A stretch of 64,000 nt of DNA. Origin: an uncultured Actinomycetes bacterium (GTDB lineage Bacteria; Actinomycetota; Acidimicrobiia; Acidimicrobiales; RAAP-2). How positions within the stretch are numbered: the stretch's first letter is position 1; each line of letters starts with the position of its first letter. The notes below the pieces were generated by a model, which saw only the letters and a program-made list of their open reading frames with translations, was not told the origin of the DNA and made no database searches. Position numbers and translations under genes: made by a program. The stretch is from positions 434,001-498,000 of the forward strand of contig CAIYAP010000002.1 in NCBI GenBank assembly GCA_903924205.1. Direction: 5' to 3'. Below are positions 1-64,000 of this stretch, piece after piece.

Positions 1-333
1 GTCCGTGGGGTGAGCCGTCGAGAGCGACATCGCCATGTCCATGTAATGCACCGATGCGGTCAGGCACGCGCGGAAGATGGGCATCACAAATCGTGGGTCC
101 ACCGCATTGAGGACAAGGTCGATGTGGTGCGCCGCAATCGCCGACACGATGTCGGCTTCCGACGAGGCGTCAATCGCGATGGCCGTGGCTCCGGCACCGA
201 AGATGTCGGCCGCGCGCTGTGCGCGCGCGAGCTCGTAGTCGCCCATCACCAACTCAGAAACACTGCGACGCTTCGCCAAAATGCCCGCTACCGCACTACC
301 GACTCCGCCCGCTCCCAGAACGAGGACTCGCAT
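1..333 (-). CDS. Saccharopine dehydrogenase-like NAD(P)-binding protein, partial (C-terminus beyond window)
   Basis: Reverse-strand reading from ATG at 331-333: MRVLVLGAGGVGSAVAGILAKRRSVSELVMGDYELARAQ...; Rossmann GxGGVG motif; open to window edge. Confidence 0.8.
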   Translation of the reverse strand, partial: MRVLVLGAGGVGSAVAGILAKRRSVSELVMGDYELARAQRAADIFGAGATAIAIDASSEADIVSAIAAHHIDLVLNAVDPRFVMPIFRACLTASVHYMDMAMSLSTAHPTD

Positions 334-422
334 ACACACTTCTTTCCTTGAGGGTCAACCGAGGGTAGTCAGTGCACGCGCCACTCGTGAGCATTGTGAA
401 TCTGTCGGGAGGAGCCGAGGTC

Positions 423-2099
<1,677 letters not shown>

Positions 2100-2138
2100 G
2101 AAATTCCTTTAGGGAGGGTCTAGAGAGAGTGTACGAAA

Positions 2139-2507
2139 TTACGCCGGTCCACGAAGGGTGAAGACGTTCCCTTCGCGGTCCCACGCGTCAAGAAAGAGAA
2201 CGTCGCCGTCGGCCCAGGCGCCGGACAACTCGGTGGCGCCACCACCTAATGCGATGACCGCCGCGTGGGCCACCGCGAGATCATCAACAGTGAAAGTGAG
2301 CTTGAGCGGCGTCGATTCGCGGCGCTCACCCACATTCTCATCGGGTTCGTCCTGATTCGATCCGTGAATGACCAGTCGCGAACCCTCGACATCCAAAATC
2401 ACCCAACGCCGATGAGTCTCGATGACCCTGGCGCCCGCGAGTTCTCGATAAAAAGTGGCGAGAGACTCCACGTCCCACGCATAGATAACGGCACCCGTGA
2501 TCTTCAT
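2139..2507 (-). CDS. VOC/glyoxalase-family protein
   Basis: MKITGAVIYAWDVESLATFYRELAGARVIE...; VOC fold pattern; start reassigned to internal ATG at 2505-2507. Confidence 0.75.
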   Translation of the reverse strand: MKITGAVIYAWDVESLATFYRELAGARVIETHRRWVILDVEGSRLVIHGSNQDEPDENVGERRESTPLKLTFTVDDLAVAHAAVIALGGGATELSGAWADGDVLFLDAWDREGNVFTLRGPA

Positions 2508-2520
2508 GAAACCCAACCCC

Positions 2521-3933
2521 TTACGCGGCCGCGGGCTGACGGCCTGCCGTTGCCGGCACAAGGAAGGTCAAGGCAAAAGCGACCAAGGTGATAGCGGACG
2601 AAATCTCAAAAGCGCGCTGGTAACCCGCCACCTGAGCAACCGGACCCTGCCAGGCCGCACCGAAGGTGTGGGCCTTGTCGATCACGATGGTCGCCAGGAT
2701 GGCCAGTGCGAGTGAGCCGCCAATCTGACGGCCAGCGTTCAGGGCCCCGGACGCGAGGCCGGAGTCGGCGCGGTCCACGCCCATAGTGGCGGCGGCCGCG
2801 AGAGGAGTAAAGAGAAGTCCCATCGCGAGCGAACAGGCGATAGAAGGTCCGAGGACATCGGTGGCGTAGCCACCGTGCACCGTGAGACGACTCATCCAGA
2901 AGAAGCCGATGGTGGCCATGATGGTGCCGATGAAGAGCAAAGGCCGAATGCCCGTCTTGGCGACGATGCGAGAACTGATTTGCGCACCGGCAATGATCGA
3001 CAAGGCCATTGGCAGAAAGGCGAAACCCGCACGCACCGGTCCGTAGCGGTGGACGCCCTGGAAGTAGAAAGTCAAGAAGTACCACATGCAAAAGAATGCG
3101 CCACCCATGCAGAACATCACCAAGTCGGCGCCCAAGATGGTTCGCGACTTGAAGATCCGGAAAGGAACCAAGGGGTGTGACGCCACCTTGAGTTCCCAGA
3201 ACACGAAGATGGCGAGGCCAATCGCTCCACCGCACAACCACGACATGGTCTGATTAGAGCCCCAGCCCACCGCGGGCGATTCGACCACGCCATAAATGAT
3301 GGCGGCGAGTGAGGTCGTCACCGCAACGGCCCCGAAGATGTCGAGCTTGACGAGTGCGTCCTTGTTACGCAGTTCCTTCAGGTACATAATCGCGCCGACG
3401 ACGGCGGCGGCACCGAAAGGCACGTTAATAAAGAACACCCAGCGCCAGCTAATAACACCCGTCAAAATGCCACCGAGCAAACCGCCCACGGCACCACCCG
3501 CACCCGCCACGGCACTCCACGCGCCGATGGCCTTAGGGAGACGGGCGCCCTGGAATGTGGTGATGATGATGGTGAGCGTGGCCGGCGACAAGATTGCCCC
3601 ACCGATGCCCTGCAGCGCACGCACCGCAATGATTTGACTCTGGTTCGCCGCGAGACCCGCGCCAATGGAGGCGAGAACGAAAATGGCGATACCGGTGAGG
3701 TACACCTTGCGGCGACCGAAGAGGTCCGCCGCGCGACCACCGAGGAGCAAGAAGCCGGCGAAGGTCAGCACATACGCGTTAACTACCCACTCGGACCCTG
3801 ACGCGGTGAGGTGCAAGCTGTGCTTCATCGACGGGAGAGCAACATTCACGATGGACACGTCCAGTACCACCATGAACTGCGCGATACACGCCAGCGTGAG
3901 AATGATCCAGTCAGGAACCTTTTTAGTTGTCAT
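2521..3933 (-). CDS. MFS transporter, DHA2 (EmrB/QacA-like) drug:H+ antiporter
   Basis: DWIILTLACIAQFMVVLDVSIVNVALPSM motif C-type and multiple TM segments. Confidence 0.9.
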   Translation of the reverse strand: MTTKKVPDWIILTLACIAQFMVVLDVSIVNVALPSMKHSLHLTASGSEWVVNAYVLTFAGFLLLGGRAADLFGRRKVYLTGIAIFVLASIGAGLAANQSQIIAVRALQGIGGAILSPATLTIIITTFQGARLPKAIGAWSAVAGAGGAVGGLLGGILTGVISWRWVFFINVPFGAAAVVGAIMYLKELRNKDALVKLDIFGAVAVTTSLAAIIYGVVESPAVGWGSNQTMSWLCGGAIGLAIFVFWELKVASHPLVPFRIFKSRTILGADLVMFCMGGAFFCMWYFLTFYFQGVHRYGPVRAGFAFLPMALSIIAGAQISSRIVAKTGIRPLLFIGTIMATIGFFWMSRLTVHGGYATDVLGPSIACSLAMGLLFTPLAAAATMGVDRADSGLASGALNAGRQIGGSLALAILATIVIDKAHTFGAAWQGPVAQVAGYQRAFEISSAITLVAFALTFLVPATAGRQPAAA

Positions 3934-3954
3934 AGCAACCAACCCTACGGGTGA

Positions 3955-5130
3955 CTAGGAGAGAGGCGGAACGGGGCGACGCTCGGCGGTGGCGCGCAGC
4001 ACCTCGAGCCATCGCTTCGATGACTCGACCCAATCGAGCTCTCGGTGTGCGGTCCAGAACACACCACTGATAGCCGAGGGATCGCGTGGCTGCTCTAGCC
4101 AATATTCGACCGCCGACGCGACGCCCGCGATGTCGTCCACGCCACACAACGACCCCGTGACGCCATCGGAGATGAGCAATGCCGCCGCATTGTCACGATG
4201 AGTGCTGGTCACGACGGGAGTACCCATGGCGAGAGACTCGGCCGCGACTAATCCGAAACCCTCGCGGTCGGAGGGTGCGAGCACCACGGTCGCACCCTTC
4301 ATGAGTCCCCACAATTCCTGGGCGTCATCAATCCGATCGATGCGCGTGATGACGTCGCTCAGCCCCGCCGTGGCGATAGCGGCATCAATCTCGGCACCCA
4401 TGGGCCCGTGACCCACCATGGTCACGCGAGGGTGTCGGCCGCGGCGGACGAGTTCGGCGACGGTGGCCACCACCACGTCAGGGCGCTTTTGCCGCACCAA
4501 ACGTCCCACGTAGAGAATGTCGGGGGCACCCGAACTCGCCGTGACCTGGGCGAGGGCCGCGCGGTCGACCGCGTTGGGGACGACAACCTGCTTACGTGAC
4601 GGCACACCCGTCGCGGTGATTTTGTCGGCGAGTTGCTGACTCGTGACGATGTTGTATCGAGGCAGTCGGCGAGCCACTCGCTCGACCACGGCCGAGATCA
4701 GCCCCGTGGTCCCCATGTAGTCACGCCAGGTCGCTAATCCCCACCATTCGTGCCAAGTGATGACCAGGGGGGTGCGGCGCAGCCACGCCGCGAGGCGGAC
4801 GAAAGGTATGTGCAACAAGGGCATCTGGTCCGCATCGATGACGTCGAAACGTCGGGTAGCCAATTTTGCGGTGCCAACGGCCCACTTGAGTGACTGTGTA
4901 ATCGAACGGCGTCCGGTGGCGTACATGCCGTCATTACGACACACCGCCCAGTACGAGACCGGGCCGACCGGGGCTGTCGACCACCACTTCATCGTGACAA
5001 TAGTGAGGTCCACTTCCCCCGGAGGTAGGTGGTCAATCAGTTGCTGGAGACGCGTCTCACGACCTCCCATGTGCCACGGCGATACCGCGTCCAGCACCAC
5101 CGCGACACGCAGGGGGTGCTTCGAAGTCAT
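3955..5130 (-). CDS. Glycosyltransferase family 4 protein
   Basis: GT-B features: LYVGRLVRQKRPDVVV, APSDREGFGLVAAESLAMGTPVV. Confidence 0.88.
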   Translation of the reverse strand: MTSKHPLRVAVVLDAVSPWHMGGRETRLQQLIDHLPPGEVDLTIVTMKWWSTAPVGPVSYWAVCRNDGMYATGRRSITQSLKWAVGTAKLATRRFDVIDADQMPLLHIPFVRLAAWLRRTPLVITWHEWWGLATWRDYMGTTGLISAVVERVARRLPRYNIVTSQQLADKITATGVPSRKQVVVPNAVDRAALAQVTASSGAPDILYVGRLVRQKRPDVVVATVAELVRRGRHPRVTMVGHGPMGAEIDAAIATAGLSDVITRIDRIDDAQELWGLMKGATVVLAPSDREGFGLVAAESLAMGTPVVTSTHRDNAAALLISDGVTGSLCGVDDIAGVASAVEYWLEQPRDPSAISGVFWTAHRELDWVESSKRWLEVLRATAERRPVPPLS

Positions 5131-5215
5131 GCAGGACAACTTAGCCATCGACACATGAAAAATGTGTTGCTGAATGAAAAAATGCTACGGCGACCCCTAG
5201 GCTGTCGGTCGAACT

Positions 5216-6376
5216 ATGCCTGACGTCACTCTTGTCCTTCCCTGTCTCAACGAAGAAAAGGGTGTGGGTGTCTGCGTCCGCACTGCTCTGGACGTTTTTC
5301 GTGACGCGAACATCAATGGCGAAGTTATCGTCGTGGACAATGGTTCGAAGGATCGTTCCATCGAGGTCGCAAAGGAAGCCGGCGCGCGAGTTCTCTCACA
5401 GACTCAGCCCGGTTACGGAGCAGCCCTGCGTACCGGAATTACCGCGGCGACCTCGCCCATTGTCATCATGGCGGACGCCGATGGCACTTACGAACTCCAG
5501 GCCATTCCCCGCTTAATTCAGCCCATTCTTGATGGCACGGCCGACCTCGTCCTCGGCGCGCGCCTGGAGGACGCCTCGAGCGCCACCATGCCCTTCCTGC
5601 ACCGCTACCTCGGCACTCCCACGTTGTCGTGGCTAGTGCGTCGCGCCGCCGGGGGCATCAACGTGAGCGACAGTCAATCGGGTTTTCGTGCGTTTCGTCG
5701 CGAGGCGATTAACGAACTGAATCTCACCGCCATCGGTATGGAATTCGCGTCCGAAATGCTCGTGTGTGCCGGATGGGCCAAGCTGCGCATCACCGAGGTA
5801 CCGACAAAGTACGCAGAGCGCATTGGTGAGTCCAAGCTCGAAACCTTCTCAGACGGGCTTCGCCACCTTCGGCAATTGTTATTACTGGCGCCTGATGTCT
5901 TTGCCATCTTGCCGGGCTCCGGTCTCATCATTTTGTCCATGGCACTGTGGATTTTCAGTGGCGGTGCGATCCACGACCTGTCGCGACCCGGCTCACTGGG
6001 CTGGTTCTTGATTTTCCTCGCGCAAACGGGTCTCATTATCGGATCACTGACGTGGATTGCGGGAGTGCTGCTTCGTCACCGGGCCATCGAGATGGGCTTT
6101 CGTCACAGCGGCCGGCGCATGAGCCTTCGTTCACTGATTCGCCTCCTCACCGGCACGGGAGTGGCGTCGCTCTTCACGGTGATTATTCTCGTGATTCTCG
6201 GCATTGACTCGTCACATCGTGCCCTTCCGCTCTTCGGGCCCGATGCGCAGCACATCGTGTCGTCGATCATCTTCAGTGGCACCATCATCGGCATCATCTT
6301 GTGTGCCCTGCCGATCATCAGCCCGCTGATGACGCGCGGACCCATGGAAGACTTGCCGGACGGACTTCCTCGCTAG
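5216..6376 (+). CDS. Glycosyltransferase family 2 (DPM1/DPG-synthase-like) with C-terminal TM segments
   Basis: VTLVLPCLNEEKGVGVCV, DNGSKDRS, MADADGTY; C-terminal hydrophobic helices. Confidence 0.9.
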   Translation: MPDVTLVLPCLNEEKGVGVCVRTALDVFRDANINGEVIVVDNGSKDRSIEVAKEAGARVLSQTQPGYGAALRTGITAATSPIVIMADADGTYELQAIPRLIQPILDGTADLVLGARLEDASSATMPFLHRYLGTPTLSWLVRRAAGGINVSDSQSGFRAFRREAINELNLTAIGMEFASEMLVCAGWAKLRITEVPTKYAERIGESKLETFSDGLRHLRQLLLLAPDVFAILPGSGLIILSMALWIFSGGAIHDLSRPGSLGWFLIFLAQTGLIIGSLTWIAGVLLRHRAIEMGFRHSGRRMSLRSLIRLLTGTGVASLFTVIILVILGIDSSHRALPLFGPDAQHIVSSIIFSGTIIGIILCALPIISPLMTRGPMEDLPDGLPR

Positions 6377-6418
6377 ATCTGTCTTGACGCTGTGTCGTCA
6401 ATGACCTAGACAAGAAGC

Positions 6419-6787
6419 ATGCAACGCCCTCTTCGCGCCATTCGTGGTGCCACCACCGTTGACCACGACACCCCGGCGGACATCTATCCGCGCGTCCAGG
6501 AATTACTCAGCGCGATTCTGGAGCGCAACGGCGTGCACCACGACGATCTGGTGTCGGTCTTTTTTACCGCCACGCCCGACCTGGTGTCATGTTTCCCCGC
6601 TGCCGCCGCGCGGGAAATTGGTTTTGGTGACATCCCGCTGATTTGCGCCACCGAAATCAATGTCGTCGGCGCGACGCCCCAGTGCATTCGCGTCATGGTG
6701 CAGGCCTACAGCGAGACCTCGCGCGCCGATATCCACCACATCTACTTGCACGGCGCACGAGGCCTGCGCGATGACCTCCCCGAATAA
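6419..6787 (+). CDS. aroH: Chorismate mutase, AroH type
   Basis: MQRPLRAIRGATTVDHDTPADIYPRVQELLSAILERNG...YLHGARGLRDDLPE, hallmark AroH sequence; 17 bp overlap with tyrA. Confidence 0.9.
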   Translation: MQRPLRAIRGATTVDHDTPADIYPRVQELLSAILERNGVHHDDLVSVFFTATPDLVSCFPAAAAREIGFGDIPLICATEINVVGATPQCIRVMVQAYSETSRADIHHIYLHGARGLRDDLPE

Positions 6788-7511
6788 TCGCGTTCACATT
6801 GTCGGCCTCGGCCTGCTCGGTGGCTCGCTAGCCGCCGCCCTGACCCGGGCCGGATTCATCGTTAGCGGCAGCGACCTCGACAAGACCCTCGTTGATGCCG
6901 CCCTGGCCGCCGGCATTGTTGCGCACCATGCTGACGATGCGGACGTCGTGGTCGTGGCGACCTCGCCGCTCAGCGCCATCGACATCATTCGTGACATCTT
7001 GAAAGATGAGAACGAGAATCTCGTCGTCACCGATATTGCGAGCGTGAAGGTTCCACTGTGCGACGCCATCGATGACGCGCGATACGTGCCTGGCCATCCC
7101 ATGGCGGGATCCGCCCGACGGGCACCGGAGGGTTGGGATACGACGATGTTTAGCGACGCGTCGTGGATTCTCACCCCGCACGAACACACGGCACCGTCAG
7201 CCATCGCCGTGGTGGACCAACTCGCGTCGGCAGTCGGTGCGCGAGTTCATCACTGCGATGCCGCGACACACGATCGACTCGTGGCACTCACCAGCCACCT
7301 GCCATATCTGGTGGCGGTGGGCCTTCGCTCCCTTCTCCCCACGGACAGCACGGATGTTGAACCCTTCATCGGACCGGCCTTTCGAGGAGCTACCCGTGTT
7401 GCCGATGCCCATCGTGAGCTGTTTATGGAAATCGTGGCGCTGAATCGTGACGCCATTGCTCCCTACGTCACGCAGCTCGCCCAACAGCTCGCCCGCGATC
7501 TAGAGCCGTAA
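6771..7511 (+). CDS. tyrA: Prephenate dehydrogenase
   Basis: MTSPNNRVHIVGLGLLGGSLAAALTRAG...GHPMAGSARRAPEGWD; start reassigned to ATG 6771. Confidence 0.88.
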   Translation: MTSPNNRVHIVGLGLLGGSLAAALTRAGFIVSGSDLDKTLVDAALAAGIVAHHADDADVVVVATSPLSAIDIIRDILKDENENLVVTDIASVKVPLCDAIDDARYVPGHPMAGSARRAPEGWDTTMFSDASWILTPHEHTAPSAIAVVDQLASAVGARVHHCDAATHDRLVALTSHLPYLVAVGLRSLLPTDSTDVEPFIGPAFRGATRVADAHRELFMEIVALNRDAIAPYVTQLAQQLARDLEP

Positions 7512-7541
7512 GTCCGCTTCGCGATTCCCTAGAATTCATCC

Positions 7542-8351
7542 GTGTCTGAGCCCCTCACCCCACGCCACCACGCCGTCATTGCGGGCACCGGTCGAGCGGG
7601 CACCACTTTTCTGGTTCAGTTTTTGTCCGCCTGCGGCGTCGACACCGGTGAGAACACCTTGGTCGACGACCGCGCTCAGGCGGGCTTAGAGATTCCCCTC
7701 AACCACCTCGAGGCGCCCTATCTCACGAAGGACCCGTGGCTCTACACGTACTGCGATGATCTTGACCTCACCGCCCTCGCTATAGATGTCGTCATCTTGC
7801 CGATGCGTGATCTCACTGAGGCGGCGACCAGTCGACTCATCCAAGAGAAGGCGCACGTGCTCGACACCATGCCCGAGCACTTCGCCCGCGCCTCCTCCTA
7901 CGGCCAAGTGATGGGTGGTTCGATTTACTCACTCGAGACCACCGACTTAGAACGCCTTCTCGCCGTCGGCTTTTACCGGGTGCTGCAGTGGGCAGTTCGC
8001 CACGAGCTCACGATTTGCCTGGTGGACTTCCCCCGACTTGTCAATGACGGCGACTACCTCATCGATGCCCTGTGGCCCTGGCTGCAGAATTACTGCACCA
8101 AAGAACAGGCCCGCGCCGCTTTTTCGGCCACTGCCAATCCGCGGCTGGTCACCGAGATGAAGAAGGCCGATTTCGTTCCCACTGAAGCTGACTTCACCGC
8201 GATGCAGCGCGTGCTGCGCGACGCGGAGACGACCATCTCCTTACTGCACGACAATGTGCAGTTTCAGATCGACGAACAGACCCGGATCCGTCAGACGGTG
8301 AGTTGGCGAATCACGGCCCCTATCCGTTGGTTTCGCCAACGTTCATCGTGA
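7542..8351 (+). CDS. Sulfotransferase-like P-loop protein
   Basis: HHAVIAGTGRAGTTFLVQFL P-loop typical of the sulfotransferase family; C-terminal tail TVSWRITAPIRWFRQ. Confidence 0.6.
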   Translation: MSEPLTPRHHAVIAGTGRAGTTFLVQFLSACGVDTGENTLVDDRAQAGLEIPLNHLEAPYLTKDPWLYTYCDDLDLTALAIDVVILPMRDLTEAATSRLIQEKAHVLDTMPEHFARASSYGQVMGGSIYSLETTDLERLLAVGFYRVLQWAVRHELTICLVDFPRLVNDGDYLIDALWPWLQNYCTKEQARAAFSATANPRLVTEMKKADFVPTEADFTAMQRVLRDAETTISLLHDNVQFQIDEQTRIRQTVSWRITAPIRWFRQRSS

Positions 8352-9166
8352 TTTACGTCGCGACCGTTCATTGGCGCCACGAAGCGTGGATTGACCGCCA
8401 GCTGCGTTCGATTGCCACGTACGCCCCGGGGGCACAGGTGTGGGCGTCTCTCGACGGCATCGACGAGTCACACTTCTCTAAGTTCACGCGCGCGTGGTCG
8501 CTCGATCAAGAGGAGTTGGGGCCTGGTCTCGAGCCCTACGCCTCGCACTCCACCGACATCAATGGTGATCGTCACGGACTCAAGCTAAATGAACTAGCTC
8601 GACGAATTTGTGAAGTCGCTGTCGATGATGACGTCATCGTGTTCATCGATGGCGACGCGCTACTGGTCACCCCTCTCGCACCGGTCATCGCCGCCCACGG
8701 CTATCTCACAGCCGTTCGTCGTGACGAAAATGACGGTGACGCCTTTCCGCACCCCTCGCTGTGTCTGACGACGGTGGGGCAATGGAAATCCCTGCAGGGT
8801 GATTGGCGACGTGGTGAATTCCTCACCAATGCCAGCGGTCGAGTGATGACCGACACGGGAACCAAGTTGCTCAGTCAACTGGACGAGAAGGGCTGGGCAT
8901 GGACCGCCCTGACGCGCATCAATCGGCAGAACCTTCACCCCGTCTGGTTCGGTCTCTACGGCACCGCCGACTTAGGTCCGGTGGTGTATCACCACGGCGC
9001 GGGGTTTAGAACTCGCGTGTCGCGCGCCGACTTGGCCGAAGCGGCGACAAAGAAGTGGTACCAGTGGCGACGTTTCGAGGACCGACAGGCGGCCCTCGAT
9101 GTTCGGGTGCAAAAGTGGATGGACGCTGACCCGGACAACTGGTGGCGTCGCCGCTTGATGGCGTAG
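8348..9166 (+). CDS. Glycosyltransferase-like (GT-A fold) protein
   Basis: GTG start overlapping upstream TGA (GTGA); VIFIDGDALLV DxD-like motif. Confidence 0.55.
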   Translation: MIYVATVHWRHEAWIDRQLRSIATYAPGAQVWASLDGIDESHFSKFTRAWSLDQEELGPGLEPYASHSTDINGDRHGLKLNELARRICEVAVDDDVIVFIDGDALLVTPLAPVIAAHGYLTAVRRDENDGDAFPHPSLCLTTVGQWKSLQGDWRRGEFLTNASGRVMTDTGTKLLSQLDEKGWAWTALTRINRQNLHPVWFGLYGTADLGPVVYHHGAGFRTRVSRADLAEAATKKWYQWRRFEDRQAALDVRVQKWMDADPDNWWRRRLMA

Positions 9167-9172
9167 TCGCTC

Positions 9173-9382
9173 ATGGCGATCACCATCTTCGGCGTGTGTG
9201 CGGTGACCTTCATGATGGCGATGTACGCCCTCGAGACCCGAGGTCGTGGCTTCATTGCCGCCTTCTCACTGGGATGCGTGTTGTCATCCCTCTACGGCTT
9301 TCTCGCGGGAGCCTGGCCCGTGGGCGTGGTGGAAGCCATCTGGGCCGTCGTGGCGCTGCAGCGGTGGCGTCACATCGACTGA
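9173..9382 (+). CDS. Small membrane protein
   Basis: MAITIFGVCAVTFMMAMYALETRGRGFIAAFSLGCVLSSLYGFLAGAWPVG...; closely follows preceding gene. Confidence 0.55.
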   Translation: MAITIFGVCAVTFMMAMYALETRGRGFIAAFSLGCVLSSLYGFLAGAWPVGVVEAIWAVVALQRWRHID

Positions 9383-9402
9383 CCCGCTTCTAGTTTGGGG
9401 CC

Positions 9403-9954
9403 GTGCGTTATCTCCTCCTCGTGGCCGTGGTGGCGGGCATCAATGTGTTACCCGCGTTTGGACCGCCCACGTGGCTAATCCTCGTCTTCGCGCGCATCAA
9501 TTGGCACTTCAACCCGGTCGTCCTCGTGATTCTCGGTGCGCTGGCCGCGACCAGTGGGCGCAGCGTGCTGATGTGGGCGAGTCAACGATTCAGCTCTCGC
9601 CTCCCCGCTCGCTTGGCCGGAAACCTCGACGCCGCCCGACAGCTTCTCGAAGGTAAGAAGCGCGGCCTCGTGGTTCTCGTGAGCGCCTTCATCCTCTCAC
9701 CCCTGCCGTCTGCCCAGCTCTTCGTTGCCGCGGGGCTTCTCCACCTCCCGCGGCGCGTGGTGGTGGGCGCTTTTTGTGCCGGACGACTGGTGACGTATTC
9801 GCTGTATATCGGCGTGGCCACCACCGTCGACAGCCGTTTCAGCCACCTCTTCAAAGACCTCCTCGGGTCACCGTGGTCCATTGCCACCCAGCTGGCGTTA
9901 CTCCTCACCCTCGCCCTCGTTCCCCTGATCAACTGGAATCGGTTCATTCGCTAA
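9403..9954 (+). CDS. Integral membrane protein, uncharacterised
   Basis: GTG start preceded by TAGTTT -10-like box; several hydrophobic helices. Confidence 0.65.
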   Translation: MRYLLLVAVVAGINVLPAFGPPTWLILVFARINWHFNPVVLVILGALAATSGRSVLMWASQRFSSRLPARLAGNLDAARQLLEGKKRGLVVLVSAFILSPLPSAQLFVAAGLLHLPRRVVVGAFCAGRLVTYSLYIGVATTVDSRFSHLFKDLLGSPWSIATQLALLLTLALVPLINWNRFIR

Positions 9955-10859
9955 CGGTGGGAAATGCGCACCACCTCGGGGGTGGCGCGCATTAAGACGA
10001 GTGCGCTGACACCCGTGATCACCAGCGCCACGAGAGCTGCCGTTGACGTGATGCCGGAACCGTGGAATCGCTCCGCGAAGAGAGTGGCGCCCAAAGCCAT
10101 GCTGGCGAGTGGATCCACTATGACAATCAGTGGCTGCGATACCCCGAGCGGTCCCGCTTGCAGCGCCGTTTGCTCGCTGAACAAGCCCACGAGGCCAACA
10201 GCAACAAAGACGTAGAGCACCCAATTGCTCAGCACACCCACCACACCGTGCTGTGTCCATTGATCGCCCAACTGCTTTATCAGCGTCGCCTCGAAAGCCC
10301 ACGACAGCGCGGTCGCCACCGCAAAGCTGGCGGCGCGGCGAGTGGGTGATCCTCGTCGACCTATCACCATGCAGGCGACAATGACGGTGCCCGTCACCGA
10401 GCCCGTGGCGAGCCACAGCGAATGGCGTGGTTCTTGCGCCCCCGACGGGTTGGCGAGAACGAGAAAGGCGGCGAGACTAAGAGTGGTGACGGCCGCCGAT
10501 ATCCACGCACGTCGAGAGAGCCTCTGGCGACGCCAGAGGCGACGCAACAGCAGAGCCATCACCAATTCGGTCACGAGCAAGGGTTGAACCACCGAGAGGG
10601 GTCCAAAGTGCAAGGCGACACTTTGGCAGAGCAATGACCCCGCCAGCGCGAGCCACCCGATCAGCCAGAGGGGCTGACGGGCAAGATACACGAACGTGGC
10701 TCCTAGCGATCGATGGTGGTCAGTGGGTATCTGCGGCAAGTGCTGGGTGAGCAGAGCGACCGCATTGGACAGCGCGGTCGCGATACCGAAACAAATCGCG
10801 AGCAGCACATTCGCACCGTAGTGCGTGAACTCGCCGACACAATGGGGGAATTCCCCCAT
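9951..10859 (-). CDS. DMT/EamA-family transporter
   Basis: Ten hydrophobic segments in EamA-like repeat; the ORF-track N-terminus (MWVRVPLGAPF) is tRNA-derived; real start is 10859 (ATG) or 10808 (GTG). Confidence 0.75.
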   Translation of the reverse strand: MGEFPHCVGEFTHYGANVLLAICFGIATALSNAVALLTQHLPQIPTDHHRSLGATFVYLARQPLWLIGWLALAGSLLCQSVALHFGPLSVVQPLLVTELVMALLLRRLWRRQRLSRRAWISAAVTTLSLAAFLVLANPSGAQEPRHSLWLATGSVTGTVIVACMVIGRRGSPTRRAASFAVATALSWAFEATLIKQLGDQWTQHGVVGVLSNWVLYVFVAVGLVGLFSEQTALQAGPLGVSQPLIVIVDPLASMALGATLFAERFHGSGITSTAALVALVITGVSALVLMRATPEVVRISHR

Positions 10860-10871
10860 ATTTTTAAATGG

Positions 10872-10943
10872 TGCACCTAGCGGGACTCGAACCCACACCG
10901 CTGGTTCCGTAGACCAGAACTCTATCCATTGAGCTATAGGTGC
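10872..10943 (-). tRNA. tRNA-Arg (ACG)
   Basis: Reverse complement GCACCTATAGCTCAATGGATAGAGTTCTGGTCTACGGAACCAGCGGTGTGGGTTCGAGTCCCGCTAGGTGCA; anticodon loop CTACGGA. Confidence 0.95.
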
Positions 10944-10977
10944 CCCATGAGTTTAGCCGACCTCGGCGAGGTCATGT

Positions 10978-11691
10978 TCAGCAGGTGGACGAGTGCCCTC
11001 GATAATGACGCCACGCCGCGTCACCACCAAATAATGCGGAGGGACCCGGTTTCACCACAATGTCTTGCATCGCGAAGCTTTCCTCAGTATTCCCGCCACT
11101 CAACCAGATCACGCGAGGGGTAAAGGTGGTTCGCAGTCGACTCAACACCTCGACAACGTCAACGCGCCATTGCACGTCGTCATGTCGTTTCGCGGCGGAC
11201 CCGACCCGGTCATCATAACTCCGTCCATCACAGACCGTGGCGCCGACATCATCGAGTTCCTGGGGAGCGCCGTCCTCAAACAGCGCCACGGCGCAGCTCG
11301 TTCCGAGAGTCACGACTAACTCGCGGCCCTCACCGTCAATGAGATGGAAGCCCGCCAGTTCGGCGTCGTTCACCACGAGACAATCGCGGCCCGTCACTCG
11401 AGAGAGTTCCGCCGCGAGGGGGTAGCGATCCCACTGTGCCCGCGTCGCCGCATCCACTAATCCCCCACGGGCTTCGGGAAGATGAACGGCATCGTGCACC
11501 ACACCTCGTCGAATAACACCGGGGAAGCCAACGACAATGCGCGTGGCGCGGGTCGGCACGATGCGGGCGACAACGTCACCCACGGTGGCCGGTGAGAGGG
11601 GTCGAGGAGTTCGGCGATGACGCCGCTCGCCGGTGATATCGAACCACTTCATCGACGTCGCGCCGATATCGAGGGTGAAGAGATCGCTCAC
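10978..11691 (-). CDS. ROK-family / polyphosphate-glucokinase-like sugar kinase
   Basis: MSDLFTLDIGATSMKWFDI, VVNDAELAGF, VTLGTSCAVALFEDG. Confidence 0.7.
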   Translation of the reverse strand: MSDLFTLDIGATSMKWFDITGERRHRRTPRPLSPATVGDVVARIVPTRATRIVVGFPGVIRRGVVHDAVHLPEARGGLVDAATRAQWDRYPLAAELSRVTGRDCLVVNDAELAGFHLIDGEGRELVVTLGTSCAVALFEDGAPQELDDVGATVCDGRSYDDRVGSAAKRHDDVQWRVDVVEVLSRLRTTFTPRVIWLSGGNTEESFAMQDIVVKPGPSALFGGDAAWRHYRGHSSTC

Positions 11692-12914
11692 GACAACGAC
11701 AGCGGCAATGAGGCCAGACCTCGCAAGATCATGTTGGGTCGATAGGTCGTGGTACCCGTGACCTCAATGTGTGGACTGCGGTCGAGCACCCGACGAAGCA
11801 CGGTCTGAGTCTCGAGGCGAGCCAACGGTGCCCCGAGACAATGGTGGAGTCCGAAACCGAAACCCAAGTGAGGGTTGGGATCGCGCGTGAGCTGAATGGT
11901 GGTGGGGGCTGCGAACACGGCGGGGTCGCGGTTCGCCGCACCAATGAGAACAAAGGTGAACCAACCCTGTGGCAACGTGTGCCCACTCGGAAGCTCGATG
12001 TCCTCGAGCAAGGTGCGGCCCGTGAGCTGCACCGGTGACACCAGTCGCATGAATTCATCCGTCGCGCTGCGGTCCCCGCCGGGATTCGCCCGAAGTTGCG
12101 ATTGGATCTGGTCGTCGCGTCCGAGCAGGTTCAGTGCACCCGAAATCAGGTTGGTCGTGGTTTCGTGGCCCGCCACCAAGAGCAAAATTGCGGTCGTTAA
12201 TAGTTCCATTTCGGATAACTCGTCGTCACCGTCACGCGCCGCAATGAGGGCGGAGAGCAAGTCATCGCCCGGACGCCGGCGTCGCTCGGCGAACAGCTCG
12301 TGGAAGTACAGGGCAAAATGCGTGACCGCCGCATCCCGAGCGGCCGCGTCCTCATCGCTGAGCATGAAATCGGGGTCCAAGCCCTTAGCGAGACCGTTGG
12401 AAGCCGCCGCGAAGGTGGCGTGATCAGACTCGGGAATGGCGAGCATCTCTCCGATAACTCGCACCGGTACCGCCCATGCGAGTTCTGACACCGCGTCGAA
12501 CTCACCCTGTCCGAGATGGCGATCAAGAATGTCATCGGTCAATTGCGTAATAAAGGGCGTGAGTTCACTCACGCGACGAGGAGTAAAGGCGCGCTGCACC
12601 AATCCACGCAGGCGGGTGTGATCGGGCGGATCGCGAAACAAGAAGGGACGAGCGTCCACCCCATTGACGACATTGCTGCGCGCCAATTCTCGCCGCTCGT
12701 CACTACGCAGGCCCTCGGGAGTATGGGCCGGATCGGCCTTCAGGTTGTCCGACGAGGCGGCGCGCGACCGCAGCACCGCCAAGGCGTCGGCGTGCTGCGA
12801 CACCACCCAGGTATTCGATGGCGCGAGGTGCACCGGATTGGTCTCTCGAATCTCGTCAAAGAGGGGACCCGGTGTCGTTATCCATCGCGGGTCAGCGGGG
12901 TCAAAGACGGTCAT
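11688..12914 (-). CDS. Cytochrome P450
   Basis: AGHETTTN I-helix, ExxR region, GFGFGLHHCLGAPLARLE heme-binding motif. Confidence 0.95.
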   Translation of the reverse strand: MTVFDPADPRWITTPGPLFDEIRETNPVHLAPSNTWVVSQHADALAVLRSRAASSDNLKADPAHTPEGLRSDERRELARSNVVNGVDARPFLFRDPPDHTRLRGLVQRAFTPRRVSELTPFITQLTDDILDRHLGQGEFDAVSELAWAVPVRVIGEMLAIPESDHATFAAASNGLAKGLDPDFMLSDEDAAARDAAVTHFALYFHELFAERRRRPGDDLLSALIAARDGDDELSEMELLTTAILLLVAGHETTTNLISGALNLLGRDDQIQSQLRANPGGDRSATDEFMRLVSPVQLTGRTLLEDIELPSGHTLPQGWFTFVLIGAANRDPAVFAAPTTIQLTRDPNPHLGFGFGLHHCLGAPLARLETQTVLRRVLDRSPHIEVTGTTTYRPNMILRGLASLPLSLS

Positions 12915-12923
12915 GAACCGATG

Positions 12924-14048
12924 TTAACGACGCACTCCGCGGGCGCGAAGTCCCGGTCGCCAGCTCCATGGGTGAACTGATACCTCGCGCACCACGTCAT
13001 GGCCCCGCATCATCCACGCTCGACCCGGTGGCGCCATCCGAAGAGACTCACAGACGGCAACGACCTCCGGCACAAATCGTTCGGTGGCGGGATCGGACAA
13101 TCCCGCCAGCACCACTCGACAACGGTGATTGTTCACCACGGTCGCGGCTCTCTCGCCGAAGCGTGCCTGAATTTGCGAAAAGTCTTGAAACACCGTCATC
13201 AAGGTGATGTGCTGGCCCGAGGCCGTGGCGGCCAACTGGTCGAGGTCGTGCAGCGGTGCCAATTGGGCTGCTTCATCGAGCACCACCAACAATGGGGCAT
13301 CACGCCGTGCCGTCTCGAGAGCACGCCGCACCGCGAGTCGGAAAAGTGGCTCGTAGGTCGCCTGGTCGGCGAGGGGCGCGGAGAGATACACCGTCCCCCC
13401 TTGGCGAAGAGCAGGCTGCACATCGACGGCACGTCGGTTAAAGGCCCAGGGGGCGACCATGGCGTCGACAGTGGTCATCACCGCATCGAAGGTGCGCGGC
13501 TCCATGGCGAGGAGGGAGGTCGCTACGCCATCAAGAAGAACATCGTCACTGCGGGCAACCTGTCGCTGCGCAATGGCCACCATGACGTCATCAACGGATA
13601 GACCCCGCCGAGCGGCATCACTCAGAAAAGACGCGAGTGCCTTCGTGGCGAGCGCATTCCAGAACTCACTATCGCCTCGGCCGGCGATCACCAGTTCGCG
13701 CGCGACGCGCAGCGCCACGGTGACATCATCACAGCCGGCGAGAACATCCACCGTGTCGCCACCGTCTCCCGGTGCCAGAGTGACCACCGGACCACGCAGC
13801 GCCCGCCACGGTTGCGTCACTCGGCGAACATCATCTTTCACGCTGAGAACGATCATGGGGCCATCCCACTCCAAAATGGCGGGGATGACAATGCCGCGAG
13901 TCTTGCCCGAGCGCGTCGGGCCGACGATCAATAGTGACTCATCGTGGCCACTTCGAAAACGTCGCCACGGTTGAAAGGGTGCCGTTCCCACCCATTGACC
14001 CTTAGTGCGCACGCATGGCCCCATCAGTATCGGTGTGATCACGACCAC
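12924..14048 (-). CDS. VirD4/TraG-like type IV secretion coupling ATPase
   Basis: LLIVGPTRSGKTRGIVIPAILEWDGPMIVLSVKDD (Walker A), LLVVLDEAAQLAPL (Walker B), TASGQHITLMTVFQDFSQIQARFG. Confidence 0.85.
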   Translation of the reverse strand: MVVITPILMGPCVRTKGQWVGTAPFQPWRRFRSGHDESLLIVGPTRSGKTRGIVIPAILEWDGPMIVLSVKDDVRRVTQPWRALRGPVVTLAPGDGGDTVDVLAGCDDVTVALRVARELVIAGRGDSEFWNALATKALASFLSDAARRGLSVDDVMVAIAQRQVARSDDVLLDGVATSLLAMEPRTFDAVMTTVDAMVAPWAFNRRAVDVQPALRQGGTVYLSAPLADQATYEPLFRLAVRRALETARRDAPLLVVLDEAAQLAPLHDLDQLAATASGQHITLMTVFQDFSQIQARFGERAATVVNNHRCRVVLAGLSDPATERFVPEVVAVCESLRMAPPGRAWMMRGHDVVREVSVHPWSWRPGLRARGVRR

Positions 14049-15078
14049 TCACGGGTCGCCAGGTGACAACCGAGCGAGAGTTTCCGTAGTGAACGAGGGC
14101 GGAGCCGCGAGGCAGGGCACGAATCGTTCGAGCATCTCGTGGCGACAGCTCGACCACGTGACGTAGCTCACGCACGTCATCGTCTCGTTGTCGATGAATG
14201 ACGTGCGTGTCACAGTCGCGGAGCACCGACAGCGCCGCGGGTGATTCGAGGGCAAGGTCCGCGACTCGATGTAGCACCACAATGTGCGAGACGCCGACGG
14301 CTCGCGACAGCTTCCATGAACCACGGAGCCATAGCGTGGCGGTGGCTGATTGCAACACCGCCCACGATTCATCGAGCACGAGATACCCCGCAGTGGCCGG
14401 GTCATACAACTGGGCGTGGGCCACCGAGGTGGCGGCAACCATGACCAGTGGCATGAGGGGCCCGCTCCAGTAGGCGGAGAGATCCACCACTGATATCGCG
14501 TCCGTGACGCGTCGAGGCTCCCCCTCACCGTTGACGACCGCCGCGGCATCTCCATCAAGACAACGGCGCACCGTTCCCCTCAAGGTCGCGTGAGTCACTA
14601 ACTGCCGGGCCGTCGCCACGAAGGGGCGTGGCGCGTGACGAGTAGCGCCGTCGTGCCACGCATCACGTACCGCCATGTATTCCTCGTCGCTGAGACGGTC
14701 ACCACGAACGACGCCGAGCACCATGGCGACGTAGTCCGCTCCGGCGGGTGACCAGGGTGAACACGCATCCCACCACCCGCCGGCGTCGCCGCCATACTCA
14801 CCCTTGGGATCGAGCACGACCACGCGTCGTTGTTGATCACTCGCCCGTCGAACCAACATTTTCACGAAGGTGCTCTTGCCCGTCCCGACGTCACCGAGGA
14901 CTGCGATGTTGGGGTTGGTGACGAGACCGGCGCGATACGCGTCGAAGGGGTCATATACGAAGTCTCGGTGACCCGCCACGGTCCCCAGCCGTTCTCCTCG
15001 AAGTCCCGTGCCTCGATCGCCAGCGGCGAGAGCCAGGTCCGGAAGGTCGCGACCTGCGAGTCGAAGATCACCCCTCAC
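14002..15078 (-). CDS. VirB4/TraC-like ATPase, ATPase half
   Basis: NIAVLGDVGTGKSTFVKMLVRRASDQQRRVVVLDPKGEYG (Walker A), YLVLDESWAVLQ (Walker B); GTG start at 15078, 11 bp overlap with upstream gene. Confidence 0.82.
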   Translation of the reverse strand: MRGDLRLAGRDLPDLALAAGDRGTGLRGERLGTVAGHRDFVYDPFDAYRAGLVTNPNIAVLGDVGTGKSTFVKMLVRRASDQQRRVVVLDPKGEYGGDAGGWWDACSPWSPAGADYVAMVLGVVRGDRLSDEEYMAVRDAWHDGATRHAPRPFVATARQLVTHATLRGTVRRCLDGDAAAVVNGEGEPRRVTDAISVVDLSAYWSGPLMPLVMVAATSVAHAQLYDPATAGYLVLDESWAVLQSATATLWLRGSWKLSRAVGVSHIVVLHRVADLALESPAALSVLRDCDTHVIHRQRDDDVRELRHVVELSPRDARTIRALPRGSALVHYGNSRSVVTWRPVSGRDHTDTDGAMRAH

Positions 15079-16045
15079 GGAGATCTCCCGTACTCTCCGC
15101 CCACCACAGTGCCTGGCGGCCCCACCCACGCTCCAGAACCGCACCGTGAGTCTCGGCCACGGCCAGACACTCATCGAAATGCTGTTCCGCCTCGCGCCTC
15201 GTTCGGGCACCGACCATCACCGTCAGAGTCGCCTCGAGCAGGTCGTCGCCCTCAACGACCGCATCGCGGCGGCGCTGCACCTTGCTCATCCAGCTGTCAT
15301 TGAGGCGACCAGAATCAAACCCCTGTCGCACTCGCCACCGTTCTTCCACGTCCGCTCGATGAGCGAGTCTCGCGACGTCGCGCCGTGCGTCTCGCGACTG
15401 ATGCACGACGAGTTCCAGCACGATGACGAGGTCATGACCCGTGGCGGACAAGGCGTGCCAGAGATCACTGCGAGCATTCACTGCGGTGATTCGACCCACT
15501 ACCCAGACGCCGTCACGACGACGAAGCGCACCCCACGACTCGCGATAGTGACCCGCCCACTCGTATAGGGGTGCGAGATCTCCGCGAGGGTCACTCACCC
15601 ACTCTCGAATCTCGTCACCGAAATGCACTCGCCAGAAGCCGCCAGTCCTCTGAAAGTCCTCGAGGCCGCGATAACGAAGAATGTCCTCACTCTCACCCGA
15701 CAATCCATGACGGGTGATGTCTCGCCAGCGAGTGGATCGCCGACCGCGACAGCACCACACGTCATGTGACAGTCCCACCGTCATCTCGCGCGGGCGAGCG
15801 AGGTAGGAAAGGCCGATCGACAACCACTGGTTGACGGAGAGGGAACGCCAGCGCCACGGCGCCACCAACGCCAGCCCCGCGGCCGTCATCGCGAGGGGCC
15901 AGGCGACCACCCACCACGCCACGGCGGCCACGAGGAGGGCGATGGCCGCTCGGCGAAGATCGCGCGGATGCACCACCCACCACCACTCGTCACGTTCTCG
16001 ACGGGTGAGGGTCTCACTCTTCAATGTGCCACCTCGGCTTGCCAT
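15068..16045 (-). CDS. Membrane-anchored VirB4 N-terminal-like protein (SCO6880-like)
   Basis: Two N-terminal TM segments (AAIALLVAAVAWWVVAWPLAMTAAGLALVAPW) then soluble domain without Walker motifs; operon position directly before the VirB4-like ATPase. Confidence 0.65.
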   Translation of the reverse strand: MASRGGTLKSETLTRRERDEWWWVVHPRDLRRAAIALLVAAVAWWVVAWPLAMTAAGLALVAPWRWRSLSVNQWLSIGLSYLARPREMTVGLSHDVWCCRGRRSTRWRDITRHGLSGESEDILRYRGLEDFQRTGGFWRVHFGDEIREWVSDPRGDLAPLYEWAGHYRESWGALRRRDGVWVVGRITAVNARSDLWHALSATGHDLVIVLELVVHQSRDARRDVARLAHRADVEERWRVRQGFDSGRLNDSWMSKVQRRRDAVVEGDDLLEATLTVMVGARTRREAEQHFDECLAVAETHGAVLERGWGRQALWWAESTGDLREG

Positions 16046-17099
16046 CGGCGTCAAAGCGATATCGGCCCTTATGGGCGCGAGCCTTCCCGATCGGAGCCGG
16101 ACCCGGATCAGTTCCCCGCAGCGGTTCGTCCACCGTGATACCCGGCCACGGGGCAATAGGGTCCGACTCTTCCCCGTCACCACTCAGGTTCATTCGTGGC
16201 GCCAGCGCCCGCCGCCCCGCACCCACGAGAGTGGCCTCCGGGTTGGTCACCTGCCGCATCGCGTGCGCCCGCCACGTGCTGGCGAGATGGTGTGCCGAAG
16301 CGTCCACCAGGGGAATCAGGCGCCACACCACCCACGGAGCCCAGCTGGCGACCAGCAAGGTCACGGCGCCGGCGAGGGCGGCCGTCAATGACGAGCCGTG
16401 CAGTGAGAGCTGCAAGCCCACCGCAATCGTGAGGGCGGTCAGTACTTTCGCGAGCAACAACGCGCCTATCAGTTCCACCAGTCGCAGCAGAGCGCGACGG
16501 CCACTGCTCGTGACCGCCCATGGCGCCAGCAAGGGGACTACGCAGAGAGCGATCGCGAGTGCGAGATCACGGAGGATGATTTCTACCCACAATGACAATG
16601 CGCCGACGACGAGTAGCACGGTGCTCAGCAGTTCTCCCGAACCCGAAAGCGAACTCAGGAGGGCCACCATGGCCGAGCCCAGATGTGAGGGCGATGTCGA
16701 ACTCATCGACAAGACCCAGTGGCTCAATCCATCCACACATGAGCCCACCATCCGAGAGACGCCGGGTGTCATGGCGAGACCGACGGCCACCAGGAGAACC
16801 TGCGCGACCAGAGTCCGGGTGGAATCAGCGAGCCGTCCGGTCGCGCTACGACTCACCACCGCGACGAGAAGGGCCAACAGCGTCATCGCGGGACTGATGG
16901 CGACGAGGCGATTCCACAAGGGGGAGATGGCATCAGCGACCACGGAAAACCGACTCGCGCTATCGAGAACCGAGCCCACCCCGTGCAGTGCCCACGGCAA
17001 GGCACCCGCCAGTAGGGCATCGAGGGAATCAAGTAATGAACTCGAGGCGCTGCCCGCGAGACACGACAGGGGGTGTGTCACGCACGAGAGCACCGACAT
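16014..17099 (-). CDS. VirB6/TrbL-like polytopic membrane protein
   Basis: Multiple TM helices followed by charged cytoplasmic tail; operon context with VirB2/VirB4/VirD4-like genes. Confidence 0.65.
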   Translation of the reverse strand: MSVLSCVTHPLSCLAGSASSSLLDSLDALLAGALPWALHGVGSVLDSASRFSVVADAISPLWNRLVAISPAMTLLALLVAVVSRSATGRLADSTRTLVAQVLLVAVGLAMTPGVSRMVGSCVDGLSHWVLSMSSTSPSHLGSAMVALLSSLSGSGELLSTVLLVVGALSLWVEIILRDLALAIALCVVPLLAPWAVTSSGRRALLRLVELIGALLLAKVLTALTIAVGLQLSLHGSSLTAALAGAVTLLVASWAPWVVWRLIPLVDASAHHLASTWRAHAMRQVTNPEATLVGAGRRALAPRMNLSGDGEESDPIAPWPGITVDEPLRGTDPGPAPIGKARAHKGRYRFDADGKPRWHIEE

Positions 17100-17380
17100 C
17101 AGTGCACTCCACTACCCGTGGTGAACACAAAGTTGATGAGGTGCGGTGCCGCACCCACCAAGAGTCCAGCCAGCAGTCCGGTCACCACCGCCTTTCGACC
17201 CGCCATTGACTGATGCATGTTTTGTGAATGACTCCCGATGGCCCAGAGCACCCCACCGACCACCATCGCGATGACGGCAATCACGAGCGCCCACCCCGCA
17301 ATGCCATTGGCCAGCTGCTGCAACTGCGCGGACCCCGGCAGGAGCGTCACGTTGGGATTAAGGGCAACCGAAAAAATCAT
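17099..17380 (-). CDS. VirB2-like pilin / DUF6112-type small membrane protein
   Basis: LQQLANGIAGWALVIAVIAMVVGGVLWAIGSHSQNMHQSMAGRKAVVTGLLAGLLVGAAPHLINFVF: two TM segments with pilin-like layout. Confidence 0.65.
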   Translation of the reverse strand: MIFSVALNPNVTLLPGSAQLQQLANGIAGWALVIAVIAMVVGGVLWAIGSHSQNMHQSMAGRKAVVTGLLAGLLVGAAPHLINFVFTTGSGVH

Positions 17381-17436
17381 GAGGACTCCTCACTCGAAGG
17401 TCCCTCTCAACGGTCGCGAGGTGGGAGAATGTCGAC

Positions 17437-18726
17437 ATGAGCTTTCTCGCCCTCGCCCACCCGCTCGCTCAGTGGACATCGATCGAGGTGTACGGCGCGG
17501 CCGCCGGTATCGTTGTCGTGAGCTTCCTGCTGGGCATCGCCCTGTGGCGCCGTCGCGGCATGCGATCGGTGGCGCAACGCCTCGAAGCGCTCGGGCATCG
17601 ACTCGGTGACGGTCCGGAGCGTGACTCCGGCAAGGTCGAAGACATGCTGGCCTATCTCGAAGCCATGACCAGCGAAGCCTCGACCCAAGTCAACGAATCC
17701 TCCGCCGACGTCATCCGACTGCGCCGCTCTCTCGACGCTCTCCCTGTCGGACTCGTCCTCTGCGATGAGTCTGGCAACGTGATCTACCGAAACGCCCAGG
17801 CGGACGTTCTCATGACCAGTCGCTACGGCGACGCCATCGCCGCGCAAACGGTGACGGAGTTGCTGACCGAAGGGTGGCAACTCGGCGCCGCGGAGCGAAC
17901 CATCGACCTGTACGGACCACCGCGTCGCACCTTGACCGTACGTGCCGTCGTGATTAACGACACCATTCGTCCCCTCGGCGTGTTGGCGATGATTGAGGAC
18001 ATCTCGGAGCGCCGTCGCCTCGAGGACATTCGCCGTGACTTCATCGCCAACGTGTCGCATGAGTTGAAGACGCCGATGGGGGCCATGGGTCTGTTGGCGG
18101 AGACGTTGCAATTCGAACGTGACCCTCAGGTGGCACAGCGTCTCACGGAGCGGATTCACTCCGAAGCGTTCCGCGTGAATCGCATCATTGAAGACTTGCT
18201 CGACTTGTCGCGCATCGAAAGTGAAGGCTCGCCCACGCGCGAACCGGTGCCCGTCGAGCTCTTCATCGCCGAAGGTACTGATCGCATTCGCACCGCCGCC
18301 GACCAACGCAGTGTCCGCGTCGTCATTGGCAACATCCCCACCGGCATCGTCGTCCTGGGCGACCGACGCCAGCTGGTGAGCGCCATTCACGCCCTGGCGG
18401 AAAACGCGGTGACCTATTCGCCGGTGGGTGGCACGGTGACCGTGTCCGCCGAACGGCGCGAGGCCGACCACGTGAATTTCGAGTCCCCCTGGATTCGCAT
18501 TTCCGTCTCCGACCAAGGTGTGGGAATCCCCGCCAAGGATCTCGAGAGAATTTTTGAACGTTTTTACCGAGTTGACCCGGGCCGGGCCCGTCAAACGGGT
18601 GGAACCGGCCTCGGTCTCTCCATCGTTCGTCACGTGTCGCAAAACCACGGTGGCCTCGTGTCGGTCGCCTCTCGAGAGGGTGAAGGTTCGACCTTCAATC
18701 TCGACCTGCCGCTGAACCTCAATTAA
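17437..18726 (+). CDS. senX3: Sensor histidine kinase, SenX3/PhoR-like
   Basis: N-terminal TM, FIANVSHELKTPMGAMGLLAETL H-box, DQGVGIPAKDLERIFERFYRVD, GGTGLGLSIVRHV. Confidence 0.85.
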   Translation: MSFLALAHPLAQWTSIEVYGAAAGIVVVSFLLGIALWRRRGMRSVAQRLEALGHRLGDGPERDSGKVEDMLAYLEAMTSEASTQVNESSADVIRLRRSLDALPVGLVLCDESGNVIYRNAQADVLMTSRYGDAIAAQTVTELLTEGWQLGAAERTIDLYGPPRRTLTVRAVVINDTIRPLGVLAMIEDISERRRLEDIRRDFIANVSHELKTPMGAMGLLAETLQFERDPQVAQRLTERIHSEAFRVNRIIEDLLDLSRIESEGSPTREPVPVELFIAEGTDRIRTAADQRSVRVVIGNIPTGIVVLGDRRQLVSAIHALAENAVTYSPVGGTVTVSAERREADHVNFESPWIRISVSDQGVGIPAKDLERIFERFYRVDPGRARQTGGTGLGLSIVRHVSQNHGGLVSVASREGEGSTFNLDLPLNLN

Positions 18727-18746
18727 TTGCCTACGATGCGGGGGTC

Positions 18747-19454
18747 ATGAGCACCTCACCCACCGTTCTCGTTGTTGAAGATGAAGAGGCGTATGCCGAC
18801 GCGTTGACGATTGGTCTCGCGCGCGAGGGATTCACGGTCCTGTGGGCCCGCGATGGTCAAGAAGGTGTCGAGCTCTTTCAGCAAAATGATGTCGACGTCA
18901 TCTTGCTCGATCTCATGTTGCCCAAGATGTCGGGCTTTGATGTGTGTCGCAGCATTCGTGCCACGAGCTCCGTCCCCATCATCGTGGTCTCGGCGAAGGG
19001 CGAAGAAATCGACGCCGTCGTCATGCTCGAAATGGGTGCTGATGATTACGTCACCAAGCCCTATCGACTTCGCGAGTTGGTCGCCCGCATTCGCGCCGTG
19101 CAGCGTCGACGTGACTCTGGTTCATCGCAAACCGCCGAAGCGACGCAAGTGTTCGAGGTGGGTCCAGTACGCCTCGAGATTGAGACGCGTCGCTGCTTCG
19201 TTCGCGGCGAGGAAGTGAAGTTACGCAAGAAAGAGTTTGCGCTTCTCGAACTTCTTATCGAACACGCGGGTCGCGTGATGACGCGCGAAGTACTCATCGA
19301 GCAAGTGTGGGGTGCGGATTACTTTGGTGACACCAAGACTCTCGACGTGCACATCAAACGACTTCGAAATTTGCTGGAAACGGCACCCAAGGATCCGCTC
19401 ATCATCACGACGGTGCGAGGAATTGGCTACCGCTTTGAGACCTCCGCGGTCTAG
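18747..19454 (+). CDS. regX3: OmpR/PhoB-type response regulator, RegX3-like
   Basis: VLVVEDEEAYADALTIGLAREGF, DVILLDLMLPKMSGFDVCR, winged-helix C-terminus TLDVHIKRLRNLLE. Confidence 0.88.
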   Translation: MSTSPTVLVVEDEEAYADALTIGLAREGFTVLWARDGQEGVELFQQNDVDVILLDLMLPKMSGFDVCRSIRATSSVPIIVVSAKGEEIDAVVMLEMGADDYVTKPYRLRELVARIRAVQRRRDSGSSQTAEATQVFEVGPVRLEIETRRCFVRGEEVKLRKKEFALLELLIEHAGRVMTREVLIEQVWGADYFGDTKTLDVHIKRLRNLLETAPKDPLIITTVRGIGYRFETSAV

Positions 19455-20750
19455 TTAGCGAATGTCGCTCTGCCCGCCGAGGTAAGGGCGCAACACCTCA
19501 GGAATACGGATCGATCCGTCTTCTTGGCGGTTCACTTCCACCAAAGCCGCCCAGATGCGCGGCCACGCCAGCGCGGAACCATTCACGGTGTGCACAAAGG
19601 CGGTGGAGCCGTCGTCTTGGCGATAACGAACGTTCGCTCGTCGAGCTTGGTAATCACCGAACCAACTCACTGAGGACACTTCCAGCCACTTGTCCACGCC
19701 GGGGGCATACACCTCGAGGTCCACGGTGCGCTTAGCGCTCGTGCCGATGTCACCGGCACACAAGTTGAGGCGGCGATAAGTGAGGCCCAAGTGACGGAGC
19801 AAATTTTCGGCTCGCGCCAAGATATCCGCATGCGCGGCAGTGGCTTGCTCGGGGGTGCAGTACGCGAAGAGTTCAACCTTCTGAAACTCATGCACGCGAA
19901 GAAGACCCCGAGTATCTCGGCCCGCCGAACCCGCTTCACGTCGGAAGCATTGAGTGACCGTCGTTAGACGAATCGGGAGTTCATCGGTCGAGAGAATGTC
20001 ACCCCGGCGCATGGACGTGAGGGGCACTTCACCCGTCGGAATCAGCCACAAGTTGTCGCGTTCGATGGCGTACATGTCGTCGTGGCTTTTCGGCAGGTGA
20101 CCCGTGGACATCATGGTGTCGGTCAGCGCCACTGACGGTGGCGCGATTTCGACGTAGGCGTCACGGTGTTGGTCGAGTGCAAACGACGTCAAAGCGCGCT
20201 GTAAGCGCGCACCATCACCGCGGAAGGCGACGAACATCGAACCCGCCAGCTTGACGGCGGTCTCGATGTCCAGCAGTCCCAGCTCGCTGCCAATGTCCCA
20301 GTGGGCGACACGCTGGTGATCGCCATAGATGGGCTCGGCCGCCCCACCGTCACTACCCGGCCACCAACGAAAAGTTTCGACGTTGTCGTTCTCGTCGGCC
20401 CCGTCGGGGGTGTCGTCTGACGGCGTGTTCGGCACCATGAGATTGAGGCGTACGACGCTCTCACCGCGTTCATCGGCGACGGCGCGTGCCGCCGCCTCTC
20501 GATCGCCGAGTTCGCGGCTTTTGGCCATGAGTTCTTCGGCCACTACATCGTTCTTGGCTCGGCGTGCCTCGCCCACTTGACGTGAGAGTTCCTTGATCTC
20601 GGCACGCAAGGTCTCGGCATCCACCAACGCGGCGCGGTGGGCGACATCGGCGTCTCGTAATTCTTCGAGGGAACTCAGCGGGAATCCACGTCGAGCCAAT
20701 TGGCGAGCCAATTCGTCAAAATCGTTACGTACACGGCCGATGTCAATCAC
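19455..20750 (-). CDS. serS: Seryl-tRNA synthetase
   Basis: VIDIGRVRNDFDELARQLARRG; TVTQCFRREAGSAGRDTRGLLRVHEFQKVE; NGSALAWPRIWAALVE; GTG start at 20750. Confidence 0.95.
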   Translation of the reverse strand: MIDIGRVRNDFDELARQLARRGFPLSSLEELRDADVAHRAALVDAETLRAEIKELSRQVGEARRAKNDVVAEELMAKSRELGDREAAARAVADERGESVVRLNLMVPNTPSDDTPDGADENDNVETFRWWPGSDGGAAEPIYGDHQRVAHWDIGSELGLLDIETAVKLAGSMFVAFRGDGARLQRALTSFALDQHRDAYVEIAPPSVALTDTMMSTGHLPKSHDDMYAIERDNLWLIPTGEVPLTSMRRGDILSTDELPIRLTTVTQCFRREAGSAGRDTRGLLRVHEFQKVELFAYCTPEQATAAHADILARAENLLRHLGLTYRRLNLCAGDIGTSAKRTVDLEVYAPGVDKWLEVSSVSWFGDYQARRANVRYRQDDGSTAFVHTVNGSALAWPRIWAALVEVNRQEDGSIRIPEVLRPYLGGQSDIR

Positions 20751-20793
20751 GCGCGTCAGCCTACCGAGGCCGTATGGGCGGTACCGTGGGAAT

Positions 20794-21675
20794 GTGAGTG
20801 TGGCCGGCCGAGTTGAGCATCTTCGTGTGGATTTTGGGTCGACGACCGCTGTGCACGATGTCTCATTCGAACTGCGTTTCGGAGAGGTTCTCACGATCGT
20901 GGGACCCAATGGTGCGGGCAAGACCACATCGCTCACTACCCTCCTGGGTTTTCGTCGGCCCACCGCGGGCATGGTCGAACTTCACGGACTCAACCCCGTG
21001 GCCCATCTTCCTCAGGTCACGGCACTCACCGGCGCCATGTTGCAAGACGGCGGAGTGTGGGCCCCCATGACGCCCGCTCAGGTCATTTCGCTCACCGCGT
21101 CGTATTACCGCCACCCACGCAGCGGGGCAGATCTCATAGATCGTCTGGCTCTCGGGTCGGTAGCGAACACCCCCTGGCGGCGCCTATCGGGAGGGGAAAA
21201 GCAGCGCACCTTGCTGGCCCTCGCCCTCGTGGGTCAGCCACGCGTATTGATTTTGGATGAACCCACCAGTGGCGTCGACCCAGAGGGTCGAGACGTCATC
21301 AGGGAACTCATTCGTGAAGAAAAGGCTCTCGGGCGCGCCATTGTCCTCACGACGCACGAACTGGATGAAGCCGAACGGGTGGCCGATCAGGTCTGCGTCG
21401 TGTCTCACGGTCGGACCATCTTGGCGGGACGACTGAGCGAACTCACGCGCTCGACGGACGTGATTATCCAGACCGACCATGACTTATCAACGTGTGGTCA
21501 ACCACCCGTCGGTGGTCACATCAACGGCCGCACCTTGCGGGGACCTGGACACGACGCTGACTTTTTGGCGCGCGCCACCGCGTGGCTCGCCAGCCTTCAG
21601 ATCAACGTGACGTCCATTTCATCCAGCCACAGCCTTGAGAGTGTGTATCGGCAAGCGGTGGATGGCGACTCATGA
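20794..21675 (+). CDS. ABC transporter ATP-binding protein (ABC-2 type exporter)
   Basis: GPNGAGKTT, RLSGGEKQRTLLALAL, LILDEPTSGVDPEGR; GTG start 20794. Confidence 0.9.
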   Translation: MSVAGRVEHLRVDFGSTTAVHDVSFELRFGEVLTIVGPNGAGKTTSLTTLLGFRRPTAGMVELHGLNPVAHLPQVTALTGAMLQDGGVWAPMTPAQVISLTASYYRHPRSGADLIDRLALGSVANTPWRRLSGGEKQRTLLALALVGQPRVLILDEPTSGVDPEGRDVIRELIREEKALGRAIVLTTHELDEAERVADQVCVVSHGRTILAGRLSELTRSTDVIIQTDHDLSTCGQPPVGGHINGRTLRGPGHDADFLARATAWLASLQINVTSISSSHSLESVYRQAVDGDS

Positions 21676-22403
21676 TGAAAACTCTCATTGCTCAATCCGC
21701 GGCCGAAATTCGCATGACGCTTCGCCGTGGCGAGACGCTTCTTCTTACCGTCTTGATACCACTCGGCCTGCTCGTCTTTTTCACCGAGGTGGCAGTTATC
21801 GCCACTCCCGATGCGCGGCGAATTGACTTCTTGACACCGGGCATCATGTCGCTCGCGGTGCTGTCAACATCACTGGTCGCTCTCTCGATTTCCACGGGAT
21901 TCGAACGCTCCTACGGGGTCTTGAAGCGCCTTCGAACCACCCCACTTCCCATGCGCACCTTCATCACGGCCAAGATCGTGTCGATTGTGGTGACGGAATT
22001 AATCCAGATTGTGGCGATTGTGACGGTGGCGGTGTTGCTGGGATGGAACCCACACACCTCGGCGTCGTCCCTCGCGCTCATCGTGCTCGCACTACTGCTC
22101 GCGAGTGCGGCCTGTGCCGGCATCGGACTTTTTCTCGCGGGACGCCTCGCGGCGGAAATAAACCTCGCCGCCGCGAACGGGCTGTATCTCATACTCCTGT
22201 TGAGCTCGGGCATGGTCATTCCCACCACGTCACTACCTGGACCCTTCAGCGCACTGTCACATCTCATTCCCAGCGGCGCGCTGTCGGACATCTTGCACCG
22301 GGCCACGACGGGCCGGTCGCTTACCGTGATCGACCTGGTCAGCCTGAGCGTGTGGGCTATCGCCGCGCCCCTCTTGGCCGTGCGAACCTTTCGCGTTGAC
22401 TAA
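21672..22403 (+). CDS. ABC-2 type transporter permease
   Basis: ATGA overlap with ATPase; six hydrophobic segments; FERSYGVLKRLRTTPLPM. Confidence 0.85.
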   Translation: MMKTLIAQSAAEIRMTLRRGETLLLTVLIPLGLLVFFTEVAVIATPDARRIDFLTPGIMSLAVLSTSLVALSISTGFERSYGVLKRLRTTPLPMRTFITAKIVSIVVTELIQIVAIVTVAVLLGWNPHTSASSLALIVLALLLASAACAGIGLFLAGRLAAEINLAAANGLYLILLLSSGMVIPTTSLPGPFSALSHLIPSGALSDILHRATTGRSLTVIDLVSLSVWAIAAPLLAVRTFRVD

Positions 22404-22406
22404 CCC

Positions 22407-23423
22407 TCAGGGGTAGTAGTCGGGCATATCCCCGAGAAACAGCGCCCCATCGCCAACGGAAAGCTCCCGCTGCACCCATGTCATGGCGAGGCGCGTGGAG
22501 TCGAATCGGCGAGTCTTCACGCCGTAGCCGGCCGTCAGCGCCTCCGCGTTGCTTCGACCCACGACGACGAGTTCGAACTCATGCTCGCTAATCGCGATAC
22601 CCAGGCGGTAGTTGTCGACGGCTTGGTCCTTCCCTCGTCCTACCAGTCCGCCAGTAATGACGAGGCGACGTCCCGACAGCTCGCCAGCGCGAAATCCACC
22701 CAGGGTCTCACGGACGTGATCGTCGGTCATCGTCTGGCGGTCCGTGACGATGGTGGCGCCTCGCGATGACCGACCGATTCGAATCGGTGGCTCGGGACAT
22801 TCGTGAGGTTTCACGCGTGGCCTCACCATCGCACTGGCGAGGGACATCGTGAGGGGCACCGCCAGCACGACGATGGCGGCCGCCACCAGAGGTGACGCTG
22901 CCCACGTCGCGATGCCGAGAAGACCGGAGAACGCCGCACTGAGCGCAATGAGAAGGAGGGCCGTGTGATCGTGTCGAAGTGGCCGTGGTCGCCGGCGGAG
23001 GGGGAAACCCCAGGGGAAGATCAGGGCGTAACTCACCGCCAGGAGATAAATCACCACGGGAGTACGCCCCACGATCGCGGTCGCCATCACTAGGCCCACG
23101 ACGAGTGTTAATGAAATGGGTTTCTTAGTAAATCTCCGGTCTGAATGGTCGTAGGAGTGCGCGTGGCCCGCCCGGTTCTCGTAGATCCGTCCGGCGACGC
23201 GAAAAGGAGACTCGAGGAGCCGTGACGGCATGCCCGAACTCGTTTCCACCGCCGTGGCCGACGCCGAGGCCGGAAATGCCCACTGTCGGTAGATACTCAT
23301 AATTGCAAACGGCCGACATCGCTCGCCTTGAGCCACTCGCGACCAACGCAAAACCTGTAAAAGCCACGCTATCAGGGAAAATGCTAGAAAGAGGACCCAG
23401 ATGGTGGCGGAGGAGTGATCCAT
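22407..23423 (-). CDS. Membrane protein with Mur-ligase C-terminal-like domain, apparently lacking the ATPase domain
   Basis: N-terminal TM segments; C-terminus RRLVITGGLVGRGKDQAVDNYRLGIAISEHEFELVVVGRSNAEALTAGY...VQRELSVGDGALFLGDMPDYYP; no GxxGKTS P-loop. Confidence 0.55.
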   Translation of the reverse strand: MDHSSATIWVLFLAFSLIAWLLQVLRWSRVAQGERCRPFAIMSIYRQWAFPASASATAVETSSGMPSRLLESPFRVAGRIYENRAGHAHSYDHSDRRFTKKPISLTLVVGLVMATAIVGRTPVVIYLLAVSYALIFPWGFPLRRRPRPLRHDHTALLLIALSAAFSGLLGIATWAASPLVAAAIVVLAVPLTMSLASAMVRPRVKPHECPEPPIRIGRSSRGATIVTDRQTMTDDHVRETLGGFRAGELSGRRLVITGGLVGRGKDQAVDNYRLGIAISEHEFELVVVGRSNAEALTAGYGVKTRRFDSTRLAMTWVQRELSVGDGALFLGDMPDYYP

Positions 23424-23638
23424 GGTGCCGTTAGTTCTCCATTTTTATCGAATAATTGAGAAAAATCTAGGAAGTCGTCGCAGTATGGCCACGGGACTGT
23501 TGCGTTGATTGCCACAGCCTATGGCACGACCGTGGGGCCACATCTAGCTATCGGAGAGGATCGGCAGTGGCACCAATGTTCACGTGGTCGCAACACTCAC
23601 TTCGAATCTCGTGAATGGCCACTGCTAGAGTACCCATG

Positions 23639-24622
23639 ATGATTGGTTACTTCTTCCGCCGAATCCTGCAGGGCATCTTAGTGTTGATTGGAGTGTCATT
23701 TATGACGTTCCTCTTGCCGTCGCTCATGGGGGGAAATATCGCTCGATTCGTTCTTGGCCCTCACGCCACGCCACAAGCTCTCAAGGAATTTCTGCACTCC
23801 CACGGTTTAGATTTGCCGTTTTATTTGCAGTATTACCACTACATGTTGAACCTTTTCCACGGTAACTTGGGCTTTTCGACGAACCCAGGAACCCTTGACG
23901 TGTCGGTCTGGACGGTCATCTACCCCTACCTGCCACGCACGCTGTGGTTGGTTATTATTTCGCTCCTCTTCTCAACGGTCATTTCTGTCGTTATTGGACT
24001 TTTCCAAGGAATTAAGCGCAATTCCTTCTTCGACCACTCGATGACCTTTTTGATCTTCCTGCTGTACTCGTTCCCCGCATTCCTTTTCTCACTGGTAACC
24101 ATCATCGTCTTCTCGCTGACATTGCACTGGTTCCCGCCGTCCATTGATCAACCGACCGCGAACGGCTTTTTCTCGCCGCTCGTGCAGATGTGGAACTACC
24201 CCGGTCAATTTGTCTTGCCACTGGCGACATTGACCGTCCTCGGCATTGGCGGACTTACCCGATTCATGCGTGGTTCCATCTTGGAAACCATGGTGCAGGA
24301 CTACGTCCGTACCGCCCGCGCCAAGGGGTGTTCACCGAACCGGGTGTTGTTCCGCCACGCATTTCGTAACGCGGTTCTTCCCGTCATCACCATTTTGGGC
24401 CTTTCCCTCCCCGCCTTGTTTGGTGGTGCACTCATCACGGAGCGCATCTTTAACTACCCCGGAATGGGTCAGTTGACGGTGGCATCCACCAACGTTCGCG
24501 ACGTCCCCGTCGTGATGGGTCTGACCCTGATGGTGACCGTGGCCACCGTGCTCGGAAACCTCTTCGCCGACCTGGGCATCGCCATTGCCGACCCTCGTAT
24601 CCGACTGACCGGAAAGCGATAA
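23639..24622 (+). CDS. Peptide/dipeptide ABC transporter permease, DppB-like
   Basis: MIGYFFRRILQGILVLIGVSFMTFLL...YVRTARAKGCSPNRVLFRHAFRNAVLPVIT EAA loop. Confidence 0.93.
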   Translation: MIGYFFRRILQGILVLIGVSFMTFLLPSLMGGNIARFVLGPHATPQALKEFLHSHGLDLPFYLQYYHYMLNLFHGNLGFSTNPGTLDVSVWTVIYPYLPRTLWLVIISLLFSTVISVVIGLFQGIKRNSFFDHSMTFLIFLLYSFPAFLFSLVTIIVFSLTLHWFPPSIDQPTANGFFSPLVQMWNYPGQFVLPLATLTVLGIGGLTRFMRGSILETMVQDYVRTARAKGCSPNRVLFRHAFRNAVLPVITILGLSLPALFGGALITERIFNYPGMGQLTVASTNVRDVPVVMGLTLMVTVATVLGNLFADLGIAIADPRIRLTGKR

Positions 24623-24624
24623 AC

Positions 24625-25599
24625 ATGACTTTTCCTACCGATTGGGAAGCCGAGAAGATGGCTGTTTTGGACAATCAGCCCGGTCATGAGGCCGCTCTCG
24701 ATGCCCTGCATCAGGCCGCCAATGCCGCGGGTGATGTTCATGGCACGGAGCGCATGTGGCAGCAAATGTTGCGTTTGTTTGTCAGCAACAAGCTCGCCGT
24801 GGCGTCCTTGGTCTACGTGATCGCCGTAGTGTTGTTTTGCTTCGTGGGCCCGTTCTTTTATCACTCCAACCAGACCGACGCGAGTGCCTCCATATTCCAT
24901 GTGAACTTGCCCCCGCAAAAGGGATTCCCCTTGGGCACCGACTACATGGGTTTTGACATCCTCGGTCGCTTGATGTTTGCTGGTCAGTCGTCGCTCGAAC
25001 TGGGCTTCCTCGCGGCCATCATTTCCCTCGTCGTCGGTGTGGGATACGGCGTGTTCTCCGGATACGTCGGTGGATGGATCGACTCTCTGCTCATGCGTTT
25101 TGTCGACGTCATGCTGTCCATCCCTGGCCTCTTCCTCTTGCTCGCCACCATCTCACTGTTTGGTCGCTCTAAGGTTCTCCTGATTTTGGTACTGGGCCTT
25201 ACCGGTTGGTTTGGTGACGCACGACTCTTGCGTGGTGAAGCCATTGCTCTTCGCGACCGTGAATTCGCCCAAGCCGTTCGCGCCATGGGTGGTGGTTCGG
25301 GACGAATCATCTGGCGTCACATTTTGCCGAACACGGTCAGCACCATGATGACGGTGTCAACCTTCGCGTTGGCGGGTTCCATCTTGGCCCTGACCTCATT
25401 GGGCTTCCTGGGACTAGGAATTCCGCTGCCGGAAACTGACTGGGGTACGATGATTCAGTTCGGCTCCGACAACTTCCAAATTGGTTGCTGGTGGCAGGTC
25501 TACCCCGTGTGCGGCCTCTTCCTCGTGCTCATCATCTCCTTCAACTACATCGGTGATGCCATGCGCGACATGTTCGAAGTCCGACTTCGCGAGCGTTAA
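24625..25599 (+). CDS. Peptide/dipeptide ABC transporter permease, DppC-like
   Basis: GTDYMGFDILGRLMFAGQSSLELGF...FAQAVRAMGGGSGRIIWRHILPN. Confidence 0.93.
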   Translation: MTFPTDWEAEKMAVLDNQPGHEAALDALHQAANAAGDVHGTERMWQQMLRLFVSNKLAVASLVYVIAVVLFCFVGPFFYHSNQTDASASIFHVNLPPQKGFPLGTDYMGFDILGRLMFAGQSSLELGFLAAIISLVVGVGYGVFSGYVGGWIDSLLMRFVDVMLSIPGLFLLLATISLFGRSKVLLILVLGLTGWFGDARLLRGEAIALRDREFAQAVRAMGGGSGRIIWRHILPNTVSTMMTVSTFALAGSILALTSLGFLGLGIPLPETDWGTMIQFGSDNFQIGCWWQVYPVCGLFLVLIISFNYIGDAMRDMFEVRLRER

Positions 25600-25626
25600 A
25601 CGCTCGTCGACCTTCGGTCCATATTT

Positions 25627-26136
25627 ATGACAGACATCACTGACGCACCCACCAAGACCTGGCGCAACTATCTCAAGCCAGTCTCGATTCTGCTCCTCTC
25701 GGCGGTTCTCGCCGGCGGGGCGGTCTACGGGATCAAGCTGTCGTTGCGCACCGCTCCGACGACCACCGCCAACACGGTCCAGGCGGCACGCGCCCAGGTC
25801 GTGGCGATGTCAAAGATCACGAATGATGCCGCACTGGCATTTGGGGCCACCGTTAAGTCGTGCCACGCCAATATCACTTGCGTGAACAATGCGGCAAACG
25901 TCGCCCTGTCCGCACAGGGTGAAGCGGCAGGCATGGTGACGCTCGACATCTACCCCGACGCCGCGCGGGGAATCCTGCAGAACATGCTGGATGACTACGT
26001 GGCGCTGCAGAAGACCTACTTGAAGGTGGCGGAGTCCACCTCCATGAAGGACGCTTACAAGCAGATACTCCCGTGGCCGGGTGAAGTGGCGTACTCCAAA
26101 TTGCACACGAAAGACGTTCTCGACGCACTGAAGTAG
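25627..26136 (+). CDS. Uncharacterised membrane-anchored extracytoplasmic protein inside peptide ABC operon
   Basis: One N-terminal TM (YLKPVSILLLSAVLAGGAVYGI) and about 130-aa exported domain with CHANITC; lies between permease and ATPase genes. Confidence 0.7.
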   Translation: MTDITDAPTKTWRNYLKPVSILLLSAVLAGGAVYGIKLSLRTAPTTTANTVQAARAQVVAMSKITNDAALAFGATVKSCHANITCVNNAANVALSAQGEAAGMVTLDIYPDAARGILQNMLDDYVALQKTYLKVAESTSMKDAYKQILPWPGEVAYSKLHTKDVLDALK

Positions 26137-26197
26137 GGCACCGTGTCCGCCTCGGTCACCCGGGGAATCATTAATACAGAAGGGTATAATTTCCACC

Positions 26198-28222
26198 GTG
26201 ACCATCCTCTCGATTAAGAACTTGCGCACCTCGTTCGCCATGCGCGCAGCTGATGTTGTCGCTGTCGATGGTGTCTCCATCGACATTGCTGCTGGTGAGT
26301 GTGTCGGCATCGTTGGTGAATCAGGTTGTGGCAAGACCACGACGGGTTTGTCCATCATGCGCCTGTTGCCGAAGAACGGCCAAGTGTCCGGAGGTCAGAT
26401 TTTCTTCGATGGCAAGGACTTGGCGACCCTGTCTGAGAAGGAAATGCGCTCAGTGCGCGGCAACTCCATTGCCCTTATTCCCCAAGACCCCATGACCTCG
26501 CTAAACCCCGTGATGCGCATTGGTGACCAGATCGCCGAGGGTTACATCATCCATCGCGGTGCGTCGAAGGAAGAGGCCCGTCAGCGCGCCCTCGAAGTAC
26601 TCCGCATGGTGGAAATGCCCATGCCGGAAGAGCGCCTTAACCAGTTCCCCCACGAACTGTCTGGTGGTCTTCGCCAGCGTGTGATGATCGCGATGGCTCT
26701 GGTGTGCGAACCCAAGGTCCTGATCGCCGACGAGCCCACCACGGCACTCGACGTGACCATCCAGGCGCAAATCTTGGACATCCTCGATGGTCTTCGCGAG
26801 AAGCTCAACATGGCCGTCATTCTGATTACTCACGACATGGGTGTGATCGCGAGCCGCACTGACCGTGTGGTGGTGATGTACGCGGGCAAAGTCGTTGAAG
26901 AGGCTGACACCAAGACCGTCTTCACTCGCATGAACCACCCCTACACCCAGGCGCTCTTGGCGTCGGTGCCGAAGATTGACAACATCACCGGTGGACGCCT
27001 CTTGTCCATCCCTGGCCTGCCGCCAGACCTCTCCAAGACCATCGTGGGCTGCCGTTTCGCACCTCGTTGCACCTATGCCACCGACCAGTGCCGCACGAGC
27101 GAGCCGGCAATTCAAGATGCTGGTCAGGGCCACGCTTTCGCCTGCTTCAACCCCACCAACGGGCCGGCAGCCGTTGACGTTCAAATCAATACGGCCCGAA
27201 AGGCCATTGATGCCACGAAGCCACTGCTGACGGTGTCGAACCTGGTGAAGGAATTTCCCATTCGTGGCGCCAACATCTTCCGGCGCACGGGGCTCAAGGT
27301 CAGTGCCGTTGCCGACGTGACCTTCGAAGTTCGTGAAGGTGAGACTTTTGGTCTCGTCGGAGAATCGGGTTGCGGAAAGACCACAATTGGCCGCCTTATC
27401 ACCGGTCTCGAAGAGATCACCAGTGGCGACATCTCCTTTGCCGGAACGAACGTCGATGGACTTAGTAAGGGTGCTCGTCGTCGTGCGTTGGCCCGTAACC
27501 GCCAGATGATGTTCCAGGACCCGTATGCATCTCTTGACCCGCGCAAGCGTGTCGGCGACATCATCCGTGAGCCCCTCGAAATTCAAAAGACGCTTTCCCG
27601 CAAGGACATGGATGAGCGCGTCGACCAGTTGTTGCACGAAGTGGGACTTCCCCTCGCTGCGGCAGAGCGTTACCCGCACGAATTCTCGGGTGGTCAACGT
27701 CAGCGTGTGGGTCTTGCTCGTTCGCTCGCCCTCGAGCCGAAGTTGGTCATTGCGGACGAACCCGTGTCTGCTCTCGACGTCTCCATCCAAGCTCAGATCC
27801 TGAACTTGATGCAGGACCTCCAGGAAGCGCGAGGCCTGTCGTACATCTTGATTAGCCACGACCTCGCGGTCGTTCGCTACATCGCCCACCGTATTGGTGT
27901 GATGTACCTCGGTAAGTTGGTGGAAGTCGGACCGGCGGAGGAAGTCTTCTCGGCACCTCGTCACCACTACACCCAAGGACTTTTGAACGCCGTTCCGAGC
28001 GCGGACGTCGAGGGCTCTCGTGAACGTCGCGGTGGTCAAATCCAAGGTGAACTTCCGAGCGCGGCCAACCCGCCCTCGGGTTGCCGTTTCCGCACCCGCT
28101 GCCCGGCTGCCACCGACATCTGTGCGAACGAAGAGCCGAAGATGCAGGAGATCAGCAATGGTCACACCGTCGCCTGCCACTTCCCACTCGAGGCCGCGGT
28201 AACGATTCGCTCCGCCCAGTAG
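26198..28222 (+). CDS. Fused DppD-DppF peptide ABC transporter ATPase
   Basis: Two complete ABC domains ([21 protein letters not shown]) each followed by the Opp/Dpp C-terminal Cys-containing motif ([30 protein letters not shown]). Confidence 0.93.
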
Positions 28223-28751
28223 GCACAGCAACGAAAAATGACCTAACCCCCGGGCAACGCCCGGGGGTTAGTCGTATCACCGAGAATTCAGGACAACGTC
28301 TTTTCATTCCAATGTTTTGAATCTCGTAACCCATGGATTCATACAGTGCCCGAGCGAAGGTGTTCGGCCCAAACACGTTCAGCGCAATTGACGTGCCTCC
28401 GTGGGCGAGCACGTAGTGTTCCGCAGCCCTCATTGTCTCGCGACCAAGTCCGCGGCTCCGATATGCGGGCTGAATGGTGAATTCGTATCCAAACCACTGT
28501 CCAGGTGCTCGATCTTCTTGTGATGCCAGCCACAGAGTTCCGACGGATTGATTCTCGTGGCGGATGTCGAGGAAGTGGTGATGGGGGCGAGGAAAGCCAC
28601 CATCGAGAATCTCTGACTTATTTCGCTCGATATTGAGATCAGCTTCCTGGGCGCTGAATCCTGCTCCGGGCAGACTCTCTCGGTATTCGGTCCATGTCAC
28701 CTCCAGGAAATGGATGGCATCCGTAGGCGAGAGCGCGGCAAGTTCAATCAT
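28152..28751 (-). CDS. GNAT acetyltransferase (C-terminal tail probably out of frame)
   Basis: YEFTIQPAYRSRGLGRETMRAAEHYVLAHGGTSIALNVFGPNTFARALYESMGYE; final ~45 aa run antisense through a terminator and the end of the ABC ATPase gene. Confidence 0.75.
   Translation of the reverse strand: MIELAALSPTDAIHFLEVTWTEYRESLPGAGFSAQEADLNIERNKSEILDGGFPRPHHHFLDIRHENQSVGTLWLASQEDRAPGQWFGYEFTIQPAYRSRGLGRETMRAAEHYVLAHGGTSIALNVFGPNTFARALYESMGYEIQNIGMKRRCPEFSVIRLTPGRCPGVRSFFVAVPTGRSESLPRPRVGSGRRRCDHC
28243..28271 (+). terminator. Strong hairpin terminator after the DppDF-like gene
   Basis: CTAACCCCCGGGC-AAC-GCCCGGGGGTTAG, perfect 13-bp stem, no clear U tract. Confidence 0.8.
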
Positions 28752-28793
28752 GCGACGAGGCTAACGCTCGCTCACCTACGGGAGGCTCCTCAT

Positions 28794-28829
28794 GCAGAAT
28801 GCCCGCCACTTTCGTGGCGGGCATTCTGC
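28794..28829 (-). terminator. Hairpin terminator after the substrate-binding protein gene
   Basis: GCAGAATGCCCGCCAC-TTTC-GTGGCGGGCATTCTGC, perfect 16-bp stem. Confidence 0.8.
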
Positions 28830-28862
28830 TGAGCAAGCTCAGTTACAACTGGTACAGCGGAG

Positions 28863-30860
28863 TTACTTCGAGAGGAACTCCGGCAGTGAAGCGCCAGTCG
28901 GGTTGGGGGGCAGAACGCCCTTCAACGTCTTGGAGATTTCACCGGTACCGGTGCCCGTGGGCTGGTACATGTACGGCAGCTGATCCATGGCGTACTGCGC
29001 GTAGCTGTTCTTGCCAGCGTTCAGTGCAGTGGTGCCCTTGGTGGTGGCGTCGATGAGTGCATCCATCGTTGTGTTCGAGTACTCGCCCGGGTTGGAGAGA
29101 GCGCCCGTGTAGAACAGGAGCTCGCCCGACGGGTAGTAGTCAGGAGCGTAGAGCCATCCACCGTACTGGCAGATCTGCCAGTCACCGTTGCCGTCAGGGT
29201 TACCCGAGGTCGGGGCCGAGCCAGCACCAGAGGTGCAGAGTGACGCGATGTTGTCCGGCGTGTCGGTCGAGAGAGTGACCTGGATGCCTTCCTTGGCCCA
29301 TGAGGCCTTCTCCGCGTTCATCTGAGCGTCCTGCGTGGGGCTACCAGTGCCGTACTTGTAGGTCAAGTTCAAGGCAGTGCCCTGAGTGATGCCGTTACCG
29401 CAACCACCGGCCTTGGTGCACACCGCAGCGTGTGAGATGTTCTTGTCCCACGTGAATCCTGCCGCCTTCAGGGCAGCAATGCCCTTAGTGGTGGAGAATG
29501 CGTAGTGGTTGACAAGGCCCTTGCTGAACACGTTGGCGGGCAAGGTCGGGATCGGACCGTAGCCCGGAACACCGTAACCGTTGTACAGCGCCTTGATGAG
29601 GGTCAGCTGGTCAATGCCGTACTGGAACGCCTGACGAACAGCCAACGACTGAACCAAGTGGGTACCACTGGAGGCAGCGTTGAAGTTGTAGTAGGCGTAG
29701 TAGAAGGCCCATGACCCACCGGTGCGGACGGTGTATCCGCTCAGCTGGGAAATGAGGTTATGGCCAGCAACACCCGGCTTCGGCGAGGTCGACACGTCAG
29801 TCGGCTGCACGTATCCAGTGTCAAGCTGACCGGCTTCGAGCTGAAGCTTCTCAGTGTCAATGGAGGCTTCTGCCTTCTGGGTGTAGGTCGCAAACTTCGG
29901 CTTCGGCAATCCGCTGTACTGGTTGTTCGGCACGTAGACGATGTCACCGGTAGCGCTGAAGCTGGAGAGCTTCCACGGACCGTCAACGACTGACCAGATC
30001 GGGCTGGAGTCGTATGCAGCAAGGTTGCCCGTACCGGACGGACGGCTGTTGTAGTACAGGTAGCCGTAGGCACCGTTGTACGCCGCCGCGCTGTTGTGGT
30101 GGGGCACACCGTAGGCGTCAGCGGTGCTGTTCGGGTAGTAACCACACTTGGCCGCCAGGTCGACGATGTTGGTGTAGTCAGCGGTACCACAGTTAGCAGC
30201 ACTGATCGCGATCGACGGGGTGTTCGCAATCGTGTCGGTTGACGGCGTGTCGTACTTCTTGTCCCACGCACGCGGGAACGGGGTGATCTCAGTCAAGAAG
30301 TTGTAGTTGAACCAGTTGGGGTTCACAGCCACAGACGTCGTGATGGTGAGAACGTTGCCGCTCGCGGTGACGTTGGAGACCTGGTCGGGAATACCGAAGC
30401 CCGGCACGTAACCCGCGTAGCGGAACGGCACGGCAGCGTACAGGTCGAGGAAGAACTTAACGGACTGCGCGTCGATCGTCTCACCGTTGGAGAACTTCCA
30501 GCCCTTCATGGTGATGGTGATCGTCTTGTTGCCGTTGGAGTACACGGGCAACGCTGCCAGCGACAAGTCCTTTTGGATGGTGATGTCCGAACCCTTACCG
30601 ACCCAGTACAGCGGGCGATACAGATAGTTCTGGAAATCGTTCATGTTCGTCACCGTGAAGTAAGCACCGGACGCGTACGGGAAAATCATGTTCGCGTGGT
30701 CGGTGGGTGCCATCGGTGAAATGAGTGCGGTCTTCGGAACCTGGTCACCGTGCGCCGAGACAGCAGCGCCCGAAGGCGCGGTCGTCACGAGGCTGGCAGC
30801 GATGGAACCAGCGATAACGCCAGCTCCGACCAAACGCCGAAAAGAGTTAACTTTCCGCAT
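28863..30860 (-). CDS. Peptide ABC transporter substrate-binding protein, family 5
   Basis: Signal peptide; long SBP_bac_5-type sequence (KGWKFSNGETIDAQSVKFFLDLY; VRQAFQYGIDQLTLIKALYNGYGVPGYGPIP). Confidence 0.92.
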   Translation of the reverse strand: MRKVNSFRRLVGAGVIAGSIAASLVTTAPSGAAVSAHGDQVPKTALISPMAPTDHANMIFPYASGAYFTVTNMNDFQNYLYRPLYWVGKGSDITIQKDLSLAALPVYSNGNKTITITMKGWKFSNGETIDAQSVKFFLDLYAAVPFRYAGYVPGFGIPDQVSNVTASGNVLTITTSVAVNPNWFNYNFLTEITPFPRAWDKKYDTPSTDTIANTPSIAISAANCGTADYTNIVDLAAKCGYYPNSTADAYGVPHHNSAAAYNGAYGYLYYNSRPSGTGNLAAYDSSPIWSVVDGPWKLSSFSATGDIVYVPNNQYSGLPKPKFATYTQKAEASIDTEKLQLEAGQLDTGYVQPTDVSTSPKPGVAGHNLISQLSGYTVRTGGSWAFYYAYYNFNAASSGTHLVQSLAVRQAFQYGIDQLTLIKALYNGYGVPGYGPIPTLPANVFSKGLVNHYAFSTTKGIAALKAAGFTWDKNISHAAVCTKAGGCGNGITQGTALNLTYKYGTGSPTQDAQMNAEKASWAKEGIQVTLSTDTPDNIASLCTSGAGSAPTSGNPDGNGDWQICQYGGWLYAPDYYPSGELLFYTGALSNPGEYSNTTMDALIDATTKGTTALNAGKNSYAQYAMDQLPYMYQPTGTGTGEISKTLKGVLPPNPTGASLPEFLSK

Positions 30861-30903
30861 TTATGCCTCCCCTGGCAGTGGTTGCCCAACTGCCTTGATT
30901 GAT

Positions 30904-30921
30904 ACTGCACTTATGTGCAGT
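30904..30921. promoter_or_regulatory. Inverted repeat upstream of the substrate-binding protein gene
   Basis: ACTGCAC-TTAT-GTGCAGT, perfect 7-bp arms, about 45 bp upstream of the SBP start. Confidence 0.4.
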
Positions 30922-31093
30922 GATGGAACTATAAGACCAGTACAAACAGTTCGTCAAGGCAGGTTAAGTAGGAATTTGTTTCTCGGGTGTGAACTACTTC
31001 ACACAGTCGTCACCGATCGAGAAACTGTCACCACTGTTGACACGTCACAATAAAAGCCTGGTCAAAAGGTATATTACCTAATCAGAAATTTCT

Positions 31094-31124
31094 TTTACCG
31101 AGGGTTATCGCAACCCTCGGTAAA
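31094..31124 (-). terminator. Hairpin terminator after the TlpA-like gene
   Basis: TTTACCGAGGGTT-ATCGC-AACCCTCGGTAAA, perfect 13-bp stem. Confidence 0.75.
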
Positions 31125-31143
31125 TAACAAAATCCCTGATCAA

Positions 31144-31725
31144 CTACTTTATCAGGTTAACCATTGCCGATAAATCGGCGGAGGTCACGGGGCCCACTAC
31201 GACCTTGCGAATCACGCCACGGGCATCGATCGCCACCGTATCGGGAAGTCCCACGATATTGAAATCGGATGATGAAGCTGTTCCGTCAGCATCAAACAGG
31301 ACCGGGGCGGTGAAGTTTGCGTTTCGAGCAAACCCTCGTGCGACCGAGGTTGAGGTGTCATTACTGGCGATTCCCATGATTTTCACACCGTGCAGGGATC
31401 CAGACGAGTAAAAACGGGCAACTCGGGGTAGCTCCGCCTGGCACGGGGCGCACCAACTCGCGAAGAACACCAAGATGGTTGGAGTGCCCTTCTTATAAGG
31501 AAGGGTGATGGTCATTCCCGAGAGATCTGGGAGTGACGACAGTCGCGCGGTGGTTCCCACGAGCGCGGACGGCACCGTGGTCGTTGAACCGTCCACGGGC
31601 CGGGTCAGGTAGGACACCCCAAAAATGAGGGTGAGAGCGACGGCGGTGCCAATCCCCAATGGAATGAGGAACATGGGTGATGGTCCGCGCCAGCGGGGGG
31701 CCTTAGTGGTGGCGGATGAGGACAT
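31144..31725 (-). CDS. TlpA/ResA-family thioredoxin-like protein
   Basis: N-terminal TM; ILVFFASWCAPCQAELPRVARFY CxxC active site. Confidence 0.9.
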   Translation of the reverse strand: MSSSATTKAPRWRGPSPMFLIPLGIGTAVALTLIFGVSYLTRPVDGSTTTVPSALVGTTARLSSLPDLSGMTITLPYKKGTPTILVFFASWCAPCQAELPRVARFYSSGSLHGVKIMGIASNDTSTSVARGFARNANFTAPVLFDADGTASSSDFNIVGLPDTVAIDARGVIRKVVVGPVTSADLSAMVNLIK

Positions 31726-32617
31726 CGACGGCCATCATGACGAATAGTGCAGTGAGATACGTAATGGAGAAGTGGAACAGTTTCATGGCCCCGGCGACGT
31801 CAGCCTCATCGCGTTGAGCCTTCCGCCACAACTGAAACGCGCCGCCATTAAACCAGGCGCCCAAAATCAAGGCGCTGATTGCGTAGACCCAGCTCAATGA
31901 GGCGACGGGGCCCACCAACATGGACAAGGCCCACATGATGACGGAATACACCAGAATTTCCGTGGTGGTGCGCTTTAGTGACGCCACTACCGGCATCATG
32001 GGCACGTTCGCCGCTTCGTAATCATCGCGGTAGCGAACTGCCAGCGCCCAAAAGTGCGGGGGCGTCCAAATGAAGATGATGGCGAAGAGCAAGACGGGAG
32101 TCCACGCCAAGTGTCCCGTGATGGCGGTCCAGCCAATGAGGACCGGCACCGCACCCGCGGCACCACCGATGACGATGTTTTGCTTGGATCGGCGCTTCAG
32201 CCACATCGTGTAGATCACGACATAAAAAGCCGTCGCGGCCAGACCTAGCCAGGCGGAAATCAAGTTAACCCCGAGCCCAAGTACTAAAAATGCCGTAATT
32301 TCAAGGCAGATACCGAAGATGAGTGCCTCAGTCGGGCTCACCGCACCGGTCACCAATGGGCGATTCTTGGTTCGCTCCATGATCGCATCGATGTCGCGGT
32401 CGAGGTACATGTTGAACGTGTTCGCACCACCCGCTGCCAGCGTGCCCCCCACCAGGGTGAGGATGAGAAGTCGAAGTGATGGCCAGCCATTTCGCGCCAC
32501 AACCATGGTCGGCACCGTCGAGACCAGCAAGAGTTCGATAATGCGGGGTTTCGTTAAGGCCACATAGGCCTTTATCGTCGCCACAGGCGATCGAGGGTGC
32601 ATCGTTGCGACCGTCAC
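31703..32617 (-). CDS. ctaB: Protoheme IX farnesyltransferase
   Basis: YVALTKPRIIELLLVSTVPTM, NMYLDRDIDAIMERTKNRPL; GTG start 32617 with TAGGAT box 7 nt upstream. Confidence 0.93.
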   Translation of the reverse strand: MTVATMHPRSPVATIKAYVALTKPRIIELLLVSTVPTMVVARNGWPSLRLLILTLVGGTLAAGGANTFNMYLDRDIDAIMERTKNRPLVTGAVSPTEALIFGICLEITAFLVLGLGVNLISAWLGLAATAFYVVIYTMWLKRRSKQNIVIGGAAGAVPVLIGWTAITGHLAWTPVLLFAIIFIWTPPHFWALAVRYRDDYEAANVPMMPVVASLKRTTTEILVYSVIMWALSMLVGPVASLSWVYAISALILGAWFNGGAFQLWRKAQRDEADVAGAMKLFHFSITYLTALFVMMAVDVLIRHH

Positions 32618-32658
32618 GGGGACCATCCTACGAGCCACGTGTCTCTAGGCTGGCAGCG

Positions 32659-33597
32659 ATGAGTGGCACCGCCCCAAATTTTCTTCACCCCGCACCCCGC
32701 ACCTTTCGATGGTGGGCCTTAGCGGACTTCGTGTCCATGATTCTCATCATGGTGACCGGGGGTCTCGTTCGACTGACCGGTTCAGGACTGGGTTGTCCAG
32801 ACTGGCCCCAGTGCTACCACCGCACCGCGGCACACCAGTGGGGGATTCACTCGGTCGTGGAGTTTGGTAATCGCCTCGTTACCGGCATTCTCATCGTCGT
32901 CACCCTCGTTGCCTTCATCATGGCCATCACACGCCGCCCGCGTCGACGGGATCTCATTGTCACCAGCGGCTCCCTCGTCCTCTTCGTGATTCTCAATGCC
33001 CTCCTCGGCGCCATAGTGGTCTACAGCCACCTCAACCCGTGGTTGGTCAACTTCCATATGTTGGTGTCACTCGCCATGGTCGTGTTGGGGGCGGTGCAGT
33101 ACCACCGGTCGAAGTATCTCTACGGACCCGGCACCCGGGTGGAACTACGCAGCTCTCGCCTGCTATTTATCGCCCGCTGGTTAGCGGTCAATCTCATCAT
33201 TGTTCTGGTGGTGGGCACCGCCACCACGGGCTCGGGTCCGCACGCCGGCAACACCGTGGGGCAAGACGTCGCACGGCGCCTTCCCTTTGCCCTCATCAAC
33301 GTCGCCTGGGTGCACTCACTCTTCGCCGTCGTATTCATCGGAACCGTGCTCGGACTCTTCCTCTTTCTCTTCAAGACTGATGCCGCTCCAAAATTGCAGC
33401 GTGGCCTTCGTCGCCTCCTCCTCATCGGTTCCCTCCAGGGTGTCGTGGGATTTATTCAATACGCACTTCACTTACCCGTGTGGTTGGTCGAGCTACACAT
33501 CATCTTGGCCACCTCACTAACGATTGGCGTGACGCAATTCAATCTGTCGCAATGGGGACGTGATCGAGAAGCGGGGATATCCCCGAGTCGCTCATGA
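32659..33597 (+). CDS. ctaA: Heme A synthase COX15/CtaA-like
   Basis: VTGGLVRLTGSGLGCPDWPQCY, HSVVEFGNRLVTGIL, HMLVSLAMV; start 32659. Confidence 0.9.
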   Translation: MSGTAPNFLHPAPRTFRWWALADFVSMILIMVTGGLVRLTGSGLGCPDWPQCYHRTAAHQWGIHSVVEFGNRLVTGILIVVTLVAFIMAITRRPRRRDLIVTSGSLVLFVILNALLGAIVVYSHLNPWLVNFHMLVSLAMVVLGAVQYHRSKYLYGPGTRVELRSSRLLFIARWLAVNLIIVLVVGTATTGSGPHAGNTVGQDVARRLPFALINVAWVHSLFAVVFIGTVLGLFLFLFKTDAAPKLQRGLRRLLLIGSLQGVVGFIQYALHLPVWLVELHIILATSLTIGVTQFNLSQWGRDREAGISPSRS

Positions 33598-34658
33598 GTG
33601 CGCCCATTCGTTACGGACTCATCGGCACCGGCATGATGGGCCTCGAGCATCAGCGCAACATCTACGGTCTGCCCGACGCTGACGTCGTCGCCATCGCGGA
33701 CCCCCACGAGCAATCTCGTCAGTGGGCGCAGTTCACCGCCGAAGGACGGGAGTTGCAGATCTTTTCCGATTATCGGGACTTACTCGCCGCCGATAGCTGT
33801 GACATCTACGTCATTTCCACACCCAACATGACGCACCGCGGCGTGCTGGTGGACGTGATGGCAACGGGCAAAGCCATCCTCGTCGAAAAGCCGCTATGCA
33901 CCACCATTGCGGATGCCACGGAGATCCGGGATCTTGCTCATAGGTATCCCGCTCTCTTCTGGGTGGGCCTCGAGTATCGCTACATGCCACCCGTAGCTCG
34001 AGCCATAGAACTCGCTCACTCCGGAAGTATTGGCGAACTCAAAATGTTGGCCATCCGCGAGCACCGTCACCCCTTCTTGGTGAAGGTGGACAACTGGAAT
34101 CGCTTTTCCGACAACACCGGGGGAACTCTGGTGGAAAAGTGTTGCCACTTCTTTGACCTCATGCGGTACATCTTGCGTAGCGACCCTGTGGCCGTCATGG
34201 CCTCGGGTGGGCAGGACGTCAATCACCTCGATGAGCACTATGACGGGCGAGCTTCCGACATCCTCGACAACGCCTTGGTCATTGTGGAGTTTGAGTCGGG
34301 TGCTCGTGCGTCACTCGATCTGTCGATGTTTGCCGACACCTCTCGGGAGCATGAAGAGCTGAGCATCGTGGGCACCACGGGAAAGATTGAAGCTTTCTTG
34401 CCGTCGGGTCGCCTCGTCCGAGCGGAGCGGACCACCGGACTCATTACCGAGGACATCATCGCGGACACGCGCGTGGCGGTCGAGGGTTTTCACCACGGGG
34501 CGAGCTACTTGGAGCACCTCGACATTCAAACTGCCTGGCGAGCGGGGTCTCCCGCGTTGGTCACCGCCGATGATGGCTGGTGGTCGGTAGTCATGGGCGT
34601 CGCGGCCCATCGCTCCATCGACGAGAAGCGTCGAATCGACATCGCGGAATTGATTTAG
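33594..34658 (+). CDS. Gfo/Idh/MocA-family oxidoreductase
   Basis: IRYGLIGTGMMGLEHQRNI, GKAILVEKPLCTT, GGTLVEKCCHFFDLMRY. Confidence 0.92.
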   Translation: MSAPIRYGLIGTGMMGLEHQRNIYGLPDADVVAIADPHEQSRQWAQFTAEGRELQIFSDYRDLLAADSCDIYVISTPNMTHRGVLVDVMATGKAILVEKPLCTTIADATEIRDLAHRYPALFWVGLEYRYMPPVARAIELAHSGSIGELKMLAIREHRHPFLVKVDNWNRFSDNTGGTLVEKCCHFFDLMRYILRSDPVAVMASGGQDVNHLDEHYDGRASDILDNALVIVEFESGARASLDLSMFADTSREHEELSIVGTTGKIEAFLPSGRLVRAERTTGLITEDIIADTRVAVEGFHHGASYLEHLDIQTAWRAGSPALVTADDGWWSVVMGVAAHRSIDEKRRIDIAELI

Positions 34659-35713
34659 TACAGCGGCGCGTGCGCCAGCTGTGGCAGCACCAGATCCGCA
34701 AATCGCTCACACTCGTCAAGGTGGGGGTAGCCCGAGAAGATAAAGGCTTCGATACCGAGCTCGCGATATTCCTCAATTTTGTCGATGATCTGCTGTGGGG
34801 AACCCACGAGCGCGGCCCCGCATCCCGAGCGAGCGCGGCCAATACCGGTCCAGAGGTTCGCCTCGGCATAGCCCTCATCATCGGCGCCCTCACGAAGTTC
34901 ACTCTGCCGAGCGACCCCCACACTGCCGGCATCCAGCGAGCGAGAGCGAATCGCTCGGCCCTGTTCTTCATCGAGAGCGGCAATGAGATGTTGTGCGGCG
35001 GCACGAGCCTCCATCTCCGTCTCGCGCACCACGACGTGAATGCGATAGCCAAATCGAAGTTCACGTCCATACGACGCCGCTCGCTCTCGCATGTCGCGAA
35101 TAATCTCCGCGACGTTCTCCATGGTGTCGGGCCACATCAGGTATACATCGGCGTAGCGCGCGGCGACGTCACGCGCCGCCGGTGACAAGCCCCCGAAATA
35201 CAGCGGTGGTCGCGGTCCCGTCGCAATACGCGGAGGTGTCACGTTGAAGGAGTAAAAATCGCCGTCGCTGGTCGACGGGCGACCGTCCAACAGGTCCCGC
35301 AAGATGGCTATGGCCTCGGCGGTGCGTTGGTAGCGGGGCGCCGAGTCCAAGTGTTCACCGGCGAGGTCACTCGAGATGATGTTGACGTTGAGTCGGCCGG
35401 GTGCGAGGTGGGCCACCGTAGCGAGCTGACGGGCTAAAGCGGGTGGCCAATTTTCACCAATTCGAACCGCTGTGAGTAAGTGAATTGACGTCGTCACCAT
35501 GGCCAGCGCACTCGCCATGACCACGGCATCGATACCGAGTTCGTACCCCGACGGCAGCAAAACGGAGTCAAAACCTCGGACCTCGGCGGCACGCACAATG
35601 TCAGAACAATGCGCCCACGATGAACGCAGGTTCTCGTTCACCACACCCAATTGATCGTAATCGTCATCACAGAGCGCGCCGAACCAGGCGATTTCAAGAT
35701 AGTGGGACTTCAT
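34655..35713 (-). CDS. LLM-class flavin-dependent oxidoreductase (SsuD-like)
   Basis: SVLLPSGYELGIDAVVMASALA, HLAPGRLNVNIISSDLAGEH, PPLYFGGLSPAARDVAARYADVYLMW. Confidence 0.88.
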   Translation of the reverse strand: MKSHYLEIAWFGALCDDDYDQLGVVNENLRSSWAHCSDIVRAAEVRGFDSVLLPSGYELGIDAVVMASALAMVTTSIHLLTAVRIGENWPPALARQLATVAHLAPGRLNVNIISSDLAGEHLDSAPRYQRTAEAIAILRDLLDGRPSTSDGDFYSFNVTPPRIATGPRPPLYFGGLSPAARDVAARYADVYLMWPDTMENVAEIIRDMRERAASYGRELRFGYRIHVVVRETEMEARAAAQHLIAALDEEQGRAIRSRSLDAGSVGVARQSELREGADDEGYAEANLWTGIGRARSGCGAALVGSPQQIIDKIEEYRELGIEAFIFSGYPHLDECERFADLVLPQLAHAPLY

Positions 35714-35787
35714 ACCCTGATTATGCCCCGTTGTCGACCGGCACCTTCGCCACAAAATGGGGGAACGTTCAATAGGGAGGAGTGCGT

Positions 35788-35961
35788 ATGTCCGACATTC
35801 TCGGCGCACTTGTCAATCTCGATCATCCGGGCCACTACATCTCCTGGGGCTGGTTCCAAATGAGTTACGGCAACTTTGCGGTGGTCGTGGCAATGGTGGC
35901 CACCTTTCTCGTCGCTCTGGTCGCTCCCTTTCCGGGACGGCAGAAGGAGAAGCGGTCATGA
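35788..35961 (+). CDS. Small single-TM protein, first gene of cytochrome-b-like operon
   Basis: 57 aa MSDILGALVNLDHPGHYISWGWFQMSYGNFAVVVAMVATFLVALVAPFPGRQKEKRS; AGGGAGG Shine-Dalgarno; ATGA overlap with next gene; too short for the ORF track. Confidence 0.7.
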   Translation: MSDILGALVNLDHPGHYISWGWFQMSYGNFAVVVAMVATFLVALVAPFPGRQKEKRS

Positions 35962-36572
35962 GTACCACTATCGATCGTCAGTGGACCACGCGGCTTCGCC
36001 GTCGCCTCGTCGAACAGCTTCCGCCCGATAAGGCGCTCCCCGATACGCAGCCGTCGTACGTCTCGTCGTGGATTTACGTCTTCGGCATCGTCACCCTCTC
36101 CGCACTCGTCATGGTGATTCTGACGGGTTTCGTTCTCGCGATTCGTGGGCCGCAATGGTGGCACCAGTCCGCCATTGGTCATTACGTGAATTCCTTGCAC
36201 CTCTGGTCAGTCGAGATTTTCTTCTTCGCCATGGTTATTCACCTCTGGGGGAAGTTCTTCATGGCCGCGTGGCGTGGTCATCGATCTTTGACCTGGGTCA
36301 CGGGAGCCGTTACCTTCGCGACCTCCATCGCCACGGCATTCACCGGGTATGTCAGTCAAACCAACTTCGACAGTCAGTGGATTAGCACCCAGGCCAAAGA
36401 TGGCATCAACGCCACTGGTGCGGGAGCCTTTTTCAATGTGCTGAATACCGGACAGATGTTGATGTGGCACATCGTGTTGTTACCTCTCGCCGCCGTAGTG
36501 CTCACCGCAGTGCACGTCGTAATGGTTCGCCGAAAGGGCGTCGTGCCCCCGTTTGAAGAGGTGACAAAGTGA
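35958..36572 (+). CDS. Cytochrome b N-terminal-domain protein
   Basis: Four TM helices with HLWSVEIFFFAMVIH (H-x13-H) and HIVLLPLAAVVLTAVH (H-x14-H) heme-ligand pairs. Confidence 0.85.
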   Translation: MSTTIDRQWTTRLRRRLVEQLPPDKALPDTQPSYVSSWIYVFGIVTLSALVMVILTGFVLAIRGPQWWHQSAIGHYVNSLHLWSVEIFFFAMVIHLWGKFFMAAWRGHRSLTWVTGAVTFATSIATAFTGYVSQTNFDSQWISTQAKDGINATGAGAFFNVLNTGQMLMWHIVLLPLAAVVLTAVHVVMVRRKGVVPPFEEVTK

Positions 36573-37519
36573 GTCGGAAATCCTTTAACCCCGATTGCGA
36601 CGTGCGTGAGTGGACCGGGGCCCAGCGCCCCTACGACATCTTGAAAGAGGGAGCTATCGCCCTCCTAGTGGTCGCACTGCTCACGGCGGGCTTAGCCCTC
36701 GTCTTTGGTTCCCCCGATGAGAAGCAGGTCACTATTCAACAGTGGTCGTCCGCTGACCCGGTCGACTTCGCCGCGACGGCGTACAGCGAACTCGCCGGTA
36801 CCTCAGGGATCGCGGGATACGGGGCGCCGTACAACAACGCCTCCGATGGTCAATTCCTCGGGGTTACCCACTTGTACCTCGCCAAGATGGTGGGCGTTCA
36901 CATCCCCATCGATCCGGCCCGCACCTTCGTGTTGCAGCCTCTAGGCACCCTTCCAGACGCACCCACGCTGCGTTTTGCCCTCTCCACGTGGAAGAACGCC
37001 AGTGAGACACAACGCGGCGCATGGCTCGACGAATACGCAAAGGCATCATTGAGCTTCTCTCACGGTCACCTGACGGCCGCCCCCCTGTCGCTATCTAATC
37101 CGGTGAACGAGCTCATCGCCAGCGAAACCGCCATGGCTCGCTCGGGTGCCCTGGATTCGACAATGGGGACAGGTGGCGGCCTCTACACCACGGACTACAC
37201 CAACGTGTTGTTGTTCATTGCCGACGGAGGGTGGTTTGCCACCCTGGCCGATCACCAGCACTTACTCGGTGACCAGTGGGGCATGATGAATGAGACGGGT
37301 AGCTACCCCGGTCAAGCGTGGCTGTGGCTCTACACCTTCTGGTACCAGATCCACCCCTTCTCGACGAGTGGTAACGCCGATGTCGACGCCTGGGGAATCA
37401 TGATGCTGCTCACCGCGGGACTGATTTTGGTGCCGTACATTCCCGGTCTTCGATCCATCCCTCGGCGCACCAAGCTGTATCGCGTGATTTGGCGCGACCA
37501 CTACGCGGGTCGCGTGTAA
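36569..37519 (+). CDS. Uncharacterised membrane protein, cytochrome-b operon partner
   Basis: GTGA overlap with cyt b; N- and C-terminal TM segments and about 200-aa exported domain; C-terminus YIPGLRSIPRRTKLYRVIWRDHY. Confidence 0.7.
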   Translation: MSRKSFNPDCDVREWTGAQRPYDILKEGAIALLVVALLTAGLALVFGSPDEKQVTIQQWSSADPVDFAATAYSELAGTSGIAGYGAPYNNASDGQFLGVTHLYLAKMVGVHIPIDPARTFVLQPLGTLPDAPTLRFALSTWKNASETQRGAWLDEYAKASLSFSHGHLTAAPLSLSNPVNELIASETAMARSGALDSTMGTGGGLYTTDYTNVLLFIADGGWFATLADHQHLLGDQWGMMNETGSYPGQAWLWLYTFWYQIHPFSTSGNADVDAWGIMMLLTAGLILVPYIPGLRSIPRRTKLYRVIWRDHYAGRV

Positions 37520-37520
37520 G

Positions 37521-38117
37521 TCAGCGAGGACCGAGTTCGCCCGAGTGATAGTGACGTCGGCACAGCACCTGGTATCCCACCGTGCTCGTGCCGGCGTCCA
37601 CGTCACCGATCACACGCTGAGCACCCGCACGCTGTACCGACCCATTAACGACTCGGGCATTACAACGTCCACGCGCACCGCACCAGCAGTAGGCCACGAC
37701 AGGTAATTCGGAGACTTCGTCCGCGACCGCGAACAAGCGGGCGGAGCCCGGAAAAACGTTTAACAAGAAGTCGGCGCCGAGACCAAAGCAGTAGACGTCA
37801 ATCCCGTGCAAGTCCACCAAGGTGGCGAGCCAGTCCACTTGTTCCGTCGAGGCAAACTGAGCTTCATCAATGACAACGACCGACACGTGTTGGTCGACGA
37901 GTCGAGGCAATTGATCACTGAGGTCAAGATCGGGTTGCTGGACGTAACACGGAGCGGCAATTCCCAGGCGGCTCGTCACCTCAGGTTCACGGGAGCGGTC
38001 CCCAAAAGTCCACAATTCGACGTTGCGCCCGGACTGGACTAATTGCCAATGAATCTGCAAAGCCATTGTCGACTTTCCCGCCGACATGGTTGCGTGAATA
38101 AATCTCAAATCCGCCAC
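37521..38117 (-). CDS. tdk: Thymidine kinase
   Basis: LRFIHATMSAGKSTMALQ, VVVIDEAQF, YCFGLGADF; GTG start with AAGGAG upstream. Confidence 0.92.
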   Translation of the reverse strand: MADLRFIHATMSAGKSTMALQIHWQLVQSGRNVELWTFGDRSREPEVTSRLGIAAPCYVQQPDLDLSDQLPRLVDQHVSVVVIDEAQFASTEQVDWLATLVDLHGIDVYCFGLGADFLLNVFPGSARLFAVADEVSELPVVAYCWCGARGRCNARVVNGSVQRAGAQRVIGDVDAGTSTVGYQVLCRRHYHSGELGPR

Positions 38118-38272
38118 GGGACTCCTTTCGCGGTGCCACACCTCAATCGAGCACGACGCGTGATCACTACCCCCGAGCTACCGGTGTCAAATTAGCAGTG
38201 GGGGTTGAAGAACAATGTTTTCCCCAAGCTCCTCATTACGATGAAGACGCCTCAGCAACCAAAGGTGGGTTC

Positions 38273-39247
38273 ATGAACGCAATCGTCATTTTGTCCGACG
38301 GTGCCACTCATCGTCTGAGTGACTTGGAAACGTTGCCTGAGCCGAGCTGGGTATCCCTCGATACCTCGCGTGACAGCGCTGACCAGATTCGCCATGTGCT
38401 GACGGATACTTTTTCCTTCCACCCCATTGCCATCGAGAGCGCCCTCGAGAGCGACCAGCGTCCGCGAATCGATGATTACGACGGGTTTACGCACATCATC
38501 ACGGTGGGAATAACTGCGGCGGGAGAACTCGACGAAGTCGATATCTTCGTGACGCCGACTCACGTGGTGACCCTTCACCGTGGCACCAGCTTGTCGCTGG
38601 ACCAAGTAATAAAAAACATCGGAGCCCATCCGGTGTCGACCAAGAGTCCCTTCCCGGTCGTCGTGAGCTTTCTCATCATGGATGCGGTGGTGGACACCTA
38701 CTTCCCGCTTCTCGCGTCCATGGATGACGCCATTGACGATCTCGAGATGGCCATTCTCAAGAACCCCACGGAAGATCAGCTGTCAACCTTGTTTGAGATG
38801 AAGCGCAACATCATGCACATCCGCAAAGCGGTCAACCCACAGCGCGACATGATTTCAGCACTCAATGCGGGGGTGACCACTATCCCCGGTCTGACCGATG
38901 ACTCCACCAACTACTTCCGCAGTTTGTATGACCACTTCATCCGCGTCAACGACATGGTGGACTCGTATCGCGATCTCGTGACGGGAGCCATGGACACCCA
39001 TCTCGCCATGGTGTCGAACCGACTCAACGTCGTCATGAAGCAGTTGGCCATCATCTCCACCCTGTTCTTACCGTTGAGCTTCCTAACCGGCTTCTTTGGC
39101 CAGAACTTCTCCTGGCCGATTGCTCACTGGTACAACTCTGGACTTCAGTTCTTCGTCGTGGGCATCGGTCTGGACATCCTCGCGGTAGCGGGGGTCTTCT
39201 TCCTCTTCCGAAAGCGCGGCTGGCTGCGGCGCGATTCTTTGGCGTAA
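38273..39247 (+). CDS. corA: CorA-family Mg2+/divalent cation transporter
   Basis: C-terminal TM pair with ITTLFLPLSFLTGFFGQNF (GxN motif variant). Confidence 0.88.
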   Translation: MNAIVILSDGATHRLSDLETLPEPSWVSLDTSRDSADQIRHVLTDTFSFHPIAIESALESDQRPRIDDYDGFTHIITVGITAAGELDEVDIFVTPTHVVTLHRGTSLSLDQVIKNIGAHPVSTKSPFPVVVSFLIMDAVVDTYFPLLASMDDAIDDLEMAILKNPTEDQLSTLFEMKRNIMHIRKAVNPQRDMISALNAGVTTIPGLTDDSTNYFRSLYDHFIRVNDMVDSYRDLVTGAMDTHLAMVSNRLNVVMKQLAIISTLFLPLSFLTGFFGQNFSWPIAHWYNSGLQFFVVGIGLDILAVAGVFFLFRKRGWLRRDSLA

Positions 39248-40027
39248 CTACGCCACGTCGAGTCGATACGAGGTCATCGACAGCGACCCCATGGTGCAGG
39301 CTTCGTTAAACACCGAGACGGAGCCACCCGTCGCGGCGGCGAGACCGGCGAAGTACACGGCGGGTAGGAAATGGTCGGGAGTCGGTACCGCGAGTTCGTA
39401 CGCGTCATGCTGATTTAACTCGGTGATGCGAGCGGGGTCATTCATCACCACATCGCGCGTGTCGCCATCAAATTGGAAAGCCCAGTCGTAACCCTGGTTC
39501 CTGGCATTCCACGCCACCGCACGCAAATTGTGAACGACATTGCCGGAACCCAGAATCAAAACGTCCTCATCCGTGAGGGGAGCCAAGCGTGCTCCCAGAT
39601 CAAAGTGGTAGTCGAGGGGCTTGCTGGCATCAATGGCCAACTGAATGACGGGCACATCGGCCTTCGGCATGACGTGCGCCAAGACGGACCACGTTCCGTG
39701 ATCGAGTCCCCACGAGTCGCTGTCGGCACCGACCCACACAGGCTTCACGATGTCAATGAGGTGCTGCGCGACGTCGGGAGCACCATCGGCGGGGTAGTCA
39801 AACTCGGAGAGCTCCGGTGGGAAGCCAAAGAAATCGTGAATGGTTCGAGGCTTCGCCATGGTGGTGACCGCGGTGGCGTTGATATACCAGTGCGCGGAAA
39901 TGGCCACAATGGCGCGCGGCGGGGGAATCGATTCGCCAAAGCGACGCCATTGTTCGGTGTAGGTGTTGGTCTCGAGAGTATTCATGGGGCTGCCATGTCC
40001 AATGAACGCTGCGGGAATAGTCATCAT
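39248..40027 (-). CDS. DODA-type extradiol dioxygenase (YgiD/LigB-like)
   Basis: PAAFIGHGSPMNTLETN, ISAHWYIN, DHGTWSVLAHVMP, ILGSGNVVHNLR. Confidence 0.9.
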   Translation of the reverse strand: MMTIPAAFIGHGSPMNTLETNTYTEQWRRFGESIPPPRAIVAISAHWYINATAVTTMAKPRTIHDFFGFPPELSEFDYPADGAPDVAQHLIDIVKPVWVGADSDSWGLDHGTWSVLAHVMPKADVPVIQLAIDASKPLDYHFDLGARLAPLTDEDVLILGSGNVVHNLRAVAWNARNQGYDWAFQFDGDTRDVVMNDPARITELNQHDAYELAVPTPDHFLPAVYFAGLAAATGGSVSVFNEACTMGSLSMTSYRLDVA

Positions 40028-40123
40028 TCTCCTTTGCCCCACCATAGCATTTAGTTGAATAATCAACAACATTCACAGCAAAAGTCCTCGTGTCTCTCGC
40101 CATGATGCGGTACCGTGAGCACG

Positions 40124-41029
40124 ATGAGCACTCCTTCTTCTAGTTCACCCACACTGCGTCGTCTCGAACGACTCGCACAGATTGAACGGCAGCGCCTCGA
40201 ACGACTTGGACATTCTTCGTTGCCGAGAGGTGGGGATTCACGACGAGAATCTCTGACGCACCGCATGGAATCTTTCACGCGCTTTCCACTCGCCATCGGA
40301 GGAATGACGTGGCTCGCCCTTCTGATTTCCGTGACCACCTCAGCGGGTGGATCAAGTGCGCGAGCGGGCCTATTCATCGTCTGGGCCACAGTGATCGCCG
40401 AATACACCTGTCGACTCGTGCTGGCTCCTCACAGCTCCACCTACCTACGTCGTCGCTGGCTCGAGCCCGTCGCCATTGTATTTCCACCCCTACTCATCAC
40501 TCACGTCGTGGGAATAGATAAGGCCGTCGTAGCGATTGAGACTGCGCTGATCCGCGCTCGTACCGTTCTCTTGCATCATTCGCTGGTGCGAGTCCTTCTC
40601 GCGTCAGGCGTCGTGTTGGTAATGGGTGCCTGGGTAGTGGATCTCAGCGAGCGCCACATTGTGACGAGCAATATTCATTCCTTTGGCACGGCATTGTGGT
40701 GGGCCGTCGTGACCGTCACCACCGTCGGATACGGCGACCACTTTCCTATCTCGGGCGCAGGCCAAGTCGTCGCGGGCTTCATGATGGTGATGGGGATTGG
40801 TCTTATCGGGACCCTGACGGCCACGGTGGCTTCAGCTTTCGTAAAAGATCACACTGACGATGTGACCACCTCACTGCAGTCCAATCATCTCTTGCTCATC
40901 GAGAGGTTCGAAGAGATGGCCGCACGATTGAAAGACATCGAGAAGCGTTTAGGCGCCACCGATGCGGAAATTGCCGACGTCGACCGCGCGGCGGACGAGA
41001 TCGCGAAATCGGAAGATTTCGAGTTGTAA
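40124..41029 (+). CDS. Potassium channel protein
   Basis: TVTTVGYGDHFPISGAGQVVAGFMMVMGIGLIGTLTATVAS selectivity filter; upstream TM helices. Confidence 0.9.
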   Translation: MSTPSSSSPTLRRLERLAQIERQRLERLGHSSLPRGGDSRRESLTHRMESFTRFPLAIGGMTWLALLISVTTSAGGSSARAGLFIVWATVIAEYTCRLVLAPHSSTYLRRRWLEPVAIVFPPLLITHVVGIDKAVVAIETALIRARTVLLHHSLVRVLLASGVVLVMGAWVVDLSERHIVTSNIHSFGTALWWAVVTVTTVGYGDHFPISGAGQVVAGFMMVMGIGLIGTLTATVASAFVKDHTDDVTTSLQSNHLLLIERFEEMAARLKDIEKRLGATDAEIADVDRAADEIAKSEDFEL

Positions 41030-42259
41030 TTAGGCAGCGGTGTCAGTGGGTGTGTGCATCGACTGAATAGAAGGCACGCACAGCGCGCCCCCCACCATCA
41101 CCACAATGAGAACGACACATCCGACGATGCAGGTCGTGGTACCCCAGGCGTGTTGTATCGGTCCCACCACCGCCAGACCGACGGGAAGAAAGACCAGTGA
41201 GCCAAACCAGTCGTAGGCACTCACCCGCGACAAGATGTCACTCGGGATTTCGCGCTGCATCGTGGTATTCCAGATGGTGCCGAAAATGGACATCATCGCT
41301 CCACCGGCGAATGCGCCCGAGGCAATCACCCACACCGGCGCCACGGTGGCGAGACCAATAAGGGGCCACACCCACACCAGAGTGGAGGCGGTAGCCACCA
41401 AGAGCGGTCGAGAGGGCTTCCACTTCAGCATCACGATGCCACCCGTGACCGCGCCCGCGCCCTCGATTGCCAAGACCAAACCCCACACTGCGGCCCCGCC
41501 GAGGGAGTCCTTAGCGATTCCGGGACCCATCACCATCATGGGCGCGAAAATCAGAATGTTCACCACCGAAAACTCGACCACGATGACCCACAGCCAGGTG
41601 CGCGACCAAAACTCTCGCCAGCCCTCGTGTAGTTCGTGCCACATGGACGTGGTGGACAGAGCGCCATTCCATTCGATGTTGATCATCCACAGTGACACCA
41701 CGGAGACCAAATACGTCAGTCCGTCAATCAACACCGCCCAGCCGGGATTCGCGGCGGCGACGATGATGCCAGCCGCCGCGGGACCGATGATCCCCGACAT
41801 CGAGGCGGAGAGAGTGTTGAGGGCATTGGCCTGCTGCAAGTTGGCGGGGGAAATGACACTGGGAACGAGGCCTGTGGACGCCGGGGCAAAGAACGCCGAT
41901 CCAAAGCCCACTACCGCCGCCAGCGCCATGAACCCCCACAACGGCGGCGTGCTCGCCATAATCCAGATCCCCAAGGTCAGTTCGGCCACGGTGCGAATCA
42001 GGTCAGAGCCCAGCATCACGACTCGGCGACTGAAGCGGTCGGCGAAGACGCCCCCAATGAGAAGAAAGACGACGAGTGGCAACATGCCGGCGGCTGACAC
42101 CAATCCCACGTCAGTGGTCGTGCCGTGTTCGAGCACCGCGAAGGTGATCGCGACCGGAGCCATCCCACTGCCGATTCCCGAGGTCGTCTGACCTATGAAA
42201 TACCACGTGAAGTTTCGTTCTCGAAGTGCCCCCAGCCAATCGCGAGCGCTCATTCCCAT
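41030..42259 (-). CDS. MFS transporter (MFS_3-type)
   Basis: FTWYFIGQTTSGIGSGMAPVAITFAVLEHG, GGVFADRFSRRVVML. Confidence 0.88.
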   Translation of the reverse strand: MGMSARDWLGALRERNFTWYFIGQTTSGIGSGMAPVAITFAVLEHGTTTDVGLVSAAGMLPLVVFLLIGGVFADRFSRRVVMLGSDLIRTVAELTLGIWIMASTPPLWGFMALAAVVGFGSAFFAPASTGLVPSVISPANLQQANALNTLSASMSGIIGPAAAGIIVAAANPGWAVLIDGLTYLVSVVSLWMINIEWNGALSTTSMWHELHEGWREFWSRTWLWVIVVEFSVVNILIFAPMMVMGPGIAKDSLGGAAVWGLVLAIEGAGAVTGGIVMLKWKPSRPLLVATASTLVWVWPLIGLATVAPVWVIASGAFAGGAMMSIFGTIWNTTMQREIPSDILSRVSAYDWFGSLVFLPVGLAVVGPIQHAWGTTTCIVGCVVLIVVMVGGALCVPSIQSMHTPTDTAA

Positions 42260-42324
42260 AGGTTAGGCAACGACGGCACCGCGGTGGGTACTGCCGAATG
42301 TTCTACCTCGTGTGCATGTCGTCG

Positions 42325-42588
42325 ATGTCTGTTCACGAGCTCAATCAACACCTCGATGAGGTAAACGCCCGAGTAGAAGAGGGCCAACACATCGACATCA
42401 CTCGCGATGGTATGACGATTGCCAGCATCACAGCTGTGGACATCGATTTGACTGATCAGTCCGTGCCAGTTCATGGTGTCGTCATGGCTAGCCGCGGCAT
42501 ATGTGACCTTTCCCACGCCACGGGAATTACCTCGAATAACACTGGTCCCGCGCTCACCCTTGACGACCACCATGGACGAGGTCGCTAA
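42325..42588 (+). CDS. Phd/YefM-like antitoxin, orphan
   Basis: MSVHELNQHLDEVNARVEEGQHIDITRDGMTIASITAV; no recognisable toxin directly downstream. Confidence 0.5.
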   Translation: MSVHELNQHLDEVNARVEEGQHIDITRDGMTIASITAVDIDLTDQSVPVHGVVMASRGICDLSHATGITSNNTGPALTLDDHHGRGR

Positions 42589-43032
42589 AAATCTCCACGT
42601 GATGTCATCGGAATCCCGGTCACATATTCCAACTCGAAAGATCGGGATCCGTCTCAGACATGAGCACTCACCCCCACCTGGTCATGTTGACGATTGTTTT
42701 GATCACGCCATTAGCGAAACTTGCTCATTCGCGCAGAGTGAGTGAACGCTTGTCACAATCACGCCGACTGAACATCAGCGTTGATGTTTCCCCCAGTTCT
42801 TCCTCCTTGATGGCGAATGCCTAGAGAGGAAATACTGTGTCCATCACCCAACCTCCGCTGCGACGACCCTCCTGGGTGCACCCAGGTGAGTCAACAGCCC
42901 CGTCAAGAATCCCTGCGATGTCGCGTCGCCATGGTGACACCTCAGCCCGGTGGGCCGCGAGGATCTTTCGCGGTCGCACCTGTGGCTAACCCATCTCTCA
43001 CGAACAGGTGGGTTCATGCGAGGTATCAACAG

Positions 43033-43052
43033 ATATCAGATTTGATATATTT
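43033..43052 (+). promoter_or_regulatory. Operator/-10 region of HTH-nucleotidyltransferase operon
   Basis: ATATCA-GATT-TGATAT inverted repeat (43033-43048) overlapping TATATT (43046-43051), which ends 6 nt before the GTG start at 43058. Confidence 0.55.
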
Positions 43053-43057
43053 TACTC

Positions 43058-43666
43058 GTGGACGGTCGACAGGCAGCAGCTGAAATCATTCGATCGCTGC
43101 GGGAACGGCACCATCTCACCCAACGCGATCTTGCTCAACTGGCGGGTGTTCCGCAGCCCACCATTTCCTCAATCGAGTCCGGGAAACGAGAGCCATCACT
43201 GTCACTCCTTAGTTCCATCGTTGAGTCCGTGGGTGAGGCTCTCCGCATTGACGTTGTGCCAGCGACTCCCTTTTCCGGCGTCGCAACGTCTGACGCAATT
43301 CGCCACCTCATTCGCCGCAGTGAAACTGGAGACGCCGTGGACGATTCAATTTTGCGCCGCTTACTGAGTTTTCGTGATGTTATTCAGCAAGCGTCACCAG
43401 AAGAAGTCATCAACCTCATTACAAGTCCACCATCGTTGATTGGAGACGCCCGCTGGGATGCGTGTGTGGCGGCCGTCGTCGAAGAAGAATGCGCCCGACG
43501 GGACGTGGCGCCACCGCGATGGGTTAATGATGCACAGCGATTTGTCAAACCGTTCTGGTTCCTCTCGAAAATTCCCGCTCTTCATCAGTGGGAATTCGAG
43601 ACGGCGCCGACAGCTTTCATTCGCCATGGCGTCATCGCGGCCGCCGATGAACTGGCCAGCGTCTAA
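43058..43666 (+). CDS. XRE-family HTH protein (antitoxin-like) with C-terminal extension
   Basis: IIRSLRERHHLTQRDLAQLAGVPQPTISSIESGKREPSLSLLSSIVESVG HTH. Confidence 0.85.
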   Translation: MDGRQAAAEIIRSLRERHHLTQRDLAQLAGVPQPTISSIESGKREPSLSLLSSIVESVGEALRIDVVPATPFSGVATSDAIRHLIRRSETGDAVDDSILRRLLSFRDVIQQASPEEVINLITSPPSLIGDARWDACVAAVVEEECARRDVAPPRWVNDAQRFVKPFWFLSKIPALHQWEFETAPTAFIRHGVIAAADELASV

Positions 43667-44199
43667 TGAATAAGGGCGATCTCGTAGAGGCGCTCACGGA
43701 CCTCGGCCACCAGCTGGAGCAACGAGCGATTCGAGCTCGGCTCTACGTCGTGGGGGGAGTCGTGATGGTTCTCGCACACGATTCACGAGATGCCACCGCT
43801 GATGTCGATGGTGATTTTTATCCTCACGATGAAGTAATCGAAGTTGCCCGTGACGTAGCCCGTGATCGAGGATTACCAGCGGACTGGCTCAATGCTGCCG
43901 CTCGTGGATTCATTCCCGTTTTTAAATCACCCGAGTGGCGGCCGCTCTTCACCTTTGGAACGCTTGACGTTTTGGCCGCCGACGACCGCACCATGCTGGC
44001 AATGAAGATTCGTGCGAGCCGCGGTCGGCGAGACGAACCAGATATCGCCTTGCTATTAGAGCGTTGCGAGATCACCACCGTGGATGAGGCTTTCGACCTC
44101 TACGACGAATACTTTCCCGAAGATCCGGCGCCCGCACGCGCCCGCGTGATTATCGAATTCTTGCTGAGTGGGTCAAACGGCGCGTCAGCTGACGTGTAA
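43666..44199 (+). CDS. DUF6036/AbiEii-like nucleotidyltransferase-fold protein
   Basis: RLYVVGGVVMVLAHDSRDATADVDGDFYP...LAMKIRASRGRRDEPDIALLLE; 1-nt overlap with upstream HTH gene. Confidence 0.65.
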   Translation: MNKGDLVEALTDLGHQLEQRAIRARLYVVGGVVMVLAHDSRDATADVDGDFYPHDEVIEVARDVARDRGLPADWLNAAARGFIPVFKSPEWRPLFTFGTLDVLAADDRTMLAMKIRASRGRRDEPDIALLLERCEITTVDEAFDLYDEYFPEDPAPARARVIIEFLLSGSNGASADV

Positions 44200-44341
44200 A
44201 CGGGGCAAGGAAACCTTCGTGTTGGCCATACGAAACGGGGATGGCGCGCGACCGTGATATCGAGACGGAAAAATCCGCACCATCGCATTATCAGACGATT
44301 TCACGTCACCATTAATGGGATCCCGAGTACATCTCGTAGTG

Positions 44342-44414
44342 GAGACGAAGGGGTTCGAACCCTCGACCTCAGGCTTGCAAAGCCCGCGCTCTACCAACTG
44401 AGCTACATCCCCGG
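44342..44414 (-). tRNA. tRNA-Ala (TGC)
   Basis: Reverse complement GGGGATGTAGCTCAGTTGGTAGAGCGCGGGCTTTGCAAGCCTGAGGTCGAGGGTTCGAACCCCTTCGTCTCCA; loop TTTGCAA. Confidence 0.95.
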
Positions 44415-44459
44415 CATTTAGAGATTACTACCCGTCACCCACCTCGTGGCTCGTCGGGT

Positions 44460-45104
44460 CTATTTGGCCAATGACCCTGCGGCGGCACTCACCGAGCCGA
44501 CACGTGGACGGCGATTCCCTCGAACCACGCCCACCACGATAAGAAAGTTCATCGCCACGATGGCGGCGGGAAAGAGCCACGCCGACAAGGTGAAGTGGTG
44601 AATGGCCAACATGGTCAACACGGCGCTAGAACCTCCCACGAGGTACGACACCCAAATTTCACTCTCGGGGTGACGCCATGACTTCCACAAGGTCGGTAAG
44701 CCTGCCACGACATCCGCGATCACTTCTGCCACCAGGGCAACCAAAGGGTGCGGGGTGAAGTACCAAATTCCTATTCCGATGAGGGCGATGATGCCGCACA
44801 ACGAATCCCACACGGTGATCTTCCAGACGCTCTCGGGCACAAAAAAAGACACGATCAAGATGATGAGGGGCATGACGCCATACATCAAGGTGGTGGCGGC
44901 CGGCGCACCCACGTGTTGCTGCATCTGGAGAAAGAAACTCAAGATCGGTGCCAGTGCCCACATCGACCAGGTCACACGATTTGGTTTGGTCTGGCCCTTC
45001 AGGGTCGCCCCGATGTACAGGAAGCCTCCAATGGTGGAGATGGCCGCAGCAATATAAGCAAACCAAGAAGGGAGCACGGGTAACAGTCTGCCGGTGTTTC
45101 TCAT
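44460..45104 (-). CDS. Integral membrane protein, uncharacterised
   Basis: MRNTGRLLPVLPSWFAYIAAAISTIGGFLYIGATLKGQTKPNRVTWSMWALAPILSFF, about 7 TM helices; start set at 45104 to avoid a long divergent overlap. Confidence 0.65.
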   Translation of the reverse strand: MRNTGRLLPVLPSWFAYIAAAISTIGGFLYIGATLKGQTKPNRVTWSMWALAPILSFFLQMQQHVGAPAATTLMYGVMPLIILIVSFFVPESVWKITVWDSLCGIIALIGIGIWYFTPHPLVALVAEVIADVVAGLPTLWKSWRHPESEIWVSYLVGGSSAVLTMLAIHHFTLSAWLFPAAIVAMNFLIVVGVVRGNRRPRVGSVSAAAGSLAK

Positions 45105-45135
45105 GTCATCACGACACCCCGATAACCTCGGCACC

Positions 45136-45930
45136 ATGGAAGCACGTGAATTTCTCGGAATTGAACAGGTTTCGGATACGCGTTTTCGCTTGGAGGTGAC
45201 CGAGAAAGTCATCACGCCCGGCCAATTTCTTTTTGGAGGATGTGCGCTAGGCGCAGGTTTGGTCGCCCTTGAAGAAGTCACCCACCGGCCCACTATCTGG
45301 GCCACCGCTCATTACCTCAGCTACGCCCCCACTGGCTCGATCGTCGAGATTGATGTCACCCCCGCGGTCGTGGGGGGGCATGTCACTCAGGCCCGGGCCA
45401 CGGCTCACATCGGTGACAAAGAAATTCTCACGATTAATGCGGCTCTCGGGACGGGAAGCCTGTCTTCCTCGACACCGTGGGTCACCATGCCGTCAGTGCC
45501 GACTCCGGACGACTGTCCGCCACGCCGGATTCCTCGCCAAATGGGTGAGTCGATATTCACCAATCTGGATACTCGCGTGGCATTAGGTCGCACCTTCGAC
45601 CAGCTCGACGGCACCCCCGGGTCTACGCAATCAGCCCTCTGGGTTCGACTGCCGGGTCAGCTCACGACGTCGGCCGCCACCTTGGCCATCTTTGGTGATT
45701 ACGTGTCAGGCGGAAATTCTGAACCCCTCGGTCTGAGAGTCATGGGTCGCAGCCTCGACAACACGATTCGCATCGCTCACCTTGCGCCCACCGAATGGGT
45801 GCTCGTCGATATCCAAATGCACGCCCTCGTCGGTGGTTTCGCCCAAGGCATCGGTTTTCTCTGGAGCCAAGACGGTCACCTTCTCGGAACAGCCTCACAA
45901 ACCATCGCAGCGAAGATCTGGGATCAGTAG
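45136..45930 (+). CDS. Acyl-CoA thioesterase-like protein (TesB-type hotdog)
   Basis: Double hotdog layout; WVLVDIQMHALVGGFAQGIGFLWSQDGHLLGTASQ. Confidence 0.8.
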   Translation: MEAREFLGIEQVSDTRFRLEVTEKVITPGQFLFGGCALGAGLVALEEVTHRPTIWATAHYLSYAPTGSIVEIDVTPAVVGGHVTQARATAHIGDKEILTINAALGTGSLSSSTPWVTMPSVPTPDDCPPRRIPRQMGESIFTNLDTRVALGRTFDQLDGTPGSTQSALWVRLPGQLTTSAATLAIFGDYVSGGNSEPLGLRVMGRSLDNTIRIAHLAPTEWVLVDIQMHALVGGFAQGIGFLWSQDGHLLGTASQTIAAKIWDQ

Positions 45931-45975
45931 GGCTGATCGAGCCCGTCGCACCGTGGTGTAGAGTTGAGTTCCCTT

Positions 45976-46052
45976 GGGGCTATAGCTCAGTTGGTTAGAG
46001 CGCAGCACTGATAATGCTGAGGTCGTAAGTTCGACTCTTACTAGCCCCACCA
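45976..46052 (+). tRNA. tRNA-Ile (GAT), CCA encoded
   Basis: GGGGCTATAGCTCAGTTGGTTAGAGCGCAGCACTGATAATGCTGAGGTCGTAAGTTCGACTCTTACTAGCCCCACCA; loop CTGATAA. Confidence 0.96.
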
Positions 46053-46170
46053 ATAGAAATCCTTTAGGGGATTTCTCTATCTGATCTTGACCGCTGACGC
46101 GACGTTGAGTCAGTGTTCCCGAATTTTTTCGAGGTTGTTCATACAATGAACTAACTCCATCGAGGTGACC

Positions 46171-47502
46171 ATGTCCGAGTTCCTGTCGTCCGTCGAACGC
46201 GAAAAGCGCTCGGTCTTTCACTCCTGGTCCGCCCAAGCGTCGATTAATCCCCTCATGGTCGCATCCGCCTACGACTCGACCGTTGTCGATGAAGACGGCA
46301 AGGAATACCTGGACTTCTCGAGTCAGTTGGTTAATACGAATATCGGTCATCAACGTGCTGAGGTGGTCGACGCCATTGTGAATCAGGCGCGAACCTTGAC
46401 CACGATTGCTCCGCAGCATGGCAATCGAGCGCGCTACGAAGCGGCGGAGAAGATCCTCGCCCACTCATTTTCCGGTGCCGACAAGGTGTTCTTTACCAAT
46501 GGCGGAACCGAAGCCGTGGAGCACGCCGTGCGCATGGCGCGTCTCGTCACCGGAAAACCCAAGGTGCTCGCGGCGTATCGCAGTTACCACGGTGCGACGG
46601 CAACCTCCATCAATCTCACCGGCGATCACCGTCGCTGGGCCGTGGATAGCGCCTCGGCCGGGGTGGTCCACTTCTTTGGACCCTTTCTTTACCGCAGCCA
46701 CTTTCACGCCACGACGGAAGCTGAAGAGTGCGAGCGTGCGCTGGCACACCTTGAACAAGTCATTTCTTTCGAAGGCCCCGCGACGATCGCCGCACTCATC
46801 TTGGAAAGCATTCCCGGCACGGCGGGGATCATGGTCCCCCCGCCGGGGTATCTGGCCGGCGTTCGTGCGCTGTGCACGAAGTACAACATCGTCTACATCG
46901 CCGATGAAGTGATGGCGGGTTTCGGCCGCGCCGGATCGTGGTTCGCTTATGACCAGTTCGATATTGCCCCTGATTTGGTGACCTTTGCCAAGGGTGTGAA
47001 CTCGGGTTATGTTCCCCTCGGTGGCGTCATCATCAACGAGACGATTTCTCACTTCTTTAACGACCGCGTCTATCCCGGTGGATTGACCTACTCCGGCCAT
47101 CCCTTGGCTTGCGCGGCGGCGGTGGCCACCATGACCTACATGGAAGAACATGACGTCCCGGGCCACGCGAAGCGCATAGGTGAGGAGATTTTGGGTCCCG
47201 GTCTAAGCGCGCTGCAGGACGCACACCCCGTGATTGGTGAGGTGCGCGGACGGGGAGTCTTCTTTGCCCTCGACCTCGTGTCGAACCGCGAGACCAAGGA
47301 GCCTCTCGCTCCCTATGGCGGGAGCTCACCGGCAATGGCCGAGCTCGGCGCGGCCTGTCGACGCGAAGGACTCCTTCCCTTCATGAACTATCACCGTCTG
47401 CACGTTGTGCCCCCCTGCACGGTGAGCGAGGTGGACGCTCGCGAGGGTCTCGCTCGTCTCGACCGCGCCCTGTCCGCTATCGACGGCCACTACCAGGGCT
47501 AA
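46171..47502 (+). CDS. Class III aminotransferase (taurine-pyruvate/omega-aminotransferase-like)
   Basis: FTNGGTEAVEHAVRMAR, YIADEVMAGFGRAGSWFAYDQFDIAPDLVTFAKGVNSGYVPLG PLP-lysine region. Confidence 0.88.
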   Translation: MSEFLSSVEREKRSVFHSWSAQASINPLMVASAYDSTVVDEDGKEYLDFSSQLVNTNIGHQRAEVVDAIVNQARTLTTIAPQHGNRARYEAAEKILAHSFSGADKVFFTNGGTEAVEHAVRMARLVTGKPKVLAAYRSYHGATATSINLTGDHRRWAVDSASAGVVHFFGPFLYRSHFHATTEAEECERALAHLEQVISFEGPATIAALILESIPGTAGIMVPPPGYLAGVRALCTKYNIVYIADEVMAGFGRAGSWFAYDQFDIAPDLVTFAKGVNSGYVPLGGVIINETISHFFNDRVYPGGLTYSGHPLACAAAVATMTYMEEHDVPGHAKRIGEEILGPGLSALQDAHPVIGEVRGRGVFFALDLVSNRETKEPLAPYGGSSPAMAELGAACRREGLLPFMNYHRLHVVPPCTVSEVDAREGLARLDRALSAIDGHYQG

Positions 47503-47557
47503 TTCGATTCACTCTCCTACTTAGTGAAAATTCATCTATTGCCCATAGTGTGGGTGC

Positions 47558-48514
47558 ATGCCCGCCATCACCCCCGCTAACCCGCTCGACCTCGAGGTCA
47601 TCGACACTCCCGCCGCTAGTGCACGGCCGCGTCGCGTCACCCGCATCACCACCGCGCCACAGGGAACGGAGGGGGAAGGCTTTCCCGTCCGACGCGCATT
47701 CTTTGGCATCGAGATGGATGATCTCGACCCCTTTATTCACATGGATCAAATGGGTGAAGTCGACTACGGCCCGGGTGAACCCAAGGGCACGCCGTGGCAT
47801 CCCCACCGCGGCTTTGAAACCGTCACCTACATGATGGAGGGCACATTTCTGCACCAAGACTCCATTGGTGGCGGCGGCGTTATTGAAAACGGGGCGACCC
47901 AATGGATGACTGCCGGCGCGGGCATCTTGCACATCGAGCGACCGCCAGACGCGCTGATTGACTCTGGTGGCCTCTTCCACGGTATTCAGCTCTGGGTGAA
48001 CTTACCTAGTCGTCTCAAGATGACCGCCCCGCGCTATCAAGACATCGGTGCGGAGGGAATCACTCTTCGTCGAAACGAGCAGGGCGACGCCATTGTGCGC
48101 GTTATTGCCGGTGACGTGGCTGGCGCGTCGGGCCCCGGTGTCACGCACACCCCCATCGCCCTCGCGCACGTCACGATCATGCCGGGTGGTGCCATCGCCC
48201 TGCCGTGGCCGGCGCAATACAACGCCCTGACCTACGTGTTGGCCGGCGACGGATTCGTCGGTGTCGACCGAGAGGCCATTCATACCGGACAAATGGCGGT
48301 GCACAAAGACGGTGATCTTCTCATCATTGCGGCCGCCGACACACAGGACTCGCGCACCGAGGCGCTCGAAGTGCTCATTTTGGGTGGCGAGAGAATTGGT
48401 GAGCCTGTCGCGGCCTACGGTCCTTTCGTGATGAACACGCGCGCCGAGTTAGTCCAAGCCTTTGAGGACTACCAGGCCGGTCGACTGGGCCAAATCCCCG
48501 CCGACCACATTTAG
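47558..48514 (+). CDS. Pirin-family protein
   Basis: PHRGFETVTYMMEGTFLHQDSIG, AGAGILHIE, GIQLWVNLP. Confidence 0.9.
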   Translation: MPAITPANPLDLEVIDTPAASARPRRVTRITTAPQGTEGEGFPVRRAFFGIEMDDLDPFIHMDQMGEVDYGPGEPKGTPWHPHRGFETVTYMMEGTFLHQDSIGGGGVIENGATQWMTAGAGILHIERPPDALIDSGGLFHGIQLWVNLPSRLKMTAPRYQDIGAEGITLRRNEQGDAIVRVIAGDVAGASGPGVTHTPIALAHVTIMPGGAIALPWPAQYNALTYVLAGDGFVGVDREAIHTGQMAVHKDGDLLIIAAADTQDSRTEALEVLILGGERIGEPVAAYGPFVMNTRAELVQAFEDYQAGRLGQIPADHI

Positions 48515-48518
48515 AGCC

Positions 48519-48962
48519 TTACTGCTCGCTCTCGCGGTGTAACAAGAAGGTGCCCGTGGCGCGGGAAATCATTTTCCCATTCTCATCGGTAATGACGGCC
48601 TCGCCGTACGCCACCTGTTTGCCGGCGCGCACCACGTCGCCACGGAGGCGATAGGCCCCACCCAAGGTGGCCGGTCGCATGAGTTCGGTCTTCATTTCGA
48701 TCGTCGCGCGAGTTCGGTCCTTCCCCGTCATGGCGGCGTTGATCGCGAAGTTCATGAGGGCGTCGAGAAGGACGGAGTGAACACCGGCCTGCACGCCCTG
48801 GTGGGGGTTACACGCCAATTCGGTAGGGGTGAAGGTGCCTTCGGCCCAGCCGAGATCCTCGCCGTCGACGCCGTAGGCGGTGATGGCGGCACCGACCGCG
48901 GAAATGATGGGCATTCCGCCGTCGCCGAGCCAGCGATCCATGTTTTTAAATCCGTCACTCAC
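48519..48962 (-). CDS. PaaI-like hotdog thioesterase
   Basis: CNPHQGVQAGVHSVLLDALMNFAINAAM; TIEMKTELMRPA; start uncertain (GTG 48962 or ATG 48941). Confidence 0.75.
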   Translation of the reverse strand: MSDGFKNMDRWLGDGGMPIISAVGAAITAYGVDGEDLGWAEGTFTPTELACNPHQGVQAGVHSVLLDALMNFAINAAMTGKDRTRATIEMKTELMRPATLGGAYRLRGDVVRAGKQVAYGEAVITDENGKMISRATGTFLLHRESEQ

Positions 48963-49037
48963 GAGGCGAACGCTAGTCCGACCAGTGACCGTGAGTCTCG
49001 GTCTAGGCTCAGAATCAGTCACATCGAAAGGACTTAT

Positions 49038-50216
49038 ATGCCGACCGCCGTCATCGTTGACGCCGTGCGCACCCCTGGTGGTAAGCGCGGTGGAAAGCTC
49101 CGTAACTGGCACCCCGTTGATCTCGCTGCCGAGGCCCTCAAGGCCATCGCCGAGCGAAACAACCTCGACCCCGCCCTCGTGGAGGACGTGATTATGGGCT
49201 GCGTGAGCCAAGTGGGCGCGCAGGCCTTCAATGTCGGCCGCAGCGCCGTACTCGCAGCGGGATGGCCCGAGTCCGTGCCCGCCACCACCATCGACCGCCA
49301 GTGTGGTTCGAGCCAGCAGGCTCTGCACTTCGCCGCGCAGGGCGTGATGGCTGGCGCTTATGACATCGTCATCGCCGCCGGCGTTGAAGTCATGTCTACC
49401 GTCGCCATGGGTAGTTCGATCGGCAAAGACTCAGGCTTCCCCTTCGGCGCCACCGTCTTTGCCCGCTACGAGGACAAGGGTGGTCTCAAGGGCCAGGGCA
49501 TTGGTGCCGAGATGATCGCCGACCAGTGGGACATCAGCCGCACCGACCTCGACGCCTTCAGCGCCGAGAGCCACCGCCGCGCCGCGCAGGCCACGGCTGA
49601 GGGCCGCTTCGAGAACGAAATCATTCCCATTCGCATCAAGGACGACGAGGGCAACCTCACCGACGACATTATGACGGCCGACGAAGGTATCCGTGAGGGT
49701 TCCTCCGTCGAGAGTTTGTCCAAGTTGAAGCCGGCGTTCAAGGAAGAGGGCAAGGTCACGGCGGGAAATAGCTCACAGATCACCGACGGTGCGTCGGCGG
49801 TACTCATCATGAGCGAAGAAACCGCGAACAAGCTCGGTTTCAAGATCCGCGCCAAGTTCCACAGCTTCGCCCTCGCCGGCGTTGACCCGGTCACGATGTT
49901 GACGGGTCCCATCCCGGCCACGAAGAAGATTCTGGAGAAGTCCGGCCTTAGCATGGACGACATCGACCTCGTCGAGATTAACGAGGCCTTTGCCTCGGTG
50001 CCGCTCGCGTGGGAGAAGGAACTCAACGCGGACATGTCGAAGGTCAATGTCAATGGTGGCGCCATTGCTCTCGGACACCCCCTGGGTGCGTCGGGCACAA
50101 AGTTGTGTGCCACCTTGTTGAACGAACTCGAGCGCACCGACGGTCGTTATGGCCTGCTCACAATGTGCGAAGGCGGTGGCCTCGCCAACGCCACCATTAT
50201 TGAGCGCGTTAAGTAA
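49038..50216 (+). CDS. Acetyl-CoA acetyltransferase / thiolase
   Basis: AVIVDAVRTPGGKRGG, TIDRQCGSSQQALHFAAQGVMAG, NVNGGAIALGHPLGASGTK, MCEGGGLANATI. Confidence 0.93.
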   Translation: MPTAVIVDAVRTPGGKRGGKLRNWHPVDLAAEALKAIAERNNLDPALVEDVIMGCVSQVGAQAFNVGRSAVLAAGWPESVPATTIDRQCGSSQQALHFAAQGVMAGAYDIVIAAGVEVMSTVAMGSSIGKDSGFPFGATVFARYEDKGGLKGQGIGAEMIADQWDISRTDLDAFSAESHRRAAQATAEGRFENEIIPIRIKDDEGNLTDDIMTADEGIREGSSVESLSKLKPAFKEEGKVTAGNSSQITDGASAVLIMSEETANKLGFKIRAKFHSFALAGVDPVTMLTGPIPATKKILEKSGLSMDDIDLVEINEAFASVPLAWEKELNADMSKVNVNGGAIALGHPLGASGTKLCATLLNELERTDGRYGLLTMCEGGGLANATIIERVK

Positions 50217-50231
50217 TAAGTTCCACAAACG

Positions 50232-50270
50232 AAAACTCCCCGGGGCAGCGCCCCGGGGAGTTTTCTTTTG
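50232..50270 (+). terminator. Rho-independent terminator of the thiolase gene
   Basis: AAAACTCCCCGGGGC-AGC-GCCCCGGGGAGTTTT followed by CTTTTG; 15-bp stem. Confidence 0.92.
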
Positions 50271-50277
50271 AGGAGAA

Positions 50278-50574
50278 CTATTTATATCGAGTGGCGCCGG
50301 CGAATCCCGTCATGATGAACAGCAAACCCACCAAGAGGTACCACGGTGAAGCGGCACCCGGTAGAGCCTGGAAGTAGTTCAGCATGATGACGAGGGCACC
50401 GATGATCATGGCGGTCAAAATCGCGAAGCCGAACCAGCGCGGGCTGGACTCGTGCGCCTTGGTTGCCGACTCCGGCGTGACGGTAATGCGACCGCTCGCC
50501 ACGGGGTCGGTGTACTTGCCAACACGCGACGACTTACCAGGTTGTGAAACTCGACCAGGACCACGCTTTGCCAT
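50278..50574 (-). CDS. crgA: Cell division protein CrgA
   Basis: MAKRGPGRVSQPGKSSRVGKYTDPVASGRITVTPE...SPRWFGFAILTAMIIGALVIMLNYFQALPGAASPWYLLVGLLFIMTGF: typical CrgA. Confidence 0.88.
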   Translation of the reverse strand: MAKRGPGRVSQPGKSSRVGKYTDPVASGRITVTPESATKAHESSPRWFGFAILTAMIIGALVIMLNYFQALPGAASPWYLLVGLLFIMTGFAGATRYK

Positions 50575-50617
50575 GGGGCGATGATACCCCTCGCCGACGC
50601 ACGGTAGTGTCCGCATC

Positions 50618-51184
50618 GTGGACGTTCTCGTCATTGATAATTACGATTCCTTTACGTACAACATCGTGCAGGAGATTGGCGTTCTCGGTGCCGAGGTAGA
50701 TGTTGTTCGTCATGACGCCGTCACACTGGATGACATTGCCCGCTTCGCCCCTCGCGCCATCATCTTGTCGCCGGGGCCGGGTCGTCCCGAAGACGCGGGT
50801 ATTACCTGCGACGTCATCACTCGCTTTGGTCCCACCATTCCCATCTTTGGCGTCTGCCTCGGCCTTCAAGCCATTGGTCACGTTTTTGGGGGATCTATCG
50901 TGGGTGCTCCCCACATCATGCACGGCAAGGTGAGCCCGATTACCCACCAGGGACTCGGGGTGTTTGCGGGACTACCCTCGCCGATTACGGCGACGAGGTA
51001 TCACTCTCTGGTGATTGACCCCGCGACCATGCCGGACTGTTTGGAAGTCACCGCCGAAGTGGACGGTGTCGTGATGGGTGTGCGTCACCGTGAGTGGCCG
51101 CTGGAAGGGGTGCAGTTTCACCCCGAGTCGGTCCTAACACCCGATGGCCCCGCGATGTGGGCCACTTTTCTCGCGCGTCGCTAA
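50618..51184 (+). CDS. pabA: Anthranilate/aminodeoxychorismate synthase glutamine amidotransferase component II
   Basis: [41 protein letters not shown]. Confidence 0.92.
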
Positions 51185-53061
51185 TGACCCGGGCAGTAAC
51201 CCACGGTTACCGCTGATCCGTACGGTAGCGATGAGCCCGGGGTTTGCTGGGTCTGCGTCAAGACGTAGTCGTTAAACGAGCTGCACCCCGTCGTCAAGGT
51301 GACGAAGTTGCCAATCAGACCCTGCGCTTGGAGCGCTGCCGTCGCATCCGCCATCGTGAGGCCAATCACACTGGGCACCACCACGTTGCAATATCCCGTC
51401 GAGATGATGAAGTTGACCGTGGTACCAGACTTCACCGGCGTACCAATGGCCGGTGTCGTGCCCACCACATTGCCGGAGGGCACGTTGTTGGAGCAGACCT
51501 GAGTCGGTGCCGCACCCACCGTCAAGGAGGCCTGGCCCAAGATCGCCGCGGCTTGCAGCTGCGTCTGATTGGCAATGTCCGGCACGGGATACATCGAGCT
51601 GGGCGACAAGACCTGCAAAATCACTTGGTCACCCGTGTGGCCACTGCTGCCACCGGGGGGAGTTTGGTTGAGCACCACGTTGGGCAAGGATCCTGCGGGC
51701 GCGGTCGACGTGAACTCGATCTTCACGGACAACTTGTCACCCGTCAATGTACTTTCGGCCGTCGAGAGATCGTTACCCACCACGTTGGGAATGGTGACGG
51801 GAGTCGACGACTGACCCAAGCTGACGTTCAGGGTCACCGCCTGACCGCGCGTGACGTGTTCGCCCGCGGCCGGCTTCGTGGACACCACGGTGCCACTGGG
51901 CTCTGAGGACGCCACCAGGTTGGTGGATCCAACCACGAGCCCGTCACCGGTGATGGTGGACGTCGCTGAGGTAATGGTGTCGCCCACCACGTTGGGCATG
52001 CGCGACACCGTGGTCGGCTGCAAGGCGAGGTAGCCACCCACCGCCGCGACAATGACGATGATGGCGGCAGCGGCATACCACAGGGGATTAACGCCGCGCC
52101 GACGAGCACGGACATCAGTGCGCGGACCGCTCATCACCGGAACCGCTTGGGTGCGCTCACCGGTCACCGCGGCAACGGAGCGGGTGGCATCGTCCACGTA
52201 GCCACCCCGGCCGCGCGGCACGATGGGCTCACCTTGCGCATAGCGAAGGAGATCTGAACGCAGGTCGTCCGCCGTCGGGTACCGCTCGGGTAAACGCTTC
52301 GCCAGGGCCTTCGTCACAATCGCGTCGAGATCCGACGGAATCGTCGGATTGATGGAACGAGCGGGCGTCAAGGCCTGGCGCACGTGCATCGACGCCACTG
52401 CCACGGGAGAGTCGCCCACAAACGGCGGCCGGCCGGTGAGCATTTCGTAGAGAACGACCCCCAACGAATACACGTCAGAGCGACCATCGACGGCTTGCCC
52501 TTCGGCCTGCTCGGGTGAGAAGTACGTGGCGGTACCCATGACTAATCCCGCCTGGGTCAAGTTGTCGTGCGTTGAAATAGCCTGCGCAATTCCGAAGTCA
52601 GTGACTTTTACTTGACCGTCAGCGGTGAGGAGAATATTTCCCGGCTTCACATCGCGGTGCACCACACCGGTGCGGTGTGCGTAGGACAACGCGCTCGCCA
52701 CGGCCGCGGTGATGCGGACAGCTTCGATGGCCGACACGGTGCCCACTTCGTGCAACTTTCCCGCGAGCGACACACCATCAATGAGCTCCATGACAATGAA
52801 GTAGGTGCCGCGCTCTTCGCCCCAGTCGAAAACCGGAACGATGTTGGGGTGTGAAAGGTTCGCGGCGGCCTGAGCCTCACGACGGAATCGTTCGACAAAA
52901 GTGGGGTCATTGGATAACTCGGGGTAGAGCACCTTGAGCGCGACAGAACGGTTGAGAAGTTGGTCGTGGGCGCGATACACAATCGCCATCCCCCCTCGGG
53001 CAATGAGGTGGGTGATTTGGTAGCGACCGCTAAAGATTCGCTGGTCGGTAACGGGCTCCAT
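51181..53061 (-). CDS. pknB: Serine/threonine protein kinase PknB with four PASTA repeats
   Basis: [34 protein letters not shown] repeats ([32 protein letters not shown]). Confidence 0.95.
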
Positions 53062-53100
53062 ACCCCCGTAAGACTAGGGGGTAGAGGTGACGTCTCGCCG

Positions 53101-54603
53101 TCAGCGCGGACAGGTGCTCGAGGTCCCCGTCGGCGCCAGTCCCGCCTGAATGGCGAGGGTGCCCTCAATAAGACACTTCACCACGGGACCTGCGACCAAC
53201 GCGCCGGTGTAGTCGATGGACTGGAAGGGAACGACCACCGCGATCGCGACGGTGGGGTGGTTCGCGGGGGCGAACGCAATCATCCAGTCGTCAGTGTTGT
53301 TGTGACTATTTCCGGTCTGGGCCGTACCGGTCTTCGCGGCCACCTGGTTTTGGTACAAGAAACCCACCCCCGAGGCGGTGCCGTGGGTGACCACGCCGCG
53401 CATCAATGGAACCAGCTCCGCCGCCTGCAGTGAGCTCAACGGGTGTAGCCAGCCGTGCGCGTGGTACGACTTCGCGATGGAGCCATCCGCGTTCAAAATC
53501 TCGCTCATGATGTGAGGGGCCATGATGACGCCGCCATTGGCAATACCTGCCGCGACCAGGGCATTTTGCAGCGCGGTGGCACGGACATTTTGCTGGCCAA
53601 TAGAGGAATACGCCAAGCCGGGGAGGTCGTAGTGGAAGGCTGAGGACGGCGGGAAGTATGCCGGCGTGACACTCGGTAGATCCAGCGGTGGGCGCTGGTT
53701 GTACCCAAAGGCCGTGGCGGTGTTCGACATGCCATCGGCCCCGACATCGAGACCCAACAGGGCATATCCCGGGTCACACGACGCCGGCAACATTGCCACG
53801 ACCGTGCCGCCACATGGGGTGTGGCCCGAGTTGTAGAGCAAGTTATTCGTGGTCGGCAAGTGAGTGGCAACGACCACCGGATAGGACTTCTGCACCAGCG
53901 CGGGCTTCGTCAGGAGGGCGGCGGCCGTGGTCACCACCTTCATGGTGGAGCCCGGCGGGAAAGTCTGTTGAATCGCGACATTGCCGAGTGGGGGGAAACC
54001 GTGACCGTTGTTCGTGGTAATTGCCTTCCACGTCGCCGCCTGGGTGGTCTGAGAAACATCCGTCATCCCGAGAGGGTCGTAGGTGGGGTTGGAATACATC
54101 GCCAGAACCGCTCCGCTGCGGGGGTCCAGCACCACCGCCGCGCCATCTCGACCCGCCAAGGCATTTTGCGCAATGCGTTGCAACGCGGGCTGAATGGTCG
54201 TCACCAGCTTGCTCGCCGCCTGAGTGGGATTTATCAGTTGGCTCCACGACTGTGCGGGCTGGCTGTGCGCGGACAAGATCGAGTTGTACTCCTGCTCCAG
54301 TGCCCAGGTGCCGTAATACGGTGAGGCAAATCCCACCACACCCGCCGTGAGCGCACCCAACGGATACACGCGCTTCCAGGGATAGGTTGATGACGTCGAG
54401 GGAACGGATTGAGCGAGCACGGTGCCATCGGCCGCCAAGATGTCGCCACGGGCATAGGTGAGACCGGACTGATTAATGCGCGGGTTGTACCCCGACTCAT
54501 TCAGCGTCGGGGCATGGAAAAAGGCCAGATTGGCGGCTTGTCCCACGACGAGTGCGATGAGCCCAAGGAAAACCACGCCAATCCAGGCAATGCGGCGAGA
54601 CAT
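53101..54603 (-). CDS. pbpA: Penicillin-binding protein PbpA (class B transpeptidase)
   Basis: FPPGSTMKVVT (SxxK), AAKTGTAQ (KTG). Confidence 0.92.
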   Translation of the reverse strand: MSRRIAWIGVVFLGLIALVVGQAANLAFFHAPTLNESGYNPRINQSGLTYARGDILAADGTVLAQSVPSTSSTYPWKRVYPLGALTAGVVGFASPYYGTWALEQEYNSILSAHSQPAQSWSQLINPTQAASKLVTTIQPALQRIAQNALAGRDGAAVVLDPRSGAVLAMYSNPTYDPLGMTDVSQTTQAATWKAITTNNGHGFPPLGNVAIQQTFPPGSTMKVVTTAAALLTKPALVQKSYPVVVATHLPTTNNLLYNSGHTPCGGTVVAMLPASCDPGYALLGLDVGADGMSNTATAFGYNQRPPLDLPSVTPAYFPPSSAFHYDLPGLAYSSIGQQNVRATALQNALVAAGIANGGVIMAPHIMSEILNADGSIAKSYHAHGWLHPLSSLQAAELVPLMRGVVTHGTASGVGFLYQNQVAAKTGTAQTGNSHNNTDDWMIAFAPANHPTVAIAVVVPFQSIDYTGALVAGPVVKCLIEGTLAIQAGLAPTGTSSTCPR

Positions 54604-54605
54604 GC

Positions 54606-55751
54606 TTAGCCCTGGCCCGAGATGAGGGCATAGGTCTTGAAATAGTTGATTTGCGAAATCGCCGCCGCCGAGGTGGGCTCCACCATCTTCGCCGTGAGTG
54701 ACGCGATGTCAGCTGGTCGAAGGTTGGTAGCCGTCAGTGTGGGTTCCGCCAAAATTTCATTTGCGTGAAACCACAACACCGACGTGGTCTGACCTTGATA
54801 CAAGGTCACCCCTTGTGGCGTCAGGGTCAAGTAATACGACGAGTAGTACCACCAATTGAGAATTTGATAGCCCCCGCCGAGAATGAGTGCAAGCACGAGC
54901 GCAACCACCGTGACCACGGGCCAGCGTCGCCGAACGGTGCGCCGCTTATTTAATCCCGGCGAGGCGCTGGGTGCGAAAGTCGACGCCGCGGGCTCAGCCG
55001 GACGTCGAGACTCTTCATCGACGGTTACCAATTGCTCGGTGATGTGCGCAATGACGACCGAGATGTTGTCGCGACCACCCGCGGAATTCGCCTGGTCGAT
55101 CAGCCGAGCAGTGGCGAGATCAAGATCGGCCGAACTCTCCACGATGTCGATCATGTCGTGATCACTTACCTCATTTGACAGACCGTCCGAACACAGAATG
55201 AGAAAGTCGCCGGGCTGGGCATTGAGTAGTCCACTGTCGATCGCGACGTCGCGCTCCGTCCCGAGTGCGCGAGTGAGTTGGTGACGGCGAGGATCCACCG
55301 CTGCTTCCTCGGGTGTCAATCGGCCGAGGCGCACCATTTCGTCGGCCACCGAGTGGTCATCGGTGACTTGCCGAATGGCCCCCTCACGAACGAGATAGAT
55401 ACGCGAGTCACCGACGTGAACGTAGGCGAGAGCGACGCCATCTTCATGGGGGATGAGGGCGGTGGCGACCAAGGTGGTGCCCATGCCCCAGCGATCAGGG
55501 TTCTCGGCAACATTGTCGAGGATGGCCATATTGGCGGCTCGCACCGCATCGGTGAGTTCATTCAGCGTGGTCGCGGTCGCCGCGCGGTCGAGAAATGTCG
55601 CAACGGCGATACCCGATGCCACTTCACCCGCCGCGTGACCACCCATTCCATCAGCCACTACGGCGAGGTTTCCTCTCGTGCCGAGTGAGTCCTCATTCGC
55701 ACTGCGAACTCGGCCAACATCGGTCGCGGACGCCAGCGACCATCCGCTCAC
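54606..55751 (-). CDS. pstP: PP2C-type Ser/Thr phosphatase PstP
   Basis: TDVGRVRSANEDSLGT, VVADGMGGHAAGEVAS, LCSDGLSNEV, GGRDNISVVI. Confidence 0.94.
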   Translation of the reverse strand: MSGWSLASATDVGRVRSANEDSLGTRGNLAVVADGMGGHAAGEVASGIAVATFLDRAATATTLNELTDAVRAANMAILDNVAENPDRWGMGTTLVATALIPHEDGVALAYVHVGDSRIYLVREGAIRQVTDDHSVADEMVRLGRLTPEEAAVDPRRHQLTRALGTERDVAIDSGLLNAQPGDFLILCSDGLSNEVSDHDMIDIVESSADLDLATARLIDQANSAGGRDNISVVIAHITEQLVTVDEESRRPAEPAASTFAPSASPGLNKRRTVRRRWPVVTVVALVLALILGGGYQILNWWYYSSYYLTLTPQGVTLYQGQTTSVLWFHANEILAEPTLTATNLRPADIASLTAKMVEPTSAAAISQINYFKTYALISGQG

Positions 55752-56188
55752 TTCACAACCTCGATCAAAATGCCACCAATTTGAATGATGTCGCCACGTT
55801 GTAATTGAACGCGGCCCTTCACTAGTTCCTGGTTGACGTACGTGCCATTCGTGGAACCTAAGTCTTCGAGAAGAAGTTCATTCTCATCGCGAGTAAATCG
55901 AGCGTGGCGACCCGAAATGAAGGTGTCTCGCAATTGCTGATCCGCCTCGCTTGAGCGACCCACTACCAAGGACGTCTCCACCTCAAGGCGTTGGCCGTCG
56001 TATTCCGCTGGTTCGAGAATTTCAAGTTCTAACCACGTCGAACGAGCGGGCCGACGAAGAAGCGGGTCGCCATCCGGGCGCGTCTCGACCACCATGGCGC
56101 GCGCCATCCAGATGAAGAGAATGGCACCGAGGCAGAGAATCAGAATCTGCAGAGGCCGAACCACCCCGGTGAACGTGGAGGCAATCAT
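55748..56188 (-). CDS. fhaB: FHA-domain protein FhaB-like
   Basis: N-terminal TM; VVGRSSEADQQLRDTFISGRHARFT...LEDLGSTNGTYVNQ. Confidence 0.88.
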   Translation of the reverse strand: MIASTFTGVVRPLQILILCLGAILFIWMARAMVVETRPDGDPLLRRPARSTWLELEILEPAEYDGQRLEVETSLVVGRSSEADQQLRDTFISGRHARFTRDENELLLEDLGSTNGTYVNQELVKGRVQLQRGDIIQIGGILIEVVK

Positions 56189-56193
56189 GGTGA

Positions 56194-56841
56194 TCAGACG
56201 AGCTCAATCCGAAACCGCGTCGGACCCACTTGGATCTCATCGCGTGGCGACAAGGACACGGCGGTGATGCGATGGCCATTCACAAATGTGCCGTTAGTGG
56301 AGCCCAAGTCTTTAATCGCCACACCCTTGGCCGTGCGCCAGATTTCGGCGTGGCGACGTGAGACCAAGGTGTCGGGCACGGTGACATCAGCATCAGATGT
56401 ACGCCCCACCACGAGCGGACTGGCTCCGATAGTCCACGATTGTCCATCCTCGGCGACCAATCGGGGCTGGCTTTCGCCACGAACAAAGCTGGTGCGCACC
56501 TCGAGATCACCGCCGGACAGTTCATCGTCAACAAAAATCTGGACCGAAACGGGTCCGGCGAAGTTGTAACTCTCCGACAGGGCATGCTGGCGAACTGCCT
56601 CGGCGAGTTCATCGATGAGAGACCCTTGGAATCCTTCGAAACGCTCGCCGTCGGCGGCTGACAGCCACACCTTGACTTTGTTCGGCGAAATGAGGCCCTG
56701 TGAGGTCACCCGGCGGTTCAGGTCAATCTCTCGAATGATTTTTTGAGCGATTTCAATTGGTTGCAGGGAACTACGAAATGGACGTGACAGGCCTCGATTA
56801 AAGATGCTTTCGAGTCGACTCTCAATGTCGCGAAGGGCCAT
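56194..56841 (-). CDS. fhaA: FhaA-like protein (DUF3662 + FHA domain)
   Basis: ALRDIESRLESIFNRGLSRPFRSSLQPIEIAQKIIREI; VVGRTSDADVTVPDTLVSRRHAEI...LGSTNGTFVNG. Confidence 0.88.
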   Translation of the reverse strand: MALRDIESRLESIFNRGLSRPFRSSLQPIEIAQKIIREIDLNRRVTSQGLISPNKVKVWLSAADGERFEGFQGSLIDELAEAVRQHALSESYNFAGPVSVQIFVDDELSGGDLEVRTSFVRGESQPRLVAEDGQSWTIGASPLVVGRTSDADVTVPDTLVSRRHAEIWRTAKGVAIKDLGSTNGTFVNGHRITAVSLSPRDEIQVGPTRFRIELV

Positions 56842-56915
56842 AACGTTTCCATCGTATCGGTGGAACCTCGCCAATTTGGACCGCGGGGAAATGGTCTAGA
56901 CTGATGAGTCCATTC

Positions 56916-57001
56916 GGGCGAGTGGTGAAATGGCAGACACGCTAGCTTCAGGTGCTAGTTCTCGAAAGGGAGTGCGGGTTCAAGTCCCGCCTCGCCCACC
57001 A
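56916..57001 (+). tRNA. tRNA-Leu (CAG), CCA encoded
   Basis: GGGCGAGTGGTGAAATGGCAGACACGCTAGCTTCAGGTGCTAGTTCTCGAAAGGGAGTGCGGGTTCAAGTCCCGCCTCGCCCACCA; loop TTCAGGT, long variable arm. Confidence 0.95.
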
Positions 57002-57005
57002 GATT

Positions 57006-57416
57006 TCAACGAATGTGTAGCATTTGAAGAAATTGGGCTGGTGGGATCACGGGAATCTGGTTCGCGAGCTCCAGCAGATCGTTGTCACCACTAACGAGAT
57101 TCGACCGGCTGATCTGAGCGAGCGCAATGAGATAGTCATCATTGGCATCACGCGATTGCACAACAGGTTTAATTCCCTTGGTGCTGAACCACGTTGCGTG
57201 GTGGCGCAACAGTGAACTAATGGCTTCAGATTCAGTTGTGGTAATTCTGCTGGCAATCTTTGGGTATCTCAACGTGCTTTCAAGCTCGCCTACTAATTCC
57301 TCAGACACAACGAGTTCAAAGGCCCCGAGTCGCCAAGTTCGAAGAAGTTGTGCGGGCGCCCCATGCGCAGACAGAAGTGCAGAAACCAGCACGTTCACAT
57401 CGAGAACGGCGCGCAT
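57006..57416 (-). CDS. PIN-domain toxin (COG1569-like)
   Basis: MRAVLDVNVLVSALLSAHGAPAQLLRTWRLGAFELVVSEELVGELESTL...DANDDYLIALA acidic PIN residues. Confidence 0.85.
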   Translation of the reverse strand: MRAVLDVNVLVSALLSAHGAPAQLLRTWRLGAFELVVSEELVGELESTLRYPKIASRITTTESEAISSLLRHHATWFSTKGIKPVVQSRDANDDYLIALAQISRSNLVSGDNDLLELANQIPVIPPAQFLQMLHIR

Positions 57417-57419
57417 TCG

Positions 57420-57650
57420 CTATGACCGGGCGTGACGCGCTGCCTCTTGCGCTTCGCGAGACAAATTCATGGCCTCTTGTTCAGTGAGTGTCGCTCGTTG
57501 CCATATTTCATCGAGAAGATCGAAACCGAGATCTCGACGAAGTGCTTCTTCAATGACTTGACTGTCACCTTTACCCGAACGAGCAGCTTCCACCTTGATT
57601 GCCGTTAGTAAGTCTTCGTCAATAGTAAGGGTTGTTCGTGTTTTTGGCAT
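57420..57650 (-). CDS. Ribbon-helix-helix antitoxin
   Basis: MPKTRTTLTIDEDLLTAIKVEAARSGKGDSQVIEEALRRDLG; directly upstream of PIN toxin; TATGAT box 6 nt before ATG. Confidence 0.85.
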   Translation of the reverse strand: MPKTRTTLTIDEDLLTAIKVEAARSGKGDSQVIEEALRRDLGFDLLDEIWQRATLTEQEAMNLSREAQEAARHARS

Positions 57651-58025
57651 AAAATCATCATAGCATCTTTGCGTCAATCCTAGTCGTGCACCAAGCCTAG
57701 GAGCTCCTGAACGGTCCTTTCGGACCCGTGGGGCACTACTAGTCCCGCCTCGGGAACATGACTCCGGTCGAATTCGAGGCAGTCTTGATGTCAACAAGTG
57801 CAGCATGAAATTACAAACTAAAACTGTCAACTAAACCGACATCAGTCCCGAGTGACCTGCCACCTCCATCGGGAAGCATGCATGTTCGAACCTTGGCCGG
57901 CCACTGTGTGAAGTGACTTCATCACCCGCTTCCCGACCTTCAGAATCTTGATGGAATCGTCACATCAAACAATCAAGGAGTTTTTCCGTACTACCTAGGA
58001 TGAACGACGCCGCGCTGATGAACAG

Positions 58026-60293
58026 GTGAATCGACAACTCTTCATGACACACCTCCGTTCGATGACACGCGTGCCCGGGGCTCAGCACTTCTTTCGTAGC
58101 CGACCATGGGGCTCCTACTTTTCTGTCGTGGTGGTCTGTGCGATCATCGCACTCGCCAATTTCTTCTACATCGCGCAACTACGCACTCAAGATGCATTGA
58201 GCTGGACATCTCAAATCTCCACCTTCACCATGCACGCACAACCTGCGATTGATCCCAATGTGGGTTATCTCACTCAGGCGTTGGGGCACCTTGCCGCGCA
58301 TGATCTCCTTCACCTTCATATGCCGTGGTGGAATCCCTATGCCGGGGTAGGGATGCCCTTGGCGGGCGACATGCAAAGCGGTGCCCTGTCACCCTTTGTC
58401 GCTCTGCTTGCCCTACCGAATGGTCTGTTGTGGTTTCACCTGGCACTGGAAATTGCCGCCGGAATCGCCACCTACCTTCTCCTTCGCCGCTGGGTGGAGT
58501 CAGACATCATCGCAATGACCACCGGTGTGCTCTTCGGATTGAATGGCACTTTCGCCTGGGTAGGCAATGCCGTCGAGAATCCCGTGTTGTATCTGCCGCT
58601 CGCGCTACTGGGTATTGAGATCATCGTGTCCGCGATGTCCCGTCGACGCTGGGGCTTCACCTTGCTGGCGGTGGCGATTGCGGGATCTATCTATGCCGGC
58701 TTTCCTGAAGTTGCTTTTTTGAACGCGCTCATGGTCGTGGCATTTGGTGTCCTACGCAGTTTCTCCTTGGCTCGCGCTCAACAGCGACGAGCTATCGGAC
58801 AAGTAGTCATCGGTGTGGTGATTGGTGTCGCTTTGTCGTTACCAATTCTCGTCGCGTTTGGCGATTACCTCGCCGTCGCCGATGTCGGCATCCATCGCGA
58901 CGCCAGTCACTTTGCTCTCCCACTTCGCTCTCTGGCAATGATGGTGAACCCGTACATCATGGGGCCGATTAATAACGTTCCTGCGACCGTGACATATTGG
59001 GGTGGTATCGGTGGCTTCTTTGGCGTCGGCCTTCTCGCCGTCAGCACCATGGGGATTTGGGGGCGTCGATGGCGAGCCATTCGTGTCTTCTTGGTGTCGT
59101 GGCTAGTTTTTTCCTTTCTCGGCAGCTTCAACGTGGGGGGCAGCCTCCACCTGTGGAATGTCATTCCTTTTGTTCATCAGATCGTTCTCGGGCGGTACAT
59201 CACCTCCTCATGCGAGCTAGCCGTGATCATTCTGGCGGCCTTCGCATTAGATGACGTACGACGTCGAGAGATGAAGTGGTCAACAGCTGTCGCCTCACTC
59301 CTGACCGGCAGTGTTCTCGTTACCGTCATCAACCGCGCAGCCGACGACGTCACTCGCGGCACAATGATGTCCGGCACGGCGAGGATAGTTATTGCCGTCT
59401 CTCACGTCGCGCCGTTTGTCATTTTGGGATTAATGCTGCTCGCTGTTGTGGTGGCACGAGGGAGGTGGCGATATCTCCTCATCGCCACCACACTGATCCT
59501 CGAAGTGGTTGGAAATTTTGCGGTTACCGAGGTTGCCGCCCCTCGTGACTATCACTTAGCGACGGGACCATTGAGTTTTCTCCAACACCATCTGACCGGG
59601 TATCGCGTGGTGAGTTTCAACCCGATTCAGCCCAACTGGGGTTCCTTTTTTGAACTGGCGACCTTAAATGCGCATGACCTTCCCTTCCCGACGAAGTTTG
59701 AGGAATTAATTGCTCACGACCTCCCCTTGGGGTCACCACACGTCCCGTGGAGTTACTACGTGTACGAGGGGCGTACGGGTGCCGAGGCCTACAGCAAGTC
59801 GGTGGCCACACATCTGTCGACTTTTGAAAATGCCGGGGTCAAGTTCATCATTGCGAATACCGACTGGCCACTGGACCCCGCCTTCATCTCCCTCCACTTG
59901 CCTCGGACGTATCACGGGGAGGGTTACGACATCTACGAGTTACCTCACCCCTCGCCCCTCTACAGCGCGCCTGGGTGCCGATTCAGTTCGGAGTCAGTCA
60001 ATGCGGTGACCGCCACCTGTGATCACCCCCAAGTGGTCATTCGTCGGGAGTTATCGATGCCAGGCTGGACTGCCACTATCAATGGCCATGCCGTCAATCT
60101 CGATCTATCGAGGCCGTATCAACGGATAGTTGTGATGTCCGGTGTCAATACACTTCGTTTCAATTTCTCCCCGCCACATGAAATGCCGGCGGAGTTCGCC
60201 AGCGCAGCGGCGATGGGGGGATTACTGATGACGGCACGTCGTAATCGCCGACGGGCTGATAGTCGTGAGGATGCGACCAGCCCCTCTGGATAG
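58026..60293 (+). CDS. Large polytopic membrane protein, YfhO-like
   Basis: About 12 TM helices; PWWNPYAGVGMPLAGDMQSGALSP and C-terminal RRELSMPGWTATINGHAVNLD pattern typical of YfhO family. Confidence 0.7.
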   Translation: MNRQLFMTHLRSMTRVPGAQHFFRSRPWGSYFSVVVVCAIIALANFFYIAQLRTQDALSWTSQISTFTMHAQPAIDPNVGYLTQALGHLAAHDLLHLHMPWWNPYAGVGMPLAGDMQSGALSPFVALLALPNGLLWFHLALEIAAGIATYLLLRRWVESDIIAMTTGVLFGLNGTFAWVGNAVENPVLYLPLALLGIEIIVSAMSRRRWGFTLLAVAIAGSIYAGFPEVAFLNALMVVAFGVLRSFSLARAQQRRAIGQVVIGVVIGVALSLPILVAFGDYLAVADVGIHRDASHFALPLRSLAMMVNPYIMGPINNVPATVTYWGGIGGFFGVGLLAVSTMGIWGRRWRAIRVFLVSWLVFSFLGSFNVGGSLHLWNVIPFVHQIVLGRYITSSCELAVIILAAFALDDVRRREMKWSTAVASLLTGSVLVTVINRAADDVTRGTMMSGTARIVIAVSHVAPFVILGLMLLAVVVARGRWRYLLIATTLILEVVGNFAVTEVAAPRDYHLATGPLSFLQHHLTGYRVVSFNPIQPNWGSFFELATLNAHDLPFPTKFEELIAHDLPLGSPHVPWSYYVYEGRTGAEAYSKSVATHLSTFENAGVKFIIANTDWPLDPAFISLHLPRTYHGEGYDIYELPHPSPLYSAPGCRFSSESVNAVTATCDHPQVVIRRELSMPGWTATINGHAVNLDLSRPYQRIVVMSGVNTLRFNFSPPHEMPAEFASAAAMGGLLMTARRNRRRADSREDATSPSG

Positions 60294-60302
60294 TCTCGCG
60301 CT

Positions 60303-61388
60303 ATGGCAACTTCCACGATGGCCGAACTAGCCGCTCACTGCACTCGATTCCTCTCGGGAGATGGTCGTCGCAGTGTGGCATCACTGTTGGCGCAAATTCC
60401 TGACGACACCGTGATGGATGGTTATGGCAAGGGCGGTGCGGTCACCGAACTCGAAATGGACATTGCCCAGCTTCTGGGTAAAGAGGCTGCTCTTTTTCTT
60501 CCGACGGGTGTCATGACGCAGCAAGCCACCTTGCGAGTTCTCACCGATCGTGTCGGTCGTTCCACGGTGGGTATGCATCCGTTTTGTCACCTACGCACAC
60601 ATGAAGAAAATGCCTTTCAGGAACTCCACCCCCTTCGTGAAGTACTTCTCGGTGGCGCGACACCTTTCGACCCCGTGACCCTCACCACCTTGACGGCAGT
60701 GTCTGAACCCCTCGGTGTCATCCTCTGGGAGCTCCCCCAGCGCGACATTGGTGGTTATCTCCCCACCTGGTCGCAGCTGACCGCCCAAGTGGCCTGGGCT
60801 CGTGACAGGGGAATCGCATGTCATCTCGACGGTGCACGACTCTGGGAAGCCGCCCCCTTCTACGCCGCGACCGCCAAGAAGTCCATTGCCGATATTGCGG
60901 CGCTCTTTGACACCGTGTACGTGTCGTTCTATAAAGGACTGGGTGGCATCTCGGGAAGTTGTGTGGCGGGAGATTCTGATGTGATTGATGAGGTCTCCCT
61001 CTGGCGAACCCGTCACGGCGGACGGGCCTACATGTGGTGGCCCTACGCCGCCTCCGCGCTCACCGTGCTGCGCACGCGTCGTGATGACATGCCCACTTAC
61101 TATCGGCGCGCCAAGGCGCTGGCCGCGGCACTTCGCCAGGTTGACGGCATTGAGGTGTGGCCGGATCAGGTGCGTAGCCCTCTGATGCACCTACGCTTTT
61201 CGTCCACGGCGACGCAGATGGAACGGCGAGTTCGCACGATTGCTCGCGACCAGAAGATCATGACGCTGCCCTACATCTTTTCTCGTGATGACGCGCGTCA
61301 CCAGCGCTACGAATTCCAGGTTGGTCGCGCGAGTATGGAGTTTTCTCTCGACGAGATGGTGTCGATTTTCACGCAACTCGCGGGTTAG
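60303..61388 (+). CDS. Threonine aldolase / beta-eliminating lyase family protein
   Basis: YGKGGAVTELEMDIAQLLGKEAALFLPTGVMTQQATLRVL, CHLDGARLWEAAPFY, VSFYKGLGGISG. Confidence 0.88.
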   Translation: MATSTMAELAAHCTRFLSGDGRRSVASLLAQIPDDTVMDGYGKGGAVTELEMDIAQLLGKEAALFLPTGVMTQQATLRVLTDRVGRSTVGMHPFCHLRTHEENAFQELHPLREVLLGGATPFDPVTLTTLTAVSEPLGVILWELPQRDIGGYLPTWSQLTAQVAWARDRGIACHLDGARLWEAAPFYAATAKKSIADIAALFDTVYVSFYKGLGGISGSCVAGDSDVIDEVSLWRTRHGGRAYMWWPYAASALTVLRTRRDDMPTYYRRAKALAAALRQVDGIEVWPDQVRSPLMHLRFSSTATQMERRVRTIARDQKIMTLPYIFSRDDARHQRYEFQVGRASMEFSLDEMVSIFTQLAG

Positions 61389-62416
61389 AAAAACCGCGCC
61401 GCCAAGCGGTAGAGATGCTCGGGAACCGCGTGGGGTTCGCGAACGGCATCACCGATAGCCATGTAGTCAACCGCACCACCTCGCACCGTGGGCATCACTC
61501 CGAATCGCCCCGCCATCACGAGGTCCGCCGCGGCCGCACCCACACGCGTCGCCCAGATGCGATCCACCGCAGTGGGTGAACCGCCGCGTTGCAGATAGCC
61601 CAGCACCGTGCATCGCGACTCAAACCCGGTGAGTTCCGCAATGCGGTCCGAGACAAAATGGCCCACACCGCGCGATCCCAACTGCTCGCGCCCCAAAGCA
61701 TCAATCTCGGTGGAGCGCGTTACCGGTCCACCCAAACTCTCGATGGACACGCCTTCGGCGACCACCACGATGGAAAAGGAGCTGCCCTGACGATGCCGAC
61801 GGCGAACGTGGTCAGCGATATCGGTCAGTGTGACGGGCACCTCGGGAATCACGATGTAATCCGCGCCGCCGGCGAGACCACCCATGGTGGCCACCCAGCC
61901 CGTCGCTCGGCCCATTGTTTCCAGCACCAACACGCGATGGTGTGACGCGGCAGTGGTGTGGAGTCGATCGAGCGACTCAGCGACAATCGTCACCGCGGAA
62001 TCAAAGCCGATGCAGTAGTCCGTATTGGCTAAATCGTTATCTAACGTCTTACCCACACCCACCACGGGCGCCCCTTGTTCAGAGAGCCACGATGCAATGG
62101 AGAGTGTTCCGTCACCACCAATGGCAATCAACGCATCGAGATTCTCATTAATTACTTTGAGTACCTTGTCGCGACCACCGGCGGGCTGGTCAAGGTTGTA
62201 GCGAATCGAGCCCAGGGCGGTTCCCCCGACTCCCAAGATTCCCGACAATTGATGACGAGTCAATTCTTCGGCTCGATAACCGTCTGCCAATCCCGCCCAA
62301 CCATCATGGATACCGATGAGCTCATGACTTTGAGCCCAAACACTGCGGCCAATAGCCCGCAACGCGGCGTTGAGTCCGGGTGCGTCGCCGCCCGCGGTGA
62401 GAACACCAATTCGCAT
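61385..62416 (-). CDS. pfkA: 6-phosphofructokinase
   Basis: MRIGVLTAGGDAPGLNAALRAI, IGGDGTL, PVVGVGKTLDNDLANTDYCIGFDSA. Confidence 0.94.
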   Translation of the reverse strand: MRIGVLTAGGDAPGLNAALRAIGRSVWAQSHELIGIHDGWAGLADGYRAEELTRHQLSGILGVGGTALGSIRYNLDQPAGGRDKVLKVINENLDALIAIGGDGTLSIASWLSEQGAPVVGVGKTLDNDLANTDYCIGFDSAVTIVAESLDRLHTTAASHHRVLVLETMGRATGWVATMGGLAGGADYIVIPEVPVTLTDIADHVRRRHRQGSSFSIVVVAEGVSIESLGGPVTRSTEIDALGREQLGSRGVGHFVSDRIAELTGFESRCTVLGYLQRGGSPTAVDRIWATRVGAAAADLVMAGRFGVMPTVRGGAVDYMAIGDAVREPHAVPEHLYRLAARFF

Positions 62417-62440
62417 ATCTCTAGTGTGGCACCTGAACGC

Positions 62441-62908
62441 TCAGCGCGCCGATGTGTCACTCCAATAAGACGCCATCAATTCCTTCGACCACAGTGGTTG
62501 GCGAAGATCGCCTCGTGGACCGAATTCCGCCATCCAGGGCTTGATGTCGAGAATGGGAGTGCCATCGACAAAATCCAGGCCTCGCACGTGAAGTCGGTTG
62601 TCCTCGATGCGATCAATGGCACACACGGAGACGGCCAGCCGATTCGGACGGTCCTTGGCTCGCTGCGCAAAAATCCCCACGAGTGGCCATGTCGTATTGC
62701 CGCGGGGGTGTCGAATGAGTGAACCCTCACTCGCACGGTCGAAGTACCCAACCACGAGGCAGTGACTAAAAGTGTCCAGGCCCGTGAGTGCGACGGGGTC
62801 AATGTGCGTGGCGAGTTCAATAAACGACGCCTCGGTATCCCACCCGTCATCACTCAGCTCGCGGCGCGTGGAACGCACCACGGCAACGGGTTCTACCTGA
62901 ATGGTCAC
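62441..62908 (-). CDS. TrmO/TsaA-like tRNA m6t6A methyltransferase
   Basis: VEPVAVVRSTRRELSDDGWDTEAS; FAQRAKDRPNRLAVSVCAID; LDFVDGTPILDIKPW. Confidence 0.85.
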   Translation of the reverse strand: MTIQVEPVAVVRSTRRELSDDGWDTEASFIELATHIDPVALTGLDTFSHCLVVGYFDRASEGSLIRHPRGNTTWPLVGIFAQRAKDRPNRLAVSVCAIDRIEDNRLHVRGLDFVDGTPILDIKPWMAEFGPRGDLRQPLWSKELMASYWSDTSAR

Positions 62909-63324
62909 TTCACCGTAAGAACGATGTTGACGCCCGAGAGAGCTTTCGATACGGGGCAATTGGTCTTGGCCGTCTCGGCCGCGGCGGCGAAGTCGTCCGC
63001 GCTCAGGTTCTCAACGACACCGGACACCGTGAGGCGAATCTCGGTAATGCCGACGCCCGGCTGAAAGTCAACCTCCACGGCCGTCTCGAGCGTGGTGGCC
63101 GGCGTTCCCGCCTTCGCCAAACCGCTCGACAAGGCCATCGAGAAACACGACGCGTGCGCGGCGGCAATTAATTCCTCGGGGCTGGTGATGCCATTCGACT
63201 CTTCCGAGCGGGCGGGCCAGCTCACCGGAAAGGAGCCGATACCCGACGAGGCGAAAGTGGTCTCGCCCGATCCTTCGAGCAAGGTGCCCGTCCACGTAGT
63301 GGTTGCGCGGCGAGTGGTAGCCAT
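62905..63324 (-). CDS. OsmC/Ohr-family peroxiredoxin
   Basis: TSPEELIAAAHASCFSMALSSGLAKAG; NCPVSKALSGV. Confidence 0.92.
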   Translation of the reverse strand: MATTRRATTTWTGTLLEGSGETTFASSGIGSFPVSWPARSEESNGITSPEELIAAAHASCFSMALSSGLAKAGTPATTLETAVEVDFQPGVGITEIRLTVSGVVENLSADDFAAAAETAKTNCPVSKALSGVNIVLTVK

Positions 63325-63386
63325 GAGTCCTCCAAGGTCAGTGGTGCCTCCGTTCTAGCGGAGGAATGGCGGTGGTGCGCCGCTTC

Positions 63387-64000
63387 TTAGATTGTAGGGC
63401 GAGCCGTGAAATTCACGATGCGCTCAATGAGGGCCGCGGCGGCGAGAACATCATCTTCGCGTCCGGCACGACCGATGATGGCAACCCCCACGGGCAAGCC
63501 ATCAACCACACCCACCGGCACCGTGGCAATGGGCCATCCGGTGACGGCCGCCGGCATCGTGGCGACACTCGCGACGGCGTTCGAGTGGCCGCCATTTTCG
63601 AGATCGGACTCCCAGGCCGGACCATAAGCCGCCGAAATGAGAACGTCGCCGTGAACCAACGCTGGCTCCAGAATGTCGTCAATCATGCGACGAAGGTTGC
63701 GCTCGCGTGCGGTGGCATAGTCGGGGTTCTCGCGACCACGACGTTGAAGGGCCTGTTCGAAGAATTCGTGGCCGAACCACTGGAGCTCAGTGTCCGCGTG
63801 GGCCTTTTCGAATGCGACGACGTCCGCCAGGGATGTCACTCCGTCGCCCGGGCGACTTGCGAGGTACGCCGAGAGGTCGTCGGCCATTTCGCACAGCAAG
63901 ACGGTCAGTTCGTCAGCACCATCCTCTTCGGTAATGTCGGCCACCACGACCGGTTGTGCGCCGTGTTCAGCCAGGAGAACGTCAATCACCGAGGCGACGA
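63387..64000 (-). CDS. Amidase signature-family protein, partial (N-terminus beyond window)
   Basis: ...YATARERNLRRMIDDILEPALVHGDVLISAAYGPAWESDL...VTGWPIATVPVGVVDGLPVGVAIIGRAGREDDVLAAAALIE; open to window edge. Confidence 0.85.
   Translation of the reverse strand, partial: VASVIDVLLAEHGAQPVVVADITEEDGADELTVLLCEMADDLSAYLASRPGDGVTSLADVVAFEKAHADTELQWFGHEFFEQALQRRGRENPDYATARERNLRRMIDDILEPALVHGDVLISAAYGPAWESDLENGGHSNAVASVATMPAAVTGWPIATVPVGVVDGLPVGVAIIGRAGREDDVLAAAALIERIVNFTARPTI

Follow-up and report, generated by a model that had tools for sequence, protein, structure and literature searches.

An uncultured bacterium of the Acidimicrobiales (lineage RAAP-2) carries a type IV secretion system (T4SS) among its housekeeping genes. 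We examined 64,000 nucleotides of contig CAIYAP010000002.1, here called the window, in which five consecutive open reading frames on the minus strand (12924–17380) make up one operon. They encode a VirB2-like pilin of the DUF6112 family, a VirB6/TrbL protein, a VirB4 divided between two genes (B4N and B4C), and a VirD4-type ATPase (VirD4-1). The pilin gene (17099–17380) specifies 93 aa with two hydrophobic helices and a polar loop, GSHSQNMHQSMAGRK. It is followed by the genes for the VirB6/TrbL-like polytopic membrane protein (16014–17099, 361 aa), the VirB4 N-terminal half B4N, which is of the SCO6880 family and has a hydrophobic N-terminus (15068–16024, 318 aa), the VirB4 C-terminal RecA-like ATPase half B4C (14002–15078, 358 aa), and the VirD4/TraG-type coupling ATPase (12924–14012). 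The likely starts of the last three lie downstream of the longest-ORF starts, being TTG at 16024 for B4N, GTG at 15078 for B4C, and either GTG at 14012 or ATG at 14024 for VirD4-1. With these later starts every operon gene overlaps the stop of the preceding gene. No VirB1-like wall hydrolase gene is contained in the five-gene operon.

Divergent from the operon, and sharing an intergenic region with it, is a senX3/PhoR-like histidine kinase gene (17437–18726, plus strand) that marks the fixed site. On the other side, both on the minus strand, are a cytochrome P450 gene (11688–12914), which a minority of the genus has as a passenger separating VirD4 from the ROK kinase, and a ROK/polyphosphate-glucokinase-like gene (10978–11691), the constant downstream neighbour of the operon.

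Identity of the five proteins

The pilin matches PF19607 (DUF6112) with 34.4 bits, above the Pfam cut-off of 25, and has matches below the cut-offs to TrbC/VirB2 (E 5e-4) and T4SS_pilin (E 0.002); it is 51–66% identical across the genus. The window copy of VirB6 has no Pfam match by itself. However, the TrbL/VirB6 Pfam matches 6 of 10 orthologues (best E 3e-5), and the AlphaFold2 model is all-helical, with TrwI/VirB6 accounting for five of the six best PDB fold matches at E values of about 0.04. The orthologue matches and the modelled fold are thus supportive rather than conclusive for the VirB6 assignment. Likewise, the SCO6880 family model NF042935 matches 11 of 13 B4N orthologues (best E 1e-14) but not the window copy, and the resemblance to SCO6880-type clusters noted earlier is borne out. 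The AlphaFold2 model of B4N (pLDDT 81.5) had R388 VirB4/TrwK as all 14 of its best Foldseek matches in the PDB, with probability 1.00, and in 6 of 64 relatives B4N and B4C are on a single ORF. PDB sequence searches using the pilin, B4N and VirB6 profiles gave no meaningful match.

B4C matches AAA_10, the TraG P-loop and HerA, and its profile matches the VirB4 C-terminal domain structure 4ag5 with an E value of 3e-19. VirD4-1 is above the cut-off for T4SS-DNA_transf (PF02534, 73 bits) and TraG-D_C (PF12696, 54.7 bits); its sequence is without an N-terminal membrane anchor. Walker A and B motifs are intact in both proteins, as the preliminary description had claimed, with GDVGTGKST as Walker A in B4C. 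VirD4-1 is 41–45% identical across the genus and its Walker motifs are invariant. The open reading frames, Pfam matches, 4ag5 profile and Foldseek match to VirB4 therefore agree with the first reading of these genes as a minus-strand T4SS-like operon.

The VirB4, VirB6-like channel and VirD4/TcpA coupling protein by which monoderm, FATA-like conjugation T4SS are recognized are all present. A search of the genome for VirB8-like TcpC (PF12642) gave no match, although VirB8-like proteins are so strongly divergent that distant ones could escape it. The lack of VirB9 and VirB10 had been listed among missing conjugation parts; it is to be expected in a one-membrane bacterium and so is no evidence of repurposing.

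Fixed site, inheritance and selection

Members of the genus are uncultured peat and freshwater bacteria. In 64 genome loci with all five operon genes, the gene order is identical (64/64) and the operon adjoins senX3-regX3 in 63, which agrees with the housekeeping neighbourhood first described for this minimal T4SS. The ROK gene is downstream in 60 of the 64 and the P450 passenger is present in seven. Two sister genera have the same operon at the same chromosomal site. B4C is present in 92 of 99 genus genomes; VirD4-1 is missing from the operon in some, where the pilin, VirB6, B4N and B4C genes are retained.

The operon is vertically inherited, its tree largely following that of the host. The T4SS tree and the serS-senX3-regX3 tree have 35 of 51 splits in common, compared with a mean of 0.3 and a maximum of 2 when permuted. 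Purifying selection acts on all five genes, with dN/dS of 0.02–0.16 against a relative 79–97% identical (0.018 for the pilin, 0.098 for VirB6 and 0.046 for B4C). In evolutionary rate the T4SS proteins exceed their neighbours about 2.7-fold. The order conservation and dN/dS of the operon are far beyond chance. By its constant site and its tree the operon is not a mobile element (an ICE or conjugative plasmid), and synteny, tree and dN/dS speak against a remnant of one.

Additional T4SS copies occur in some genus genomes, as do TrwC relaxases about 1,200 aa long; these extra copies, with more VirB4 places and the long relaxases, are probably mobile. One genome, G019, had been taken as an example of natural, clean operon loss. 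This reading is withdrawn because a second contig carries VirB6, B4N, B4C and ROK genes, the ROK copy being a different one, and the assembly is possibly mixed.

An unlinked relaxase locus and a shared upstream element

No relaxase is present within the window, as first noted, and the genome's only TrwC match lies outside it. The system is nevertheless not relaxase-less as the preliminary description had it. The whole-genome search found a TrwC/MobF relaxase and a second VirD4 (VirD4-2) on another contig, in the order tandem-WYL regulator, relaxase, VirD4-2, rnhB, with the relaxase facing VirD4-2. The relaxase is found throughout the genus, in 96 of 99 genomes and in all 59 of those with a completeness of 90% or more, and VirD4-2 in all 37 genomes examined. 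Only the WYL domains of the tandem regulator were confirmed, and no NCBIfam equivalog matches it; it may be PafB-PafC-like.

The relaxase has the hallmarks of MobF enzymes such as TrwC and TraI. TrwC is above the Pfam cut-off in all six members searched and is the only domain found, and the relaxase profile matches TraI/TrwC structures with an E value of 4e-12. Aligned to TraI, the HUH histidines H135, H146 and H148 have the same spacing and, with the N-terminal Y17, are invariant in six diverse members. Unlike TrwC and TraI, the genus relaxases, 333 to about 420 aa long in open frames of mostly about 335–450 aa, consist of the relaxase domain without the C-terminal helicase domain, and are chromosomal and fixed in place. 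The preliminary description had held that a relaxase and the remaining T4SS genes, found just outside the window or elsewhere in the genome as part of a mobile element, would count against it. A relaxase is there, but since at the loci examined it sits at a fixed chromosomal place outside any mobile element, this objection applies only in part.

The operon and the relaxase locus are linked by a common upstream sequence. A genus-conserved 10-bp element, GCGACCGTTG (17408–17417, minus strand), is upstream of the pilin gene and also precedes the relaxase gene. Of the 62 operon upstream regions that were examined, 58 have the element CGACCGTTG, 31–46 nt (mostly 31–38) from the start, and it precedes the relaxase gene at all loci examined, as variants in two; the G000 relaxase leader has the weaker variant GCGACCTTTG. 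Genome-wide, CGACCGTTG is in 3.5-fold excess over a reversed control. It is also upstream of hicA toxin, serine and tyrosine recombinase and AAA genes, and so marks a wider regulon. The element is not the SOS/LexA box, as the box of recA is canonical and LexA-like (GAACATTTGTTC in G000, GAACACTTGTTC in G033) and recA is without CGACCGTTG. Rfam gave no match to a known structured RNA. Relaxase leaders contain a hairpin (mean z -2.75), whereas T4SS leaders do not have one of this type (mean z +0.4). The hairpin and CGACCGTTG may be an oriT rather than an mRNA leader; G-U pairs in several of the hairpins favour RNA.

What the machine may move

The usual view is that a conjugation machine works for the mobile element that encodes it. 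Here, a fixed T4SS with a matching relaxase at a second fixed spot suggests that the cells transmit or swap DNA of their own. Our best explanation, which we put at about an even chance, is that a conjugation machine has been domesticated, is inherited vertically and moves DNA of the cell itself. The operon would supply the chromosome-resident envelope part, consisting of pilin, VirB6 channel, split VirB4 motor and VirD4. The chromosomal MobF relaxase would nick host DNA at a putative oriT and, bound to the single strand, deliver it to VirD4-2. This second VirD4 would dock on the VirB4/VirB6 machine, and the DNA would then reach a related cell through a channel or the VirB2-like pilus, so that chromosomal DNA would be exchanged in a built-in, Hfr-like way. 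The loci are unlinked, so the physical partnership of relaxase and T4SS is inferred, as are the export direction, the own-chromosome cargo and the formation of a pilus. Loss of VirD4-1 with the other four genes kept is expected if VirD4-2 serves the machine. Against conjugation of the cell's own DNA, the relaxase could instead be serving resident mobile elements and, unlike the classical MobF enzymes, it is without a helicase domain. The wider regulon marked by CGACCGTTG, the weaker variant in the G000 relaxase leader and the negative TcpC search also count against it.

The main rival is protein export, in which the T4SS injects effectors into neighbours on contact, the relaxase locus being a relic that has nothing to do with it. 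The operon itself is without a relaxase, its proteins evolve quickly, and VirD4 recruits proteins in several systems. Patescibacteria have chromosomal T4SSs without linked relaxases that are thought to serve epibiosis (PMC12102498). However, in none of the 64 ordered loci is the five-gene series interrupted by an effector or immunity gene, and the relaxase persists in all 59 near-complete genomes, with conserved catalytic residues and an upstream element in common with the operon. We consider protein delivery unlikely.

Could DNA instead be imported? The Helicobacter ComB system and the T4SS of the gonococcal island are likewise chromosomal and serve the cell's own DNA traffic, but they are diderm systems with outer-membrane cores. 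A search for ComEC (PF03772) found it in 10 of 14 controls but in none of the 99 genomes of the genus, which makes ordinary transformation unlikely; import would need another route. A composition of VirB2, VirB6 and VirB4 is that of the DNA-importing archaeal Ced/Ted (PMC9905601). Yet Ced/Ted, whose import is induced by DNA damage, have no recognisable relaxase, and coupling ATPases and relaxases act on the donor side. ComB is without VirD4. It requires ComEC for passage across the inner membrane (PMC12857230), so that the DNA uptake proposed earlier is disfavoured in its ComB form. Import of either type, with some other role for the relaxase, is improbable.

We are similarly doubtful that the fixed T4SS and relaxase are a resident helper that mainly mobilises plasmids, ICEs and IMEs with a matching oriT. 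The presence of CGACCGTTG before recombinase and hicA genes and the extra T4SS copies and long relaxases are in its favour, but genus-wide vertical inheritance and purifying selection are poorly explained by service to parasites alone, and other elements seem equipped with their own relaxases. That the operon is merely what is left of an ancient ICE, decaying and now functionless, would account for the split VirB4, the missing VirB8-like gene and the occasional loss of VirD4-1, but this is largely refuted, and very improbable, given the dN/dS, intact Walker motifs, genus-wide conservation of order and upstream element, and the operon's presence in at least two further genera.

The earlier idea of a repurposed machine thus survives, but domesticated conjugation fits better than a loss of conjugation parts. 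SCO6880-type clusters share the SCO6880-family B4N, the DUF6112 pilin-like protein, the ATPase half and the VirD4-type ATPase (NF042935, DUF6112), whereas the system here is fixed at one site, vertical and five genes long, with its relaxase elsewhere. The domesticated archaeal Ced/Ted are also chromosomal and minimal, with VirB2-like pilin, VirB6-like channel and VirB4-like ATPase (PMC9905601); the present system is bacterial, has kept VirD4, and has a relaxase and VirD4-2 elsewhere, and so departs from the Ced/Ted pattern of pilin, VirB6 and VirB4 without relaxase. Patescibacterial T4SSs are similarly chromosomal and clade-wide, with a monoderm-type VirB4 and a VirB2-like pilin (PMC12102498), but are mostly without a relaxase and tied to epibiosis, whereas here the relaxase is near-universal in the genus. 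In the present genus a fixed minimal T4SS is found together with a fixed relaxase. More tentatively, and with rather less than even confidence, the operon and the unlinked relaxase and VirD4-2 may be a co-regulated housekeeping machine that exports the chromosome to kin in place of transformation, a bacterial counterpart of Ced/Ted with a relaxase.

A 2025 review describes Gram-positive T4SSs as lacking VirB2 subunits, Patescibacteria excepted (PMC12857230), and the VirB2-like pilin of this actinobacterial core system is relevant to that statement too. If the own-DNA reading is true, recombination in these bacteria should depend on the relaxase site and may radiate from it, and a DNA-exchange apparatus owned by the cell would be among the core genes throughout a bacterial genus, in a lineage that is unable to use ComEC.

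A type IV secretion operon at a fixed chromosomal site

The preliminary description had recognised a five-gene type IV secretion system (T4SS)-like operon on the minus strand at 12924–17380, and family, profile, AF2 and Foldseek comparisons bear this out. With plausible starts assumed, the start of every gene overlaps the preceding stop codon, the mark of a single operon. Family matches identify the pilin (B2) as DUF6112/TrbC-like and the operon's VirD4 (VirD4-1) as such. The C-terminal VirB4 half (B4C) matches VirB4 structure 4ag5 (E 3e-19), and for the AF2 model of the N-terminal half (B4N; pLDDT 81.5) all 14 best PDB hits in Foldseek are R388 VirB4/TrwK structures. The VirB6/TrbL-like protein (B6) has a TrbL/VirB6 match in 6/10 orthologues, and its fold search places TrwI/VirB6 among the best hits (E 0.04). 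The copies of B4N and B6 in the window are divergent, and neither gave a family match when searched alone. B4N and B4C together make up one VirB4: they are joined on one ORF in 6/64 relatives. The T4SS belongs to the same family as the SCO6880-type clusters, a resemblance that the preliminary description had suggested and that is confirmed by the NCBIfam SCO6880_fam in 11/13 B4N orthologues. The Walker motifs, described as intact, are invariant among the operon ATPases of relatives.

All of the genomic evidence is MAG data; the window lies at C2:434001–498000 of the host genome (G000), which is 1.66 Mb in 7 contigs and 97.5% complete. Relatives were gathered by whole-genome search and by scanning 84,980 species genomes, the latter giving 80 loci, mostly from Acidimicrobiaceae/Actinomycetes MAGs of peat, palsa, fen and lakes. 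Over the 64 loci with all five operon genes, gene order and strand are identical throughout, senX3 is divergent and adjoins the pilin gene in 63, and a ROK kinase lies downstream in 60. The operon occupies the same site in two sister genera. Trees of the T4SS and of serS-senX3-regX3 (54 taxa) have 35 of 51 splits in common, versus a permuted mean of 0.3 (maximum 2). In 3 pairs the supported splits conflict, and the T4SS tree has branches 2.7 times longer. The operon is non-mobile and has been inherited by descent. It is also under purifying selection, with dN/dS against the nearest relative (L053; dS 0.8–1.0) of 0.018 for B2, 0.098 for B6, 0.155 for B4N, 0.046 for B4C and 0.069 for VirD4.

In a minority of the genus a cytochrome P450 gene stands between VirD4-1 and the ROK kinase (window 11688–12914; L053, L084, L097, L101, L102, L121, L129, L138). 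Separately, several public MAGs with 'Acidobacteria' or 'Candidatus Saccharibacteria' in the title bear the actinobacterial T4SS locus (L064, L074, L080, L088, L121, L078) and seem mislabelled.

An unlinked relaxase and a second VirD4

The label 'relaxase-less' fails at the genome level. Contig C1 of G000 carries a TrwC relaxase gene (L032:17184–18185) facing a second VirD4-like gene (VirD4-2). The relaxase aligns to TraI/TrwC (E 4e-12), conserves the MobF signature (Y17, the GxDL..AAPR..S stretch and THGVNR..EPH.HDH) and has no helicase domain. Its gene is directly 3' of a tandem-WYL regulator gene, whose product may be PafB-PafC-like, and in the loci read rnhB is on the far side of VirD4-2. 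The genus retains both parts: the relaxase is present in 96/99 genomes (59/59 of those at least 90% complete) and B4C in 92/99 (56/59). VirD4-2 is in all 37 genus genomes from the whole-genome search. VirD4-1 is dispensable, since it is gone from between B4C and the ROK kinase in five genomes that keep the other operon genes (G022, L180; G019, L329; G334, L330; G335, L331; G324, L333); the relaxase more likely works with VirD4-2. A TcpC/VirB8-like protein (PF12642) had no match in G000.

One of these genomes, G019, has two ROK copies, one abutting senX3 without the T4SS operon (L179, L329), which points to variation in the lineage or to a mixed assembly. In G000 a long low-complexity repeat upstream of VirD4-2 (L032 18149–19933), AFLAGAFLATAF on one strand and Lys/Ala-rich on the other, lies at the end of contig C1 and probably broke the assembly. 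Several additional VirB4 places, along with TrwC relaxases of ~1,200 aa, occur in some genus members (G297, G299, G285, G296 and others); these are probably mobile elements and not part of the fixed system.

Leader sequences of the two loci

A 9–10 bp element, CGACCGTTG, lies upstream of the pilin gene (17408–17417) and recurs in relaxase leaders (L047–L051, L186–L215). The senX3-pilin intergenic region contains GCGACCGTTG or a close variant in 58/62 loci examined; the other four are the divergent relatives L126, L127 and L130, and L106, where the upstream region runs into other sequence with Ns. All 36 relaxase leaders, some from overlapping loci, have CGACCGTTG between the WYL-gene stop codon and the relaxase start, with a single altered base in G000 (CGACCTTTG) and L200 (AGACCGTTG). 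Over 7 genomes CGACCGTTGNG occurs 102 times versus 29 for the reversed control. Further recurrent sites are upstream of hicA toxins, an AAA_5 ATPase, serine and tyrosine recombinases, XRE regulators, gyrB and topA. Recurring before so many genes, the element marks a regulon, acting perhaps as a DNA operator or perhaps as an RNA leader; membership of both relaxase and T4SS supports, but does not prove, shared use of the two loci.

Just after the element, a hairpin covers the relaxase ribosome-binding site (22 distinct leaders, mean z -2.75). Lying in the gap that separates the WYL-gene stop from the relaxase gene (L186–L215), it is variable in sequence and conserved in form; it is absent from the T4SS leaders. 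G-U pairs in several hairpins suggest an RNA structure, although the hairpin may instead belong to an oriT.

At the AAA_5 ATPase gene of L263 (G000:C7:196435), divergent from a gene reading as lexA, a LexA-like box, GAACAGTCGTTC, precedes CGACCGTTG by ~15 nt. LexA regulation in the genus is likely, as recA has canonical LexA-like boxes upstream of it, GAACATTTGTTC and GAACACTTGTTC (L325, L327).

Possible roles of the system

What does the system transfer, and in which direction? Rival explanations are protein delivery by the T4SS, its service to mobile elements, and DNA import. ComEC is needed by all competent bacteria (PMC12455585), and H. pylori ComB likewise requires it (PMC12857230). ComEC (PF03772) had no match in any of the 99 genus genomes (control matches in 10/14), so classical natural transformation seems unlikely.

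The literature searched, thin in subscription papers, gave no report of a core-genome relaxase with a minimal T4SS in a bacterial genus. Patescibacteria are alike in having a chromosomal T4SS, although relaxases are mostly absent there (PMC12102498). The parts match those of Ced/Ted, to which this genus adds VirD4 and a relaxase. The best reading is that relaxase, VirD4-2 and T4SS would form an exporter of host ssDNA to kin: the relaxase would nick host DNA, VirD4-2 would couple the nicked DNA to VirB4/VirB6, and the single strand would pass to kin, perhaps via a VirB2-like pilus.
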